Origin: Pseudomonadota bacterium
Lineage (GTDB): Bacteria > Pseudomonadota > Gammaproteobacteria > Burkholderiales > JAKAFK01
DNA length: 54,204 nucleotides
Assembly: GCA_021817985.1 (NCBI GenBank)
Contig: JAKAFK010000016.1
Location: forward strand, 1-54,204
Direction of reading: 5' to 3'
A program made the position numbers and the translations under genes. Shown here one piece after another: positions 1-54,204 of the stretch. The notes beneath the pieces were generated by a model. The model searched no databases. It had not been told where the DNA came from and worked only from the letters and a program-made list of their open reading frames with translations. Positions within the stretch are counted from its first letter, which is position 1; every line of letters begins with the position of its first letter.

Positions 1-168
1 TTGACCTTTGTCCATCCCGTGTTGCCCGACTTCCTCGATCGCGTCGCCATCACCGGGTTACGGGTCGGAAGCGGCACCGCCGACATCGTGCTCGAGCGCC
101 ACGCACAGCATGTCGGCATCCATGTCCTCCGGAAGGATCCCGGCATCGAAGTGTCCATGATCGTCTAG
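1..168 (+). CDS. C-terminal end of a glycogen-debranching-like glycosidase (partial)
   Basis: Only the last 55 codons of this gene lie in the window; the frame is open from base 1 and ends at TAG 166-168. The tail contains a stretch reading ITGLRVGSGTADIVLERH followed by a short beta-rich ending. This is the layout seen at the C-terminus of bacterial amylo-alpha-1,6-glucosidase (MGH1-like) proteins, where an L-x-VG-x-A-x-(V/I)-D-L segment precedes a final strand. If that is right, the full protein would trim alpha-glucan branches. The match rests on a short stretch, so the family call is tentative. It converges on the MFS gene, whose stop lies 13 bases away. Confidence 0.4.
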   Translation: MTFVHPVLPDFLDRVAITGLRVGSGTADIVLERHAQHVGIHVLRKDPGIEVSMIV

Positions 169-181
169 TCCCGGAAACATT

Positions 182-1396
182 TCAGCGCGGCCGGGTCTCC
201 GGCATCACGGCGCCGACCAGGATGAGCGCCGCAAGTCCCGAGATCGCCAGCAACGCAAAGGCCGACGGATCCCCGAGCCGGTCGGCCACTTCTCCCGCCA
301 CGGCCGTACTGAGGGTCGCCCCCAGCCCCATGGCCAGGCCGATGACGCCCAGAGACACGTTGTAATGGCCCGAGCCCGCTGCGAGATCGGCGGTCACGAG
401 CGGGATCATGGTGCCCAGGCAGGCCGCCGCAAGGCCGTCGAGCGCCTGGATCGCCACGATCCAGTCGGAGTGAGCGGCAAAGGCCAGCAGGATGCCGCGC
501 AAAGGCAGCGCGCCGAAGCCGAGCAACAAAACAGGGCGGCGACCGCGCGATTCCGCCAAGCGGCCCAGCGCGGGCGAGATGACTGCGGCGACCGCCTGCG
601 GCAAAAGAATGCCGGCCGCGATCAGGAGATCGGCATCGCGGCCGCTGCTTTTGGCCAGCCCCGTCCCCGCCAGCGGAAGCATGGCGCTGTCCCCCAAGGT
701 GAAGAGGGCGATGGCCAGCGCAAAGACGAAGAAACGCCGATCCAGCAAGATCGCCAGAATGCGGTTGGCATGCGTCCTGGCACTGGCATCCGGGTCCACA
801 CGGCTCCATGCGCCGGGACGCTCGACCTGAAGCACGGGCAGCACGGTGACGAGGGCGGGAACGGTCAACGACGCCGTAAGAAAGAATACCGACCGTTCGG
901 ATACGAAATACCCGGCCGCGCCCATCAAGGCGGCCCCCATCGCGTTCCCCATCGCTGCGAAGCGCGTATTGCGTCCCAGCCGCAAGCCCAGTACCGAACG
1001 TCCCGCCAGGCCCAGGCTGATGGCCGCGACGGCCGGCCCAAGCGTGCAGCTCGAAAAGCCGTGCAGCAACTCCGCGACGTAGACAAAGATGGGGCTTGGC
1101 GCGATCGCCAGCAGCAGCGCGCTGACGCCGAAGGCCAGGAGGCTCGCGAACCCCACGCTACTCTTGCTGGGGGCGAGATCCACCAAGGCGCCGGCCGGAA
1201 TCTGGCTCACCATTGACGTCATGGTGCCGACGCTCAATGCAAATCCAATCGCCGCCTGCGTCCAGTGCCGGGTCGCCAGATAGATGGCGATGAAAGGACC
1301 AAAGCCCGTCTGAATGTTGGCCACAAACAGATTGAGCGCGTCCAGGCCGCGTTGCGCCAGGCGCTGGGACTCGAGCTCACTCTCGGTGCCTTTCAT
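182..1396 (-). CDS. Major facilitator superfamily transporter
   Basis: This 404-residue protein is almost entirely hydrophobic and has about twelve predicted membrane segments, the normal size of an MFS permease. The loop between helices 2 and 3 carries a shortened MFS-type segment (residues about 70-80, ALVDLAPSKSSVG), and the second half has the matching loop LGRLAESRGRRPVL near residue 280, a good fit to the G-x3-D-R-x-G-R-R/K signature. The ATG at 1396 lies inside the end of the upstream PRC-barrel gene (20-base overlap), so the two are probably translationally coupled in an operon with the ABC transporter. The substrate cannot be read from sequence; a drug or small-metabolite exporter is plausible. 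Confidence 0.85.
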   Translation of the reverse strand: MKGTESELESQRLAQRGLDALNLFVANIQTGFGPFIAIYLATRHWTQAAIGFALSVGTMTSMVSQIPAGALVDLAPSKSSVGFASLLAFGVSALLLAIAPSPIFVYVAELLHGFSSCTLGPAVAAISLGLAGRSVLGLRLGRNTRFAAMGNAMGAALMGAAGYFVSERSVFFLTASLTVPALVTVLPVLQVERPGAWSRVDPDASARTHANRILAILLDRRFFVFALAIALFTLGDSAMLPLAGTGLAKSSGRDADLLIAAGILLPQAVAAVISPALGRLAESRGRRPVLLLGFGALPLRGILLAFAAHSDWIVAIQALDGLAAACLGTMIPLVTADLAAGSGHYNVSLGVIGLAMGLGATLSTAVAGEVADRLGDPSAFALLAISGLAALILVGAVMPETRPR

Positions 1397-1790
1397 GCGC
1401 CGGCCCGACGATTTCGATGGGCTTTCCGTTCTTCGGCTTGTATTGGGGAGCGGCCTGAATGTCGACCCGCCGCAGCCGAAGCAGCAAGGGTGCGCCGCGA
1501 CGGCCTCGCCAACGGCTCAATAGCCGCCAGTCGATGGCGATCCTGCGGGTCCCTACCCCAAGGTAGCCGCCGAAGTCGATCACGGCCGCCCGGGGACGGC
1601 CCAGGGCGTCGACCAGGACGTCGACAACCGGCCCCATCACTTTCCCGTTCATTCCTTCGACCTTGCGGCCGAGGACGCCCTGGACCTGTCCCGGTGGCAG
1701 GGGCTCGAGCGACACATCGCGCCGGTTCCCGGCACCCGCGGCGGACGCCGCGGCCATCAGAAGACAGATGAGCAGCAGCGCTTGTCTCAT
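1377..1790 (-). CDS. Exported PRC-barrel domain protein
   Basis: The 137-residue product starts with a clear signal peptide (MRQALLLICLLMAAASAAGAG). A PRC-barrel-like segment follows at about residues 38-90 (GVLGRKVEGMNGKVMG ... AAVIDFGGYLGVGTRRIAIDW), with the conserved pattern of a G-x3-G-x-(V/I) turn, a run of V-D-V-L-V-D type strands and an I-D-F-G strand. PRC-barrel proteins bind RNA, protein or cofactors in many contexts, so the domain does not give a function. The start overlaps the stop of the ABC transporter by four bases (ATGA), and the end overlaps the MFS gene by 20 bases. A role in the envelope alongside these two transporters is inferred. Confidence 0.7.
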   Translation of the reverse strand: MRQALLLICLLMAAASAAGAGNRRDVSLEPLPPGQVQGVLGRKVEGMNGKVMGPVVDVLVDALGRPRAAVIDFGGYLGVGTRRIAIDWRLLSRWRGRRGAPLLLRLRRVDIQAAPQYKPKNGKPIEIVGPAHERHRE

Positions 1791-3556
1791 GGCGTCCTCG
1801 CGCCGCCGAACTGGCGCTCATACATGCGACTGTAAATGCCCTTGCGTCTCAGCAGTTCGCTCAACGCCCCTTCTTCGACGATACGGCCGCGCTCAAGGAC
1901 GACGATGTGTTCGAATGCGTTGAGCGTAGACAGGCGGTGCGCGATGGCAACCACCGTTCGCCCCTTGAAGAGACGGGCGAGCGCCTCCTGAATCGCCTCT
2001 TCCGACTCGCTGTCGAGCTCGGAGGTGGCCTCGTCGAGCAGGATGATCGGCGCATCTTTGAGGAAGGCCCGCACGATCGCGAGCCGCTGCCGCTGCCCCC
2101 CTGAGAGTTTCATCCCGCGATCGCCCACCACCGTGTCGAAGCCATGCGGCAATCGGCTGATGAACTCCGTGCAATGCGCCGCTTCCGCTGCGGCGTAGAC
2201 CTCGTCGTCGGTGGCGTCCGACCGGCCATAGCGCAGATTTTCCAATATCGTACGGTTGAACAGGGAGATATCCTGCTCGACCACTGCCACAGCGCGGCGC
2301 AGGCTCGCCTGGGTCACTCGAGAGATGTCTTGGCCGTCGATTTGTATCCGCCCGCGGTCCGGGTCATAGTACCGCTGAAGCAGCGCAAACAGCGTCGACT
2401 TGCCGGCACCCGACGGGCCAACCAAGCCCACCTTGCTCCCCGCCTCGATATGCAAGGTGATATCCCACAGCACCTGCTGGCCGTTGGGATAGCTGAAGCG
2501 AACATCCTCGATGGATATGGCACCGCCTCGAACGACAAGGGGCAGCGCATCGGGCGCATCCTCCATTTCGTGGGGCAGTCCCAGAACTTGAATCGCCTCG
2601 CCCAGCTTGGCGACATGCTGGACCAACTCCACCAGCGCCATCGCCAAGTCCCGGGATGCGTGGAGCACGGTAAATCCGAGGGTGGTCGCCAGAACGACGT
2701 CGCCCGTCGTGATGCGCCGCTCCTGCCACAGGATGACCGACCAGATCAAGACGCACGCAGTCACCGCGAAGACCGAAACGGCGTGCAGGAGCCTGATCCG
2801 TTCCAGGAATCGCAGGCTGGCACGCTGCGCGGTCATCTCGAACTCGATTTTATGTGACAGCCGCGCCTGCTCCCGCCGTTCAGCGCCGAACGCTCGCACG
2901 ACGGCGATATTGCTGACGATATCGGCCAGGTCGCCGGCGACAGCCGCCGCCTGGCCGGCAAAACGTTCATGCAGGCGATGGCCGCTGGCGGCAAGCCAGC
3001 CAATGAGCATGCCGAGCGCAGCCACGACGGCAACCAGAATGGCCGTCAGCCGCCAGCTGATGAGGCTCAGCACGGCAATGCTGCTCAGCACGGCAAGCGC
3101 CGGGGGCAGCGCGTTAAAAGCCGTCAGGTTCTCGATGATCCAGGTTGCCGACGCCGCGGTCGTGATGCGACCAGCGAGCGCCCCCGGCAACTGCTCGGTG
3201 AAGTATTGGGTACCGTGCCCGGACAGGTGGCGGAATAATTCCCGCTGAATATCGCCTCCCACCGCCATGAACGCCTGAGTCGCCCCCCATCCGGCCAAGC
3301 GCCATGCCAAATTGTCGCTTCCGACCAGCACAAGCAGAAGCGCCACGGCTTGCCACAAAATCCGGTCGGTGGGGTGCCCACCGAGGACGTCGACGAGATT
3401 CTTGACCGCGTATTGGGCGCCGATGGCAGAACCCACCGCCGCGACCAGGCCGACAAGTACGACGAGGTGTCCGCCCGGGCGCTCCCGCACGTGGTGCAAT
3501 AGAAAGCGCACAGGGCCATGAGCCCTGAAATACGGTAGCGCGATGGCCTCATCCAT
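1787..3556 (-). CDS. ABC exporter, fused membrane and ATPase domains
   Basis: This 589-residue half-transporter has an N-terminal six-helix exporter domain (about residues 20-310) and a C-terminal ATPase. The ATPase shows Walker A GPSGAGKST, Q-loop VVEQDISLF, signature LSGGQRQRLAIVRA, Walker B IILLDEATSELD and the switch histidine in AIAHRLST, so it should be active. It belongs to the MsbA/lipid-A and multidrug exporter class and would act as a homodimer in the inner membrane. I chose ATG 3556 because a GAGAG site lies upstream; a TTG two codons earlier is also in frame. It heads an operon with the PRC-barrel and MFS genes. The substrate is unknown; it is too far from lipid A genes to call it MsbA. 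Confidence 0.88.
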   Translation of the reverse strand: MDEAIALPYFRAHGPVRFLLHHVRERPGGHLVVLVGLVAAVGSAIGAQYAVKNLVDVLGGHPTDRILWQAVALLLVLVGSDNLAWRLAGWGATQAFMAVGGDIQRELFRHLSGHGTQYFTEQLPGALAGRITTAASATWIIENLTAFNALPPALAVLSSIAVLSLISWRLTAILVAVVAALGMLIGWLAASGHRLHERFAGQAAAVAGDLADIVSNIAVVRAFGAERREQARLSHKIEFEMTAQRASLRFLERIRLLHAVSVFAVTACVLIWSVILWQERRITTGDVVLATTLGFTVLHASRDLAMALVELVQHVAKLGEAIQVLGLPHEMEDAPDALPLVVRGGAISIEDVRFSYPNGQQVLWDITLHIEAGSKVGLVGPSGAGKSTLFALLQRYYDPDRGRIQIDGQDISRVTQASLRRAVAVVEQDISLFNRTILENLRYGRSDATDDEVYAAAEAAHCTEFISRLPHGFDTVVGDRGMKLSGGQRQRLAIVRAFLKDAPIILLDEATSELDSESEEAIQEALARLFKGRTVVAIAHRLSTLNAFEHIVVLERGRIVEEGALSELLRRKGIYSRMYERQFGGARTP

Positions 3557-4225
3557 GGTCAACAGCTCTCATGCGAGGGGCCAGGTCGTCGGTCGGGGAG
3601 CGATCCGTCGGCCCGCATTTGGCCACAAACCCCGGAATGGGGGGCGACAAGAGGGATGCGCCTAGAATGGCGAGCGCTCCCGCCCGTAGGCAAGGCCGCC
3701 AGCCAGGAACAGAGCAAACGGAGTTTCAGAGACTGGCGATGCCGTCGCGCGGACGCACCGGAAAGCCCCGCCTGCCGCTCTGAGTATAGGATGGGACAGC
3801 AACTGTGCGCTGCCCTTATTGCGCGCAGCGCCGCGCACAACAGGATGATGGGGCGGACACCGACCCTTTGCACCGCCTGGCATGCTGCGATACGCCATGC
3901 GCGAACGAGGGCTTACGCCCGGCGGGATTCCATGAGGCCGAGGGCCCAAGTCGACCTTGTGTGCCGCTGCGGCGGATTCCCCCAGCGTATCGGCGCCCGC
4001 GCCGGATCAAGACGGGCAAGCCTGCCCTGGCTTCCGGCAAGGGCGGATGTTCCGCCCGACACCACAACCCAGAGCCAGCAGCGCCGAACCGGCGCGGGCC
4101 AATCGATGCCGCGCTATCGAGCCATGAGGCCAGCGAGGGCGTGGCCTCGCTCACGCCTCGAGGCGTTCAACACTTGAATCCCCGCAGGCAAGAGCGCGTT
4201 GCCGCCTAGCAACGCGTTGCTCGCC
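3557..4225. other. Intergenic stretch without a recognisable gene
   Basis: About 670 bases lie between the ABC exporter and the ammonium transporter. Open frames exist on both strands, but they have arginine-, proline- and serine-rich translations without any family pattern, as expected from GC-rich non-coding DNA. The only structure noted is a short hairpin at 4195-4216. A promoter for the ABC exporter operon should lie near 3560-3650 but no convincing hexamers were seen. Confidence 0.5.
4195..4216. terminator. Perfect 8-bp hairpin downstream of amt
   Basis: CGCGTTGC (4195-4202) and GCAACGCG (4209-4216) form a perfect 8-bp stem with a six-base loop. It lies 10 bases beyond the stop codon of the ammonium transporter in its direction of transcription. 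No T-run follows, so it may stabilise the 3' end rather than act as a classical intrinsic terminator. Confidence 0.4.
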
Positions 4226-5428
4226 TCACCACGCGGTTTCGTTCTCGGGGGTAGCCGAGATCTTGTGGATGGAAAGATCCGCGCCGTTGAACTCCTCTTC
4301 GGCGCCCAGGCGGATGCCGACGGTCAGCTTGAGTGTCCCATAGACCACGAACCCGCCGATGAAGGCGATGGTAATACCCAGGAGCGTCCCGAGAAGCTGG
4401 GAGACGAAGCTTACGCCACCCATGCCCCCAAGGGCCTTGAGGCCGAAGATCCCTGCAGCGAGGCCGCCCCAGGTGCCGCATAGGCCGTGCAGAGGCCAAA
4501 CCCCGAGGACGTCGTCAATCTTCCAGCGGTTCTGGGTCCAGGTGAAAAGATAGACGAACAAGATTCCGGCGATGAACCCGGTCACCAATGCCCCCACAGG
4601 ATGCATGATGTCGGATCCTGCGCACACCGCGACGAGGCCCGCCAAAGGCCCGTTGTGCACGAATCCCGGGTCGTTCTTGCCCGCCCATAGCGCGGCCAAG
4701 GTTCCGCCCACCATGGCCATGAGCGAGTTGACGGCGACCAGACCGCTGATGCTGTCTATTTTCTGCGCAGACATCACGTTAAAGCCGAACCAGCCCACGC
4801 TGAGAATCCACGCCCCCAGCGCGAGGAACGGGATGCTTGACGGCGGATGCGCGGCGATCGCCCCGTCCCGCTTGTACCGTCCGCGCCGAGGCCCCAACAG
4901 CAGCACGGCAGGCAGCGCGATCCATCCGCCGACGGCATGGACCACCACCGAACCGGCGAAGTCATGAAACTTGGCGCCAAACGTCGCCTGCAGGAAGGCC
5001 TGGATACCGAAATGATTGTTCCAGGCGATACCTTCGAAGAAGGGATAGACGAATCCGACCAGAACGAAGGTCGCGACGAGCTGTGGCCGAAACTTGGCGC
5101 GCTCCGCAATACCGCCCGAGATAATGGCAGGAACCGCCGCGGCGAAAGTCAGCAGAAAGAAAAACCTGACGAGCGCATAGCCCCCCATTTGCGCGAGCGC
5201 GTCGGCGCCGGTCAGGAAATTCACGCCATAGGCGATGCCGTAGCCAATAAAAAAATAGGCAATCGTCGAAACGGAAAAATCCGACAGAATCTTGACCAAG
5301 GCATTGACCTGATTCTTGCGGCGGACCGTGCCCAACTCCAGGAAGGCAAAGCCCGCGTGCATGGCCAAGACCAGGATCGCGCCCAGCAGAATGAATAGGA
5401 CATCGCTACTTGTTTCAAGATTTCCCAT
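4226..5428 (-). CDS. amtB: Ammonium transporter (Amt/Rh family)
   Basis: This 400-residue protein has the length and eleven-helix profile of AmtB. The twin pore histidines are present: H164 in VVVHAVGGW and H314 in PLHGLCGTWGG. The usual W-N-N-H, D-F-A-G-S and G-W-F-G-F-N motifs are also seen. AmtB trimers let ammonia through the inner membrane when nitrogen is scarce. I place the start at ATG 5428, which has GGGAGG just upstream; the frame runs open a little further to a TTG. No glnK gene is adjacent, which is unusual because amtB usually pairs with glnK. Upstream lie a sigma-54 promoter and two NtrC boxes, so control by nitrogen limitation is well supported. Confidence 0.95.
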   Translation of the reverse strand: MGNLETSSDVLFILLGAILVLAMHAGFAFLELGTVRRKNQVNALVKILSDFSVSTIAYFFIGYGIAYGVNFLTGADALAQMGGYALVRFFFLLTFAAAVPAIISGGIAERAKFRPQLVATFVLVGFVYPFFEGIAWNNHFGIQAFLQATFGAKFHDFAGSVVVHAVGGWIALPAVLLLGPRRGRYKRDGAIAAHPPSSIPFLALGAWILSVGWFGFNVMSAQKIDSISGLVAVNSLMAMVGGTLAALWAGKNDPGFVHNGPLAGLVAVCAGSDIMHPVGALVTGFIAGILFVYLFTWTQNRWKIDDVLGVWPLHGLCGTWGGLAAGIFGLKALGGMGGVSFVSQLLGTLLGITIAFIGGFVVYGTLKLTVGIRLGAEEEFNGADLSIHKISATPENETAW

Positions 5429-5462
5429 ATGGCTCCCTCCCGGCAAACAAGCAGTCTACCCT

Positions 5463-5478
5463 AGCAAATATCGAACCA
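5463..5478 (-). promoter_or_regulatory. Sigma-54 (-24/-12) promoter of amtB
   Basis: On the minus strand the sequence reads TGGttCGatatTTGCT, matching the sigma-54 consensus TGGCACRNNNNTTGCW at the invariant GG (5476-5477) and GC (5464-5465) with the right spacing. Transcription would start near 5452, about 25 bases before the amtB start codon. Confidence 0.85.
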
Positions 5479-5532
5479 TATCATTAATGCATTGTTTCTA
5501 AATCATCTCTATAATTCCAAGCGTCTCTTTTC

Positions 5533-5547
5533 GCACCTTTTTGGTGC
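5533..5547. promoter_or_regulatory. NtrC binding site 1 (amtB-proximal)
   Basis: GCACCTTTTTGGTGC is a palindrome with GCACC / GGTGC half sites, as in NtrC enhancer boxes (GCACYnnnnnGGTGC). Its centre is about 88 bases upstream of the predicted sigma-54 start. Confidence 0.8.
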
Positions 5548-5562
5548 ATCATCGAAAAACGC

Positions 5563-5577
5563 GCACCCGCATGGTGC
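5563..5577. promoter_or_regulatory. NtrC binding site 2 (amtB-distal)
   Basis: GCACCCGCATGGTGC repeats the same half sites. Its centre is exactly 30 bases from that of site 1, close to three helical turns, so two NtrC dimers would sit on the same face of the DNA, as at other NtrC enhancers. Confidence 0.8.
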
Positions 5578-5960
5578 ATGACCGGGCCATGGGGAAGACT
5601 CGGCGCGCAGCGTATTGGGGATCAGGGACGACCGTCATGGCGCCCGCCGTGGATGGTTTGACAGCGTTGCCGGTTGGGAAACGGGTGCGGCGCATGATCG
5701 GGGCAAGCTAAGGGCTCGGCCACGGTTCATCGGACGAGCGGCTATCCGATGCCTCGAAGGCGATGCCTTGGGCGGCTCCGATGCATGCACTTGAAATGGT
5801 GAGGACGCGGGTACCTGCGGTGGCCATGCCGGTGCCTATGGCAGAACCGACTGCTTCCAAATCCGCGGAGGGACGCGATCGAGAAAGGGCGAAAACCTGA
5901 GGCGTGTGAGGGAAATGCCCAGGGCTGCAAGCGTGCTGCCCCATCCTTGCGTTTTCCAGA
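5578..5960. other. Intergenic stretch between the NtrC boxes and tRNA-Leu
   Basis: No gene is recognised here. A minus-strand frame running to 5708 encodes a weakly hydrophobic stretch (residues like SAIGTGMATAGTRVL), but it has no ribosome site, and its upstream part passes through the tRNA. Confidence 0.4.
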
Positions 5961-6045
5961 TGGTGCGGATAGTGAGACTCGAACTCACACGGCTTGCGCC
6001 ACTGCCCCCTCAAGACAGCGTGTCTACCAGTTCCACCATATCCGC
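5961..6045 (-). tRNA. tRNA-Leu (anticodon GAG)
   Basis: On the minus strand an 85-base cloverleaf runs from acceptor GCGGATA (ending at 6045) to the paired TATCCGC, discriminator A and encoded CCA (5961-5963). The anticodon arm is CTGTC-TTGAGGG-GGCAG, giving anticodon GAG. The long variable arm expected for a type II tRNA is present (TGGCGCAAGCCG), followed by the T arm with GTTCGAGTC. Confidence 0.95.
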
Positions 6046-6195
6046 ATAACCGAACCGGGAAGGCGCATCGACCAACTGCCCCCCCGGCAAGGAGTGGAAT
6101 TGTTTCACAAGTGGGCCCGCAAGGTCAATGCATCGACATGCATCGACGCGGACATCGGGGAACAAGGGCGAAGCGAGGTCCGCCCCCGCGGCCGT

Positions 6196-7842
6196 TCAGC
6201 CAAAGGTGAACGCATACGCCTCCACGCCCGGTGATTGCGCCCGAATCTCCAGCAGACTGTTCTTCGAGGTCTTCTGGTCGATGAGCTCATACAGGTTGTC
6301 GCGCGTGACGACCACGGTGCCGCCCGGCGCGCCGGCGCCCGCATTGGCCCCGACCGGCTTGCCGTTCAGCAGAAGCGTAACGCGCACCGGCTTGCCCGTC
6401 GCCGTACCGAGCACGAGGAACACTTTCCGGGCATAGAAATTAAGGCGGATCGCAGCGCCACGCCCGTTGGCGACGATCTTCTGCCGCTCCACCGTCCATT
6501 TCCCGTGCAGCGCCCATTCGTCGACCGGCAGGAAGCCTGGGAAATGGTACATCCCAGGCGCATCAGTCCTGACGCGTTCCTCCCCCCCGAAGCGCTCGGC
6601 GCGCGCATACCCCAGATAAGTTTCCGGCGTCTGCCCGAGTGCGTAGGACGGCCGCGGCGCGCGGGGCGTGGGCGCCACGCCCTTGAGCCCCAGCAGATAC
6701 CGGATGTTGTGCTCCGTCACGTTGTAGTCGCCTTCGCCGAAATGGGTATACACCACCTCGCCGTTGCGGTTGATGAGATAATGCGCAGGCCAATACTCGT
6801 TCTGGTAATTCAGCCAGGTCGCCAGATTGCTGTCCAGGGCGACCGGATAATGAATGCCATACTGGACGAGTGCGGCTTTCACGTTGTTGATATTCTTCTC
6901 GAATTCAAACTCTGGCGAATGAACGCCGATGATGACCAGTCCGTCGCGCCGGTACTCCTTATCCCATCGCGTGAGGTAGGGCAAGGTTCGCACGCAGTTG
7001 ATGCACGAATAGGTCCAGAAGTCGACGAGCACCACCTTGCCGCGCAGCTGCTGCAAGGTGAGCGGAGGAGAGTTGAGCCAAGCCGTGATGCCGACGAGTG
7101 CCGGTGCCGGATACGGATGGGCCAGCCCGTCTTCCAGACCGGTATTCGTGTGGCTGGCGGCCGGCAACACGTGCGACACGAAGAAGGACTGCGCCTGTGC
7201 CCCCGCGCCAATGAAGGCTGCCGACAATAAAATCACCACCCCGAATGCCCTGCGCACCCCTTCCGCATGCCGCGTGAAGAATCCCAGCTTGCTCATGACC
7301 TTTCTCCCGAACAACGCAATGATGAGCATGGGGACCCCCGCGCCGAGCGCGAAGGCCACCACGACGAAATAGCCGGCCAGATCCGTCTGCTGCCGGATGA
7401 TCTGGACAAGCACGGCGGCCAATATCGGCCCCGCGCACGGTGTCCAGACGAGGCCGATGAGCGATCCGATCAGAAGGCCGCTCGCGAACCCTCGCCCCCG
7501 GGTTGAGGCCAGTTCGTTGCCGAGGGTGGCAGCGCTCTGCGTCAGCGCCCCGAAGATGTTGGAAAGCCGCCGGGACAGCAAGATCAGACCGAACAGCGCC
7601 AAAAGGACGATCGACACATCTTTCACGAGATCCAAATCAAGATGGAGCAGCAGGACAAGCTGGCGTGCGGCCAGCGCCAGCGCACTGAAGCCGAGCACGA
7701 AGCCCGTGATGATCCCGTAAGGACGCCACCGGCCCCCATCGACCGATGCGCCCAGCACGAGCGGCAGGACCGGCAGGATACAGGGCGATGCAATCAGCGC
7801 AACGCCTTCAACGAACGAAAGCCCCACATCAATGGCGTTCAA
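6196..7842 (-). CDS. DipZ-like CcdA / thioredoxin fusion
   Basis: The protein joins three parts. Residues about 5-240 form a CcdA/DsbD-like membrane domain with the cysteine motif SPCILPVLPL in helix 1 and a second one in WTPCAGP. Residues about 250-400 are a TlpA-type thioredoxin fold with the redox motif SCINC inside FWTYSCINCVRTLPY. The last ~150 residues are a beta-rich periplasmic domain like that of mycobacterial DipZ. It should carry reducing power from the cytoplasm across the inner membrane to a periplasmic substrate. I chose TTG 7842 because GGGAGG sits seven bases upstream and the CcdA domain begins right after; the frame is open up to 7938. It stands alone, so the target protein is unknown. 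Confidence 0.85.
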   Translation of the reverse strand: MNAIDVGLSFVEGVALIASPCILPVLPLVLGASVDGGRWRPYGIITGFVLGFSALALAARQLVLLLHLDLDLVKDVSIVLLALFGLILLSRRLSNIFGALTQSAATLGNELASTRGRGFASGLLIGSLIGLVWTPCAGPILAAVLVQIIRQQTDLAGYFVVVAFALGAGVPMLIIALFGRKVMSKLGFFTRHAEGVRRAFGVVILLSAAFIGAGAQAQSFFVSHVLPAASHTNTGLEDGLAHPYPAPALVGITAWLNSPPLTLQQLRGKVVLVDFWTYSCINCVRTLPYLTRWDKEYRRDGLVIIGVHSPEFEFEKNINNVKAALVQYGIHYPVALDSNLATWLNYQNEYWPAHYLINRNGEVVYTHFGEGDYNVTEHNIRYLLGLKGVAPTPRAPRPSYALGQTPETYLGYARAERFGGEERVRTDAPGMYHFPGFLPVDEWALHGKWTVERQKIVANGRGAAIRLNFYARKVFLVLGTATGKPVRVTLLLNGKPVGANAGAGAPGGTVVVTRDNLYELIDQKTSKNSLLEIRAQSPGVEAYAFTFG

Positions 7843-8394
7843 TGGTGTTCCTCCCGAGTCGATGTGCGCCCCCCTCCGGGCAGCAGGAGCCCAACTTTTG
7901 TGCGATCGCGCATCCAGCGCCAACGCCCCAACCCACACCTGCGCAATTTCCGCTCATTCTCAACTCACCTATGTCAAAGATCATCATGTCGTTATGGCTC
8001 CCACGCCATTCCCGCGCATCCGTCTCTCGAATGCCGCCACCGATCGACTGGCCCACGTCATGCGCATCACCTGGCGCAGGCTGTCCGTGTTGCGTTCCGG
8101 ACAGGAGGAACGCCCATGCCATGGGACAAAGTCAGCCCTTGCGCGAAAGCACGCATGAAGCGTTCGCCTTGTTTGCCGGTGCACCCGGGCCACCCGGACC
8201 CCATGCCGCCCGCGCCATCCCAGCACGCTTCATGCATGGGCGGATGCCGACGGCGACGTCATCGCCGTTCATCATCGCATCCGGCGGGACAGGCCCCCGG
8301 CCGCTCCGACGATCATTCCCTCCGTGACGCAAAAAATCTGCGCAAGGCCTGGCAAGCGCACGCAGGGAGGGTGACCGACGGGCTTCCGCAGGAC
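7843..8394. other. Intergenic stretch between the DipZ-like and HD-GYP genes
   Basis: About 550 bases without a convincing gene. The part near 7960-8000 is less GC-rich than its surroundings and probably holds the promoter of the DipZ-like gene, but I could not define its hexamers. Open frames on both strands have shadow-like composition. Confidence 0.4.
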
Positions 8395-9303
8395 TCATGC
8401 GCGCGCCCCTTGGAAGGCGCGCTGAAAGAGCCTCGGCAACGTGCCCCATTTGCGCCTCCTCCTGCTGTTCAAGTGATGCGCGGTTTCGGATACGAGGGCA
8501 CTGATGAGCTCCATATCCGCGTCCGACTGCAGATCCGCGACGCTGCCCTTCTGGCCGGTCATGACAATGCCGATGCCGTCGCCCGCGCGCTCGACGGTGG
8601 CTTCGGCACCGCAGTGGCGGCAGAAGACATGGTCACCGGTCCGGTGCTGGCGGCGCACGACGATGATCGGGCCGCACATCGGACACTCTTGGAGCGGGAT
8701 CCCGGGCTCGCTGTGCCCCACGACCGTGTCGAGCGCACCCGCCTCGCCGAGTTCCAAGAACAACGTGCCGAGGGTGGTATCGAATTGCGTGCCGAGGTTG
8801 TCCTTGATGATGCCCAGCGCTTGGGCTATGGGCATGCCGCGGCGGTACGGACGCGTGCTGGTCATGGCGTCGAACGCATCGCAGATGCCGACGATGCGCG
8901 CTTCAAAGGGAATAGACAACCCGGCGAGCCCGTGCGGGTAGCCGTTTCCGTCAGGGGTCTCGTGATGGGACATCACCGCTGCACGGGCCAGATCGGCCAG
9001 CGGGTGCTGCGACAGCAAGCGGCTCCCGATTTCCGGATGGGTCTTGACGAGCGCGTATTCCTCTTCGGTCAGCCGATCCGGCTTGTTGAGGATCGCATCC
9101 GGCACGCCCACCTTCCCGAGGTCGTGCAGGAACCCGCCGAGAGCGATTCGCGCGACGTCGGCGGCAGGACATCCATGCTTCGCAGCCAGGAGGCGGCTGA
9201 ACTGAGCCACGCGCCAGAGATGGCCGCCGGTGTAAGGGTCGCGAGCCTCGACGAGCGAGGCGAGGACGTAGAGACTCCTGAGCAGTTCCTCGATGTAGTC
9301 CAT
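8395..9303 (-). CDS. HD-GYP domain protein with C-terminal zinc ribbon
   Basis: The 302-residue protein has an HD-GYP phosphodiesterase domain at about residues 15-195: metal residues H60-D61 in FLHDLGKVG, then HHETPDGNGYP at 113-123 with the GYP signature intact. Such domains break c-di-GMP to GMP (or pGpG). After the catalytic domain there is a zinc-ribbon-like segment with two C-x2-C pairs (C207/C210 and C228/C231). No receiver or membrane domain precedes the HD domain, so input probably comes from the C-terminal part or from a partner. The ATG at 9303 has GAGGGG upstream. Together with the cyclase at 30.8 kb it shows that the organism uses c-di-GMP signalling. Confidence 0.88.
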   Translation of the reverse strand: MDYIEELLRSLYVLASLVEARDPYTGGHLWRVAQFSRLLAAKHGCPAADVARIALGGFLHDLGKVGVPDAILNKPDRLTEEEYALVKTHPEIGSRLLSQHPLADLARAAVMSHHETPDGNGYPHGLAGLSIPFEARIVGICDAFDAMTSTRPYRRGMPIAQALGIIKDNLGTQFDTTLGTLFLELGEAGALDTVVGHSEPGIPLQECPMCGPIIVVRRQHRTGDHVFCRHCGAEATVERAGDGIGIVMTGQKGSVADLQSDADMELISALVSETAHHLNSRRRRKWGTLPRLFQRAFQGARA

Positions 9304-9387
9304 GGCTACCCCTCGCCCTTTTCGTCGACTCGTCGATCGCGAACGCTTAAGCCTTGTCGCGGAGGGAAGCGCGGCGCGATGCCGTTG

Positions 9388-9770
9388 TTATAGGATGACG
9401 CCGGTGATCGGCCAAGATCCGTCCTTGAAGACTTGGCCCCGATGCCCACCACAGCGAGCGGGTAGTTGTTCGATGCCGCGCACGAAGCGCTTGACGTGCA
9501 TCGTGGCGCCGACATACCCGGAAGAGGGATCGGAAAAGTCCGGCCCACCGATTCCGCTGTCAAACTCGAGGCTTGAGAGCCGCGGCGCGAGGCCATGCGC
9601 GAGGCGCGCGCACCGGTCGTGGCGCATCTCGCCGCTGAGGGCGGTGATGAAGGGGTGCGCGCGCTCTTGCCGGAGCAGTTCCACGTGGGACCGGATGCAA
9701 GGCCCCTGCGCCGCAACCGAGAATCGTCCATCGCGCCCGCTGCCCGTCGAATCAGGGTTCGTCTGTTCAT
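9388..9770 (-). pseudogene. Small unrecognised gene, apparently frameshifted at its start
   Basis: The frame ending at 9388 reads as real protein for about 100 residues (ELLRQERAHPFITALSGEM ... GYVGATMHVKRFVRGIEQL), with high GC at third codon positions, but it has no start with a ribosome site; only a bare GTG at 9684 is available. The one good start in the area, ATG 9770 with GGAGG seven bases upstream, is in a different frame, and the sensible frame stays open right back to that ATG. One base gained or lost just after the start codon would join them. So this is either a recently broken gene, a base-calling error or programmed frameshifting. The product family is not recognised. Confidence 0.4.
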
Positions 9771-9878
9771 GGTAGTGCCTCCATGACCCCTAATTCGCAC
9801 GCAAACACCAACCGGTTACACGGGAGGACCTGAAAGATGCAGGGTCCGGCGGGACTCGAGCCTACGCGGAGGGATGCA

Positions 9879-10520
9879 TCACCACCGCAACAGCCGTTCC
9901 CCGAGCAACGCGCCGATGCCGGTCGGAATCAGGATTCCGAGCAGATACCAGCATCCGACGAAGGGCAGCCCCAGTTCCGGGCAGTGCAAGCAGTAGACCA
10001 CGGCGCCGACGGCGCCGGACAGGAATCCCGCGGCCCCGCCGGCCAGTCGCAATCTTGTGGGCGCCAAGCCCTTCATCGCCCACACGACGCCCACGAACAC
10101 CGGTGCGGAAAGCATGGCGATAAGGAACGGGCATACCTTCCAGGTCTGACCGAAAAACGCCTCCACGCGCTCTGCCGGCGTCGACGTGACCAATACGAGG
10201 ATGCCGCCCGCCCACATCGCCAGCACCGGAACCGCCAACGCAATGGGCAATCGCCCGAGGCCAACCCCGGGCCGCGCGAGCCGCCGGGCCACCAGCAGGC
10301 TGATACCGGCGAGCGTCGTCACGAACACGACTTTCGCCCAGAAGTTGGGCAGCCGAGTGTATGCGGCAAGCGCCGGATTCAGACCAAGCACCCCCACCAT
10401 CAACAGCGCCGCGCACAGCGCACCCACTCCGATGGCCAATGCGAAGCGGCGTGTCCCCATATCGGCTTGCACAGGGCCTGTGTCACGGGCAAGCAATTCA
10501 ACGAAGTCATCGGTCTTCAT
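9879..10520 (-). CDS. nrsF: NrsF-type membrane anti-sigma factor (DUF1109)
   Basis: The 213-residue protein has about six membrane helices after a short polar N-terminus ([17 protein letters not shown]), which is the NrsF/DUF1109 pattern; that family opens with a similar T-x2-L/F-x2-L-L-A segment. NrsF proteins hold a partner ECF sigma factor at the membrane until an envelope, redox or metal signal releases it. The C-terminal half keeps cysteines in the loop [18 protein letters not shown], which in related proteins are linked to sensing. It overlaps the sigma gene by four bases (ATGA), so the two are co-translated. Confidence 0.88.
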
Positions 10521-11095
10521 GCTTCAGTCCTGATCTTTGCGGCAAGCGCCTTTAGTCCACGGTGAATTCCCACCTTGATGGCCGATTCGGACATCCCGGT
10601 CAGTTCTGCGGTCTCCGCCACCGATCGCCCCTCCAGTTTCACGTGGACGATGGGCAGGCGTTGCCGGTCGGGAAGTCCATCAAGCAGTTTGGTGAGGTCT
10701 CGCCGCGCCTCCGCCGCATCGCCATCCGCGGAGGAAAAGAGATTTTGATCGTCGTCCAGAGGGTCCGTCAGCATTTCCCGGCAAGCGCGTCGGCGCAGGA
10801 GATCCACGAGCTTGAACTTCGCGATGGCATAGACCCATGCCGTCAACGGTTGTTGCACGTCATAGGTGTGCCGCTGATTATGAACCGCAAGAAGGGTCTC
10901 CTGCACAAGGTCTTCCACCTCGTCCGGCAGCCCGCCGAGGCGTTTCCTCAAATAGGCGCGCAAGTGCCTGCTCAACTCCTGGAGAAACGACTGGTAGGCG
11001 TGAGCATCGCCCGCGAGCGCGAGAACGAAAAGTCCCCTCAGGCGCCCCTCGCCCGCGCTCAGCCGTTCGTGGTGATCTAATCGCTGCATCAGCAT
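10517..11095 (-). CDS. ECF-type RNA polymerase sigma factor
   Basis: The protein of about 192 residues has sigma region 2 ([15 protein letters not shown] and the [17 protein letters not shown] helix) and region 4 ([44 protein letters not shown], given here in two parts: the LPDRQR helix and the [12 protein letters not shown] recognition helix). I place the start at ATG 11095, or two codons later at 11089; the frame is open to 11308 but that extension has no sigma homology. No strong ribosome site is seen at either ATG. The gene is paired with nrsF, giving a SigF/NrsF-like regulatory pair. The divergent small genes on the plus strand are candidate targets. Confidence 0.88.
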
Positions 11096-11253
11096 TCTTG
11101 GTTGTCGTGGACAGAGAGTATGGATGAACCGCAGTCGAACACGATTATGCACGACGCTGTAACCAATTCCCATCATCAGACGAATTAGGGCACAGACGCG
11201 CCGAATATTCGACAAGGACAAACCGTCCGCGGTGCGGAACATGGAGACAGAAG

Positions 11254-11526
11254 ATGCTGCAAGCAGTCGGAGCGGCCAGAATTGCCGACGGGTTTTGCCC
11301 CGGACCATCGGCCGCTGCCCTCGAGGCGCGCCTCAATCGCTACCAGGAACAGTTGGCGGGCTGGTGCGACTGCCCAAGCGGAAGGACGCCCGAGGGAAAG
11401 GCAAGAATTCAGACGCTTCGGCACAAAGCTCATGCCGTCAAGGCCCAGTTGGAGCGGATCTCCGTGCATAAGGGAGCCCCTCCCTCATCCTCGGTCCGAA
11501 CAAACGGAGCTGCAAACACGCAATGA
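11254..11526 (+). CDS. Small conserved-type cytosolic protein of unknown function
   Basis: This 90-residue protein has an amphipathic helical core: [18 protein letters not shown], then a [19 protein letters not shown] segment and a final helix. The order R-Y-Q-x-Q-L-x-x-W ... C-P-S-x-R-T-P-E-G-K-A-K-I resembles small uncharacterised proteins I know from Burkholderia and relatives, so it is probably a real gene. GGAGACAGAAG precedes the ATG and could be its ribosome site. It is divergent from the sigma-nrsF pair, with about 160 bases between them. Function unknown. Confidence 0.6.
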
Positions 11527-11710
11527 ACCGCCACCGGCGCCACAGTGTCGCCGGGAACGCCCGTCGGCGGCGTTCTGGACACCTTTGCGTGACACCGCCG
11601 ACGACCTGCCGCGCCGCCCTCGGGAAGCCCCGGGCCCTCATTGGGACAGGCGCCAGTTAGAGAATGATTTGTTTTTCCCGTTGTTCAACCCACCAAGAAG
11701 GAGTAAGCAA

Positions 11711-11947
11711 ATGAAAAGGCTAGTGATTGCACTATTGGCAGGAAGCATTTCCCTCATGGCGGCCGCCGCCCACGCCAGCGCCATGAAGAACGAAGGCATG
11801 GCGATGACGCACGCCTCGATGCAAAAAAAAGGCATGCACCACGAGGGCATGAAGAAGTCTTTGAAGAAACATATGATGAAGCGGCATGCGATGCGCATGG
11901 GCACGATGAAAAAGAACGACATGCGTCGGGGTGCAATGGCGAAGTGA
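11711..11947 (+). CDS. Met/His-rich exported peptide (pentapeptide MXKDX-repeat type)
   Basis: The 78-residue product has a signal peptide (MKRLVIALLAGSISLMAAAA, cleaved after HASA) and a mature part of about 54 residues holding 13 methionines and five histidines, many in K-x-M / M-K-K units. This is the composition of the pentapeptide MXKDX repeat family of small exported proteins. AAGGAG lies at the right distance before the ATG. Met/His-rich periplasmic peptides often bind copper(I) or silver; here that is inferred from composition only. No cysteines are present. The nearby sigma factor / NrsF pair is a likely regulator. Confidence 0.8.
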   Translation: MKRLVIALLAGSISLMAAAAHASAMKNEGMAMTHASMQKKGMHHEGMKKSLKKHMMKRHAMRMGTMKKNDMRRGAMAK

Positions 11948-11955
11948 TTTCGCCC

Positions 11956-11979
11956 GCCGGCGCGGCATCGCGCGCCGGC
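11956..11979 (+). terminator. GC-rich hairpin after the Met-rich peptide gene
   Basis: GCCGGCGCG (11956-11964) and CGCGCCGGC (11971-11979) form a perfect 9-bp stem with a six-base loop, nine bases after the stop codon. No T-run follows, so intrinsic termination is possible but unproven. Confidence 0.5.
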
Positions 11980-12078
11980 ACACCGCCGGGCTCGCGGGCG
12001 CCCTGTCTTGCGCCCGGCCCGCCGTCTCTCGCTGTCCGGGTTGAAAAACGCCCGCAAAGCCACCCGACCCCAGGCTGC

Positions 12079-12107
12079 TTGGTGTATAATCAATATGTTT
12101 ATTATAA
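12079..12107 (+). promoter_or_regulatory. AT-rich promoter region before the TAXI gene
   Basis: A short AT-rich island stands out in GC-rich DNA. TTGGTG (12079-12084) is followed after 17 bases by TTATAA (12102-12107); a second good -10 (TATAAT, 12085-12090) lies inside. The leader to the TAXI-type gene would be about 170 bases. Confidence 0.45.
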
Positions 12108-12287
12108 ATAACACGTTAGCCATCACCTAAGGCGTGGCGAGACGTGAGCGGTCGCCCCTGGGGAAGCACGCCCCCAGTTCGACCGGCATCGACATGTTAC
12201 GCGAGCCGTCGCGTCAGAGCTTCAGCAAACGCCGGGAGGCCATAATGCAATCCCGGATGGGTCCTGGCCAAAGTGCGGGCTTAAATC

Positions 12288-13649
12288 ATGGGAAGGTTCA
12301 GCAGGGGGCTCAGGCAGCGATGGAGGGCACTGACCGAGATGATCGGATCGGGGCTCGCTGCAAGCCTTATCGCCATCCTCGCGGCCAGCGCATTGGCCGT
12401 CGGCGTCTCGCTTTGGTTCATCCACGCCGCCCCGCCTTCGACCGTGACCATCACGAGCGGTCCGGCAGGCAGCATCTTCCAGCGAATTGCCGAGCGATAT
12501 CAGAAGGTGCTCGCCCGCAGCGGCATCCGGCTCAAGATCCTGACTTCGCAGGGCTCGCTGGAAAATCTCACCCGCCTGAATGACCCACGCTTCCGCGTGG
12601 ATATCGGGTTCGTGCAGACAGGCCTTGCCGCCGGCATGAACGTGGATCGACTGGTCTCTCTCGGCAGCATTGCCTATGAGCCCCTGCTCGTGTTCTACCG
12701 GGGTGCTCCCGCGGTGAGCGATCTTTCCGATCTCAAGGGCCGCCGCATCGCGGTGGGTCCGGTGGGAAGCGGCACGCGGACGCTTGCGCTGGAGATCCTC
12801 AAGCTGAACGGCATCGCGCCGGGCGGCACGACGCAGCTTCTCGCGCTCGACGGCCGGGCAGCCGCCGACGCCCTGATCCAAGGACGCATCGACTGCGCGT
12901 TTCTAATGGGAGAATCGGCCTCGCCCGCGATCTTGCGCGAGCTTCTGCATTCGCCCGGCATCGATCTCATGGACTTCCGCCAAGCGGACGCCTACACGCG
13001 CCGGTTCGATTATCTCAATAAGCTCGTGCTGCCGATGGGCGTCATCGACTTCGGCAAAAATATCCCCTCCCACGACATTCATCTCATCGCGCCCACGGTC
13101 GAACTGGTGGCGAGGGCGGGGCTGCACCCTGCGCTCTCGGACCTTCTGATCGATGCGGCCAGGCAGGTGAATGGCCGCGCCACGCTGCTCCAGCGCCGGG
13201 GAGAGTTCCCAGCACCCCTGGGCGACGAGTTCCGCATCAGCAGCGATGCGCTCCGCTATTACAAATCCGGCAAGAGCTTTCTCTACAGCGCCCTCCCGTT
13301 CTGGGTGGCAAGCCTTGTGGATCGCGTCCTGGCCGTGTTCCTACCGATACTCGTTCTGCTGATCCCGAGCTTCAAGATTCTTCCCGCACTGTATGCGTGG
13401 CGCATCAAGTATCGGATCTATCACTGGTACGGCGCGTTGCTGGACCTGGAACGCGACCTCCACGCCGGTGCCACGCCGCGCGAAGCGCTGCTCAGGCGAC
13501 TGGACACCATTGAGGAGGCGGTCAACCGGATGAAAATCCCGGTCGCCTTCGCGGATCAGCTCTATGTGTTGCGCGACAACATTCGTTTCGTCCGCGAGCG
13601 CATCGCAGAAGCGGCGAACATGGGGCCTCAAGCCGCCGAGGCCGGATAG
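12288..13649 (+). CDS. TAXI-family binding protein fused to a membrane domain
   Basis: Residues about 20-42 form a membrane anchor. A periplasmic TAXI-type solute-binding domain follows (TVTITSGPAGSIFQRIAERY, then VDIGFVQTGLAAGMN and YEPLLVFYRG), as in TRAP transporters of the TAXI class. After residue 340 there is a second membrane segment (VLAVFLPILVLLIPSF) and a cytoplasmic helical tail of about 90 residues. This binding-domain plus membrane-plus-tail layout is seen in proteins that act without a TRAP permease, and no permease gene lies nearby, so the protein may be a sensor or a scaffold rather than a transporter part. The ligand is unknown; related TAXI proteins bind small organic acids such as glutamate. 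Confidence 0.8.
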   Translation: MGRFSRGLRQRWRALTEMIGSGLAASLIAILAASALAVGVSLWFIHAAPPSTVTITSGPAGSIFQRIAERYQKVLARSGIRLKILTSQGSLENLTRLNDPRFRVDIGFVQTGLAAGMNVDRLVSLGSIAYEPLLVFYRGAPAVSDLSDLKGRRIAVGPVGSGTRTLALEILKLNGIAPGGTTQLLALDGRAAADALIQGRIDCAFLMGESASPAILRELLHSPGIDLMDFRQADAYTRRFDYLNKLVLPMGVIDFGKNIPSHDIHLIAPTVELVARAGLHPALSDLLIDAARQVNGRATLLQRRGEFPAPLGDEFRISSDALRYYKSGKSFLYSALPFWVASLVDRVLAVFLPILVLLIPSFKILPALYAWRIKYRIYHWYGALLDLERDLHAGATPREALLRRLDTIEEAVNRMKIPVAFADQLYVLRDNIRFVRERIAEAANMGPQAAEAG

Positions 13650-13681
13650 TCCCCTCGAAGGCGGCAAGAAGGGCCTGGCCC

Positions 13682-14212
13682 ATGGGACCGTACGAGATGG
13701 CAAGTCATGTGGAATCGGTGCTGGGCACGGACGAGGAGATTCGCTACCGCGCGAAGATCGCGCCCGCCTCGTATGGGTCCCAATGGATCGTCGCCGCCGT
13801 CTTTGTGATCTGGGGCACTTCGGGTGCGATCGTCGCCGCATTCGGTGCCCAGGAGAGGCTGACCTTCTTGGGCCTCGCCCTGCTGGCCCTCGGTGCCATC
13901 TACAGCCTGCCGCCCATCGTGGCGATGCGCTCGACCGAGTTGGTCATCACGAACCGGCGCGTCATCGCAAAATTCGGTCTCATCCGCCGCACGATCATCG
14001 AAATGAGTCTCGCCCGGATCGAGAGCCTGCGCGTCGAGCAAAGCCTGCTCGGACGCCTGCTGAATTTTGGCGATATCGTCCTCATCGGCACAGACGGCGC
14101 CCGAGAGCGCATCTCGCGCATTGCGCGCCCCTTGGCGTTCCGCCGAAGCTACGAGGACATCGTCACCCGCATGGAGGCAAGGGAAGGTCAAGAGGACCGG
14201 CGCGGCCCCTAG
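13682..14212 (+). CDS. Membrane protein with bacterial PH (bPH2) domain
   Basis: The 176-residue protein has two closely spaced membrane helices at about residues 38-82 and then a bPH2-like domain (STELVITNRRVIAKFGLIRRT ... IESLRVEQSLLGRLLNFGDIVLIGTDG in separate strands). The TELVITNRRVI and G-R-(L)-L-N-F-G-D-(I)-x-(V/I) pieces are typical of the YdbT/YdbS-type PH domain family. Function is unknown in general; membrane or stress roles are proposed. It lies 32 bases after the TAXI gene on the same strand and overlaps the end of the convergent YedK gene by four bases. Confidence 0.8.
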   Translation: MGPYEMASHVESVLGTDEEIRYRAKIAPASYGSQWIVAAVFVIWGTSGAIVAAFGAQERLTFLGLALLALGAIYSLPPIVAMRSTELVITNRRVIAKFGLIRRTIIEMSLARIESLRVEQSLLGRLLNFGDIVLIGTDGARERISRIARPLAFRRSYEDIVTRMEAREGQEDRRGP

Positions 14213-14907
14213 AGGGGGTCCTGGCCCGCCGTGCGCGTTCCCTGCACGAGAATCTCGCCGATCAGCCCGGGGGCGTCCGCCTTGGGGTTGTTGACGCGCG
14301 GGGAGACGGGATATCGCCGCATCGCCTCGCTTGGAAACGGCGCAAGCAACGACCGCACACTCTGCACATCGGCCTTCGCGTCGAGCCACATCGCATGGCC
14401 CGCCGGCGGCACAATCACCGGCATGCGGTCATGCACGGGCGACAGCAGGTCGTTGGCCTGCGTCACCACGATCGTGAAAGACTCGATGACTGCCTTATCC
14501 GGGCCTTCCCAATGTTCCCACAGCCCGGCCATCGCGAAAGGTTCGCCGGTCTTGAGGCCGATATAATAGGGCTGCTTGAAACCGGCGGTCAGCTTCCACT
14601 CGTAGAAGCCGTCTGCCGGAACAAGGCAGCGCTGGTGGCGAAAGGCCGAACGGAAGGCCGGCTTCTTCTCGACCGTCTCGGCGCGCGCGTTGATCATGCT
14701 GTAGCCGGTCTTCGCTTCCTTGGCCCAGTGCGGGACCAGCCCCCAGACGAGCCAAGCGAGTTCCGGCCCCCTGGCGCCCAACCGGATGACCGGCACAACC
14801 TGCGAGGGTGCAATATTGTAGCGCGCGAATCCGGTCGGCCAGCCACCGATACCGAACACCTTTTCCAGCACCGCAGGGGCGCTGACAAGCGTATAGCGAC
14901 CGCACAT
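14209..14907 (-). CDS. SOS-response-associated peptidase / abasic-site protein (YedK, HMCES family)
   Basis: The 232-residue protein begins MCGRYTL, so Cys2 becomes N-terminal after Met removal; this cysteine forms a thiazolidine crosslink to abasic sites in single-stranded DNA. The other family signatures are present: NARAET near residue 75, CLVPADGFYEW near 93, and HDRMPVI with the catalytic histidine near 158. It protects abasic sites during replication. It is convergent with the PH-domain gene and is otherwise alone. Confidence 0.92.
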   Translation of the reverse strand: MCGRYTLVSAPAVLEKVFGIGGWPTGFARYNIAPSQVVPVIRLGARGPELAWLVWGLVPHWAKEAKTGYSMINARAETVEKKPAFRSAFRHQRCLVPADGFYEWKLTAGFKQPYYIGLKTGEPFAMAGLWEHWEGPDKAVIESFTIVVTQANDLLSPVHDRMPVIVPPAGHAMWLDAKADVQSVRSLLAPFPSEAMRRYPVSPRVNNPKADAPGLIGEILVQGTRTAGQDPL

Positions 14908-15220
14908 GGCTGGCCTCTATCCTGTGACGCGGAGGGTCGCCAAAGGCACCTCGCGTGGACATCGGACGGTTGCATCGGATGGCGCCACGCGGAATGCCCG
15001 ACGCTCGGTCGGGTGAGCCCCTCAATTCTTGCGGCTCACCCGCCACAACCCAACCGTCCTCGACTCCTCTTTAAGTCTAGACGCGCGAAGACGCGGTTTG
15101 CGAGCCCGTCGAGCCCAGACGGCGGAAGGCGGGATGGCTGCGGGCGTGCCGATCAAGCCTCGCGCGCGGCCATCGGCGCAGTCGTCCGCCCGCCACGAAG
15201 CCACCTGTTCGGTTGGAGCG
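14908..15220. other. Intergenic stretch, nothing recognised
   Basis: About 310 GC-rich bases between the start of the YedK-type gene and the end of the transport array at 15221. Neither a gene nor a clear terminator was recognised; a promoter for the YedK-type gene should lie near 14910-14960. Confidence 0.4.
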
Positions 15221-15388
15221 TTAGCGCGTCGCGAGCCAGCTTATCCCGGCAAGGACCACGACAGGCACCGCAAAGGCGGCATCCCGCGCATGGCCCGTGT
15301 GCACCAGCAGCCCCTCAAGGGCGAGCACCACCGCGACGATGGCGACATTCGCGCGGTCGCCGAACAAGGTCTTGAACAAGGCTTTCAT
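15221..15388 (-). CDS. 55-residue membrane peptide at the end of the transport array
   Basis: The 55-residue product (MKALFKTLFGDRANVAIVAV...) has a short basic/amphipathic start and two hydrophobic stretches, at about residues 14-28 and 37-52. Its ATG overlaps the stop of the COG4280-type gene by four bases (ATGA), which argues strongly for a real, co-translated gene. It is the last gene of the array. A role as a small subunit or regulator of the COG4280-type protein or of the ABC transporter is inferred from position only. The family is not recognised. Confidence 0.7.
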   Translation of the reverse strand: MKALFKTLFGDRANVAIVAVVLALEGLLVHTGHARDAAFAVPVVVLAGISWLATR

Positions 15389-16119
15389 GATGCCCCCTCC
15401 TCGGCGGCGGCGCGGCGCATACGCAACAGGGCTGCGACGCCCAACCCGGCCAGGAGGTAGAAGGCCACGAGCAGCGGCAGGCTCCAGTCCCCCGAGGGCC
15501 AGGCGGCGTCCCCGGCCAACGCCTCCAGGGTCCAGAACGTCCCGAAGGACACGATCATGGCGCCGACGCCAAACTTGATCGCGTTCTCCGGCACGCGGCG
15601 CAGCGGTGCCCGCGCCAGCAGGCCCGCGAGTGCCACCAAGGCGCACGCGAGCAGCGCCGCACTGGTCGCCACGAGAGGATGGCCGCTCTTGAGCCCCAGG
15701 GCCACGACGATCAGCCAGACCTCCAGGCCTTCCAGCAACACCCCCTTGAAGGCGATCAACCACGCGGCGCGACGGTCGCCGGCTGCCAGCCTGTGGCGGG
15801 TTTCGGCGAATTCCGCGTCCTCGTCGTGCAGGGCCTTGAGGCCGGCCGCCCTGGCAATGGCCTTAGCGAGCCAACGCACCCCGAACAGCAGCAGGAACAC
15901 CCCGATGATGAACTGCAGGCCGTGCATCTCGAGGCCCAGCCGCAGCACGCCGCCGGTCGCTACCGTCATCACGGCCAGCACGCCCAATGCCGCCGCGGCG
16001 GCGCCCGCCGCGCGCCCCCAGCCAATCGTCAGGCTCACCGCCAGTACAATCGTGAACGCCTCGACCCACTCCACCGTGGCGGTCAGGAAGGTGGCCAGAA
16101 ATATGCCCCAGTCAGACAT
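15385..16119 (-). CDS. COG4280-type multispanning membrane protein with two E-x2-E motifs
   Basis: The 244-residue protein has six to seven membrane helices. It has a striking internal repeat of glutamate motifs: VEWVEAFTIVLA (E17/E20) in helix 1 and LLEGLEVWLIVVALG (E130/E133) in the first helix after the central loop. These resemble the R-E-G-L-E motifs of FTR1-type iron permeases in sequence and in twofold arrangement, although the arginine is missing. The family matches the uncharacterised COG4280 membrane proteins. The start at 16119 lies inside the end of the ATPase gene (8-base overlap) and the end overlaps the 55-residue gene. An ion-permease or accessory role in this uptake system is inferred. 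Confidence 0.75.
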   Translation of the reverse strand: MSDWGIFLATFLTATVEWVEAFTIVLAVSLTIGWGRAAGAAAAALGVLAVMTVATGGVLRLGLEMHGLQFIIGVFLLLFGVRWLAKAIARAAGLKALHDEDAEFAETRHRLAAGDRRAAWLIAFKGVLLEGLEVWLIVVALGLKSGHPLVATSAALLACALVALAGLLARAPLRRVPENAIKFGVGAMIVSFGTFWTLEALAGDAAWPSGDWSLPLLVAFYLLAGLGVAALLRMRRAAAEEGAS

Positions 16120-17179
16120 GGCTGTGATCTCCGTCGGATGGAAAGACAAAAATATGCTCGGGGGCAATGTGAAGGCGCCCCTCGCCCGCGGCAGGCGGAC
16201 CCGCCTCGTAGCTGCACAGCGGCGTGTTGATACCTGACAGCTGCCAGTAGGCCCGATAGACCCCGGCCTCGAAAACGCAGTGCACAAGACGGGCCGGGAT
16301 GCCGTCGGCCCCATCGACCCGGATGCCGGCGGGCCGAATGAACACGCACGCCTCCTCGTCCTCCGTCACATTAGCCACGCTCGCTCGATGGAAGCGTCCA
16401 CCAAGCTCGACGCCCAGGCCCTCGTGGCTGCGTCGGACCCGGGCCATGAAGCCGCCCTGTGCCCCAATGAAGCGAGCCACTTGGGCTGTGGCGGGACTCG
16501 CATAGAGTGCCTGCGGCGACGCCGTCTGAGTGAGCGCACCGTTCTCAAGGACGGCAATACGGTCGGCCATGCGCCAGGCGTCCAGGGGATCGTGGCTCAC
16601 AAACAAGGCGCCGGCCCCGAACTCTCGGGTCAAGGCGCGGATCTCCAGGCGCAAGAACTCTCGGGCATCCACGTCCAGGCTTGACAGGGCCTCGTCGAAC
16701 AGCAGCAGATTCGGACGAGCCGCCAGCGCCCGGGCAATGCCGACGCGCTGCTGCTCTCCGCCGGAAAGCTGGGCGGGGCGCTTGTCGGCATGGTGCCCCA
16801 CCCCGATACGCTCCAGCAGCGCTTCGGCCAAGCGATTGCGCTCGGGGCCGCGTCCAGGGATGACTGCCGCGACGTTCTCCCGACAGCTCAGGTGGGGCCA
16901 CAGGGCATATTCCTGGAATACCATGCCCAAGCCGCGTCGCTCCGGCGGTGCCCACACGCCCTGCGCCGGCGCGTCCACATCTCGGCCCCGCAGTCGGATA
17001 ATGCCTCCATCGAGCCGTTCAAGTCCTCCAATCAAGCGCAGCAGCGTCGTCTTGCCGGAGCCGGAGCCGCCGATCAGCACCACGAACTCTCCCGGCGCCA
17101 TGCTGAAGGTGACATCGCGAAGCACGCGGGTGCGGCCATAGCGCTTGTCGACCGAACGCATTTCCAATAGATCGTTCAC
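16112..17179 (-). CDS. ABC importer ATPase, FbpC/PotA-like
   Basis: The 355-residue protein has a full ATPase domain: Walker A GGSGSGKTT, Q-loop MVFQEYALWPHL, signature LSGGEQQRVGIARAL, Walker B LLLFDEALSSLD and switch histidine in FVSHD. A C-terminal TOBE-like regulatory domain follows (about residues 250-355), as in the FbpC/AfuC/PotA importer class. The start is GTG 17179, preceded by GAGGAG; a longer frame exists but has no homology. It overlaps the permease stop by four bases (GTGA) and the next gene by eight, so the array is tightly coupled. It would power uptake through the permease encoded upstream. Confidence 0.9.
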   Translation of the reverse strand: MNDLLEMRSVDKRYGRTRVLRDVTFSMAPGEFVVLIGGSGSGKTTLLRLIGGLERLDGGIIRLRGRDVDAPAQGVWAPPERRGLGMVFQEYALWPHLSCRENVAAVIPGRGPERNRLAEALLERIGVGHHADKRPAQLSGGEQQRVGIARALAARPNLLLFDEALSSLDVDAREFLRLEIRALTREFGAGALFVSHDPLDAWRMADRIAVLENGALTQTASPQALYASPATAQVARFIGAQGGFMARVRRSHEGLGVELGGRFHRASVANVTEDEEACVFIRPAGIRVDGADGIPARLVHCVFEAGVYRAYWQLSGINTPLCSYEAGPPAAGEGRLHIAPEHIFVFPSDGDHSHV

Positions 17180-18789
17180 GCGGCGCACTCCTCGGTGCGG
17201 CGTACCGGACTGGCGGCGCGCAACAGCAGGGCCAGCAAGACCGCGATGGCGAGCGCCAAGCCAATGCCCGCGAACGCGAGCCGTGCTTCTTCGCCATAGC
17301 GCAGCTGCATGTTCAAGGTCACCAAGGCCACACCGATGGGCGGGCGACCCGCAGGATAGAGCAAATCCGAGATGGGGAGTTCGAAGAAAATCTGGCCAAA
17401 GGCCAGGGTCCATCCCCACAGGAACGGCGAGAGCAAAAGCGGCGCGTGAATCTCCAGGAGGCGGCTGGCCCAGGGGACGCCGTGCAAACGGGCCGCCTCG
17501 GACAGGTTGCCATGCACCTGCCCGAGGGGCCCCTGCAGGAACCGCATCAGCATGGGCACCTGGGCTGCCACGTAAGCAACAATCAGAAGCAGCGGCGTGC
17601 CATAGAGCGGCAACCACCGATCGTTGAAGGCAATCACATAGGCCGCCCCCAGCACCAACCCCGGGATCGCCATATTGCCCAGGCTGACCGCTTCCAGCAG
17701 GCGTCCCGCACGCGCGCCACCGGAGCGTCGGCTCATCACGACGGACATGGCCGCTGCCACCGCCAAAGCGGCCCCGAGGCTGGCATAGATCGTGGAATAG
17801 AGCAGGCTGTCCCACCGTATCGGACGGGTCGCATCAACACTGGTCGGCCAGATCGCCACATAGGCCAACGCCGCGCCCGGCAACGCCAGGCCAAGGGTGG
17901 CCAGCACGGCCAGCGCGCCGCCCGCCGCCCGGCGCTCCATCGGGCGGCAAGGCACCGCTGCCGCCGGACGCGCACGGCCGTGAACCAGCACACCGCTGTG
18001 CCGCTTCCCCAGGTACAGGTGGACTCCTCCGGCCAGGGCCGCCAGCCCGACCAGCGCCCAGCTCAACCGAGCCGCGCCGGCAAACTGCACGGGCGCCGTG
18101 GCGAGGTGCTCGTAGATGGCATAGGTGAGGATGCGCAGATGCAACTGCGCCCCGAGGGTCGACGGGATACCGAATTCCTGGATGCTCTCCGCAAACACCA
18201 CAGCGAAGGCCGACCCGGCCGCAGGGAGCAACACGCGCAGCAATACGCGGCGCCGGCGCCAGGCGGACAGGCCGAGAATTCGCGCCGCATCTTCCAATTC
18301 CGCGCCGATGGCGGCCCAACTGCTGCGTGCCGCCAAAGTCGCAAAAGGCAGCCCTTTAAGGCTCAGAAGCGCGACGATGCCGGCCTCGCTGAAAAACAGG
18401 TCTGCCAGCAGGCCATGGTGCAGGAACCGGGTCGAGAAGACGATCTCCCACGCGGTCGTGAGCAGATAGCTCGGCGTCAGCAACACCATCCACAGCACGG
18501 CCATAAGCCAGGCATTGCCGCGCCAACGTCGCCGCTCCAGCAGCCAGCCGAACCACACACCCACCGGCACCGCCACCAGGGTGCTGGTCAACCCCAGCCG
18601 CAGGGTATTGGCGATCGCCTCCAGGTTCAGGGCGGCGTCTTCCGCATGGGCCGCGACTTGTGTCGGGCCAAGAGCCGGAAACCATGGCAGCAACAGCAAT
18701 CGGACGATGGGATAGACGAACAATCCGGCAAAAAGCAGGAGCGGGGCCGCGCTGCGAAGGGGGCGGCCGATACGTCGCAGCCGGTTCAT
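17176..18789 (-). CDS. ABC importer permease with two fused halves (FbpB-like)
   Basis: The 537-residue protein has about twelve helices in two homologous halves, the FbpB/AfuB layout in which both permease domains are in one chain. EAA-type loops that contact the ATPase are seen at LEDAARILGLSAWRRR (near residue 180) and LSEAARLHGVPWASRL (near residue 450). The start ATG 18787-18789 shares one base with the binding-protein stop. Such permeases carry ferric iron, hexose phosphates or organophosphonates, so the permease alone does not fix the substrate. Confidence 0.9.
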   Translation of the reverse strand: MNRLRRIGRPLRSAAPLLLFAGLFVYPIVRLLLLPWFPALGPTQVAAHAEDAALNLEAIANTLRLGLTSTLVAVPVGVWFGWLLERRRWRGNAWLMAVLWMVLLTPSYLLTTAWEIVFSTRFLHHGLLADLFFSEAGIVALLSLKGLPFATLAARSSWAAIGAELEDAARILGLSAWRRRRVLLRVLLPAAGSAFAVVFAESIQEFGIPSTLGAQLHLRILTYAIYEHLATAPVQFAGAARLSWALVGLAALAGGVHLYLGKRHSGVLVHGRARPAAAVPCRPMERRAAGGALAVLATLGLALPGAALAYVAIWPTSVDATRPIRWDSLLYSTIYASLGAALAVAAAMSVVMSRRSGGARAGRLLEAVSLGNMAIPGLVLGAAYVIAFNDRWLPLYGTPLLLIVAYVAAQVPMLMRFLQGPLGQVHGNLSEAARLHGVPWASRLLEIHAPLLLSPFLWGWTLAFGQIFFELPISDLLYPAGRPPIGVALVTLNMQLRYGEEARLAFAGIGLALAIAVLLALLLRAASPVRRTEECAA

Positions 18790-19808
18790 CACTGGCCGAC
18801 CACGACGCGGCTGAACCAGCTGTTGATGCTGGCCTCCCGCGCACCCCACTGGGCAGCGGGCAGCACCTCGACATCGATGCCGTGGAGAGACGGCAAGCGC
18901 TTGTTCGGCGACGGCGCATTGCGGGTGAGGGGCCAGTAGAGGGCGTCCCCCTCGCTGTCGGCCATGCGCAGCCGTTGGGTCGCGGGCGCCATGGCAAAGC
19001 GGATGAACCGTTCTGCCTCCGTCTGCAGGCGCTCCGGCGTCCCCGCCGCGACCATGATGACACTGGGCAGCGCGAACGCGGGCGTGGGAAGAACGACCCT
19101 AAGGTTCGCGTCCTGGGCCGCCCAGTTCCAGGCCGCCGACGACTGGGTGATGGCAAGCTTGATGTCACCGGCCTTGAGCGCGGCCAGGGTATTGGCATTC
19201 TTCGGGTAGACGCGAAGGCCGTTGGCTTTGAGGCCCAGGACGAAGGATTTGCCGGCCGGCCAGCCGCCGGCCTGGGAGAGCATACCCGCCAGCATGGGGA
19301 ACATCGGCCCCGAGATGGCGGGGTTGTTCATGCCGATGGCCCCGCGCAGCGCGGGGTTTTCCAGGTCGGACCAGCGTCGCGGCGGGGTCGCGAGAGTCGA
19401 CGGCCGGTAGGTGAACGCACCGGCCAGGGTGAGGCCCGTTGGGGTGTAGCTGCCGTCGGCCGGCACCAGCTTGCGCCCCAGAGACGTCCAGGGAAGCTCA
19501 GGCACCGTATGCAAGGCAGCCAAGTGGGCACGGTCCAACCCGGCCGCGGCCTCATTGCCGTCAAACCAGGCCAACGTCCACTTTGGGCGGTCCCCCTCGG
19601 CGGAGACTCTGGCGAGCAGGGCGCCCGTCGACACGTCCACGACGGTCACTGGAATGCCCGTGGCGCGGGTGAATGCGCGGGCCACATCGTCTCCGTAATC
19701 CACGGCGCTGTACAGCACCAGACCCTGCGGCCCTCGCGGCCACAAAGCCCAGCCTGCGGCCACGACCAGCGCAAGCAAAACAAAGCCAATCGGCAGCAGT
19801 CGCTTCAC
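18789..19808 (-). CDS. ABC importer binding protein, FbpA/AfuA-like, without the iron-binding tyrosine pair
   Basis: The 339-residue protein has an N-terminal membrane or signal segment (LLPIGFVLLALVVAAGWAL) and a type II periplasmic binding fold starting LVLYSAVDYGDD, as in ferric-binding and hexose-phosphate-binding proteins. Its start is GTG 19808, with GGAGG eight bases upstream. In FbpA, ferric iron is held by two adjacent tyrosines inside a sequence like N-H-Y-Y-W; here the corresponding place, after KAGDIKLAIT, reads SSAAW (residues about 223-227). Both tyrosines are therefore missing if this alignment is right. This argues against a standard FbpA-type iron binder and for a different ligand, such as a phosphorylated compound. 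Confidence 0.85.
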   Translation of the reverse strand: MKRLLPIGFVLLALVVAAGWALWPRGPQGLVLYSAVDYGDDVARAFTRATGIPVTVVDVSTGALLARVSAEGDRPKWTLAWFDGNEAAAGLDRAHLAALHTVPELPWTSLGRKLVPADGSYTPTGLTLAGAFTYRPSTLATPPRRWSDLENPALRGAIGMNNPAISGPMFPMLAGMLSQAGGWPAGKSFVLGLKANGLRVYPKNANTLAALKAGDIKLAITQSSAAWNWAAQDANLRVVLPTPAFALPSVIMVAAGTPERLQTEAERFIRFAMAPATQRLRMADSEGDALYWPLTRNAPSPNKRLPSLHGIDVEVLPAAQWGAREASINSWFSRVVVGQ

Positions 19809-19898
19809 GATGTGATCCTCCAGGAAATACAAAAAATTGCCACGTTGTCACGAGACGCGCACGGGGACTGGCGGATCCCCTCCGGCCGCCCGTTCCCG

Positions 19899-21455
19899 TC
19901 AGGGATTGCGCGCCGCCGGCCGGTCCGCGGCGAGACGAACGCCCGCCAGATCCGCCCAGGGCTCGCCGGGGAGCACCCGCGTGCCTTGCAGGGCCACCGC
20001 CCGCAGGAGGTGCGTCGACAATCCCAGACTCGCAAGAATGGTCGGGGCCACCTGCGTCGTGGAGACGCGCTCCCGCACCTCCACATCGCGCCGCGCCAAG
20101 TGGGGATTCGAAACCAGCAGTGCAACACTGGTGTCGTCCGCGCTGAAGCCGCCATGTTCGGCCTTCTTGGGATCGCCCGCCCGCGCATAGATGACCCCGT
20201 CCCTCGGAATGACGATCATATCGGGCGCGCGGGAGTCGCTTCGCCGCAGCCCGAGTCGCCTCAAAAGGCCGCGCCCAAAGAGGACGCGGCGCACGCCAAG
20301 CGCCTTTCGGTGCGCGCGCAGCGCCGCCACCACGGCCTTCACTTTGGCTGCGTCTCGCAGCCAGATGAGGGCGACTTGGTCGGCGGTGATTTGTGCAACC
20401 TCGCCTTGCGCGGCACGGGCAACGACACGTTCCAGCAGGCGCCGGTCGACATGCCTGACGGCATGCGGGTCAATCGGCCCATTCCCGTGCTTGGCGGTGA
20501 CGATGACCAGCGTGGAGCCCAGAAGCCTGCGGGCGCGCAAGGCGGCGACGATGCGCCCGATCTGGCGATCGCAGTGGACCAGTGCGGCCTCGAGAGTCGG
20601 GGACGGGTGGCCGGCGGCATCCTGGTAGCCCCCCAGCTTCTCGCCCACGTTTGCGGCCTGCAAATTGAGCCCGAAGAGTGTGGGCACCGGCGCAGGCACC
20701 CGCCCGTCATGACGGAACCCGCCGATCTCGTGCAGCAGCGCGTCGACCTTGCCATCGTCGTACCGCTCGGTATGCGAGAGGCTCGCCATGATCGCACCCC
20801 TTCCCTGGCCCACAGGCCCGGCGAAATTCGCGCCAATCTCCGGCGTATAGAGGTCGTTCACCCCCTTCCCGCTCGGACCGTCGACGATCTCGTAGACCGG
20901 GTGCTTATCGATCCAAGCCGTATAGCCGCCTGCCGCCCTCACCACCTCGAAAAGGGTATTGACCCGCAAGTAATCGTGGGGATAGACCGGCGCGCAGCCT
21001 CGCCTCGGGTCTCGCGGCAGGCGGGCCGGATCGATCGTCGGGGCGCCGGGCGCAGCACCCGGCTGGTCGACCGTCTCATCGAAGACCACGGGCGTCCCGA
21101 CACGCCTGCACCGGCTGCCCGGCGGCGAGAGGCGTCGGTCATACGTCACGTCGTAATACACCCCGGTGACCGCAGGCGTTCCACCCGTGACGAGCGCCAG
21201 CAAGCCAGGAAACGAGTCCGCAGGCGCCACCGTATGCGCGCCGCCGTATACGACGCCATCGCGCGCAAGCGTCGCCAGCGCCGAGCGGGGGTGTGCCCGA
21301 ATGAACAACCGAAGATCCTGGGCATGCAAGCCGTCCACGCTGATCATCAAGACATGCCCGACCGCATGCCCGCCGGGTTGGAGCGCGTGCGCCATCGGCG
21401 CCATCCCGGCCAGGACAGCCGTGATAACGCCCAACTGAAACCATTTGTTTTTCAT
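19899..21455 (-). CDS. Exported alkaline-phosphatase-superfamily hydrolase (nucleotide pyrophosphatase/phosphodiesterase-like)
   Basis: The 518-residue protein has a signal peptide (MKNKWFQLGVITAVLAGMA) and the two-metal hydrolase core. D41 in MISVDGLH is the first metal ligand, and the nucleophile is probably S81 in APADSFPGLLALVTGG. Further metal ligands should be in AWIDKHP (about 181-186), in VHCD (about 293-296), in the TAKHGNGP block (about 320-326) and in the EHGGFSADD block near 440. Family members cleave phosphodiesters, phosphomonoesters or phosphonoacetate outside the cytoplasm. It lies 90 bases before the binding-protein gene on the same strand, after TonB, which suggests it frees a substrate from a phosphorylated compound for the ABC importer. 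The exact substrate cannot be told. Confidence 0.85.
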   Translation of the reverse strand: MKNKWFQLGVITAVLAGMAPMAHALQPGGHAVGHVLMISVDGLHAQDLRLFIRAHPRSALATLARDGVVYGGAHTVAPADSFPGLLALVTGGTPAVTGVYYDVTYDRRLSPPGSRCRRVGTPVVFDETVDQPGAAPGAPTIDPARLPRDPRRGCAPVYPHDYLRVNTLFEVVRAAGGYTAWIDKHPVYEIVDGPSGKGVNDLYTPEIGANFAGPVGQGRGAIMASLSHTERYDDGKVDALLHEIGGFRHDGRVPAPVPTLFGLNLQAANVGEKLGGYQDAAGHPSPTLEAALVHCDRQIGRIVAALRARRLLGSTLVIVTAKHGNGPIDPHAVRHVDRRLLERVVARAAQGEVAQITADQVALIWLRDAAKVKAVVAALRAHRKALGVRRVLFGRGLLRRLGLRRSDSRAPDMIVIPRDGVIYARAGDPKKAEHGGFSADDTSVALLVSNPHLARRDVEVRERVSTTQVAPTILASLGLSTHLLRAVALQGTRVLPGEPWADLAGVRLAADRPAARNP

Positions 21456-21546
21456 GTTCTTCTCGTTCTGCTCGGCGAACGCCGCCAACCCTTATATTTC
21501 CGCCGCCCTCCCAGGGATGTCCGCCGTCCCTGTCTTCTTGGCGAAC

Positions 21547-22269
21547 TCAATGCCTCTTGAAATGGAACAGGACCCACAGCCCCAAATTGAACGTCTTATG
21601 CGCCAGTTGCTTAGGCGGCACGGGAAGCGTCGCGTCCCGGACCGCGCTCAGCGCATTGGCATTGAAAACGCCGAGCCCTCCGGGCGTCACGATGGTCAAA
21701 TGACTCACGACCCCGTCACGAAGGTCGAAACGCACCTGCACCTTCCCCTGCGCCCGCAACAGGCGGGCCTCGTCCGGAAACCTGACGGCGTCCTGGATGG
21801 CGCTTCGCACCTCCCCCAGATAGGTGGCCCTTTCCCCGGGGTTTGGCAGCGGAACGGGTGGCGGCACTGCCTTGGGGGGTGGCAGCACCGGCGCGGCCAC
21901 CGGAGAAGGCGGCAGCGGGGCCGGGGGCTTAGGCATCGGAATCGGCCGGGGCGGCGGTGGCATCACGGGCTTGATGCGGCGATGCAGCACGCGAGGCTTG
22001 ATCACCTTGGGCTTCGGTCGCGGATGGGGCTTCACCCGAGGCTTGGGCGGCACGACAGGCTTCGGGAGCTGGACCAGGCGCACCTCTTCGATAGGTGGTG
22101 GTGTCTGCGGCGTGTATCGATGCGCGAGCACCCATACGACGCCGACGAGCAGCAGCACCTCCACCACGATCGCCAGCCCAAACGCGGAACCCAGGCGAGA
22201 GTCGGGCCGCAATTCGGCTTCCGAGAGCGGAGGCGGAGGCGACGAAAAAACCATGGGAATCGCGGTCAT
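21547..22269 (-). CDS. tonB: TonB energy transducer
   Basis: The 240-residue protein has one membrane anchor near the N-terminus (about residues 25-50), then a long proline- and lysine-rich stretch (KPRVKPHPRPKPK and PPPPRPIPMPKPPAP) that spans the periplasm, and a C-terminal TonB domain at about 150-240 (YLGEVRSAIQDAVRFPDEA, GKVQVRFDLRDGVV). It passes the inner-membrane proton force to outer-membrane receptors. The start, ATG 22269, lies four bases past exbD, so exbB-exbD-tonB form one unit. The receptor upstream in the same array is the likely partner. Confidence 0.92.
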   Translation of the reverse strand: MTAIPMVFSSPPPPLSEAELRPDSRLGSAFGLAIVVEVLLLVGVVWVLAHRYTPQTPPPIEEVRLVQLPKPVVPPKPRVKPHPRPKPKVIKPRVLHRRIKPVMPPPPRPIPMPKPPAPLPPSPVAAPVLPPPKAVPPPVPLPNPGERATYLGEVRSAIQDAVRFPDEARLLRAQGKVQVRFDLRDGVVSHLTIVTPGGLGVFNANALSAVRDATLPVPPKQLAHKTFNLGLWVLFHFKRH

Positions 22270-22273
22270 GGCT

Positions 22274-22660
22274 TCATCGCGGCTTCGCTGCCAGTCCGAC
22301 GGCGGTGATGCCGGCCTTGCGGCAGGCATCCATGACCTTGACCAACTGCTGCACGTCCGCGCCCTTGTCGGACGCGATCGTGATCTGGGTCTTCGCCGGG
22401 CGCCCACGCAGCCGGGCGGTCAGTTGCGCCAGCATGACCGGCTGGCCGTCGAGTTCGAGCGAGCCATCGTCGTGCAGCGTCAGCATCAGTTTCGGCGGCG
22501 GCAGGGTTTGCGCGGTGGTCGAGCCGGGCAGATGGGAGGGAATCCCTTGCGCCGGGATCATGTGGATCGTGACCATGACGAAGAACACCAGCAGGAACAG
22601 CATGATGTCGATCATGGGAATGATTTCGACACGCCCCTTGCGCATTTCCAGGTATTGCAT
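22274..22660 (-). CDS. exbD: ExbD biopolymer transport protein
   Basis: The 128-residue protein has a single N-terminal membrane helix with the key aspartate in VEIIPMIDIMLFLLVFF (the conserved M-(I/T)-D-(V/I)-(M/F) site that carries protons) and a small periplasmic domain. It works with ExbB and TonB. The gap to exbB is three bases. Confidence 0.92.
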   Translation of the reverse strand: MQYLEMRKGRVEIIPMIDIMLFLLVFFVMVTIHMIPAQGIPSHLPGSTTAQTLPPPKLMLTLHDDGSLELDGQPVMLAQLTARLRGRPAKTQITIASDKGADVQQLVKVMDACRKAGITAVGLAAKPR

Positions 22661-22663
22661 GGC

Positions 22664-23341
22664 CTATCTCTCCTGCGCCGCATAGATGGTCGCGGTGGCC
22701 TGGGAAGCGTGCAGGCCGTTGTGATGGTCGACCCCGTCCAGGCGGTTTACAAGCATGGTTCGCAAGGTCTCCATCTGGTGGACCAGATAACGGACCCGGT
22801 TATGGAGTCCATTGAAGGCCACCAGCCCGATCACAGCGATCACGAGGCCGAAGGCCGTGGCCATCAGGGCTTCGCCCACGCTGCCGGTTATCTGCACCGC
22901 ATCGCCGGCCGCGTTGCCCATAAACTGGAACGCATGGAACATGCCGATGATGGTACCCAGCAAGCCGAGCAGCGGGGCAAGCGTGATGATCGTGTCCAAG
23001 AGCCACATGCGCCGGTCCAGGGTGGGCACCTGCCGCATCACCACCTCCTGCAGGAGCTCCGACAGCTTGCCGCTGTCGCGCACACGCGGGAATCGGACAG
23101 GCACTTCGAGAATCGCCTTGAACGGCGCACCGGTGCGTTCTCCCAAGCCGCGCAGGCTGCCATGGTCGAGATGGCTCAACTGGGCCACGGACTCGGCCAC
23201 CCTTTCCCCATCACGCTGAATACGGGCAAGGACCAGAAAACGCTCGATGCCGATCGTCAACGCGGTCAGCAGCAAAATCGGCATCAGGTAAAGAATACCG
23301 CCTGAATGACTCGCCACTTCGTTCAGATTCTGCCAGTTCAT
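22664..23341 (-). CDS. exbB: ExbB/TolQ/MotA-type proton channel protein
   Basis: The 225-residue protein has three membrane helices with a large cytoplasmic loop after the first, the ExbB topology. The conserved core is visible: LLDTIITLAPLLGLLGTIIG then SVGEALMATAFGLVIA, which carry the T/A residues lining the proton path. It forms the inner-membrane motor with ExbD. It is the first gene of the exbB-exbD-tonB unit, with the promoter expected in 23342-23500. Confidence 0.92.
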   Translation of the reverse strand: MNWQNLNEVASHSGGILYLMPILLLTALTIGIERFLVLARIQRDGERVAESVAQLSHLDHGSLRGLGERTGAPFKAILEVPVRFPRVRDSGKLSELLQEVVMRQVPTLDRRMWLLDTIITLAPLLGLLGTIIGMFHAFQFMGNAAGDAVQITGSVGEALMATAFGLVIAVIGLVAFNGLHNRVRYLVHQMETLRTMLVNRLDGVDHHNGLHASQATATIYAAQER

Positions 23342-23742
23342 CGTGTGCTCACCTCCATCATGCCGATGGCCCGCAGCCGGCCAACGCGGCTTATGCCCAC
23401 CGGTGGGATCGTCCCGCTCTCCATGCTCTTGCGTCCTCGACTATTACAATGCTAGGAAAATCGTGTTGCAGGCTCATGAAACTTTTGTGACGCCCTCGGC
23501 CAGGGTCGATCTGTCGTGCCGGCTCGCCCATCGCAGCGCCGTACGGCGGTTCCTGCGCCGTCGCGGAGGGCAACACCTTCCGCCGAGCGGCCGTCTACAT
23601 CGCACGGTCGGGCATGGAGCGACGCCGGCAAACCGGCCGGCTTGAATTCCCCCTGGCCTGTAGACGTAGGGCAAAGACCACTGGGTTGCGCCGCCCGGCC
23701 TGCCCCAGCTTCCGGGAAGGCCAGGCGACTCGCGGGTCGGGG
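23342..23742. other. Intergenic stretch before exbB, with a weak PHO-box-like element
   Basis: The 400 bases between the receptor gene and exbB hold no gene. The part near 23440-23495 is AT-richer. On the minus strand it reads GCGTCACAAAAGTTTCATGA (23474-23493), which loosely fits two 11-base PHO-box units of the CTGTCAT-n4 type (about 13 of 19 positions). A possible -10, TGTAAT, follows about 30 bases downstream. The match is weak. Confidence 0.35.
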
Positions 23743-26103
23743 TCAGAAATCGGCCTTGAGCCCCGCATAGTAGGTGCGCGGTGCACCCGGCATGGCGAGG
23801 GTATATCCGGGCGTGCCACCAAACCAGCCGCCCCCGCTGATGAACTGGTCCACGTTGTATTGCTTGTTCGTCAGGTTGAGCACACCCGCATTCAACACCA
23901 CGTCCCGCAGGAAGGCCTGATGCAGCGGCACGGTCGCGTCCAGATTGAAGTTCCACAGACCATAAGCCGGCATCTTCTGGTTGGTCGGCGCAGTGGCCAT
24001 GTCGCTCCACATGTATTGCGGACCCGTATACTCGTAACTCAGGGCCGGAACCCAGAGCGCACCCGCCGCATAGGCCTTGTAGCTCACGCCTGCACTGAAG
24101 GTGCGCAGAGGCACCTTGGACACAGGCAAGCCACTGTAGCTGAGGCCACCATTGTTGATCGTGTAATTGCTGAAGTCCGCCTTCTCGATGTTCAGGTGCG
24201 CGAAGACGCCCACGTGGTACCCGAGATCGTCAGCCAGCGAGAGATTCACGCCCCTGTAGGTTGAATCGCCAAGGGCATCACCCACATAGTCGCCCGCCAG
24301 GGTTGTCAGCGGGATGAACTGGTTCAGATAGCGCAGGTGGAAATACGCGACCGACATCAGGAAATGACGCAGGTATTGGGCGCGGGGGACGTAGATCTTG
24401 AAGCCCAGGTTGTAGTCCTTGGCCTGCTCGAGCTTGTAGATCGGCGGTTCGGTCTGGAACAGCCCGCCGCCGCCGCCGACCGTCGGTTCCTTGTAAGTCT
24501 CGGCGTAGTTGGCGAAGGTCGACAGCCACGGCAGCACCCGCAAGTTGGCGCTGATCGAAGGCTCCCATTTGTGGTGGCTGGCGGTCGAACCGGGGCTCGT
24601 ACCCTGGTCGTTGCCCGGCGCCAACGCATAGGACGTCGCGAAATCGGACGCTCCGGCCGGACTGTAGACCGTCCAGTAATTGATGAAGCGAATGCCCGGT
24701 GTGATGTCCAGGTTGGCGGTCGGACTGATCTTGTCCTGCGCGAAGACGGCCAGATCGGTCTGGTCGAAATAGTTGCTGCGGTAGTGCCCGTTCGGCGTCG
24801 AAATGCTGCCATAGACCGTCGTCGAGGTGCCCACGAGATCGGCTGGATTGTAGAAGGAATTGCGGCTGTTATACGTGCTCTTGATGAGAGAAACGCCGGT
24901 CGAGATCAGGTTGTACGGGAGCGAGAGATCACCCCAGAACTTGTCGCCGTAGATCGACGTAGACGGATTATTGTATTCGTACAGGTTTCCGGGGCTCGTC
25001 AGGCCATAGTTGGCATAGTGCTGGTGGAGCCGCTTCTCCATCTGGTACCACAGCAGATTGTGCAGCGTCAGTCCCTGATTGACCGCGGCGTTGAGCTTGG
25101 CATAGATGATCCGCGTCTTGTTCGTGTCGTCCTTACGCCAGATGTCGCCCGGCAAGGTGCTGTAGAAACCCGTCGTCTGCTGGCTGTACAGCGGGGTGTT
25201 GGGCGTGCCGTCCACGGTCACGCCGGCAACAGGGGTCGTCGGCACGACCAATGGGCGGTAGCCTTGGCTCTTGGCCTGGTAGATGCCCACCGAGAAATCG
25301 CCGTTGTCGAACGTCTTGCGCGTCTTGAGGAAGACGGCGTAATTCTTGCTGCGGCTATCGAAGCCGTCTGGGGCTTGGCGGTAGCTGTCAGCGGAGCCGG
25401 TGCCGCCGGCCAGCACGGTCGACCAGCCGTCATGCGTTCCGGTGTTGAGCTGGAAGGTATAATTGCGTGAACTGTCGCTGCCCACGCTGAAACCGACCGA
25501 ACCCCCGAATTTGTTGCTGGGTTGCACCGGCACGAAGCCGATCTGGCCGCCGATGTTGTTGAACCAGCGGTCTTCCGGGTCGCCGGGGCCATACGTGATG
25601 CCGATGCCCTGGATCATGCTCAGTTGCGGCACCAGGTCGGTTTGCCACAGTCCGCTCGACGGATTGGCCATCGGCACGCCGTCGAAGGTGACGGACAAAG
25701 AGCCATTGTCGATCTGCGACCCGCTGAATCCGCCCCAGCCCTGCTTGATCCCGTTGATGCTGATGGAGTTCTTGGTGGAGCCGGTCACGCCGTAGCCGGA
25801 GACGCTCACACCCGGCGCAAGCTGAAGGGCCTGCGCCGCGCCCGCGAAGGGTCCAACCGATTTGAGTTCGGCCTTGCGCAGGACCGTCACCGACTGCCCT
25901 GACTTGAAGACGTGGCGCTTACTGATCTTCTTCGCTTGGCTGGTCTTCGCGGGCTTCCCGCTGCTCGATCCCTGTGCGTTGGCCTGTACGCTACCGAGGT
26001 TGGTTGGCCCTTGCGCAAACGCGTTCCCTGCACTCGCCGCGACAATTGTGGCAAGCATGATTCGTAGAAGCGGCTTCATTCTCATGTCCGGTCCATCACA
26101 CAT
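23743..26103 (-). CDS. TonB-dependent outer-membrane receptor
   Basis: The protein of 786 residues has a signal peptide (LLRIMLATIVAASAGNAFA), a plug domain (residues about 55-190, with AQALQLAPGVSVSGYG and ISINGIKQGWGGF) and a C-terminal beta-barrel that ends in an aromatic residue (GLKADF), as required for outer-membrane insertion. No heme, siderophore or cobalamin motif stands out. I chose ATG 26103 because GGGAGAG lies upstream; ATG 26085 or 26079 would also give a good signal peptide. The gene precedes exbB-exbD-tonB on the same strand after a 400-base gap. It probably imports the substrate that the exported hydrolase and ABC importer downstream process. The ligand is unknown. Confidence 0.9.
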   Translation of the reverse strand: MCDGPDMRMKPLLRIMLATIVAASAGNAFAQGPTNLGSVQANAQGSSSGKPAKTSQAKKISKRHVFKSGQSVTVLRKAELKSVGPFAGAAQALQLAPGVSVSGYGVTGSTKNSISINGIKQGWGGFSGSQIDNGSLSVTFDGVPMANPSSGLWQTDLVPQLSMIQGIGITYGPGDPEDRWFNNIGGQIGFVPVQPSNKFGGSVGFSVGSDSSRNYTFQLNTGTHDGWSTVLAGGTGSADSYRQAPDGFDSRSKNYAVFLKTRKTFDNGDFSVGIYQAKSQGYRPLVVPTTPVAGVTVDGTPNTPLYSQQTTGFYSTLPGDIWRKDDTNKTRIIYAKLNAAVNQGLTLHNLLWYQMEKRLHQHYANYGLTSPGNLYEYNNPSTSIYGDKFWGDLSLPYNLISTGVSLIKSTYNSRNSFYNPADLVGTSTTVYGSISTPNGHYRSNYFDQTDLAVFAQDKISPTANLDITPGIRFINYWTVYSPAGASDFATSYALAPGNDQGTSPGSTASHHKWEPSISANLRVLPWLSTFANYAETYKEPTVGGGGGLFQTEPPIYKLEQAKDYNLGFKIYVPRAQYLRHFLMSVAYFHLRYLNQFIPLTTLAGDYVGDALGDSTYRGVNLSLADDLGYHVGVFAHLNIEKADFSNYTINNGGLSYSGLPVSKVPLRTFSAGVSYKAYAAGALWVPALSYEYTGPQYMWSDMATAPTNQKMPAYGLWNFNLDATVPLHQAFLRDVVLNAGVLNLTNKQYNVDQFISGGGWFGGTPGYTLAMPGAPRTYYAGLKADF

Positions 26104-26965
26104 CGCTTTCTCTCCCGTCTTGGTCATTTTTTGGCACAGGGTCGAGGGGAACTAGCCCCATTTCACCGGCATCATCGCTAGGCAGCCCCCTATGGAAGGC
26201 CGAATAGAATGCGGCGCAGTCTCGGAAACGGGAGAAGTCTAAGAGAACAATGTGACGTCAGTATTGACCCATTCTTACCCGAGACTTACATAACCCTATG
26301 CAACAGGACCATTGCCCATAGGGCTGAGCATGCTTCCAGGATGGGCGCCCTAATACCAATTTTTCCATTGCAGGCAATCGATCGGGGCGTAGAGGAGAAA
26401 CGCACGGTATTCGCCAAAATGGCAATGCGCGAAAACGCATAGGGCGACAATCAATAGGGCCGACTGATCGCAACACGACCCGCGAGGGTAAAATTTACTT
26501 CACGGCCCTAACGACGCTCTGCTGCAACCGCCGCTCCGTCCGGACCAAGGGCGGCACGGCCACGACGCGGTATCGCAATTGGCAGCATGGCCTCGCTTGC
26601 ACTCAATCGACGTCCTCCGCCGGGGGCATCAAAGGCGACCTCATGAGAATCCCTTCTTGGCGGCGGCGTGAGATAAAATGGCTTGTGGGCAGAATTTGCG
26701 GGTGAAGCCCTAGTTTTTGGGCAGCCAGATGGTTGGTGGCACTGAGGCGGTGGCGTGGGTTCGCGCGCTTGTGCACGCTTTGTCCACGGCAAGCGGCCTC
26801 GAGGCCAAGCGCAGCGATGGGCAAAGGGTGCGTAAGTGCGCCCCGGGGCGGATACGTGCTGGAGCACACGATGCGTCGGTTGGAACGGACTGAGAAGGAG
26901 CATCCTGGCAAGATTTCTGAGAGAATGAAGTTGTCCAGACAAACATTCCTCACGACAAGGCCAGG
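26104..26965. other. Accessory intergenic stretch upstream of the receptor
   Basis: About 860 bases with lower GC in its first third (26200-26480), which probably holds the receptor promoter. The rest has broken frames on both strands and looks like decayed insertion-element DNA leading into the ISL3 remnant. No intact gene was recognised. A TGACGTCA palindrome near 26250 is noted without interpretation. Confidence 0.4.
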
Positions 26966-27260
26966 ATGCAGATCAAGACTATCCGCAGGCGGATCCAAGA
27001 GTTCCAGTCCTTGGTGGATACGGCGGTGCGTTGGGCGGAAGAGCCCGACGGCCCCGCGCTAATGGACGTGCGAAGTGCGCGTGCTGTGGCGAGGAACGGC
27101 CGGGCTATGGCACCTTGCCTGAAAGGCGCTTCGAGTTCGTCCCGCTGTGGGGCATTGGGCGGTGGGCCAACACCGCCTGACGCAAGCTTATGCCTGGCTT
27201 CTTGCCCGCTGGGCGAAGCGCCTATCATGGAAGGAGACGGCCGAAGTTTTCATGCCGCCG
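26966..27260 (+). pseudogene. Remnant of an ISL3-family transposase
   Basis: Three frames read in order give the N-terminal half of an ISL3-type transposase. First, MQIKTIRRRIQEFQSLVDTAVRWAEEP (in pieces up to DVRSAR). Next, from about 27075 in a shifted frame, CACCGEERPGYGTLPERR then FEFVPLWGIG, the zinc-finger and conserved block. Last, from about 27170 in another frame, QHRLTQAYAWLLARWAKRL and SWKETAEVF. Between the second and third parts the segment with the second cysteine pair and its VERVPWA-like sequence is missing. The remainder, including the catalytic region, is gone. So this is an old insertion element with at least one frameshift and one internal deletion. It cannot make an active transposase. 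Confidence 0.75.
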
Positions 27261-27582
27261 CCACTACCCCGGTGGGATGACTGGGTGCACGTTTCGCTCG
27301 CTTCCCCAGCCATGTTGGCTTCCACAAAATACGTTTCGAGGCCTGCTCAGCGTTCACTCGCGTTGCAGCCCGCATGCTCGCTAAGGCCCTTACAGGACGC
27401 TGTTGCACCAGACGCTTCAACCGCTTTGTTACCTTCACGGTTGCTCCCCTTGCTGCCGGCCGGAGCGAAAGGTGCCGGGCGGGAGTCGCACCCGCTGAGA
27501 GGCGCCACCTTTTCACGGCGCACACAAAGTAGAACCAATCACATAAAATTTTGGGGCCAGCCCATTTTCGGGGAGACCATCC
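27261..27582. other. Stretch between the transposase remnant and the FAH-family gene
   Basis: About 320 bases. No intact gene; a plus-strand frame reads as a basic stretch (e.g. ARMLAKALTGRCCTRRFNRF) of the type often seen in insertion-element flanks. The downstream part (27530-27570) is less GC-rich and may hold the promoter of the next gene. Confidence 0.35.
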
Positions 27583-28497
27583 ATGCGTCGCTTAGCCGAA
27601 CGACTGACCTTGCTTTCCATCCGCCAGGATGACGGCGCCGAAACACTGGGGATTCGCACGCCCCAGGGCATTCTGGATGTGCGCTCCGTCGCCGCTCGCT
27701 TCTCGCTTCCCGCTCCGCAGACCCTCGAGTCGATGCTACGCGAATCGCGAGGAGCCGAACTCGAGGCGATCATGCACCACGCCCTTGCCGCAGGGGATGC
27801 CGCCCTCTTCCGCCCCGAAGCATCGATCCGGCATGGCCGTCTGTTCACCCATCCCGAGAAAATCGTCTGCGTCGGCCTCAACTACCGGCGCCACGCCGCC
27901 GAAGTAGGCGCGCAACCGCCGCGTTTCCCGCCGCTTTTCAGCAAATTCGCCAACGCGCTGGCGCCGCATGGCGGCACTATCGTGCTGCCGCCGCCGGAGA
28001 TCGCGACCCAGTTCGATTACGAGACGGAACTCGTCGCCGTGATCGGCAGACCGGCTCGAAACGTCAGCGAGCACGAGGCCCTCACTTATATCGCGGGCTA
28101 TTGCGTCGGCCACGACTTCTCCGCTCGCGACCTGCAGATGGAACTGCCCGCCGGCCAATGGCTGGTGGGCAAGAGCCTGGACGGGTTCGCGCCGGTCGGC
28201 CCCTATTTCGTGTCTGCGGATCTGGTCGGCAACCCCGATCGCCTGGCCATCTCCACCCGGGTCAATGGGGAACTGCGCCAATCTTCGAACACCTCCGATT
28301 TCATCTTCACGATGCCCCAGCTCGTCGCCTACATCTCCCGCTACTGGACCTTGATGCCGGGGGACCTCATCTTCACGGGAACCCCGGAAGGCGTCATCCT
28401 CGGCTATCCGGAAGCGCAGCGGCGCTGGCTGAAGGCCGGCGACGAAATCGTCAGTGCCATTGAAAAACTCGGTGAATTGAAATTCCGCCTGAGCTAA
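27583..28497 (+). CDS. Fumarylacetoacetate hydrolase family protein
   Basis: The 304-residue protein has the FAH fold with its metal site: the E of DYETELVAVIGR near residue 148, the D of VGHDFSARDLQ (near 176-183), and KSLDGFAPVGPYFV and SDFIFTMPQLVAYIS with the usual conserved order. The closing TGTPEGVILGY motif is also present. Members cut C-C bonds or decarboxylate/tautomerise 2-oxo-diacids (for example 2-hydroxyhepta-diene-dioate isomerase or acylpyruvase). ATG 27583 has GGGGAG upstream. It is not in an operon, so its pathway cannot be inferred. Confidence 0.9.
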   Translation: MRRLAERLTLLSIRQDDGAETLGIRTPQGILDVRSVAARFSLPAPQTLESMLRESRGAELEAIMHHALAAGDAALFRPEASIRHGRLFTHPEKIVCVGLNYRRHAAEVGAQPPRFPPLFSKFANALAPHGGTIVLPPPEIATQFDYETELVAVIGRPARNVSEHEALTYIAGYCVGHDFSARDLQMELPAGQWLVGKSLDGFAPVGPYFVSADLVGNPDRLAISTRVNGELRQSSNTSDFIFTMPQLVAYISRYWTLMPGDLIFTGTPEGVILGYPEAQRRWLKAGDEIVSAIEKLGELKFRLS

Positions 28498-28906
28498 CGG
28501 TACCAACAGGCCGCTACCGGCCAGACGCCTGAGCCGTTGCCCGCAAACCGGACCACCAAGCCACCGTAACCTTTCTTCTCCCCGCCCCCATGGGGTTCGA
28601 CGACACGGACCACGCAAGGAGAGCAACGACACCCTCCAGCACATTCGTAACGGCGACCGGGCGGGCCGGAAACCGTTCGAAGGCGCTCGACGCCCACGAT
28701 GACGCAAAGGAACGGCCTTGCCCACGCGCCTCGCCGCAGGACGTTCTGGAACCAACTCAACGGCGCACGAACCTGCACCCGTTGGGTCATCAAGCGCCTC
28801 ATCACCTTGCCCGGCGACCGGGGTCACGGTCTACGGCGCGCAGTGGCCGTTAACGGTGATGTGCTGTCCTTGTCGGGCAATCCGGCCGACACCGGGGCGC
28901 CTGGGG
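28498..28906. other. Intergenic stretch, nothing recognised
   Basis: About 410 GC-rich bases between two convergent genes. All open frames in it have shadow-like, arginine/proline-rich translations. No clear terminator with a T-run was seen for either gene. Confidence 0.4.
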
Positions 28907-29479
28907 TCACTCATCGTCATCCCCCCAACGACGGTGATGCTCACGCCATCCGCGGCGCCACCCCCGATGCCACCCTCGGTCGTAGTCGTAGCGGTAGTAT
29001 GCGGCCGCTCTTTCCACCGGGATCTGAATGGTCGCTCCCGGGGCATAGGGAAGAGTCGTCACGTAGTCCTGCCCGTCATAAGCGTAGACGACTTGGTAGC
29101 CGGCGGGCACGCGCTGCGTATAATCGACGGTTCTGCATCGCTGAACGGTCTCGGCTCCGACTGCGCCATTGTCCAGGCGATTGCCGACGATCGCTCCGGT
29201 GATTGCCCCTGCCGCCGTCGCCACCACCCGGCCGTTTCCGTTGCCCACCTGATGGCCTAAAAGGCCGCCGGCGACCCCGCCGATGATCGCTCCTGCGAGT
29301 GAGCGCTGCGGCGGAACCCCACCGTACTCCGTTTCAGTCCAGCACCGCTCCTGCGGGCGATCGACCCGCGCGTAACGCGGCGTCACCGACACCACGGGAA
29401 CGGATTCGTAGTATTCAGACGCCAAGGCTGGCACGGCGGAACTCAGCACTGCCAGGGCGAGGGTCAATTTCTTGAGCAT
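28907..29479 (-). CDS. Exported glycine-zipper envelope protein
   Basis: The 190-residue protein has a signal peptide (MLKKLTLALAVLSSAVPALA), then a glycine zipper at about residues 60-105 (AGAIIGGVAGGLLGHQVG and ATAAGAITGAIVGNRL), the 2TM glycine-zipper type. A domain with C117 in VQRCRTVDYTQRVPAGYQVVY follows, as seen in SlyB-like and related outer-membrane proteins. The tail is rich in W, R, H and Y. It is probably anchored in the envelope and stress-related, but its function is not established. A ribosome site (AGGAGG) lies just before the ATG. Confidence 0.85.
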   Translation of the reverse strand: MLKKLTLALAVLSSAVPALASEYYESVPVVSVTPRYARVDRPQERCWTETEYGGVPPQRSLAGAIIGGVAGGLLGHQVGNGNGRVVATAAGAITGAIVGNRLDNGAVGAETVQRCRTVDYTQRVPAGYQVVYAYDGQDYVTTLPYAPGATIQIPVERAAAYYRYDYDRGWHRGWRRGWREHHRRWGDDDE

Positions 29480-29516
29480 TTTGCATTCCTCCTTGACGAA
29501 TCAGTCGCGGTTCACA

Positions 29517-29545
29517 GGCATCTCCGCTCAGCGCGCGGAGATGCC
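29517..29545 (-). promoter_or_regulatory. 11-bp perfect hairpin upstream of the glycine-zipper gene
   Basis: GGCATCTCCGC (29517-29527) and GCGGAGATGCC (29535-29545) pair perfectly across a seven-base loop. The hairpin lies about 40 bases upstream of the glycine-zipper start codon, so it would be in the leader if transcription starts further upstream. No T-run follows. Function unknown. Confidence 0.5.
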
Positions 29546-29736
29546 ATCGGGCTCGCAGTCAAAACCATCGCTGAGCCCTTGCGGCCCATATTACCCTTCG
29601 GAAGGTGAACGCAACCTGAACGCCAGCGGGCCGTTCCGCCAGCGCCACGCGCACGCGCTCTTCGCACGCCGGACGACCAAGGCACCATGCTCATCAGCCT
29701 GTTGTGATGGGCCTGCGGGCGGATCCCGCCTGCGGC

Positions 29737-30696
29737 TCAGTCGGGCGAAGCCGATGCTCCTAGCCAGAAGTCCAGATTCTTGTCCAGGAACTCATTCCAA
29801 GGCATGTAATGCGAGCCGTCGCACGAAAACGTCAGACCGACGATCCCGTTGAAGACGTTGAGCGTGCCGGAGCGCAGGTAGATCGTCTCATCCATGAAGC
29901 GCAGGGCGCGAAATACTTTCAGGACCCGCCTGATCGCATCCGCAGGAACGATCGCCCCGGCCGGGTACTCCCGACGCGGATAGGCGAGACAGAGGTTTGC
30001 ATCCGTGAGATCGCCGATGCCGTGCAGACGGTAGCGGTAGGGGTCGTCCAGCAACCACAACGTCACGCGAGAGCTGGAGAAGTGCAGTTTGGCATGGAAC
30101 ACCCCATGCACCGTGATCAATTCGGTGAGCAGATCCAACACTTCGTCGATGTGCTCATCCATGGGACTCGTCACGCGCTCCTGATGAAACAGTCCGGCGC
30201 GGATCGCCGGGTCTCCCTTGAGTTGCATCCACTGCCCGGGTTGCTGGTACAAGGATTGGGTCGCAGGCAGTTCCCGCAGATCGAAGTCCGCACCCAGGTA
30301 ACCCAGGAGGGCCCCGTTGCCCGCGACGATGCGCTGCACCGCCGTGAGCGAGGGGCGGCGCGCGTTGCGGCTGATGTAGGCGTCAGACAGGGAAAACGAC
30401 CGACCGGCCAGCGCCTCGGCCAGGTACGGACGGTCGCTGCGCTCCCGTCCATAGTATTCGGGCAGCAGGCCCGCGCGCGAGGCATTGGCGGTGATTTGTC
30501 GGGCGTGGGCGTCCAGCACGTAGAGATATTTGCTGTACGGCAGTTCAATCAAGCCCTCCATAAGGCGGGCCTCAAGCGCCTGCCGGTCGGGCCAACCCTC
30601 AAGACACTTCTCGGCCAGATGGGCAAGCATGGAACGCAGCCAGCCCTTGAGGATCTCGCGCTGGCGCTGAATGGATTTCTGGAGCTCAGAATTCAT
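29737..30696 (-). CDS. PDC/cache-type sensor protein
   Basis: The 319-residue protein has a cache-like domain at about residues 30-165: IELPYSKYLYVLDAHARQI, then RSDRPYLAEALAGRSFSLSDAYISR and LTAVQRIVAGNGALLGYLGADFDL. This is the PAS-like extracellular sensor fold common in chemoreceptors and cyclases, with its R-x-Y / Y-x-S motif set. No membrane helix or catalytic domain is seen, so the domain appears to be free in the cytoplasm, which is unusual for this fold. The C-terminal part (about 190-319) is not recognised. It lies 86 bases downstream of the diguanylate cyclase gene on the same strand, suggesting shared regulation. I chose ATG 30696; the frame runs open to 30981. Confidence 0.75.
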   Translation of the reverse strand: MNSELQKSIQRQREILKGWLRSMLAHLAEKCLEGWPDRQALEARLMEGLIELPYSKYLYVLDAHARQITANASRAGLLPEYYGRERSDRPYLAEALAGRSFSLSDAYISRNARRPSLTAVQRIVAGNGALLGYLGADFDLRELPATQSLYQQPGQWMQLKGDPAIRAGLFHQERVTSPMDEHIDEVLDLLTELITVHGVFHAKLHFSSSRVTLWLLDDPYRYRLHGIGDLTDANLCLAYPRREYPAGAIVPADAIRRVLKVFRALRFMDETIYLRSGTLNVFNGIVGLTFSCDGSHYMPWNEFLDKNLDFWLGASASPD

Positions 30697-30782
30697 GGTG
30701 ACCTTCGGTCCGAACACAGGAGTTCGCGCGGGGCGGCGCCGCCGCCCTCCCACGCAATGGGCTGCCCAAGCGCGAAAGGCAC

Positions 30783-32438
30783 TTATATCCCTTCCGTCAC
30801 GACCACACGATTGCGGCCACCGTGCTTGGCCTGGTACATGGCTTGATCCGCGCGCGCAAGCATCTCGGAAAATTGCTGCGGCGTCAGCCCGCCCTCCCAG
30901 CCCGTGACGCCCATGCTGAGCGTGATATTCACGGCATGGCCATTTTCGACCGGCAGGGGTGCCGCGGCGACCCGCTCGCATACCTTCTGTGCCCGACGTT
31001 GGGCAGTTTCCAGATTGCAGTGGGGCATCAGAATGATGAATTCGTCACCGGCAAACCGTATGGCTGAATCGCCCTCTCGAATGTCCGAAAGAAGCAGCCG
31101 CGCAATATGCGCAAGGACGCGATCGCCCGTAGCATGGCCATGCTCGTCGTTGATCTTCTTGAACTGGTCGACGTCGAAGAGGATCAGCGAGCCTTTGCCG
31201 GGTGTCGCCGCATCGTTACGCGTCAAGCGGGCAACCGTATCCCACATGCCACGGCGATTGAACAGGCCGGTGAGTTCGTCCAGCTGCGCCTGTGCCGCCA
31301 GGCGTGCATTGGTCGCCTCAAGTTCATCGGTGGCGGCGCGCACGCGACGTTCCAACTCCTCGTTCATGCTGTCCTTGAGTTGCATGGCCTGCTGAACGCT
31401 TTTGGCCATCGCAACGCCGAAGCTGCGCAACGCTTCAATTTCCCGAGGGGCGATGCGGCCCAACCGGGGGAATGGCTCGGAATACATGCCACAATGCACT
31501 TTCTGAACGCCGCTGAGAACCTGGCGGAGGGATCGCGAGAGCCAGATGCCCAAGCCCGACGCCAGCAGCCACGCGAGCCCCAGGCCCGCCAATGCCACAG
31601 TCAGGCCGCGACGCAAGAGATTCTTTGCATGGACCGTCAATTCCGAGAGGGGCTGCGGCGTCAGGACTACCCAATGAAGTCCCGGGACCGACGCATAGCC
31701 ACTGATCATGTTCTTCAGGAGAAAGGGCGAATAAAAGCGCATGACGCCATGATGTCCCTCCATTCCTGATTTCACGATGGGCCAAGCACTGATGTTCTTG
31801 ATTTCACGAACCCATTGCGAATCGGGATGCTCGACGATATTGCCTTTGCCATCCGTAATGACGCAGTGGCCATGCTTGCCGAAATGGATCCCACGACACA
31901 GCGCACGCAGCGGCTGCAGATCGAGCGCCCCCACGAGCATTCCTCTCGGCGTCGCGTGTTCCAGCAGCACGGTCGGCTGGCCGTTTATCGGATCGTGCAG
32001 TACGGTATCGACTCTGCCCGGGTTCGAGAAAACGCGCGCCGCGATCGCCGCGTCGTCTCCGACAGCCGCGCTCAATGGCTTGCCGTGCACGTTCCAGGCC
32101 AAAGCTTGCCCCGTCCCCCCAGGCAGCAGCCAAACCTGCTCGAAATAGGGCTGAGCCCTGATGGCGCTACCCACCGCGTCTTCGTGTCTGCTCGCCAACA
32201 TGGCGAGCACCTTGAGATTGCCGCGTGCCGCGCGCAGATACTCCGACACCGGCGTGGCGATATTGCGTGCCAGCAGCTCGTTCTTGTCCTGCACCTCGTT
32301 CATGAGATTGCCTTCGATGCCCGCGTGCAGCCACAGCGTGATGCACGCGATGGGCGTTGCCGCGACGAGAGCAAATGCGACGATCAGGACAAGCATCAGT
32401 GAGGGACGCCAAGTTCTCATGGTTCGGCCTTTCGTCAT
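30783..32438 (-). CDS. Membrane diguanylate cyclase with cache sensor (AGDEF variant)
   Basis: The 551-residue protein has an N-terminal membrane helix, a periplasmic cache domain (about residues 40-290), a second membrane helix (about 295-320), a short coiled coil (ELERRVRAATDELEATNARL) and a GGDEF domain. The active-site loop reads RFAGDEFIILMP (AGDEF at 463-467), a substitution of the first glycine that is found in some active cyclases. The product-inhibition I-site is intact: R-E-G-D at 454-457, exactly five residues before the active site. It would make c-di-GMP in response to a periplasmic ligand. GGAAG precedes the ATG at 32438. A second cache-type gene follows it downstream. Confidence 0.9.
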   Translation of the reverse strand: MTKGRTMRTWRPSLMLVLIVAFALVAATPIACITLWLHAGIEGNLMNEVQDKNELLARNIATPVSEYLRAARGNLKVLAMLASRHEDAVGSAIRAQPYFEQVWLLPGGTGQALAWNVHGKPLSAAVGDDAAIAARVFSNPGRVDTVLHDPINGQPTVLLEHATPRGMLVGALDLQPLRALCRGIHFGKHGHCVITDGKGNIVEHPDSQWVREIKNISAWPIVKSGMEGHHGVMRFYSPFLLKNMISGYASVPGLHWVVLTPQPLSELTVHAKNLLRRGLTVALAGLGLAWLLASGLGIWLSRSLRQVLSGVQKVHCGMYSEPFPRLGRIAPREIEALRSFGVAMAKSVQQAMQLKDSMNEELERRVRAATDELEATNARLAAQAQLDELTGLFNRRGMWDTVARLTRNDAATPGKGSLILFDVDQFKKINDEHGHATGDRVLAHIARLLLSDIREGDSAIRFAGDEFIILMPHCNLETAQRRAQKVCERVAAAPLPVENGHAVNITLSMGVTGWEGGLTPQQFSEMLARADQAMYQAKHGGRNRVVVTEGI

Positions 32439-32856
32439 GTCACTTCCACCCGCCAGCGTCCAACGGAACCGACTTCGTCGCGCGCGGATCCGTCACCTCC
32501 GCGCCGGACGCCCCCCCGCCGCGTCCGGCACGCTGACCCGGCCTTTGGGAACGGGCTCTTGCCGAGACGACATCGCATCGAGGGCAGTCCATGGCCACTG
32601 GGCTCCAATCCAGATCCACAATTCGTTCAAACAACCCATTGAGGACATTTCGCATACGGGACGCGGCGGCCCCTGTTTTCGAGAACATCCCCTCGATTGC
32701 CCGTGCCATAAGGCATGGGATCAGCCAGTGACATAGCGACTCGATGGCGTTACGTCATCATCAATGGTCCCGCAGCGCTCCGGGGCGCCAATGTGCTAAA
32801 AAGAATATAAGGTCCTTTTAAATTAATTGCTAGCGCATCGGCGGAAACAACGCGGA
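32439..32856. other. Intergenic stretch between divergent genes
   Basis: About 420 bases between the cyclase and a plus-strand gene. The segment near 32800-32830 is clearly AT-rich (TATAAGG then TTTTAAATTAATTG) and is probably the promoter region of the plus-strand gene. No gene was recognised. Confidence 0.45.
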
Positions 32857-33243
32857 ATGAGACGACTGGCTCGCGCCACTTTCTTGTTGCCTTGGATACT
32901 GCTGGCATGGCTTTTCGGCACGACGGCCGCATTCGCCTCGCCCTGTTGCCTTCTGGCCCATTCTCACACAGGGTCGGGGGCGGGGCGTACCCCCCAGTCG
33001 GCATCGCACCAGGAAGCGCCGTCCATGCCTGGGTGCGCGCATATGTCCGACGCCGACCGAACCCATGCAATCCCAGGATCTGCTTCGCTCTTCGCCTTCT
33101 CGGGCCACAATTTTGCCGTACTGGCCTCCGCCCAGCCCATTCCGAAGGCCTATCCGAGTTTGCCGGATCGTTTCGTTACGCCCCTGCAGCCTCATCCGGA
33201 ACAGCCATCCGTTTATCTGCGGACCTCCAGGCTACGAATTTGA
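32857..33243 (+). CDS. Small exported Cys/His-containing protein, unknown function
   Basis: The 128-residue product starts with a clear signal sequence (MRRLARATFLLPWILLAWLF) followed by SPCCLLAHSH and, later, CAHMSDADRTH. Paired cysteines next to H-S-H and an exported location resemble the short N-terminal proteins found in copper-resistance clusters (DUF2946-like), but the match is only by composition. I chose ATG 32857; a start at 32827 adds ten residues. It is followed by a Met/Gly/Tyr-rich exported protein, which supports a metal-related context. Confidence in the product is low and in the gene moderate. Confidence 0.5.
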   Translation: MRRLARATFLLPWILLAWLFGTTAAFASPCCLLAHSHTGSGAGRTPQSASHQEAPSMPGCAHMSDADRTHAIPGSASLFAFSGHNFAVLASAQPIPKAYPSLPDRFVTPLQPHPEQPSVYLRTSRLRI

Positions 33244-33446
33244 TCCTCGTCATGCAGGCACCCAACCGGCAGGGTGACGCCCTCCCGGGTGCCCGTCAAT
33301 GAACTGGGCTGCGCCGCGGTCTACAGGCCATGCCCCGGTTTCTCCGTGTCATGTAGGCAAACCTGGCGAAGTCGCGGTGCTCGGCGCCTTCCGATCACCG
33401 CCGCGTTCGGGATATGTCAAACGTTTTTTGGCGAAAGGACACTCAA

Positions 33447-33884
33447 ATGAACAACCTTCAGAAGCGCTTGGTCGGCTCTCTTGTGGCGTCGGCACTCGTC
33501 GCCATGCCCATTTGCGCGGCGTTGGCTCAGCAACTCCAACCGAGCGCCGCCACGGACTCCTCGGCAGGCTATGGGCCGATGGGCTATGGTTACGGTCCTC
33601 ATTATGGCATGGGGCCGGGCATGATGGGGTACGGCTATCGTGGTTACGGTATGGGACAAGGCATGATGGGCGGATGGGGACTCGCAGGACTGGATCTTAG
33701 CAGCACCCAGATCGACAAGCTCAGCGGAATCCTTACGAACCTTGCGCGCACGCAGAGCACCCTGCGAATTCGGATGTTCAAGGCACGGCTCACGGCTCAA
33801 GAGCAGATCAATGCGGTCTTGACGAAAGAGCAAAGGGCCGCGCTGCAAAATGGCTGGGGGGGCTGGCGCATGATGGGGTACTGA
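33447..33884 (+). CDS. Exported Met/Gly/Tyr-rich protein with a Spy/CpxP-like helical part
   Basis: The 145-residue protein has a signal peptide (about residues 1-28), then a repetitive stretch of G-Y-G-x-G-M-M units (GPMGYGYGPHYGMGPGMMGY and more), and a helical C-terminal half with DLSSTQIDKLSGILTNLART and LTAQEQINAVLTKEQRAALQ. The helical part resembles LTxxQ-containing periplasmic Spy/CpxP-family proteins that respond to envelope or metal stress. The Met/Tyr-rich stretch could bind copper, as inferred from composition. AAAGGA precedes the ATG. The next gene encodes a SHOCT-type membrane protein, 104 bases on. Confidence 0.75.
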   Translation: MNNLQKRLVGSLVASALVAMPICAALAQQLQPSAATDSSAGYGPMGYGYGPHYGMGPGMMGYGYRGYGMGQGMMGGWGLAGLDLSSTQIDKLSGILTNLARTQSTLRIRMFKARLTAQEQINAVLTKEQRAALQNGWGGWRMMGY

Positions 33885-33893
33885 GCGAACTGA

Positions 33894-33939
33894 ACGGGCC
33901 TCGAGCGCTGGGGCACGGCAGCCCACCGCTCCGGCCCGT
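33894..33939 (+). terminator. Imperfect hairpin between the Spy-like and SHOCT genes
   Basis: ACGGGCC plus GAGCG on the left pair with CGCTC plus GGCCCGT on the right, with two-base/one-base bulges; the loop region can pair further (GGGGC / GCCC). It starts nine bases after the Spy-like stop. No T-run follows. It could be an attenuator or an mRNA-processing hairpin. Confidence 0.4.
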
Positions 33940-33987
33940 CCTGAGCACACCCCCCGGGGGGCCTCACAGGGGATCGAGGATCACGAC

Positions 33988-34254
33988 ATGGGCAACTTTG
34001 AACCTGGAATGATGGGCGGTTATGGGATTGGTTGGGGCTTCGGCGGCATCTTCATGATGCTCTGGTGGGCGCTGATCATCGGCGGAATCGTAATTCTGGT
34101 GAGGTGGCTTTCGGGCGCGTCCGCGCCTTTCCGTCGTCACGCGGACAAGACCGCGCTTGAGCTTCTCGCAGAGCGCTATGCACGGGGCGAAATTCCTCGC
34201 GACACCTACGAACAGATGCGACACGATATCAGGAAGTCGGAAGCGGCCGAATAG
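33988..34254 (+). CDS. Small SHOCT-domain membrane protein
   Basis: The 88-residue protein has one membrane helix (about residues 15-43, GGIFMMLWWALIIGGIVILV) and a C-terminal SHOCT motif, ALELLAERYARGEIPRDTYEQM, which fits L-x-x-R-Y-A-x-G-E-I-x-x-x-x-Y/F. SHOCT proteins are short oligomerising membrane proteins of uncertain role that often accompany metal or redox genes. AGGA precedes the ATG. Its N-terminus (GMMGGYG) resembles the repeats of the protein before it. Confidence 0.85.
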   Translation: MGNFEPGMMGGYGIGWGFGGIFMMLWWALIIGGIVILVRWLSGASAPFRRHADKTALELLAERYARGEIPRDTYEQMRHDIRKSEAAE

Positions 34255-34541
34255 CAGGCCTGCAAGGATGCGCCGCGGCTCTTCTCTGGGCGAGGTCACC
34301 TTTCCGGTCCTCATCGCCGGCACGTTCCTGCCAGGGGTGGGACGGGCCCGATAGAGGCCATGTGAGACACGGCACGGCCCTCGGCCAGCACGCGATTGCC
34401 TTTACCGGCCGACGGCCCCGCCCTTCAGGACGATCATTCCAATCTCCGCGGCTCGGACCGATGCGGCGCGATCCACGTCGTCGGGCGGAAAACATGCGCT
34501 GACGGATTCCCACGCCGGGAGCGGCGAGGCCATCCGCCTGC

Positions 34542-34555
34542 TTGACGCAAGTCAA
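34542..34555 (+). promoter_or_regulatory. FNR/ANR-type operator upstream of the HiPIP gene
   Basis: TTGACGCAAGTCAA is a perfect palindrome of the FNR/CRP-family type (TTGAy-n4-rTCAA). A candidate -10 (GATAAG, 34576-34581) lies so that the site would be centred at about -41 from the start of transcription, the class II position expected for activation by FNR, ANR or DNR. Confidence 0.7.
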
Positions 34556-34678
34556 GTATTTTTCGTCACGCCTTGGATAAGCTGGTCACCAAGATGCGAC
34601 CCCGAACCTCCGGGTCGCGACGATCATCGGGTTCGGCCAGATGAGCCGTTTCAGGTTCGACACAAGGAGTAAACAGCT

Positions 34679-34960
34679 ATGAGCACCAAGGATGAAAGAA
34701 TCTCCCGGCGCACGTTCTTGAAAGGCGGCGCCATGCTCGCCGCGATCGGCGTAGTCATGGCCAGCGGCACGAGCCGCCGGGCCTATGCGGGTGTGCCCCA
34801 AGCGGCCATGCAGTATCAGGACCACCCCAAGAACGGCCAGCATTGTTCGAACTGCATCCAGTTCGTTCCCGGCCCATCCGCCAAGGCCAACGGCACCTGC
34901 AAGATCGTTGACGGGTCCATCAGCCCGAACGGCTACTGCGCCGCGTTCTCCGCCAAGTAA
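34679..34960 (+). CDS. High-potential iron-sulfur protein (HiPIP), Tat-exported
   Basis: The 93-residue precursor carries a twin-arginine signal (SRRTFLKGG) and a mature part with four cysteines, C56-x2-C59-x14-C74-x12-C87, the ligand pattern of the HiPIP [4Fe-4S] cluster. The mature size (about 55 residues) is close to that of the small HiPIP Iro described from Acidithiobacillus. It would carry electrons in the periplasm, for example between a cytochrome bc1 complex and an oxidase. An AAGGAG ribosome site lies upstream. The FNR-like box at 34542-34555 suggests control by oxygen or nitric oxide levels. Confidence 0.93.
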   Translation: MSTKDERISRRTFLKGGAMLAAIGVVMASGTSRRAYAGVPQAAMQYQDHPKNGQHCSNCIQFVPGPSAKANGTCKIVDGSISPNGYCAAFSAK

Positions 34961-34989
34961 CGGCGCCTCGCGGAGGTACCGCGCGCAAG

Positions 34990-35010
34990 GGGCGGCCCCA
35001 CGGGCCGCCC
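34990..35010 (+). terminator. 9-bp GC-rich hairpin after the HiPIP gene
   Basis: GGGCGGCCC (34990-34998) and GGGCCGCCC (35002-35010) form a perfect stem with a three-base loop, 30 bases after the HiPIP stop. No T-run follows; likely a transcript end or stabilising structure between convergent genes. Confidence 0.5.
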
Positions 35011-35159
35011 GTCGTCGCTCCGCCCACGCGATACGCCGATGGCGTCGTCGCTCCTGCCCGATCTGGACGAACGTTCCGCTCTACCCTTCCCAAAGGATGG
35101 GCAAGAAGGGGACCCAGGGTCTCAGGCCAAAGCGGCCTCTCCGGGGGAGACACGCCCGC

Positions 35160-36227
35160 CTACAGCATGAAATGGGCCAATATCCCGGTCAGGAGGCCCA
35201 TTCCAGCCACTGCCCCAGCCAAGACCAGGAGAATTCGGGTGGGCACGACCCGCCCCACCATGACCAGGGACGGAAGGCTTACGGCTGGAAGGGTAATCAG
35301 CAGGACGCCGGCCGCCCCAATGCCCAGGCCGTGGTGGATGAGGGTCTGAATGATCGGAACCTCCCCGGCGGTGGGCACCACAAAAAGAGTGCCTGCCAAG
35401 GCCATAAAGGGCAGGATCCAGAGGGAATGCCCGATGGCCGGATCCATGGCGGGAAACAGCCAGGCGCGGGTAGCGCCCAGAAGCAGCACGATGACGGCAT
35501 ACTCTGGCAACAGGCTATAGACCATTTTGCGAAGCGCGGCGCCCCACCGGCCCAGAATGGCCCAGGCCGAGTAACTCATGGCATCGTCCTCGGCAGGCGG
35601 CAACAACGATGCGTCTTCCCCTCTCCGCTTTCCCATCCGGTCTCCGATGAAGGCGGCAAGGACGACCAAGCCCAGCCCCGTCAGGATCCGCAAGGCCGCC
35701 CAGTTCCACCCGAGTACGAAGCCTAAGAAGATGATGGTCGCCGGGTTCAGCACCGGATTTCCCACCCAATAGGCCAAAATAGCCCCGGCGGAAACCCGGC
35801 TTTTCCCCATGCCCACCGCGAGAGGGGCGCTGCAACAGGTGCACATCATCGAAGGGATGGCGAGGCACCCTGCCAAGGCCGAGCTCTTGAGCGTCCCGTT
35901 GCCCAAGACGCGCCACAGCCACCGCCGTGGCAACAGGGCCTCGACACCCGACCCGACAAGCAAACCAACGATCAAGGCAATCCAGATCGCCTTGAAGTAT
36001 TTCAAGCTCCAATCCCAAGCCGCGGCAAAGGAGGGAGAGGGAGCGGCAGCACTGTTGCCGCTGACGATCGAGGGGCCCAAGCTATGGGTTAAAGCGACGT
36101 GAAATATTTTGTGGAAGTAAGGGTCCCATTTGGCGTAGAAGACTCCGGCCACCGCCACGACGGAGAACAGGACGATGGGCCAGACGGGAAAGGCGGCCAT
36201 TTGCCTTCTCTGCGTTTGTGCTTCCAA
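35160..36227 (-). CDS. DUF318/ArsP-type membrane permease
   Basis: The 355-residue protein has about eight to ten membrane helices and the signature CTCCSAPLAVGM (cysteines at 129, 131, 132) of the DUF318/ArsP permease family, followed by YWVGNPVLNPATIIFLGF. ArsP members export methylarsenite, using cysteines in this region; other members are uncharacterised. GGAGG lies before the TTG at 36227, which is taken as the start; an ATG nine codons later is also possible. No ars genes are adjacent, so the substrate is open. It lies on the edge of the region next to the dead integrase. Confidence 0.82.
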   Translation of the reverse strand: MEAQTQRRQMAAFPVWPIVLFSVVAVAGVFYAKWDPYFHKIFHVALTHSLGPSIVSGNSAAAPSPSFAAAWDWSLKYFKAIWIALIVGLLVGSGVEALLPRRWLWRVLGNGTLKSSALAGCLAIPSMMCTCCSAPLAVGMGKSRVSAGAILAYWVGNPVLNPATIIFLGFVLGWNWAALRILTGLGLVVLAAFIGDRMGKRRGEDASLLPPAEDDAMSYSAWAILGRWGAALRKMVYSLLPEYAVIVLLLGATRAWLFPAMDPAIGHSLWILPFMALAGTLFVVPTAGEVPIIQTLIHHGLGIGAAGVLLITLPAVSLPSLVMVGRVVPTRILLVLAGAVAGMGLLTGILAHFML

Positions 36228-36510
36228 AGTTCGACCCTCCTGAGAACGTTACGGAGCATTGTGCACGCGTGAGCTCGCCCGCGGTTCGCGGCGCTCGCGT
36301 GATTCGACCTTATTCCGTTATAGCGTGCCCAGCCCGTTCGCCATAGCGCGCAGTGTGTCTGAAACGGTGGTGCTCGTGGGATCGGGGTGCGGTGGGGATC
36401 ACGGGCAGCAGCACCAGACACCAGGGCACCAGAGTGAGCGCAAGGCAAGCGCAAGACACTCTAGCGCCAGCCCGAAGAATGCACTGAAAATGGTGGCAGA
36501 ATCCTTGTAA

Positions 36511-36549
36511 TTCCTTATAACTCAATTGTCTAAGTCAGATAATAAGGAA
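36511..36549. repeat. 8-bp inverted repeat in an AT-rich island
   Basis: TTCCTTAT (36511-36518) and ATAAGGAA (36542-36549) are perfect inverted copies with a 23-base spacer; the flanking CCTT and AAGG steps extend the symmetry. It sits in a small AT-rich island between the permease and the integrase remnant. It may be an operator or a leftover recombination site. Confidence 0.4.
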
Positions 36550-36626
36550 GGATCCCGTCGTGACAGATTGTACCAGTCAACAAGAACTATTTCCGGGGTT
36601 TTCACATCGGCGCATAGAAGTGGATT

Positions 36627-37079
36627 TCAAGGGCGGTGCGGTTCATCTCCCACCCTCTTCTCGACCCAGAACTCCACTCGCTGGATCCGCTTGAGCCGGT
36701 AGATCTCGGATGCAGCTCCCTTGTGCTAGGGTGCCACCTCATCGATGTAGCGTTCCATGAGGCTTCGCACCATATGCCGGTAGGCGACGCCATCGTCCCG
36801 GAAGGTGGAACGGGACTGCTCGGCCTCGAGATTCAGCTTGAGGCGCTTCGCCTCCTCGAGCGTGTCGACGCTCTGGCAGAAGGGCGCGGCCCCCTTGCGC
36901 CGCGACTTCACCTGGAATTGGTTCGCCAGGCGCTTGAGGCTTCCCTTGAGGCCTTGGGTCTCGGGCGACGCCGTGTATGCTTCAGCCTGCGCTTGCTTGT
37001 CGTAAGGAAATTCGCGATAGAAGTCGTCGCGATTGCGAACGGATACCGCCCAGGGCGAGCGGTCGATGAGGGTGGCCAT
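36627..37079 (-). pseudogene. Remnant of a tyrosine-recombinase-type phage/island integrase
   Basis: The frame from ATG 37079 reads MATLIDRSPWAVSVRNRDDF, a start typical of site-specific integrases, and continues through KRLANQFQVKSRRKG and FRDDGVAYRHMVRSLMERYI to EVAP. There it hits an in-frame TAG at 36726-36728, then continues in the same frame as HKGAASEIYRLKRI, the next conserved piece of these proteins, before a stop at 36627-36629. The catalytic C-terminal domain (R...H-x-x-R...Y) is missing. It lies just beyond the 3' end of tRNA-Pro, reading away from it, as integrases at tRNA insertion sites usually do. So it marks an old genomic island or prophage end. Confidence 0.72.
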
Positions 37080-37147
37080 GCTGAGCTCCAAGAGAATCGG
37101 AGCCACGTATAGCTATTGGCCTGCCACTCTTTCCCGGATTTGCAGCA

Positions 37148-37183
37148 CGATTGCAGCAAAAAATGGTTTTTCCGCTGCAATCG
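37148..37183. repeat. Long inverted repeat between the integrase remnant and tRNA-Pro
   Basis: CGATTGCAGC (37148-37157) and GCTGCAATCG (37174-37183) are perfect inverted copies. The spacer contains AAAAA-TGG-TTTTT, so the hairpin can extend inward with only a small bulge. It could be a bidirectional terminator for the tRNA or part of the old attachment region. Confidence 0.55.
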
Positions 37184-37227
37184 TCCGCAGATGTCTGATC
37201 AAGTGGCTGATCGGATTGAGAAATGCC

Positions 37228-37304
<77 letters not shown>

Positions 37305-37334
37305 TTGTTCTGAGTCGGCGACAAAATGACCCGC

Positions 37335-38303
37335 TCAGTGGTCACGCGTCACCGCGAAATTTGCCAATTCTAGCAGACATTGCTTGTAATTTGAATCGTG
37401 CAGATGCGAAATGGCCTCGCATGCCGCATTCGCCTCACGCTGCGCCTGCGCCTTGGCGTAGTCGAGCGCACCGGTCTCGCGAATCGTCTGCAGGACGGGT
37501 TCGAACTCCTCCAGGCCGCCGTGCTCGATCGCATGCCGGATCAAGGCCGTCTGCTGGGCATTTCCGTTCTGCATGGCATAAAGCAGGGGCAGCGTCGGCT
37601 TGCCCTCAGCGAGGTCATCGCCGATGTTCTTGCCCGTTTGGCCATTGTCCCCCGAATAATCGAGCACATCGTCGATCAGTTGAAAGGCCGTGCCGATGCG
37701 CATGCCGTAGGCCGCCATGGCCTCCTCATCCCCTTCCGAGGCGTGGCCGAGGATGGCACCCAAACGCGTCGCCGCCTCGAACAGCTTGGCGGTCTTGAAG
37801 CGGATCACCTGCAGGTAGCGCTCCTCGTCGATATCGGCATCATGGCAATTGAGCAGTTGGAGCACCTCTCCTTCCGCGATGGTGTTGGTCGCATCCGCGA
37901 GCACTTCCATCACGCGCATGCTCCCCACGCGCACCATCATCTGGAAGGCGCGCGAATAGAGGAAGTCCCCCACCAGGACGCTCGCGGCATTTCCGAACAG
38001 GGCGTTCGCGGTCGATGCGCCCCGCCGCAAGGACGATTCATCGACCACGTCATCATGCAGAAGCGTCGCCGTGTGGATGAATTCAACCACCGCCGCCAGT
38101 TCGTGATGCTGCGTTCCCTGATACCCGCTCGCCCCGGCGGCGAGGACCAGGAGTGCCGGACGCAGGCGCTTGCCGCCTCCCCCAATGATGTATTCGCTGA
38201 CCTGGCGCACGAGAACAACATCAGAATATAGACGCGTGCGGATGACCTCATCGACAGCACGCATGTCGGGTTCTATGAAACTTCTGATCGCAGCAATGGA
38301 CAC
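37335..38303 (-). CDS. ispB: Octaprenyl/polyprenyl diphosphate synthase
   Basis: The 322-residue protein has the two aspartate-rich motifs of trans-prenyltransferases: LLHDDVVDES (first, near residue 83) and LIDDVLDY (second, near 209). Other landmarks are GGGKRLRPAL and GEVLQLLNC. The length equals that of E. coli IspB. It makes the isoprenoid tail of ubiquinone or a related quinone. I chose GTG 38303, where homology begins; the frame runs open to 38390. The usual gamma-proteobacterial layout, ispB divergent from rplU-rpmA, is kept, but the gap is long (540 bases). Confidence 0.93.
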   Translation of the reverse strand: MSIAAIRSFIEPDMRAVDEVIRTRLYSDVVLVRQVSEYIIGGGGKRLRPALLVLAAGASGYQGTQHHELAAVVEFIHTATLLHDDVVDESSLRRGASTANALFGNAASVLVGDFLYSRAFQMMVRVGSMRVMEVLADATNTIAEGEVLQLLNCHDADIDEERYLQVIRFKTAKLFEAATRLGAILGHASEGDEEAMAAYGMRIGTAFQLIDDVLDYSGDNGQTGKNIGDDLAEGKPTLPLLYAMQNGNAQQTALIRHAIEHGGLEEFEPVLQTIRETGALDYAKAQAQREANAACEAISHLHDSNYKQCLLELANFAVTRDH

Positions 38304-38354
38304 AGCAACGCCTACGCGAGGATTCCAGTAAGAACAATGGAGCGCAAAGGGCCA

Positions 38355-38363
38355 ATCATACCA
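38355..38363 (-). promoter_or_regulatory. Possible extended -10 promoter of ispB
   Basis: On the minus strand TGGTATGAT gives an extended -10 (TGn plus TATGAT) about 50 bases upstream of the ispB start. No good -35 was seen. Confidence is low. Confidence 0.35.
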
Positions 38364-38776
38364 GCAATGCGGCGTCCTTCCCACTCGCAACGCAGGGTCG
38401 ACCTCACCAACGGATCGAGTTTAGGGCGAGAACCGGCAAAGGCCAGGCATGGGGCCGCACGTCCAGGTCGTGCGCGGGTCGCGCTTTGAGCCCTACAAGC
38501 CCGCGATGGCGCCCATTTCGGGAAACTTTGCTTCGAGGCGCTGCCTATGCGAAGTCTTTACTTGCGAGGAAGCAAGGATCGGGCAGCGCGGCGTCAGGGT
38601 GGCGCGACACCGTGCCGGCCGCAATTTCGACACCGGGCGGATCCCACTCATGGGAGAGAGAGATCACGCGCTTTTCGTTTGCCCCGGGGCTACTCGTGGT
38701 CCTGTGGCAGGCACACCATGACGGACCGATTTCTTCCGTGTTGCGGAACTCGGCATCAGCCCATTCGTATTATCTT

Positions 38777-38805
38777 TTGACATGGCTGCGCTCCCCGCGC
38801 ATAAT
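38777..38805 (+). promoter_or_regulatory. Sigma-70 promoter of rplU-rpmA
   Basis: TTGACA (38777-38782) and CATAAT (38800-38805) are spaced by 17 bases, a near-consensus sigma-70 promoter. The predicted leader to rplU is about 33 bases, too short for an elaborate leader structure. Confidence 0.8.
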
Positions 38806-38844
38806 ACGCGGTTCATCGAAGAAACTCTGTCATTGGAGCTCAAC

Positions 38845-39159
38845 ATGTATGCGGTCATAAAAACCGGCGGGAAGCAATATCGCGTAGCGGCCGGCGAAAA
38901 ACTTAAAATAGAACAGATACCGGCAGACATCGGAAGCGAGATCGTACTTGATCAAGTGTTGATGGTCGCCGATGGCGACACGCTATCCGTAGGCTCGCCG
39001 ATCGTGGACGGTGCGAGCGTCAAGGCGACGGTACTCGCCCAAGGTCGCGGCAAGAAGATCCAAATTTTCAAGATGCGCCGGCGCAAGCACTATCGCAAGA
39101 GCCAGGGGCACCGTCAGAACTACACCGAGATTCGCATCGACGCGATCGCAACGAACTAA
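38845..39159 (+). CDS. rplU: 50S ribosomal protein L21
   Basis: The 104-residue protein begins [20 protein letters not shown], the L21 signature, and has the C-terminal pair [20 protein letters not shown] and TEIRID. It is a 23S-binding protein of the large subunit. ATG 38845 has GGAG upstream; an in-frame ATG further up does not start the L21 homology. rpmA follows after 12 bases, so the two are one operon, as in most bacteria. Confidence 0.97.
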
Positions 39160-39171
39160 GGAGTACCGGAC

Positions 39172-39429
39172 ATGGCACACAAGAAAGCGGGCGGCAGCTC
39201 CCGCAACGGACGCGATTCGCATTCCAAGCGCCTGGGCGTCAAGGCCTATGGTGGCGAACTGATTCCGGCCGGCAGCATCATCGTTCGGCAGCGCGGCACG
39301 CAGATGCATGCCGGAGAAAACGTCGGGATGGGCAAGGACCACACCTTGTTTGCCAAGGTGGACGGCAAGGTCCAGTTCGCGGTCAAGGGCGCAGCCAAGC
39401 GCAAGACCGTCAGCATCGTCCCGGCCTGA
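39172..39429 (+). CDS. rpmA: 50S ribosomal protein L27
   Basis: The 85-residue protein starts [20 protein letters not shown], the hallmark of L27, whose N-terminus reaches the peptidyl-transferase centre. AAGGAG lies upstream. An intrinsic terminator follows 20 bases after the stop. Confidence 0.97.
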
Positions 39430-39449
39430 TTCTGCAGCCGTCGCAATCC

Positions 39450-39478
39450 AGCCCTATCCGTCGGATAGGGCTTTTTCG
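39450..39478 (+). terminator. Intrinsic terminator after rpmA
   Basis: AGCCCTATCC (39450-39459) and GGATAGGGCT (39463-39472) make a perfect 10-bp stem with a three-base loop, followed by a T-run (TTTTT). This is the clearest rho-independent terminator in the window and separates rplU-rpmA from obgE. Confidence 0.92.
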
Positions 39479-39532
39479 TTTCCGGTCCCGCCGCGATGCG
39501 CCGACGCCGGACAGAACGGCACAGCGCCATGA

Positions 39533-40648
<1,116 letters not shown>

Positions 40649-40698
40649 CCGGAGCCCGCGGGCCCAAAATCTGATATTCTAAAATTGATGGTATTTCC

Positions 40699-41847
40699 AT
40701 GTGTGAGCCCCTTACGTCGGTGCCGTCCATGAAATCCGTAGTTGCCAGAGCGGGACGTCTGGTCGTCAAGGTCGGAAGCAGCTTGGTCACCAACGACGGT
40801 CAAGGCCTGGACCGGGATGCGCTGCAGCGCTGGGCGCGCCAGATCGCCGTGCTCCGCTCCATGAACAAGGAAGTGCTGCTCGTCTCTTCCGGCGCGATCG
40901 CGGAGGGCATGCAGCGGCTGGGGTGGAAGAAGCGACCCCATGCCGTGCACGAATTGCAGGCCGCCGCCGCGGTCGGGCAGATGGGGCTCGTGGAAGCCTA
41001 CGAATCCTGCTTCCGAGACCACGCGCTGCATACGGCGCAGGTGCTGCTCACCCACGACGACCTGTCCGACCGCAAACGCTACCTCAACGCGCTGTCCACC
41101 TTGCGCACCCTGGTCGGCTTAGGGGTCGTGCCGATCATCAACGAAAACGATACCGTGGTGACCGATGAGATCCGCTTCGGCGACAACGACACGCTCGGTG
41201 CGCTCGTCGCCAATCTGGTCGAGGCGGACGCGCTCGTCCTCCTGACCGACCAGGCCGGCCTCTATACCGCGGACCCTCGCAAGGACCCCCAGGCCACCCT
41301 GGTGGCCGAAGCCCGGGCCGGCGATGCGCAACTCGAGAAAATGGCCGGCGGCGCGGGCTCTGCGATCGGACGCGGCGGCATGCTGACCAAGGTATTGGCC
41401 GCCAAGCGGGCGGCCCGCAGCGGCGCCCATACGGTGATTGCCTCCGGCCGGGAGCCCGATGTGCTCGTGCGGCTCGCGCAGGGGGAGGCAATCGGAACGC
41501 AATTCATCGCCGACAACGTGCCGCTCGCGGCGCGCAAGAAATGGCTGGCCGACCATCTTCAGGTTCGCGGCACGCTCATCCTCGACGCCGGCGCGGTCAA
41601 TGCCCTCCAGTACGAGGGCAAGAGCCTGCTGCCGATCGGCGTGCACGATGTCTCAGGACAGTTCGAGCGGGGCGAAGTGGTGACTTGCGTCGATTTGAGC
41701 GGCAAGGAGATCGCGCGCGGGCTTGTCAATTACCCTGTTTCGGACACGCGCAAGATCATGCGCCATTCCAGCCACGAGATCGGCGCGATCCTCGGCTACC
41801 TCGACGAGCCGGAACTCATCCACCGCGACAATCTCGTGCTCCTCTGA
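40699..41847 (+). CDS. proB: Glutamate 5-kinase (kinase plus PUA domain)
   Basis: The 382-residue protein has the amino-acid kinase fold ([58 protein letters not shown]) and a C-terminal PUA domain (about residues 285-370). It catalyses the first step of proline synthesis, glutamate to glutamyl-5-phosphate. A start at ATG 40729 would give 372 residues, closer to the family's usual length; no clear ribosome site separates the two choices. The gene sits behind obgE, as in many gamma- and beta-proteobacteria. Confidence 0.94.
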
Positions 41848-41862
41848 GGGCCGGCAGGTGGC

Positions 41863-42447
41863 TCAGGCCGCCAGATCCTCGAGCAAGGCGCGCCTGACTT
41901 CGTCCGAGACCTCCGTGCTCTCCTCGTAGTCGGGGTGGTCGACGCCCATCGCAAGCGGTGCACCGGCATGCAGGTCGCTGATCATGTCCGGCGTCAACTC
42001 GAAGCGCAGGAAGTGGACCGATGAGGTCTTCTCGCCGTTCTCGCGGTCGAGGTCCTCGTCCGCGACCGCATAAACCGGCGCGTGACCGCTCACTTGCACC
42101 CAGACCCGATCCTCGACGCCGATCAGGCGCTCGAGCCACTGACGGCGTTCGTCCACGTCCGTATACTCGATCATCATGGTCGCCTTCCAGTTGCTGCCGT
42201 CGGGCACGAGGGGGTTGTAGGCGTCGAGTTCGTCCTGAATGCCCCCCTCTTCGAAGATTCTCTCCGCCCGCAGCATCTCCTGCACCTGATAGCGCATGGT
42301 GAGCTCATCTTCGAACAACAGGCGCACGTGCGCGCCGAGGCTCACGGTCCGTCGCTCCTTGTGCGCCCTGACCCGCGCGCGCATGTCGCCGCGTGCCTTG
42401 GCATAGGCTTCCAAGGGCATCAGGCTGTCTCGGGTAATCTTGCCCAT
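41863..42447 (-). CDS. DUF3501 family protein
   Basis: The 194-residue protein begins MGKITRDSLMPLEAYAKAR and contains RRTVSLGAHVRLLFEDELTMRYQVQEMLR, given here in parts SLGAHVRLLFED and RYQVQEMLR; these match the DUF3501 family. Family members sit next to rubrerythrin and a two-cluster Fe-S oxidoreductase, as here, which suggests a joint role in peroxide defence. I chose ATG 42447 with GGGAG upstream. It ends the three-gene cluster. Confidence 0.85.
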   Translation of the reverse strand: MGKITRDSLMPLEAYAKARGDMRARVRAHKERRTVSLGAHVRLLFEDELTMRYQVQEMLRAERIFEEGGIQDELDAYNPLVPDGSNWKATMMIEYTDVDERRQWLERLIGVEDRVWVQVSGHAPVYAVADEDLDRENGEKTSSVHFLRFELTPDMISDLHAGAPLAMGVDHPDYEESTEVSDEVRRALLEDLAA

Positions 42448-42492
42448 CGGCGGGTCTCCCTGGTATCGATTCAAGCGGGTATGGGCAACCTG

Positions 42493-43824
42493 TCAGTCAA
42501 GCCCGTAGGCAAGCCTGAGCAGAGTCAGTGGGTGTTCCTTCTGCGCCCTGGGCCCGCCCATCCCTTGCATGATGTGCCGCCCCGCGATGGCGCAGTCCGA
42601 GCTGACGTAATCGGGATCCCCTGCACCCATTTGCTTGAACACGGGCTTGCCGATCTTCATGGATGCCTCGAAATATTCGCTTTTCACACCCCACGTGCCG
42701 TCATGTCCGGAGCACCGCTCGACCGTGTTGACCTGGGTGTTCGGAATCAGTTCGAGCATCTCGCGGGTCTTCTGCCCGATGTTCTGTACGCGCAGATGGC
42801 ACGGGATGTGGTAGGACACCCGCCCCAGCCCCCGCTTGAAATCGGTCTTGAGCAGACCGTCGGCGTGGCGGGCCATCAGATATTCGAAGGGGTCGAACAT
42901 GGCACCCGCAACCGCGCGAACGTCCTCGTCATCGGGAAACATGAGGGGCAGTTCCTGCTTGTACATCAGCGTGCACGAGGGCACCGCCGTGAGGATGGCA
43001 TAGCCCGCCCGCGCAAGCGGCGCAAGGTGAGGAATGTTCGTCTCCTTGAGGCGCCGGACGGACTCCAGGTCGCCCAGTTCGAGCTTCGGCATGCCGCAGC
43101 AGGCCTCTTTGTCGACCAGACGCGTCGCGATGCCGTTGTGATCGAGAATCTTAAGGAGATCGTGACCGATGCCGGGTTCGTTGTAATTGATGTAACAGGT
43201 CGCATACAAGGCGACCTTGCCGGGCGCATGTTGGCCGTCGCGCACCGGGTGAGTCTCGTTGGCCACCGCGCGCGAGCGAAACCGCGTGGGCGTGTATTCG
43301 GGCAACTCCCGGTCCTTGTGGATGCCCAGCGCCTTGTCCATGAGGCCGCGAACAGCCGGGGACTTGTTCGCCGCGTTGACGGCCTGCACGACGACGGGGA
43401 TGGACGCGAGTCGCCCGAGGGCGTCGGTACTCGAGAGGAGCTTGTCGCGAAACGTCACCTCTCCTTTGGAAAACTTGACGGCCTTGGCGCGCAGCATCAG
43501 GTGCGGGAAGTCCACGTCGAACGGATGAGGCGGCACGTACGGGCATTTGGTCATGAAGCACATGTCGCACAGATAGCACTGGTCGACGACCGCCCAGTAG
43601 GCGTTTGTGCTGATGCCATCCACCTCGCCCGTACTGCTCTCGTCAATGGCATCGAAGAGCGTCGGGAAGGCATTGCACAGATTAAAGCAGCGCCGGCAAC
43701 CATGGCAGATGTCGTAGACCCGCTCCAACTCCTTGAAGAGCGCCCCCTCCTCGTAGAACTCGGGGTTCCTCCAGTCGATCGGATGGCGTGTCGGCGCCTC
43801 AAGGCTGCCTTCTCGCATGCTCAT
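42493..43824 (-). CDS. Fe-S oxidoreductase with CCG domains (rubrerythrin-cluster type)
   Basis: The 443-residue protein has two [4Fe-4S] ferredoxin-like motifs in the N-terminal part (CHGCRRCFNLC and CYLCDMCFMTKCPYVPP) and two cysteine-rich CCG-like domains in the C-terminal part (around ATCYINYNEPG ... EACCGMPKLELG and PCHLRVQNIGQKT ... ERCSGHDGTWGVK). It resembles heterodisulfide-reductase D and GlpC-type electron carriers. It may feed electrons to the adjacent rubrerythrin. I chose ATG 43824 because GGAGAGG is upstream; a TTG five codons earlier is also in frame. Confidence 0.88.
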   Translation of the reverse strand: MSMREGSLEAPTRHPIDWRNPEFYEEGALFKELERVYDICHGCRRCFNLCNAFPTLFDAIDESSTGEVDGISTNAYWAVVDQCYLCDMCFMTKCPYVPPHPFDVDFPHLMLRAKAVKFSKGEVTFRDKLLSSTDALGRLASIPVVVQAVNAANKSPAVRGLMDKALGIHKDRELPEYTPTRFRSRAVANETHPVRDGQHAPGKVALYATCYINYNEPGIGHDLLKILDHNGIATRLVDKEACCGMPKLELGDLESVRRLKETNIPHLAPLARAGYAILTAVPSCTLMYKQELPLMFPDDEDVRAVAGAMFDPFEYLMARHADGLLKTDFKRGLGRVSYHIPCHLRVQNIGQKTREMLELIPNTQVNTVERCSGHDGTWGVKSEYFEASMKIGKPVFKQMGAGDPDYVSSDCAIAGRHIMQGMGGPRAQKEHPLTLLRLAYGLD

Positions 43825-43927
43825 GAGATCCCTCTCCAAAATGCTACTGTAACATCCGCTTCGGCGGCGCGCGCGCCTTCCGTCCCGTTCATCCAGGAGG
43901 AAGGCGCCGCCTCGGCGGGATCAGGCC

Positions 43928-44347
43928 TCAGTCTGCCAGCGCGTCGAGCGCACGCTGGAAGCGATTGGCGTGGGAACGCTCGGCCTTGGCCAAGGTTTCG
44001 AACCAATCGGCGATCTCCTCGAAGCCTTCCTCCCGCGCGGCTTTCGCCATCCCCGGATACATATCGGTATATTCGTGGGTTTCGCCGGCTATGGCCGCTG
44101 CCAGGTTGTTCCGGCTGCTGCCGATGGGCAGGCCCGTCGCGGGATCGCCCACGGCTTCGAGATATTCGAGATGTCCGTGGGCATGACCCGTTTCACCCTC
44201 GGCGGTGGAACGGAACACCGCCGCCACGTCATTCTGCCCTTCCACATCGGCCTTGGCCGCGAAATACAAATAACGGCGGTTGGCCTGAGACTCGCCCGCG
44301 AATGCGGCCTTGAGATTTTGCTCCGTCTTCGATCCTTTGAGCTGCAT
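43928..44347 (-). CDS. Rubrerythrin (di-iron peroxidase without rubredoxin domain)
   Basis: The 139-residue protein is a four-helix di-iron protein: [20 protein letters not shown] (with the first E ligand), then [35 protein letters not shown] and [18 protein letters not shown], which hold the E and E-x2-H ligands. Unlike classical rubrerythrin it lacks the C-terminal rubredoxin domain, so electrons must come from elsewhere, perhaps the Fe-S protein encoded downstream. It reduces hydrogen peroxide. A PerR/Fur-like operator lies about 110 bases upstream. Confidence 0.93.
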
Positions 44348-44452
44348 GGATGCCTCCTGACTTGTGGAAATGATTTGACGCCACAAAGTTCCAATACCAC
44401 CCCTAGCCCCAGGCCCTGCGGGCCTGGCCAACCAGTATACGTTTTCGAAGTA

Positions 44453-44467
44453 TTAGACTTACTCTAA
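44453..44467. promoter_or_regulatory. PerR/Fur-like 7-1-7 operator upstream of rubrerythrin
   Basis: TTAGACT-T-ACTCTAA is a 7-1-7 inverted repeat with one mismatch, the geometry of PerR and other Fur-family boxes (PerR consensus TTATAAT-n-ATTATAA). It lies upstream of the rubrerythrin cluster, a typical PerR target. No fur/perR gene is in the window. Confidence 0.55.
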
Positions 44468-44820
44468 GTGGTGAACGCAGTATAATCTAGCCCTCTTTCG
44501 CTGTCAACCCGGTGAGAAAGGGATGTCGGCATTGGTTCCCCATGGCGACGGAAGACACTCTGCAAAATAGCAGATTTCAAGATGCGGTTATGAGTTGGCT
44601 GGGGGGAAGAAGCTTTCGGTGAAGGGACTTTGGGACCGCTCGAATGACTGTCGCCCCGTGGCGCCCATCCGTCCAGCCTGCCCCCCGCAACACGGGCACG
44701 CTCGCCTGCGTGCGCCCCGGGATCGGGGCAGGTTCCGTGATTCCGCCAAGGGTTGCGATGGCGTGGAAATCTGGAGGCAGGAAAGCGGCTCGCCCGCCGG
44801 CAGGCCGCGTGTGCGCGGGA

Positions 44821-45435
44821 TTAGCGCTTGGCCGCCACCCGATCGCCCAGCAGCTCTTTGATTTCTGAGAACGTCTTTATGACATCGGCGGTCTGGATCT
44901 CTGCGGCAAGCTGACGGGCGATCTGCGAGGCGGAGAAGATGCCGCGCACAACCTGCTCGCCCTCGCCGTTGCGCTCGACAACGAGCGCATGCTGCCGCCG
45001 CACACGCTGGAGCGTCGCCACCACCTGCCCCACCTTGGCATTGACGACATCGTCCATGCACAACGTGTCAAGCATCTGCTGGGGCGTCATGATGTCGCGA
45101 ACCAGGATGTCCTGCCGCGTGCCGCCATGCTGATGAATATGGCGCATCGGCTTTTCGCCCTCCAGGTCCGTGGAGGTAATCAGCCCGATCACCCGCTCTT
45201 GTTCGTCCAACACCAGCAACAACCGGACGCCCCGCTGCTTCATGCGCCGCGCTGCGCCTTCCAGGCTCGAATCGGGCTCGATGGTGACCGGCATCATCCT
45301 GCGCAGATCAGTCATCACGACCAGCGCAGGATCATTCAGGGTGACCAGATCCCTGAACGCGTGATCGGGATGCTGAACCCGGACATCTCTTTCGAGGGGT
45401 CGGGCAGGCAGCGCGGAATAATGCGGCACGGGCAT
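44821..45435 (-). CDS. Two-CBS-domain protein
   Basis: The 204-residue protein consists mainly of two CBS motifs: PVTIEPDSSLEGAARRMKQR then LLLVLDEQERVIGLITSTDL, and a second with DIMTPQQMLDTLCMDDVVNA then HALVVERNGEGEQVVRGIFS. CBS pairs bind adenine nucleotides and regulate partners. No other domain is attached, so it may act on a separate protein. ATG 45435 has AGAGGAG upstream. Its partner cannot be told from the neighbours. Confidence 0.88.
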   Translation of the reverse strand: MPVPHYSALPARPLERDVRVQHPDHAFRDLVTLNDPALVVMTDLRRMMPVTIEPDSSLEGAARRMKQRGVRLLLVLDEQERVIGLITSTDLEGEKPMRHIHQHGGTRQDILVRDIMTPQQMLDTLCMDDVVNAKVGQVVATLQRVRRQHALVVERNGEGEQVVRGIFSASQIARQLAAEIQTADVIKTFSEIKELLGDRVAAKR

Positions 45436-45668
45436 ATGGGCTCCTCTGTCGTCGGGGCAATAATTCATGTTACACCGACGGGACAGGCAGAGAAATCAAA
45501 AATACTGATGTCAAGAAGAATCGCGTCAATGTTTAAAAATAAGCATTCACGCAAATAGCCCCGGGCCGCAGCGCAGCGCGAGGGCGGCCCCCATGGGCCG
45601 GTGGCCGGGACCGGACCGGAACGCCCGGCACCGCAACCGCCTTCTTTCCCATTACGCTGTCACAGGTA

Positions 45669-45699
45669 TTGGCAAGCCGCGAACCCTCCGGTATATAAT
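45669..45699 (+). promoter_or_regulatory. Probable promoter of the DUF3149 gene
   Basis: TTGGCA (45669-45674) is followed by TATATAAT; read as TATATA (45692-45697) the spacing is 17 bases, and as TATAAT (45694-45699) it is 19. Transcription would begin about 50 bases upstream of the start codon. Confidence 0.6.
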
Positions 45700-45753
45700 A
45701 GACGACACTATCTTCATATCTGCTTATCTATTGCCAGAGGGGGAGAAATAATT

Positions 45754-45870
45754 ATGTTAAAAATCCTGTTTGGTTCACCGATCGGCATTCTATCCCTGGC
45801 CACGGTACTGGGCTCGGTACTCGTCGTCGGATTCTGGGTCATATATTGGGCCCGTCACCAAGGCAAGTGA
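45754..45870 (+). CDS. DUF3149-like 38-residue membrane peptide
   Basis: The 38-residue product (LFGSPIGILSLATVLGSVLV is its core) has a short N-terminal part, one membrane helix and a basic C-terminus (YWARHQGK). This matches the DUF3149 family: a short K-x-L-F-G-(T/S) start before a helix and a charged end. A strong GAGGGGGAG ribosome site and a promoter support that it is a real gene. The function of the family is unknown. Confidence 0.75.
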   Translation: MLKILFGSPIGILSLATVLGSVLVVGFWVIYWARHQGK

Positions 45871-46087
45871 CCCAGGACATCGCGAAAGGATATCCGGCCC
45901 GCACGCCCGGAAAGTAAATCGCACGGTTTCCCTTCCGGGTCGTTCGAAGGCTCCGCCCGCTAGCGGGGTGATGCAAAACGCTTCAAATTTCGTTTTTGGC
46001 TCTGATTTACGACCTAATGGATGACAAACGCACCGCGTGCAACAAGCGGGCGGACCCGGCTGACTTGGCGCGTTTTTCATCGGCCTG

Positions 46088-46564
46088 CTAGACCGGCTTC
46101 AAATATTTCACCAGCTCGTTCAGCGCCCTGCGATAAACGTCGCGCTTGAATTCGATGACCGAGTCAAGCGAAACCCAGTAATCGTTCCACCGCCAAGCGT
46201 CGAATTCCGGGTGATCGGTTGCCCGCAGACAAACGTCGCAATCCCGCCCGACCAGCCGCAGCAAGAACCAGATCTGCTTCTGACCCTTGTAGCTGCCCCG
46301 CCATTCCCGTTTGATCCAATGGGTCGGCACGTCGTAGTGCAACCACCCCTGGGTGCGCCCCAGAATCCTGACATGCGCCGGCGCAAGCCCGACCTCTTCC
46401 TGCAGTTCCCGGTACATCGCCTGCTCGGGGGATTCGCCGAGCTTGATGCCGCCTTGCGGAAACTGCCAGGAATGCTCTTTGACGCGCTTGCCCCAAAACA
46501 CTTCGTTCTTCACATTGCAGATGATAATTCCGACATTGGGCCGATAGCCGTCCCGATCAATCAT
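46088..46564 (-). CDS. rppH: RNA pyrophosphohydrolase (Nudix)
   Basis: The 158-residue protein starts [17 protein letters not shown] and has the Nudix box GGIKLGES ... RELQEEVGL (about residues 38-60). The length and the landmarks WQFPQGG and [16 protein letters not shown] identify it as RppH. It removes pyrophosphate from mRNA 5' ends and starts decay. I chose ATG 46564, where homology begins. The usual neighbour ptsP is not present. Confidence 0.94.
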
Positions 46565-46866
46565 TTTCGTCACCGATACGGAAAACCGCGAAATATTCGG
46601 AATTTTTTCATAAAAATCCTTCCAAGGAAACACGCGCCGTCGGACGCACCGTCTTCGGCGTCCGGCGCGCATCCCGCTCTGCCGCAGCGCGCGGGCGCCG
46701 TCCGGGCGGGACCTTGAAAAAACATCGATTCCCGGCCGCCGGCGCGCCCGCGCCGAAACCGGCAACGGCAGGCCACCTGCCGCCTCGAGGCGAGCGCCCC
46801 CATACCCTCAAATGGGGGTCACGCCCAAAGCGATCAACCCGCCGCCCCACTCGCGCGGGTCCGGGC

Positions 46867-47667
46867 TCAAAAAGCCAAGCATCCGCCCGAGACCGCGTTG
46901 CGCCCTTGCAGCGCGGCGGCAAAGCGGCCAAACTCCAGTCCGTAGGCCGCTTCCAAAGCCTGCGCGCGCCGTTGGAGCTCGCGCCAGGCGGGACAGCCCA
47001 GCCCATCCCGGAAGGCGAGCACAATGACATTCCCGCGCCGCTCGGCGGGCAACTGCAGGATACGCCCCTCGAAGCTCGCCCCAATGCGCCGCACGAATTG
47101 CCCAAAGCGCCTATCGCTCCCCCACAGGTTCACCACCAAGACCCCGCCCGCGGTCAGCGCGCGCAGACAGTCGTCATAGAATGCCTCCGTGCACAGCGAG
47201 GCCGCCGGCTCTGCACCGTCGAATCCGTCGACCATGATGACATCGGCGCAGCACGGATGCGCCGCGACGAAATCCGCGCCGTCCCCGATTGCCACCTGCA
47301 AGCGCTCGTCATCGCCCGGCAACGCGAAGTAGGCGCGCGCCGCCGCCACCACCTGCGGATTGATTTCCACCGCCGTCACCCGCGTCGTCGCCAAACGGTG
47401 GTGGATGAATTTGGCGAGCGAGCCGCCCCCCAGCCCGACCACCAGCACATGGGCGGGCGCCGGCGCAAAAAGCAGAAAGCCCATCATGCTGCGGGTGTAG
47501 GACAACTCGAGCTCGTGCGGCGCCGAAATGCGCATCGAGCTCTGAATCGTGTCGGAGCCGCCCAGATGAAGCGAGCGTATCCCATCATGCTCGCTGATGT
47601 CGACCGCTTCCGCGGCATCGCCTTTGTGCGCGCCCCAGCGCCAGAACGGTTTCATCTCATTTTTCAT
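46867..47667 (-). CDS. Spermidine-synthase-like methyltransferase-fold protein
   Basis: The 266-residue protein has the Rossmann-type fold of spermidine synthases: VLVVGLGGGSLAKFIHHRL, VTAVEINPQVVAAARAYF, IGDGADFVAA and VIMVDGFDGAEPA. The first acidic residue of the usual active-site pair D-G-x-x-x-x-(T/S)-x-x-D-E is replaced by LHLGGSDTIQSSMR near residue 40, so it may not make spermidine. Related proteins of this size are annotated as fused or orphan spermidine synthases. It stands alone between rppH and proS. Confidence 0.8.
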   Translation of the reverse strand: MKNEMKPFWRWGAHKGDAAEAVDISEHDGIRSLHLGGSDTIQSSMRISAPHELELSYTRSMMGFLLFAPAPAHVLVVGLGGGSLAKFIHHRLATTRVTAVEINPQVVAAARAYFALPGDDERLQVAIGDGADFVAAHPCCADVIMVDGFDGAEPAASLCTEAFYDDCLRALTAGGVLVVNLWGSDRRFGQFVRRIGASFEGRILQLPAERRGNVIVLAFRDGLGCPAWRELQRRAQALEAAYGLEFGRFAAALQGRNAVSGGCLAF

Positions 47668-47890
47668 CCACTGAATTCAGGCACCTGCGCCGGGTTGCCA
47701 CTTGCCGTGCCGGCGGCAGCAGGCAAGCCGCCCAGGCACGGGCCAGGGGCATGGGCGCCTATGCGCATCGCGCACCATCGGCTATTATATCGCTGCCTTG
47801 CCCAGGCTTGCGCTCGATGGACGGGCGCGCCGCCCGCCGGAGAACAAACAGGCGGCGGGCTCCGCCCCCCCTTAAATACGGTGATGACCC

Positions 47891-49600
47891 ATGCGTGTGT
47901 CGCAATTTTTCTTGTCTACTCTGAAAGAAGCCCCGGCGGAAGCCGAGCTCGTCAGCCACAAGCTCATGCTGCGTGCCGGCCTCATCCGCAAGCTGGGCAG
48001 CGGCCTCTATACCTGGATGCCCATGGGCCTTCGCGTCTTGCGCAAGGTGGAAGCGATCGTGCGCGAGGAGATGAACAAGAGCGGGGCCATCGAACTGCTG
48101 ATGCCGGCCGTGCAGCCGGCCGAACTCTGGCAGGAAACGGGGCGCTGGGAGGTCTTCGGGCCGCAGATGCTCAAAATCACGGATCGCCACGAGCGGGATT
48201 TTTGTTTCGGGCCGACGCACGAAGAAGTCATCACGGACATCGTGCGGCGCGAAATCAGAAGCTACCGGCAACTGCCCGCCAATTTCTATCAGATCCAGAC
48301 CAAGTTTCGCGACGAGATCCGACCCCGTTTCGGCGTGATGCGCGCCCGCGAATTCGTGATGAAGGATGCGTACTCCTTCCATGTCGACAAAGCCGACCTC
48401 GAACAGACCTACCGCGTCATGTATGACGCCTATGCCCGCATCTTCACGCGTCTGGGCCTCAAATTCCGGGCCGTCGCGGCCGATACCGGCGCCATTGGCG
48501 GAAGCGCGTCGCACGAATTCCACGTATTGGCTGACTCCGGGGAAGATGCCATCGCCTTCTGCCCCGCCTCCGATTACGCCGCCAACATCGAACTGGCGGA
48601 GGCCGTGAGGCCTGGCGCCGAGCGCCCCGCCCCCGCCTCGCCCCTGGCCAGGCTCGCCACGCCGGGGCGCCACAGCATCGAAGAGGTGGGCGCATTTCTT
48701 AAAGTTCCCGCGGACAGGATCGTTAAAACTCTCATCGTCGAGGGCGAGGCGGGCTTGGCCGCAATCCTCTTGCGCGGCGACCACACGCTGAACGAAGTCA
48801 AGGTCGGGAAGCTGCCCCAGATCGGGCCCCTGCGCGGCTTCGCCTCCGAACAGCGCATCCGGGAGGTCGCCGGCGCGGGAGCAGGTTCGCTCGGCCCCAT
48901 CGGCCTCGACCTTCCGGTCATTGCCGACCGGAGCGTTGCGGTCATGGCCGATTTCGTCTGCGGCGCCAACGAAGACGGCTTCCACTTTGTCGGCGCCAAT
49001 TTCGGCCGGGACCTCCCGGAACCTCAGGTGGCCGATGTGCGCAATGTCGTCGCCGGCGACCCGAGTCCGGATGGACGCGGGTCCCTTGAGATCTGCCGCG
49101 GCATCGAGGTGGGCCACGTGTTTCAACTGGGCGCCAAATACACGGCGGCCATGAATGCCGCATTCCTGGACGAGAACGGTCAGGCACGCATCATGGAAAT
49201 GGGTTGCTACGGCATCGGCGTCTCGCGCATCGTGGGCGCCGCCATCGAGCAGGGCCACGACGAACGCGGCATCATTTTTCCGGCCGCGATCGCGCCCTTC
49301 CAGCTTGCCCTGGTGCCCATCGGCATGAAGAAGAGCGAGGCGGTGCGCGAGGCCGTGGAAACGCTGTATGCGCAATTCCAGAGGGGCGGCGTCGACGTCC
49401 TCCTCGATGATCGGGACGAGCGCGCGGGCGTGATGTTCGCCGACATGGAACTGCTGGGGATCCCTCACCGGATCGTGGTAGGCGAGCGCGGCCTCAAAGA
49501 GGGCGCCATCGAATACCAGGGGCGCACCGACACGGCATCGCAGCGCGTGCCGCTCGAGGGTGCCGTTGAGCAGCTTCTCCCACGCCTATGCGCAGCCTGA
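47891..49600 (+). CDS. proS: Prolyl-tRNA synthetase (bacterial type with editing domain)
   Basis: The 569-residue protein has the class II core motifs (motif 1 region [16 protein letters not shown], motif 2 [23 protein letters not shown] in parts, motif 3 [17 protein letters not shown]) and an inserted editing domain at about residues 225-385, as in the bacterial long form. It loads proline on tRNA-Pro; the tRNA-Pro(CGG) gene is 10 kb away. ATG 47891 fits the known start ([15 protein letters not shown]). The end overlaps the lytic-transglycosylase start by 13 bases. Confidence 0.97.
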
Positions 49601-50256
49601 CCGGCATCCTGATCTTCCTCCTCGGTACCGCGCCGGCATGGGCCGGCGCGCAGCGGGAGGAACCCTTGAGCGCCAACGTGCGCCTCGCACTGCACACCGC
49701 CGTCGACGATACGGCCGCGATGAACATCGCGTTTGCCAATCCCGCCCAGGCGCATGCCTGGCTCGCGGAGATGTCGCGCCGCCTCAGGCACAAGATGCCG
49801 AACCGCTACATGCGTCGCCTGTTTCTCAAGACCGTCCAATACGAATCAATCCGCGCGGGGCTCGACCCGCAGCTCGTGCTTGGCCTGATTCAGGTGGAAA
49901 GCGGATTCAACAAATATGCGGTGTCGAGCGCCGGCGCCATGGGCTACATGCAGGTCATGCCGTTCTGGATCAAGCAGGTCGGCAAGCCGGACGACGATCT
50001 TTTCGCGATGCGCACGAACCTGGTCTACGGCTGCACCATCCTGCGCTACTACCTCGATCTGGAGAAAGGCAACCTCTTTCGTGCCCTGGGGCTCTACAAC
50101 GGAAGCCTGGGCCAAGCCTGGTACCCCGAGCGCGTTCTCGCGGCCTGGCGCCACGATTGGCCCTACCATGCGCCAGGCATCGTGCACGACGACTTGGCCG
50201 TCGCGCAACTCGGCACGCCCGAACGCCGTACCCTCAATGCCCCTTGGCCGCGATGA
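49588..50256 (+). CDS. Lytic transglycosylase (Slt-type)
   Basis: The 222-residue precursor has a signal peptide ([20 protein letters not shown]) and a lysozyme-like Slt domain: [20 protein letters not shown] with the catalytic [11 protein letters not shown], and [20 protein letters not shown]. It cuts peptidoglycan glycan strands in the periplasm. It begins inside proS (13-base overlap) and so is probably translated by coupling. Its end overlaps the convergent TlpA-like gene by 23 bases. Confidence 0.92.
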
Positions 50257-50698
50257 AGCCTTCAATGTCCTGGCGCGTCAGAGGGCCGATGTGAAAGCCC
50301 ACTTCCTTGCCTTGGGGATTGAACAGATAGCTCGTCGGGAGCTCGTCGGCCCCCCCGAATTGGGCGGCAATGCCGTCGTCTCCGAGCACGATGGGGTAGG
50401 TCATGTGCATGCTTCGGACGAACTGCGTGACGGAGGCCGGGTCGTGGTTATAAGCCATGGCGACACCGACGACGACGAGATCCTTGCGCGCATGGGCTTG
50501 ATACAGGGCCTCGAGGTCAGGGATTTCCTCCCGGCAGGGCGGGCACCAAGTGGCCCAGAAATTGACGAGAACCCATTTGCCCTTATAGTCGGAAAGGTGG
50601 ATCGTCCTGCCCTGCGTATCCTGCAGCGTCCACCCGGCCGCCTGGGCGCTTGCGACAACCATCATCAAACACAGCATGAGCCATACACGTTTCAGCAA
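50234..50698 (-). CDS. TlpA/ResA-like periplasmic thioredoxin
   Basis: The 154-residue protein has a signal sequence (VWLMLCLMMVVASAQAAG) and a TlpA-type thioredoxin fold with the motif WATWCPPCREEIPDLEAL (active site C-P-P-C). The cis-proline segment is DELPTSYLFNPQG. It should reduce or oxidise cysteines in the periplasm, perhaps for cytochrome c maturation. The TTG start at 50698 has GGAG seven bases upstream. It is divergent from fumC, with about 100 bases between them. Confidence 0.92.
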   Translation of the reverse strand: MLKRVWLMLCLMMVVASAQAAGWTLQDTQGRTIHLSDYKGKWVLVNFWATWCPPCREEIPDLEALYQAHARKDLVVVGVAMAYNHDPASVTQFVRSMHMTYPIVLGDDGIAAQFGGADELPTSYLFNPQGKEVGFHIGPLTRQDIEGFIAAKGH

Positions 50699-50799
50699 TT
50701 GGAATCTCCATTTAGAATACGGCGCGAGCGCCCCGCCAGGGCGGCGTGACCCCTCGCAATGATGCCTTTTGACCTCCCGACCATAGCCGAACGCATCCC

Positions 50800-52191
50800 A
50801 TGACTGACTACCGCATTGAGAAAGACTCGCTGGGCGAGTTCAAAGTTCCCGCGAACGCCTGGTACGGCATACAGACTGCCCGTGCCGTCGAGAATTTTCC
50901 CATTTCCGGGCGAAGGGCAGACTTGGATTTTATCCGATCCCACGTCCGGATCAAACTTGCGGCCGCCGTCGCCAACTGCCAGCCGGGATGGCTCGACGAG
51001 GTGCGCCGCGACGCCATCGTGCGCGCCTGCCAACGCATCCTCGCCGGCGAGTTCCTCGACGAATTCGTCGTCGACCGCTTCCAGGCAGGCGCCGGCACGA
51101 GCCACAACATGAACAGCAACGAGGTCATCGCCAACATCGCCAACGTCGAACTCGGCGGCGAACGCGGCCAGTATGCCCCCATCCACCCCAATGACCACGT
51201 CAACATGGGGCAAAGCACCAACGATACGATTCCCACCGCCATCCGGCTCGCCCTGCTGGACAAGCTGCCCCGCCTGACCGATGCAGTCAGCGCCATGGCC
51301 CGCGTGTGCGACGACATCGCGCAGCGGGAAGTCGATACCGTGAAAAGCGCGCGCACCCATCTGCAAGACGCCGTGCCGACCACCATCGGACACGAATTTG
51401 CCGCCTATGCCTTTACCTTGCGCCGGTGCGGCGACAATCTCGCCCGTGCCCGCTCCCGGCTTTGCGACATCGGCCTGGGCGGCTCAGCCGCCGGTACCGG
51501 CCTCAATACCTCGCCCGATTATGCAGTGCGCGTGGCGCAAGAGCTCGCAAGGCTCACGGGCGAGCCCATCGTGGCCTCGAACCCGGTCGCGCAGATGCAA
51601 TCCATGCTCGACCTTGCGGACCTCTCCGGAGCCATTCGCGCCCTTGCGCTGGAGCTGACCCGCATGGCCAACGACCTGCGGCTGCTCGCCTCCGGGCCGC
51701 GCACGGGGCTCGGCGAAATCACCTTGCCGCCCGTGCAGCCCGGCTCCAGCATCATGCCGGGCAAGGTCAATCCCGTGATGTTCGAGATGCTGAACCAGGT
51801 GTGCTACCAGGTTCTCGGACAGGACGCTGCAGTGGCCTATATGGTGCAGGCCGGTCAGCTGGAGCTCAATGTCATGATGCCCGCGCTCGGTTCCGCCCTA
51901 TTTGACGCGATGGATTGGCTCACCCATGCCGTCGTGGCCGCCACCGACAAGAACCTGCGGGGGCTCGTGGTGAACCGCGAGCGCTGCGGCGCCTTTATTC
52001 ACAACAGCGTCGGTCTCGCCACGCTGCTCAATCCCGCCATCGGCTACATGCGTGCGGCTGAAATCGCAAAAGAGTCGGAGGCCAGCGGAAAGCCTGTGCG
52101 CGAAGTGGTGGCCGCGCACGGGATCATGGCGGCCAGCGCCTTCGACGCACTCGTGCTGGCGGCGGCGCGCGGCGCGCCGGGGCGGGATTGA
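50800..52191 (+). CDS. fumC: Class II fumarate hydratase
   Basis: The 463-residue protein has the fumarase/aspartase signature GSSIMPGKVNPVMFEMLNQ, the active-site region HMGQSTNDT-like segment (VNMGQSTNDTIPTAIRL), the histidine segment in SARTHLQDAVPTTIGHEF and GLGGSAAGTGLNTSPDY. The MAN-type N-terminus and overall length fit FumC. It hydrates fumarate to malate in the TCA cycle and, unlike FumA, has no iron-sulfur cluster. Its stop codon lies inside the -35 of the next promoter. Confidence 0.94.
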   Translation: MTDYRIEKDSLGEFKVPANAWYGIQTARAVENFPISGRRADLDFIRSHVRIKLAAAVANCQPGWLDEVRRDAIVRACQRILAGEFLDEFVVDRFQAGAGTSHNMNSNEVIANIANVELGGERGQYAPIHPNDHVNMGQSTNDTIPTAIRLALLDKLPRLTDAVSAMARVCDDIAQREVDTVKSARTHLQDAVPTTIGHEFAAYAFTLRRCGDNLARARSRLCDIGLGGSAAGTGLNTSPDYAVRVAQELARLTGEPIVASNPVAQMQSMLDLADLSGAIRALALELTRMANDLRLLASGPRTGLGEITLPPVQPGSSIMPGKVNPVMFEMLNQVCYQVLGQDAAVAYMVQAGQLELNVMMPALGSALFDAMDWLTHAVVAATDKNLRGLVVNRERCGAFIHNSVGLATLLNPAIGYMRAAEIAKESEASGKPVREVVAAHGIMAASAFDALVLAAARGAPGRD

Positions 52192-52216
52192 TGGCCCGCG
52201 CGTGCGCGGCTATAAT
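52188..52216 (+). promoter_or_regulatory. Sigma-70 promoter overlapping the fumC stop
   Basis: TTGATG (52188-52193) and a perfect TATAAT (52211-52216) are separated by 17 bases. The -35 overlaps the fumC stop codon (TGA 52189-52191). The predicted start is near 52223, giving the next gene a leader of about 100 bases. Confidence 0.8.
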
Positions 52217-52218
52217 CG

Positions 52219-52253
52219 CCTACGGACCCGTCGCAAAGAACCGGTCCCGTAGG
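52219..52253 (+). other. Hairpin at the very 5' end of the downstream leader
   Basis: CCTACGG plus ACC (52219-52228) pairs with GGT plus CCGTAGG (52243-52253) around a 14-base loop, with one bulged base. Transcription from the promoter just upstream would start within it, so the transcript may begin with a stem. It may also act as a terminator hairpin for fumC, but no T-run follows. Confidence 0.5.
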
Positions 52254-52322
52254 GTTCGCGGGATCTTTCGCATGCCAAGACCCCCGGTGAGGGATCGATG
52301 AGAATTAGACAGGGTGCCGAGG

Positions 52323-53906
52323 ATGCAGCTTAGGCTTGCTGTCCCCGCCCACGAAGAGACCGGTGATCCCGCCATCGAGACGCGGCCCGCATTCGTCGGC
52401 GACTGGCTGGCCTCTTTGCCCTTGACGAACCCGATCGAGGCGGCGCGCAGCGCCCGCGACGGGCTGTATGCACTCAATCGCAGGAAGATTGCCGAGGACC
52501 AGCGGCTCAAGCTCCTTGAGCTCTACCGGATTACCATCGAGCAGCTCTTGTCCACGCTCGAGCCCTATTACCTCGGCATGGGGCTGCCGATCCCCGACAA
52601 AGGACGGCAGGCAGCCGCCGTGGCGCGCGAACTCCTGGGCGAAGCGGCATACGGCTACAAGATCCTGCTGGTGGACCAGGCCGACCGACGCTCCGCCGTT
52701 CGGGCCAACAAGTACCTCCCGCTGATCGTCGAACGGGCTGTCTCTGCCCTCGCCGGCATCCTTGTCGTCTGCTACGAAACGTATGCCCCCACGCCTGCGG
52801 GCGTATGGGCGGAACTCCACCAGCTTTTTCGCTACGCCTTCGAACACAAGATTCACGACGAGCCCGTCGAGCATGCGAGCGAGACCCGCAGCGTCACGCT
52901 CGCCTACAAGCAAACGCTCCTGCTGGCGCTGACCGACCCCTATCGTTTGATGCAAGGCGAAGTCAACCTCGTGCTGGACTATCTCGCGCGCTTCGGCCTG
53001 GAAGCGCACCTCATGCAGGCAAGCGAATCCGTGCGTCCGCTGGCGCTCTTCCTCGTGTGCCTGGAAAGCGACAAGCCCCCTCGCGCATTGTCGCAGGTCC
53101 CGCAGCCGCCCAACGCCGCGTCCGATATCCTGCTTGACACCCTGGAGCTTGCCCGCAAGATCCACCATGACCTGTCGGAGCTCGAGGCCGGCACTGACCC
53201 GCACAGCCTCAACCTGCCCGTGCAAGCCAAGGCGTCCAGCTATCGCGAGCTGCTTCGGCGCCTGCTCAAACACTGGGGTGCCGCCCCCAAGCGCCATTAC
53301 CCGCGCACCCCCGCGAGCGACACGCTCGAGCTCTGCGCCGGATTGCGCGCACTCCATCACTTCCTCGGCGGTGGCGCGGAGGACGCGGCATCGACACAGG
53401 ACATCACCGAAATCAGCGTTCAGGTGACCCCCTCGCCCCTCGATGCCGCCAGCCAGACCACCTACCGCTCCATGCGCTGGGCCACCCTCAACGAGAGCGC
53501 CGGTGGCATCGCCGCAGCCCATACGGCGACCGAAAAGATTCAGGTCCGTGTCGGGGAGATCGTCGGCCTGCGCGCCGACGATCAGGAACCCTGGCATGTC
53601 GGTGTCGTGCGGTGGATGAAGGCCCCTGCACCACAGCAGCTGGAACTGGGCATTCAGATGCTCTCCCCGACGGCCAAGCCGATCATGATCCGTCCGGTCG
53701 TCGCTGCCCTCGGAGACGACTTCAAGCCAGCCCTGCTGCTTCCGGAAGTACCCCTCCTCAAGCAGGCCGCTGCGCTCGTGGCACTCGCCGGCACCTTTTC
53801 CAGAATGAGGGAACTCGAACTGCGCGATGGGGATGGGGCACAGAATGTTCGCGCCATGACCTTGCGCGAGCAAGGGAACGGCTTCGAGCTCATCGACATC
53901 GCCTAG
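52323..53906 (+). CDS. Large helical protein with a C-terminal PilZ-like region
   Basis: The protein of about 527 residues is mostly helical over its first ~370 residues (for example NRRKIAEDQRLKLLELYRIT and HLMQASESVRPLALFLVCLE). Its C-terminal part holds YRSMRWATLNESAGGIA, where N-x-S-x-x-G matches the second PilZ motif and the R residues upstream could stand for R-x3-R, followed by VRVGEIVGLRADDQ and HVGVVRWMKAP, typical PilZ strand patterns. So a c-di-GMP-binding domain is plausible, but the first motif is not exact. I chose ATG 52323; GTG 52314 is three codons upstream. It has its own promoter, separate from fumC. Confidence 0.65.
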   Translation: MQLRLAVPAHEETGDPAIETRPAFVGDWLASLPLTNPIEAARSARDGLYALNRRKIAEDQRLKLLELYRITIEQLLSTLEPYYLGMGLPIPDKGRQAAAVARELLGEAAYGYKILLVDQADRRSAVRANKYLPLIVERAVSALAGILVVCYETYAPTPAGVWAELHQLFRYAFEHKIHDEPVEHASETRSVTLAYKQTLLLALTDPYRLMQGEVNLVLDYLARFGLEAHLMQASESVRPLALFLVCLESDKPPRALSQVPQPPNAASDILLDTLELARKIHHDLSELEAGTDPHSLNLPVQAKASSYRELLRRLLKHWGAAPKRHYPRTPASDTLELCAGLRALHHFLGGGAEDAASTQDITEISVQVTPSPLDAASQTTYRSMRWATLNESAGGIAAAHTATEKIQVRVGEIVGLRADDQEPWHVGVVRWMKAPAPQQLELGIQMLSPTAKPIMIRPVVAALGDDFKPALLLPEVPLLKQAAALVALAGTFSRMRELELRDGDGAQNVRAMTLREQGNGFELIDIA

Positions 53907-54204
53907 TCGGCCGGTGTGCCGTGCACGCCGCTGTGCGGTCGCCCCCGCGCAAGCGCCGAGAACGGCGGCACCCGGCCAAAAGCCCGCGAGCCGAAGGCGC
54001 CTCCTTGCCCCCCCGTTGGCGCCGCGCAGGACCCGATTGTGAGAAAATCGACATCGCTCCTGGCGGCTGTCGGCGGCATTGCGGCCCGCCGCGTTGCATC
54101 AGAAGTAAATGTTACCGAATGGTCAGATACGTTGCCTCGCAATTGATGTTACCGAGACGTGTTTGAAGATGAGCTTCAATTTTGCCTCTATTTGGCGCTT
54201 TAGT
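53907..54204. other. Right-hand end with a short direct repeat and a possible gene start
   Basis: No complete gene. The final ~100 bases turn noticeably AT-richer. ATGTTACCGA occurs at 54109-54118 and again at 54146-54155. A small frame opens at ATG 54169 (MSFNFASIWRFS) and runs off the end. Short repeats of this kind can lie at the ends of insertion sequences, but the window stops before that could be judged. Confidence 0.35.

Follow-up and report, generated by a model that had tools for sequence, protein, structure and literature searches.

Gene content and layout of the cluster

The window, as we call the whole 54,204-nucleotide stretch analyzed here, carries ten minus-strand open reading frames running from position 26103 to 15221, in agreement with the original prediction. 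The first (23743..26103, with a possible ORF start at 26127) encodes a 786-aa TonB-dependent outer-membrane receptor (PF00593 and PF07715). It is followed by genes for an ExbB-type proton channel (22664..23341; PF01618 MotA_ExbB), ExbD (22274..22660; PF02472), and a TonB-type protein (about 21547..22269; PF03544 TonB_C, with TIGR01352 just above cut-off). Next come an exported NPP-type hydrolase of the alkaline-phosphatase superfamily (19899..21455; PF01663 Phosphodiest, E 2.5e-26), a solute-binding protein (18789..19808; PF13416 SBP_bac_8, with orthologues and solved relatives), an ABC permease of two fused domains (17176..18789; PF00528 BPD_transp_1 in two stretches), and an ABC ATPase (16112..17179; PF00005 ABC_tran). 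A COG4280-type membrane protein (15385..16119) and a 55-aa membrane peptide (15221..15388) complete the set.

The functions proposed for the receptor, ExbB-ExbD-TonB, hydrolase, binding protein, permease, and ATPase are all backed by Pfam matches. Those of the receptor plug and barrel, ExbB, ExbD, and TonB exceed their cut-offs, placing the locus in TonB-dependent transport. Among the NCBIfam matches shown, none passed an equivalog cut-off and only the generic TonB C-terminus model passed. The genome (4.0 Mb, 96% complete) encodes just two PF00593 receptors and three ExbD-family genes. Defence-system models gave zero matches.

All ten genes recur in the same order and with the same spacing in a sister species (public contig JAJYKK010000049.1), at 80-97% identity (receptor 96%, ExbB 96%, ExbD 97%, 55-aa ORF 91%). 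The grouping is thus not due to chance. The last five genes overlap, as had been noticed, by 1, 4, 8, and 4 bases, and gaps of about 90 bp precede both the hydrolase gene and the binding-protein gene. One correction concerns the layout: 401 bp separate the receptor gene from exbB, and with a conserved regulatory element in this gap, the ten genes may be transcribed as two units.

A PhoB-type array ahead of exbB

The element is a predicted PhoB-binding array on the minus strand (23443..23493; GCGTCAC-GTTTCAT-CTGCAAC-TTTTCCT-TTGTAAT). The four heptamers from GTTTCAT to TTGTAAT follow an exact 11-bp period, and a weaker fifth unit lies ahead of them. Heptamer repeats of this period before an operon are the sequence signature of the Pho regulon, and we assign the array to it as a predicted site. 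Scored with a half-site matrix of E. coli PhoB sites written from general knowledge, it ranked first of about 108,000 positions on both strands of the 54-kb window, the range of the ranking, for 3, 4, and 5 units alike. Compared with the sister species, the gap is 61% identical overall and 92-98% identical in 40-base windows across the array. As a positive control, the pst genes of the same genome bear a strong box by the same matrix; the per-unit score of the exbB array is weaker. The second receptor locus of the genome, our negative control, has no comparable array, and there is no PhoB-type box ahead of the receptor gene itself.

Across 24 hydrolase-linked loci, arrays ahead of the receptor or exbB were enriched at period 11 (Fisher 2e-10), against 8e-6 for the best control period (of 9, 10, 12, and 13); we attribute enrichment at the control periods to promoter AT bias. 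Loci from Rhodanobacter, Sulfuriferula, and Silvimonas are among several whose PhoB-type site tops its own locus. Most Burkholderiaceae hydrolase clusters showed no clear PhoB-type box in the matrix scan, and in clusters of the class with the ABC genes only, such boxes were weak at most. In two alphaproteobacteria of one genus, close relatives that we counted as one case, the ABC and COG4280 genes are preceded by a gene encoding a SIS-domain RpiR regulator. A strong PhoB-type box, the top-scoring one in that locus, is located about 60 bases upstream of this regulator gene. RpiR regulators with a SIS domain are usually phosphosugar sensors. We interpret these sites as a sign that phosphate starvation probably activates the cluster.

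Hydrolase, binding protein, and COG4280

The hydrolase scores 93.5 bits with the NPP (type I phosphodiesterase) profile PF01663, whose cut-off is 23, and its N-terminus reads as signal-peptide-like. The usual DHG metal motif, located by alignment with the DHG of solved NPPs, is KHG in all 83 aligned rows, and the canonical two-metal ligand set that includes the Asp and His of DHG is incomplete in this enzyme. Residues S81, K322, H323, and H434 are invariant in the 83 rows, and D41 is kept in 82 of them. This invariance is biased, as the set was partly picked by a KHG-containing pattern; two members found otherwise also have KHG. The activity of the hydrolase could differ from that of classical NPPs.

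The binding protein begins with a hydrophobic segment with no obvious cleavage site, a probable anchor. In a profile search of solved structures, the pyridoxal phosphate binder P5PA and a glucose-6-phosphate binder came out on top, the ferric binder HitA was close behind, and a thiamine-binding protein was also matched. By these profiles, the protein is related to phospho-ligand binders. The residues T61, S166, and G167 of the P5PA phosphate site (PMC8427247) are retained; the Ser-Gly part is also common to ferric binders. We discounted an AfuA-type hexose-phosphate binder, whose His205, Asp206, and Glu229 (PMC4546632) read as Ser224, Ala225, and Ala246 by an inferred numbering offset. We also discounted the 2-aminoethylphosphonate importer PhnSTU, as NCBIfam scores fell well below cut-off for the binding protein (phnS2; 28.6 vs 392.75 bits), permease (90.1 vs 593.25), and ATPase (256.4 vs 457.7). 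The structure model of the binding protein was poor (pLDDT 60), and pocket geometry was left unused.

The COG4280-type label given originally stands, if indirectly, through relatives of about 48% identity annotated as 'COG4280 domain-containing' or 'TMEM165/GDT1 family'. In a family scan, OFeT_1 matched 15 of 15 members (best E 1.7e-9), GDT1 eight, and FTR1 five; the protein of the window scored 22.7 bits against OFeT_1, for which the curated cut-off is 26.9. The family alignment revealed two ExxE motifs with invariant Glu residues, and the structure model has eight helices (pLDDT 79). A fold search with this model gave no significant match, and a search of viral contigs found no relative. From the profile matches and motifs, COG4280 appears to be distant kin of the OFeT/FTR1/GDT1 group of cation transporters, and our best guess is that it is itself a cation transporter. 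The proposed gene for the 55-residue peptide is conserved: beyond the sister ORF, homologues of 49% and 40% identity come after COG4280 genes in two other families, and a small ORF follows the COG4280 gene in most loci inspected. In rhizobial and related plasmids, COG4280 is often close to ChrB, PAP2 phosphatases, or metal transporters.

Two recurrent modules and their receptors

Judged by comparison of loci, the cluster combines two modules that recur elsewhere. Module 1 consists of the receptor, ExbB-ExbD-TonB, and the NPP-type hydrolase; module 2 comprises the binding protein, fused permease, ATPase, COG4280, and the small peptide. For module 1, we collected 80 named loci encoding hydrolase relatives, some on short contigs. 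The closest hydrolases beyond the sister are about 53-65% identical. In this closest group, a receptor gene precedes the hydrolase gene, often with ExbB, ExbD, and TonB, in Paraburkholderia, Caballeronia, Trinickia, Sulfuriferula, a Ferrovaceae MAG, and Rhodanobacter. The Paraburkholderia elongata locus also has its own two-component system. The binding protein, permease, and COG4280 appeared in the flanks of the fetched hydrolase loci, short contigs included, in the sister alone.

For module 2, we searched 274 genomes of the class with a binding-protein threshold of E <= 1e-25. Apart from our genome, only three passed (G139, G254, and G360), each from a different family. In all three, the binding protein shares an operon with the permease, ATPase, and COG4280 beside a TonB receptor; the peptide is present in two, ExbB and ExbD in two, and the hydrolase in none. 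The original prediction hung on receptor and ABC genes staying together in relatives, and the outcome was mixed: hydrolase-type clusters elsewhere have no ABC genes, whereas the ABC module in the class-wide sample always adjoins a TonB receptor. Among the genomes and loci compared, the complete ten-gene set was seen in this genus only.

A receptor tree separated two distant subfamilies. The first, to which the receptor of the window belongs, includes the receptor found with the ABC genes in G139 as well as hydrolase-linked receptors from three loci (L040, L046, and L049). The second, Paraburkholderia-type subfamily holds about thirty hydrolase-linked receptors. The ABC-linked receptors of G360 and G254 also fall here and share 52% identity. 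Either subfamily therefore pairs with module 1 or module 2 in different genomes, and the two modules meet in the window. There are exceptions, as some receptors of the first subfamily accompany neither module. Because each receptor subfamily occurs with both modules, the two probably serve one kind of ligand.

A candidate route for organic phosphate and its alternatives

We think it fairly likely that the cluster serves PhoB-controlled scavenging of organic phosphate by a TonB-to-ABC route. The receptor, energized by its own ExbB-ExbD-TonB, would bring a phosphorylated ligand into the periplasm, where the exported hydrolase would cleave it. The anchored binding protein would take a phosphate-bearing or similar anionic product, which the permease and ATPase would move into the cytoplasm, the direction of transport that we predict. 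COG4280 and its small partner may act as a cation transporter for a ligand-linked ion, e.g. a released metal or counter-ion, and PhoB would work at the array before exbB. What the sequence shows directly is the set of genes, their conservation, the linkage of the modules, and the conserved 11-bp array; from these we infer the class of ligand, the hydrolase activity, the direction of transport, the binding of PhoB, and the part played by COG4280. The uptake of a phosphorylated compound from receptor to ABC importer, as originally predicted, fits the PhoB-type boxes, the kinship to phospho-ligand binders, and the pairing of receptors with both modules. A fuller version, in which the complete PhoB-controlled organic-phosphate route is built from two receptor-linked modules and requires COG4280 and its partner for ion movement, is tentative, and we give it somewhat less than an even chance.

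The main alternative, which we consider unlikely, is metal uptake: the receptor would bring in a metal such as ferric iron as its phosphate or organophosphate chelate, the hydrolase would release the metal, and an FbpABC-type system would import it, with COG4280 as an FTR1-like permease. A metal was also among the hydrolase products first suggested for ABC transport. The OFeT_1, GDT1, and FTR1 matches of COG4280, its probable place in a cation-transporter group, and the ferric binders close to the binding protein agree with this, as does the published model for phosphatase-linked TonB clusters of Acidithiobacillus (PMC2631029). However, the iron ligands Tyr195 and Tyr196 of FbpA align with Ser and Ala, so we rejected an FbpA-type ferric binder. 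Membership in the Fur regulon is likewise disfavored: a consensus count limited to the region before the receptor gene rather than the exbB gap gave no Fur-like site above chance, the best agreeing at 11 of 19 positions (p about 0.65 vs shuffles), and the cluster has a PhoB-type array instead.

That two unrelated operons, one for a receptor with its hydrolase and one for a separate ABC importer, merely lie side by side is in our view quite improbable: the modules are separate in all other genomes seen and about 90 bp lie between the hydrolase and binding-protein genes, but both modules are tied to the same two receptor subfamilies in different genomes, and the sister species retains order and spacing. 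Least credible, and very improbable, is a route for phosphorylated vitamins or cofactors (e.g. thiamine or B6 phosphates), in which the hydrolase trims the compound and the ABC importer takes the vitamin or its monophosphate; NPP enzymes cleave pyrophosphates, P5PA is closest to the binding protein among solved structures, and a thiamine-binding protein matches too, but the P5PA ring contact His203 is replaced by Ser224, a riboswitch search of the window found none, and PhoB-type control would be unusual for vitamin uptake.

Comparison with described systems

The original prediction knew of no described system with this exact gene set, and text searches of an open-access collection likewise showed no description. 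The FecA3-ExbBD-TonB-SLP-PhoD clusters of Acidithiobacillus, for which uptake of phosphate-associated Fe(III) has been proposed (PMC2631029), are predicted likewise to bring together a TonB receptor, its own ExbBD-TonB, and a phosphoesterase in a bacterium of acid environments. Compared by description, they differ in phosphoesterase family (PhoD), a surface-layer protein, and predicted Fur sites, and neither an ABC importer nor COG4280 is named. In the part of the account of the P. aeruginosa PUMA3 locus considered here (PMC4971064), exbB2-exbD2-tonB4 were shown by experiment to be PhoB-dependent, which resembles the phosphate and PhoB control predicted for our ExbB-ExbD-TonB genes. PUMA3 is, however, centered on sigma-VreI signalling, and that part describes no NPP hydrolase with an ABC importer. 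In sphingomonads, an organophosphate hydrolase is coupled to a TonB complex (PMC7142613), likewise a periplasmic phosphoester hydrolase and a TonB system supplying phosphate; that enzyme is a phosphotriesterase for synthetic organophosphates, unlike the NPP-type enzyme of the window. AfuABC and P5PAB are phospho-ligand ABC importers once misread as iron transport (PMC4546632, PMC8427247). Their binding proteins share a superfamily and, in part, the phosphate-site residues with ours, which lacks the ring-contacting residues; no TonB receptor, hydrolase, or COG4280 partner is described for them.

TonB-dependent phosphorus uptake is little described compared with that of iron, vitamins, and sugars, and the cluster unites two gene modules that occur separately elsewhere. 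If our reading is true, the widespread receptor-Exb-TonB-hydrolase module, easily taken for iron uptake, would belong to phosphate starvation. The name COG4280 was in no paper by text search of the same open-access collection, and the family would gain a testable context. The complete route with a required COG4280, if true, would add a new class to the known ways of acquiring phosphorus and assign COG4280 its first function.

The hydrolase of the cluster (window 19899-21455, minus strand) belongs to a subfamily that carries K322-H323, with Lys replacing the metal-binding Asp of the DHG motif found in solved NPP enzymes. Because this Lys stands at the position of a metal ligand, the sequence suggests that the metal site of the subfamily may be unusual.

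A very strong predicted PhoB-type box was found in two alphaproteobacterial loci, L112 and L113, at the gene for an RpiR-SIS regulator (L112:12395-13400 and L113:12505-13510). This gene precedes a binding protein-ABC-COG4280 operon. In another compared locus, L142, a tandem receptor pair (L142:9866-12163, plus strand) occurs without hydrolase or ABC genes, and a predicted PhoB-type array, ranking second within the locus, lies before the second receptor.

On four plasmids (L124, L125, L157, and L159), genes for a PAP2-family phosphatase and ChrB adjoin or neighbor COG4280 genes. These neighborhoods hint that COG4280 may have a second context, one involving phosphate or an oxyanion.

Close to the ten-gene cluster, on the opposite strand, is a gene for an NMT1-like periplasmic binding protein (PF16868; window 12288-13646, plus strand), whose phosphonate-binding match was sub-threshold.

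ARAGORN called a 92-base tRNA-Thr(cgt) at window 47196-47287 (minus strand), which the Rfam tRNA model did not report at its threshold. Upstream of the cluster, Rfam matched group-II-D1D4-4 (window 27358-27497, minus strand; 78.9 bits), which may mark a group II intron or the remains of one.
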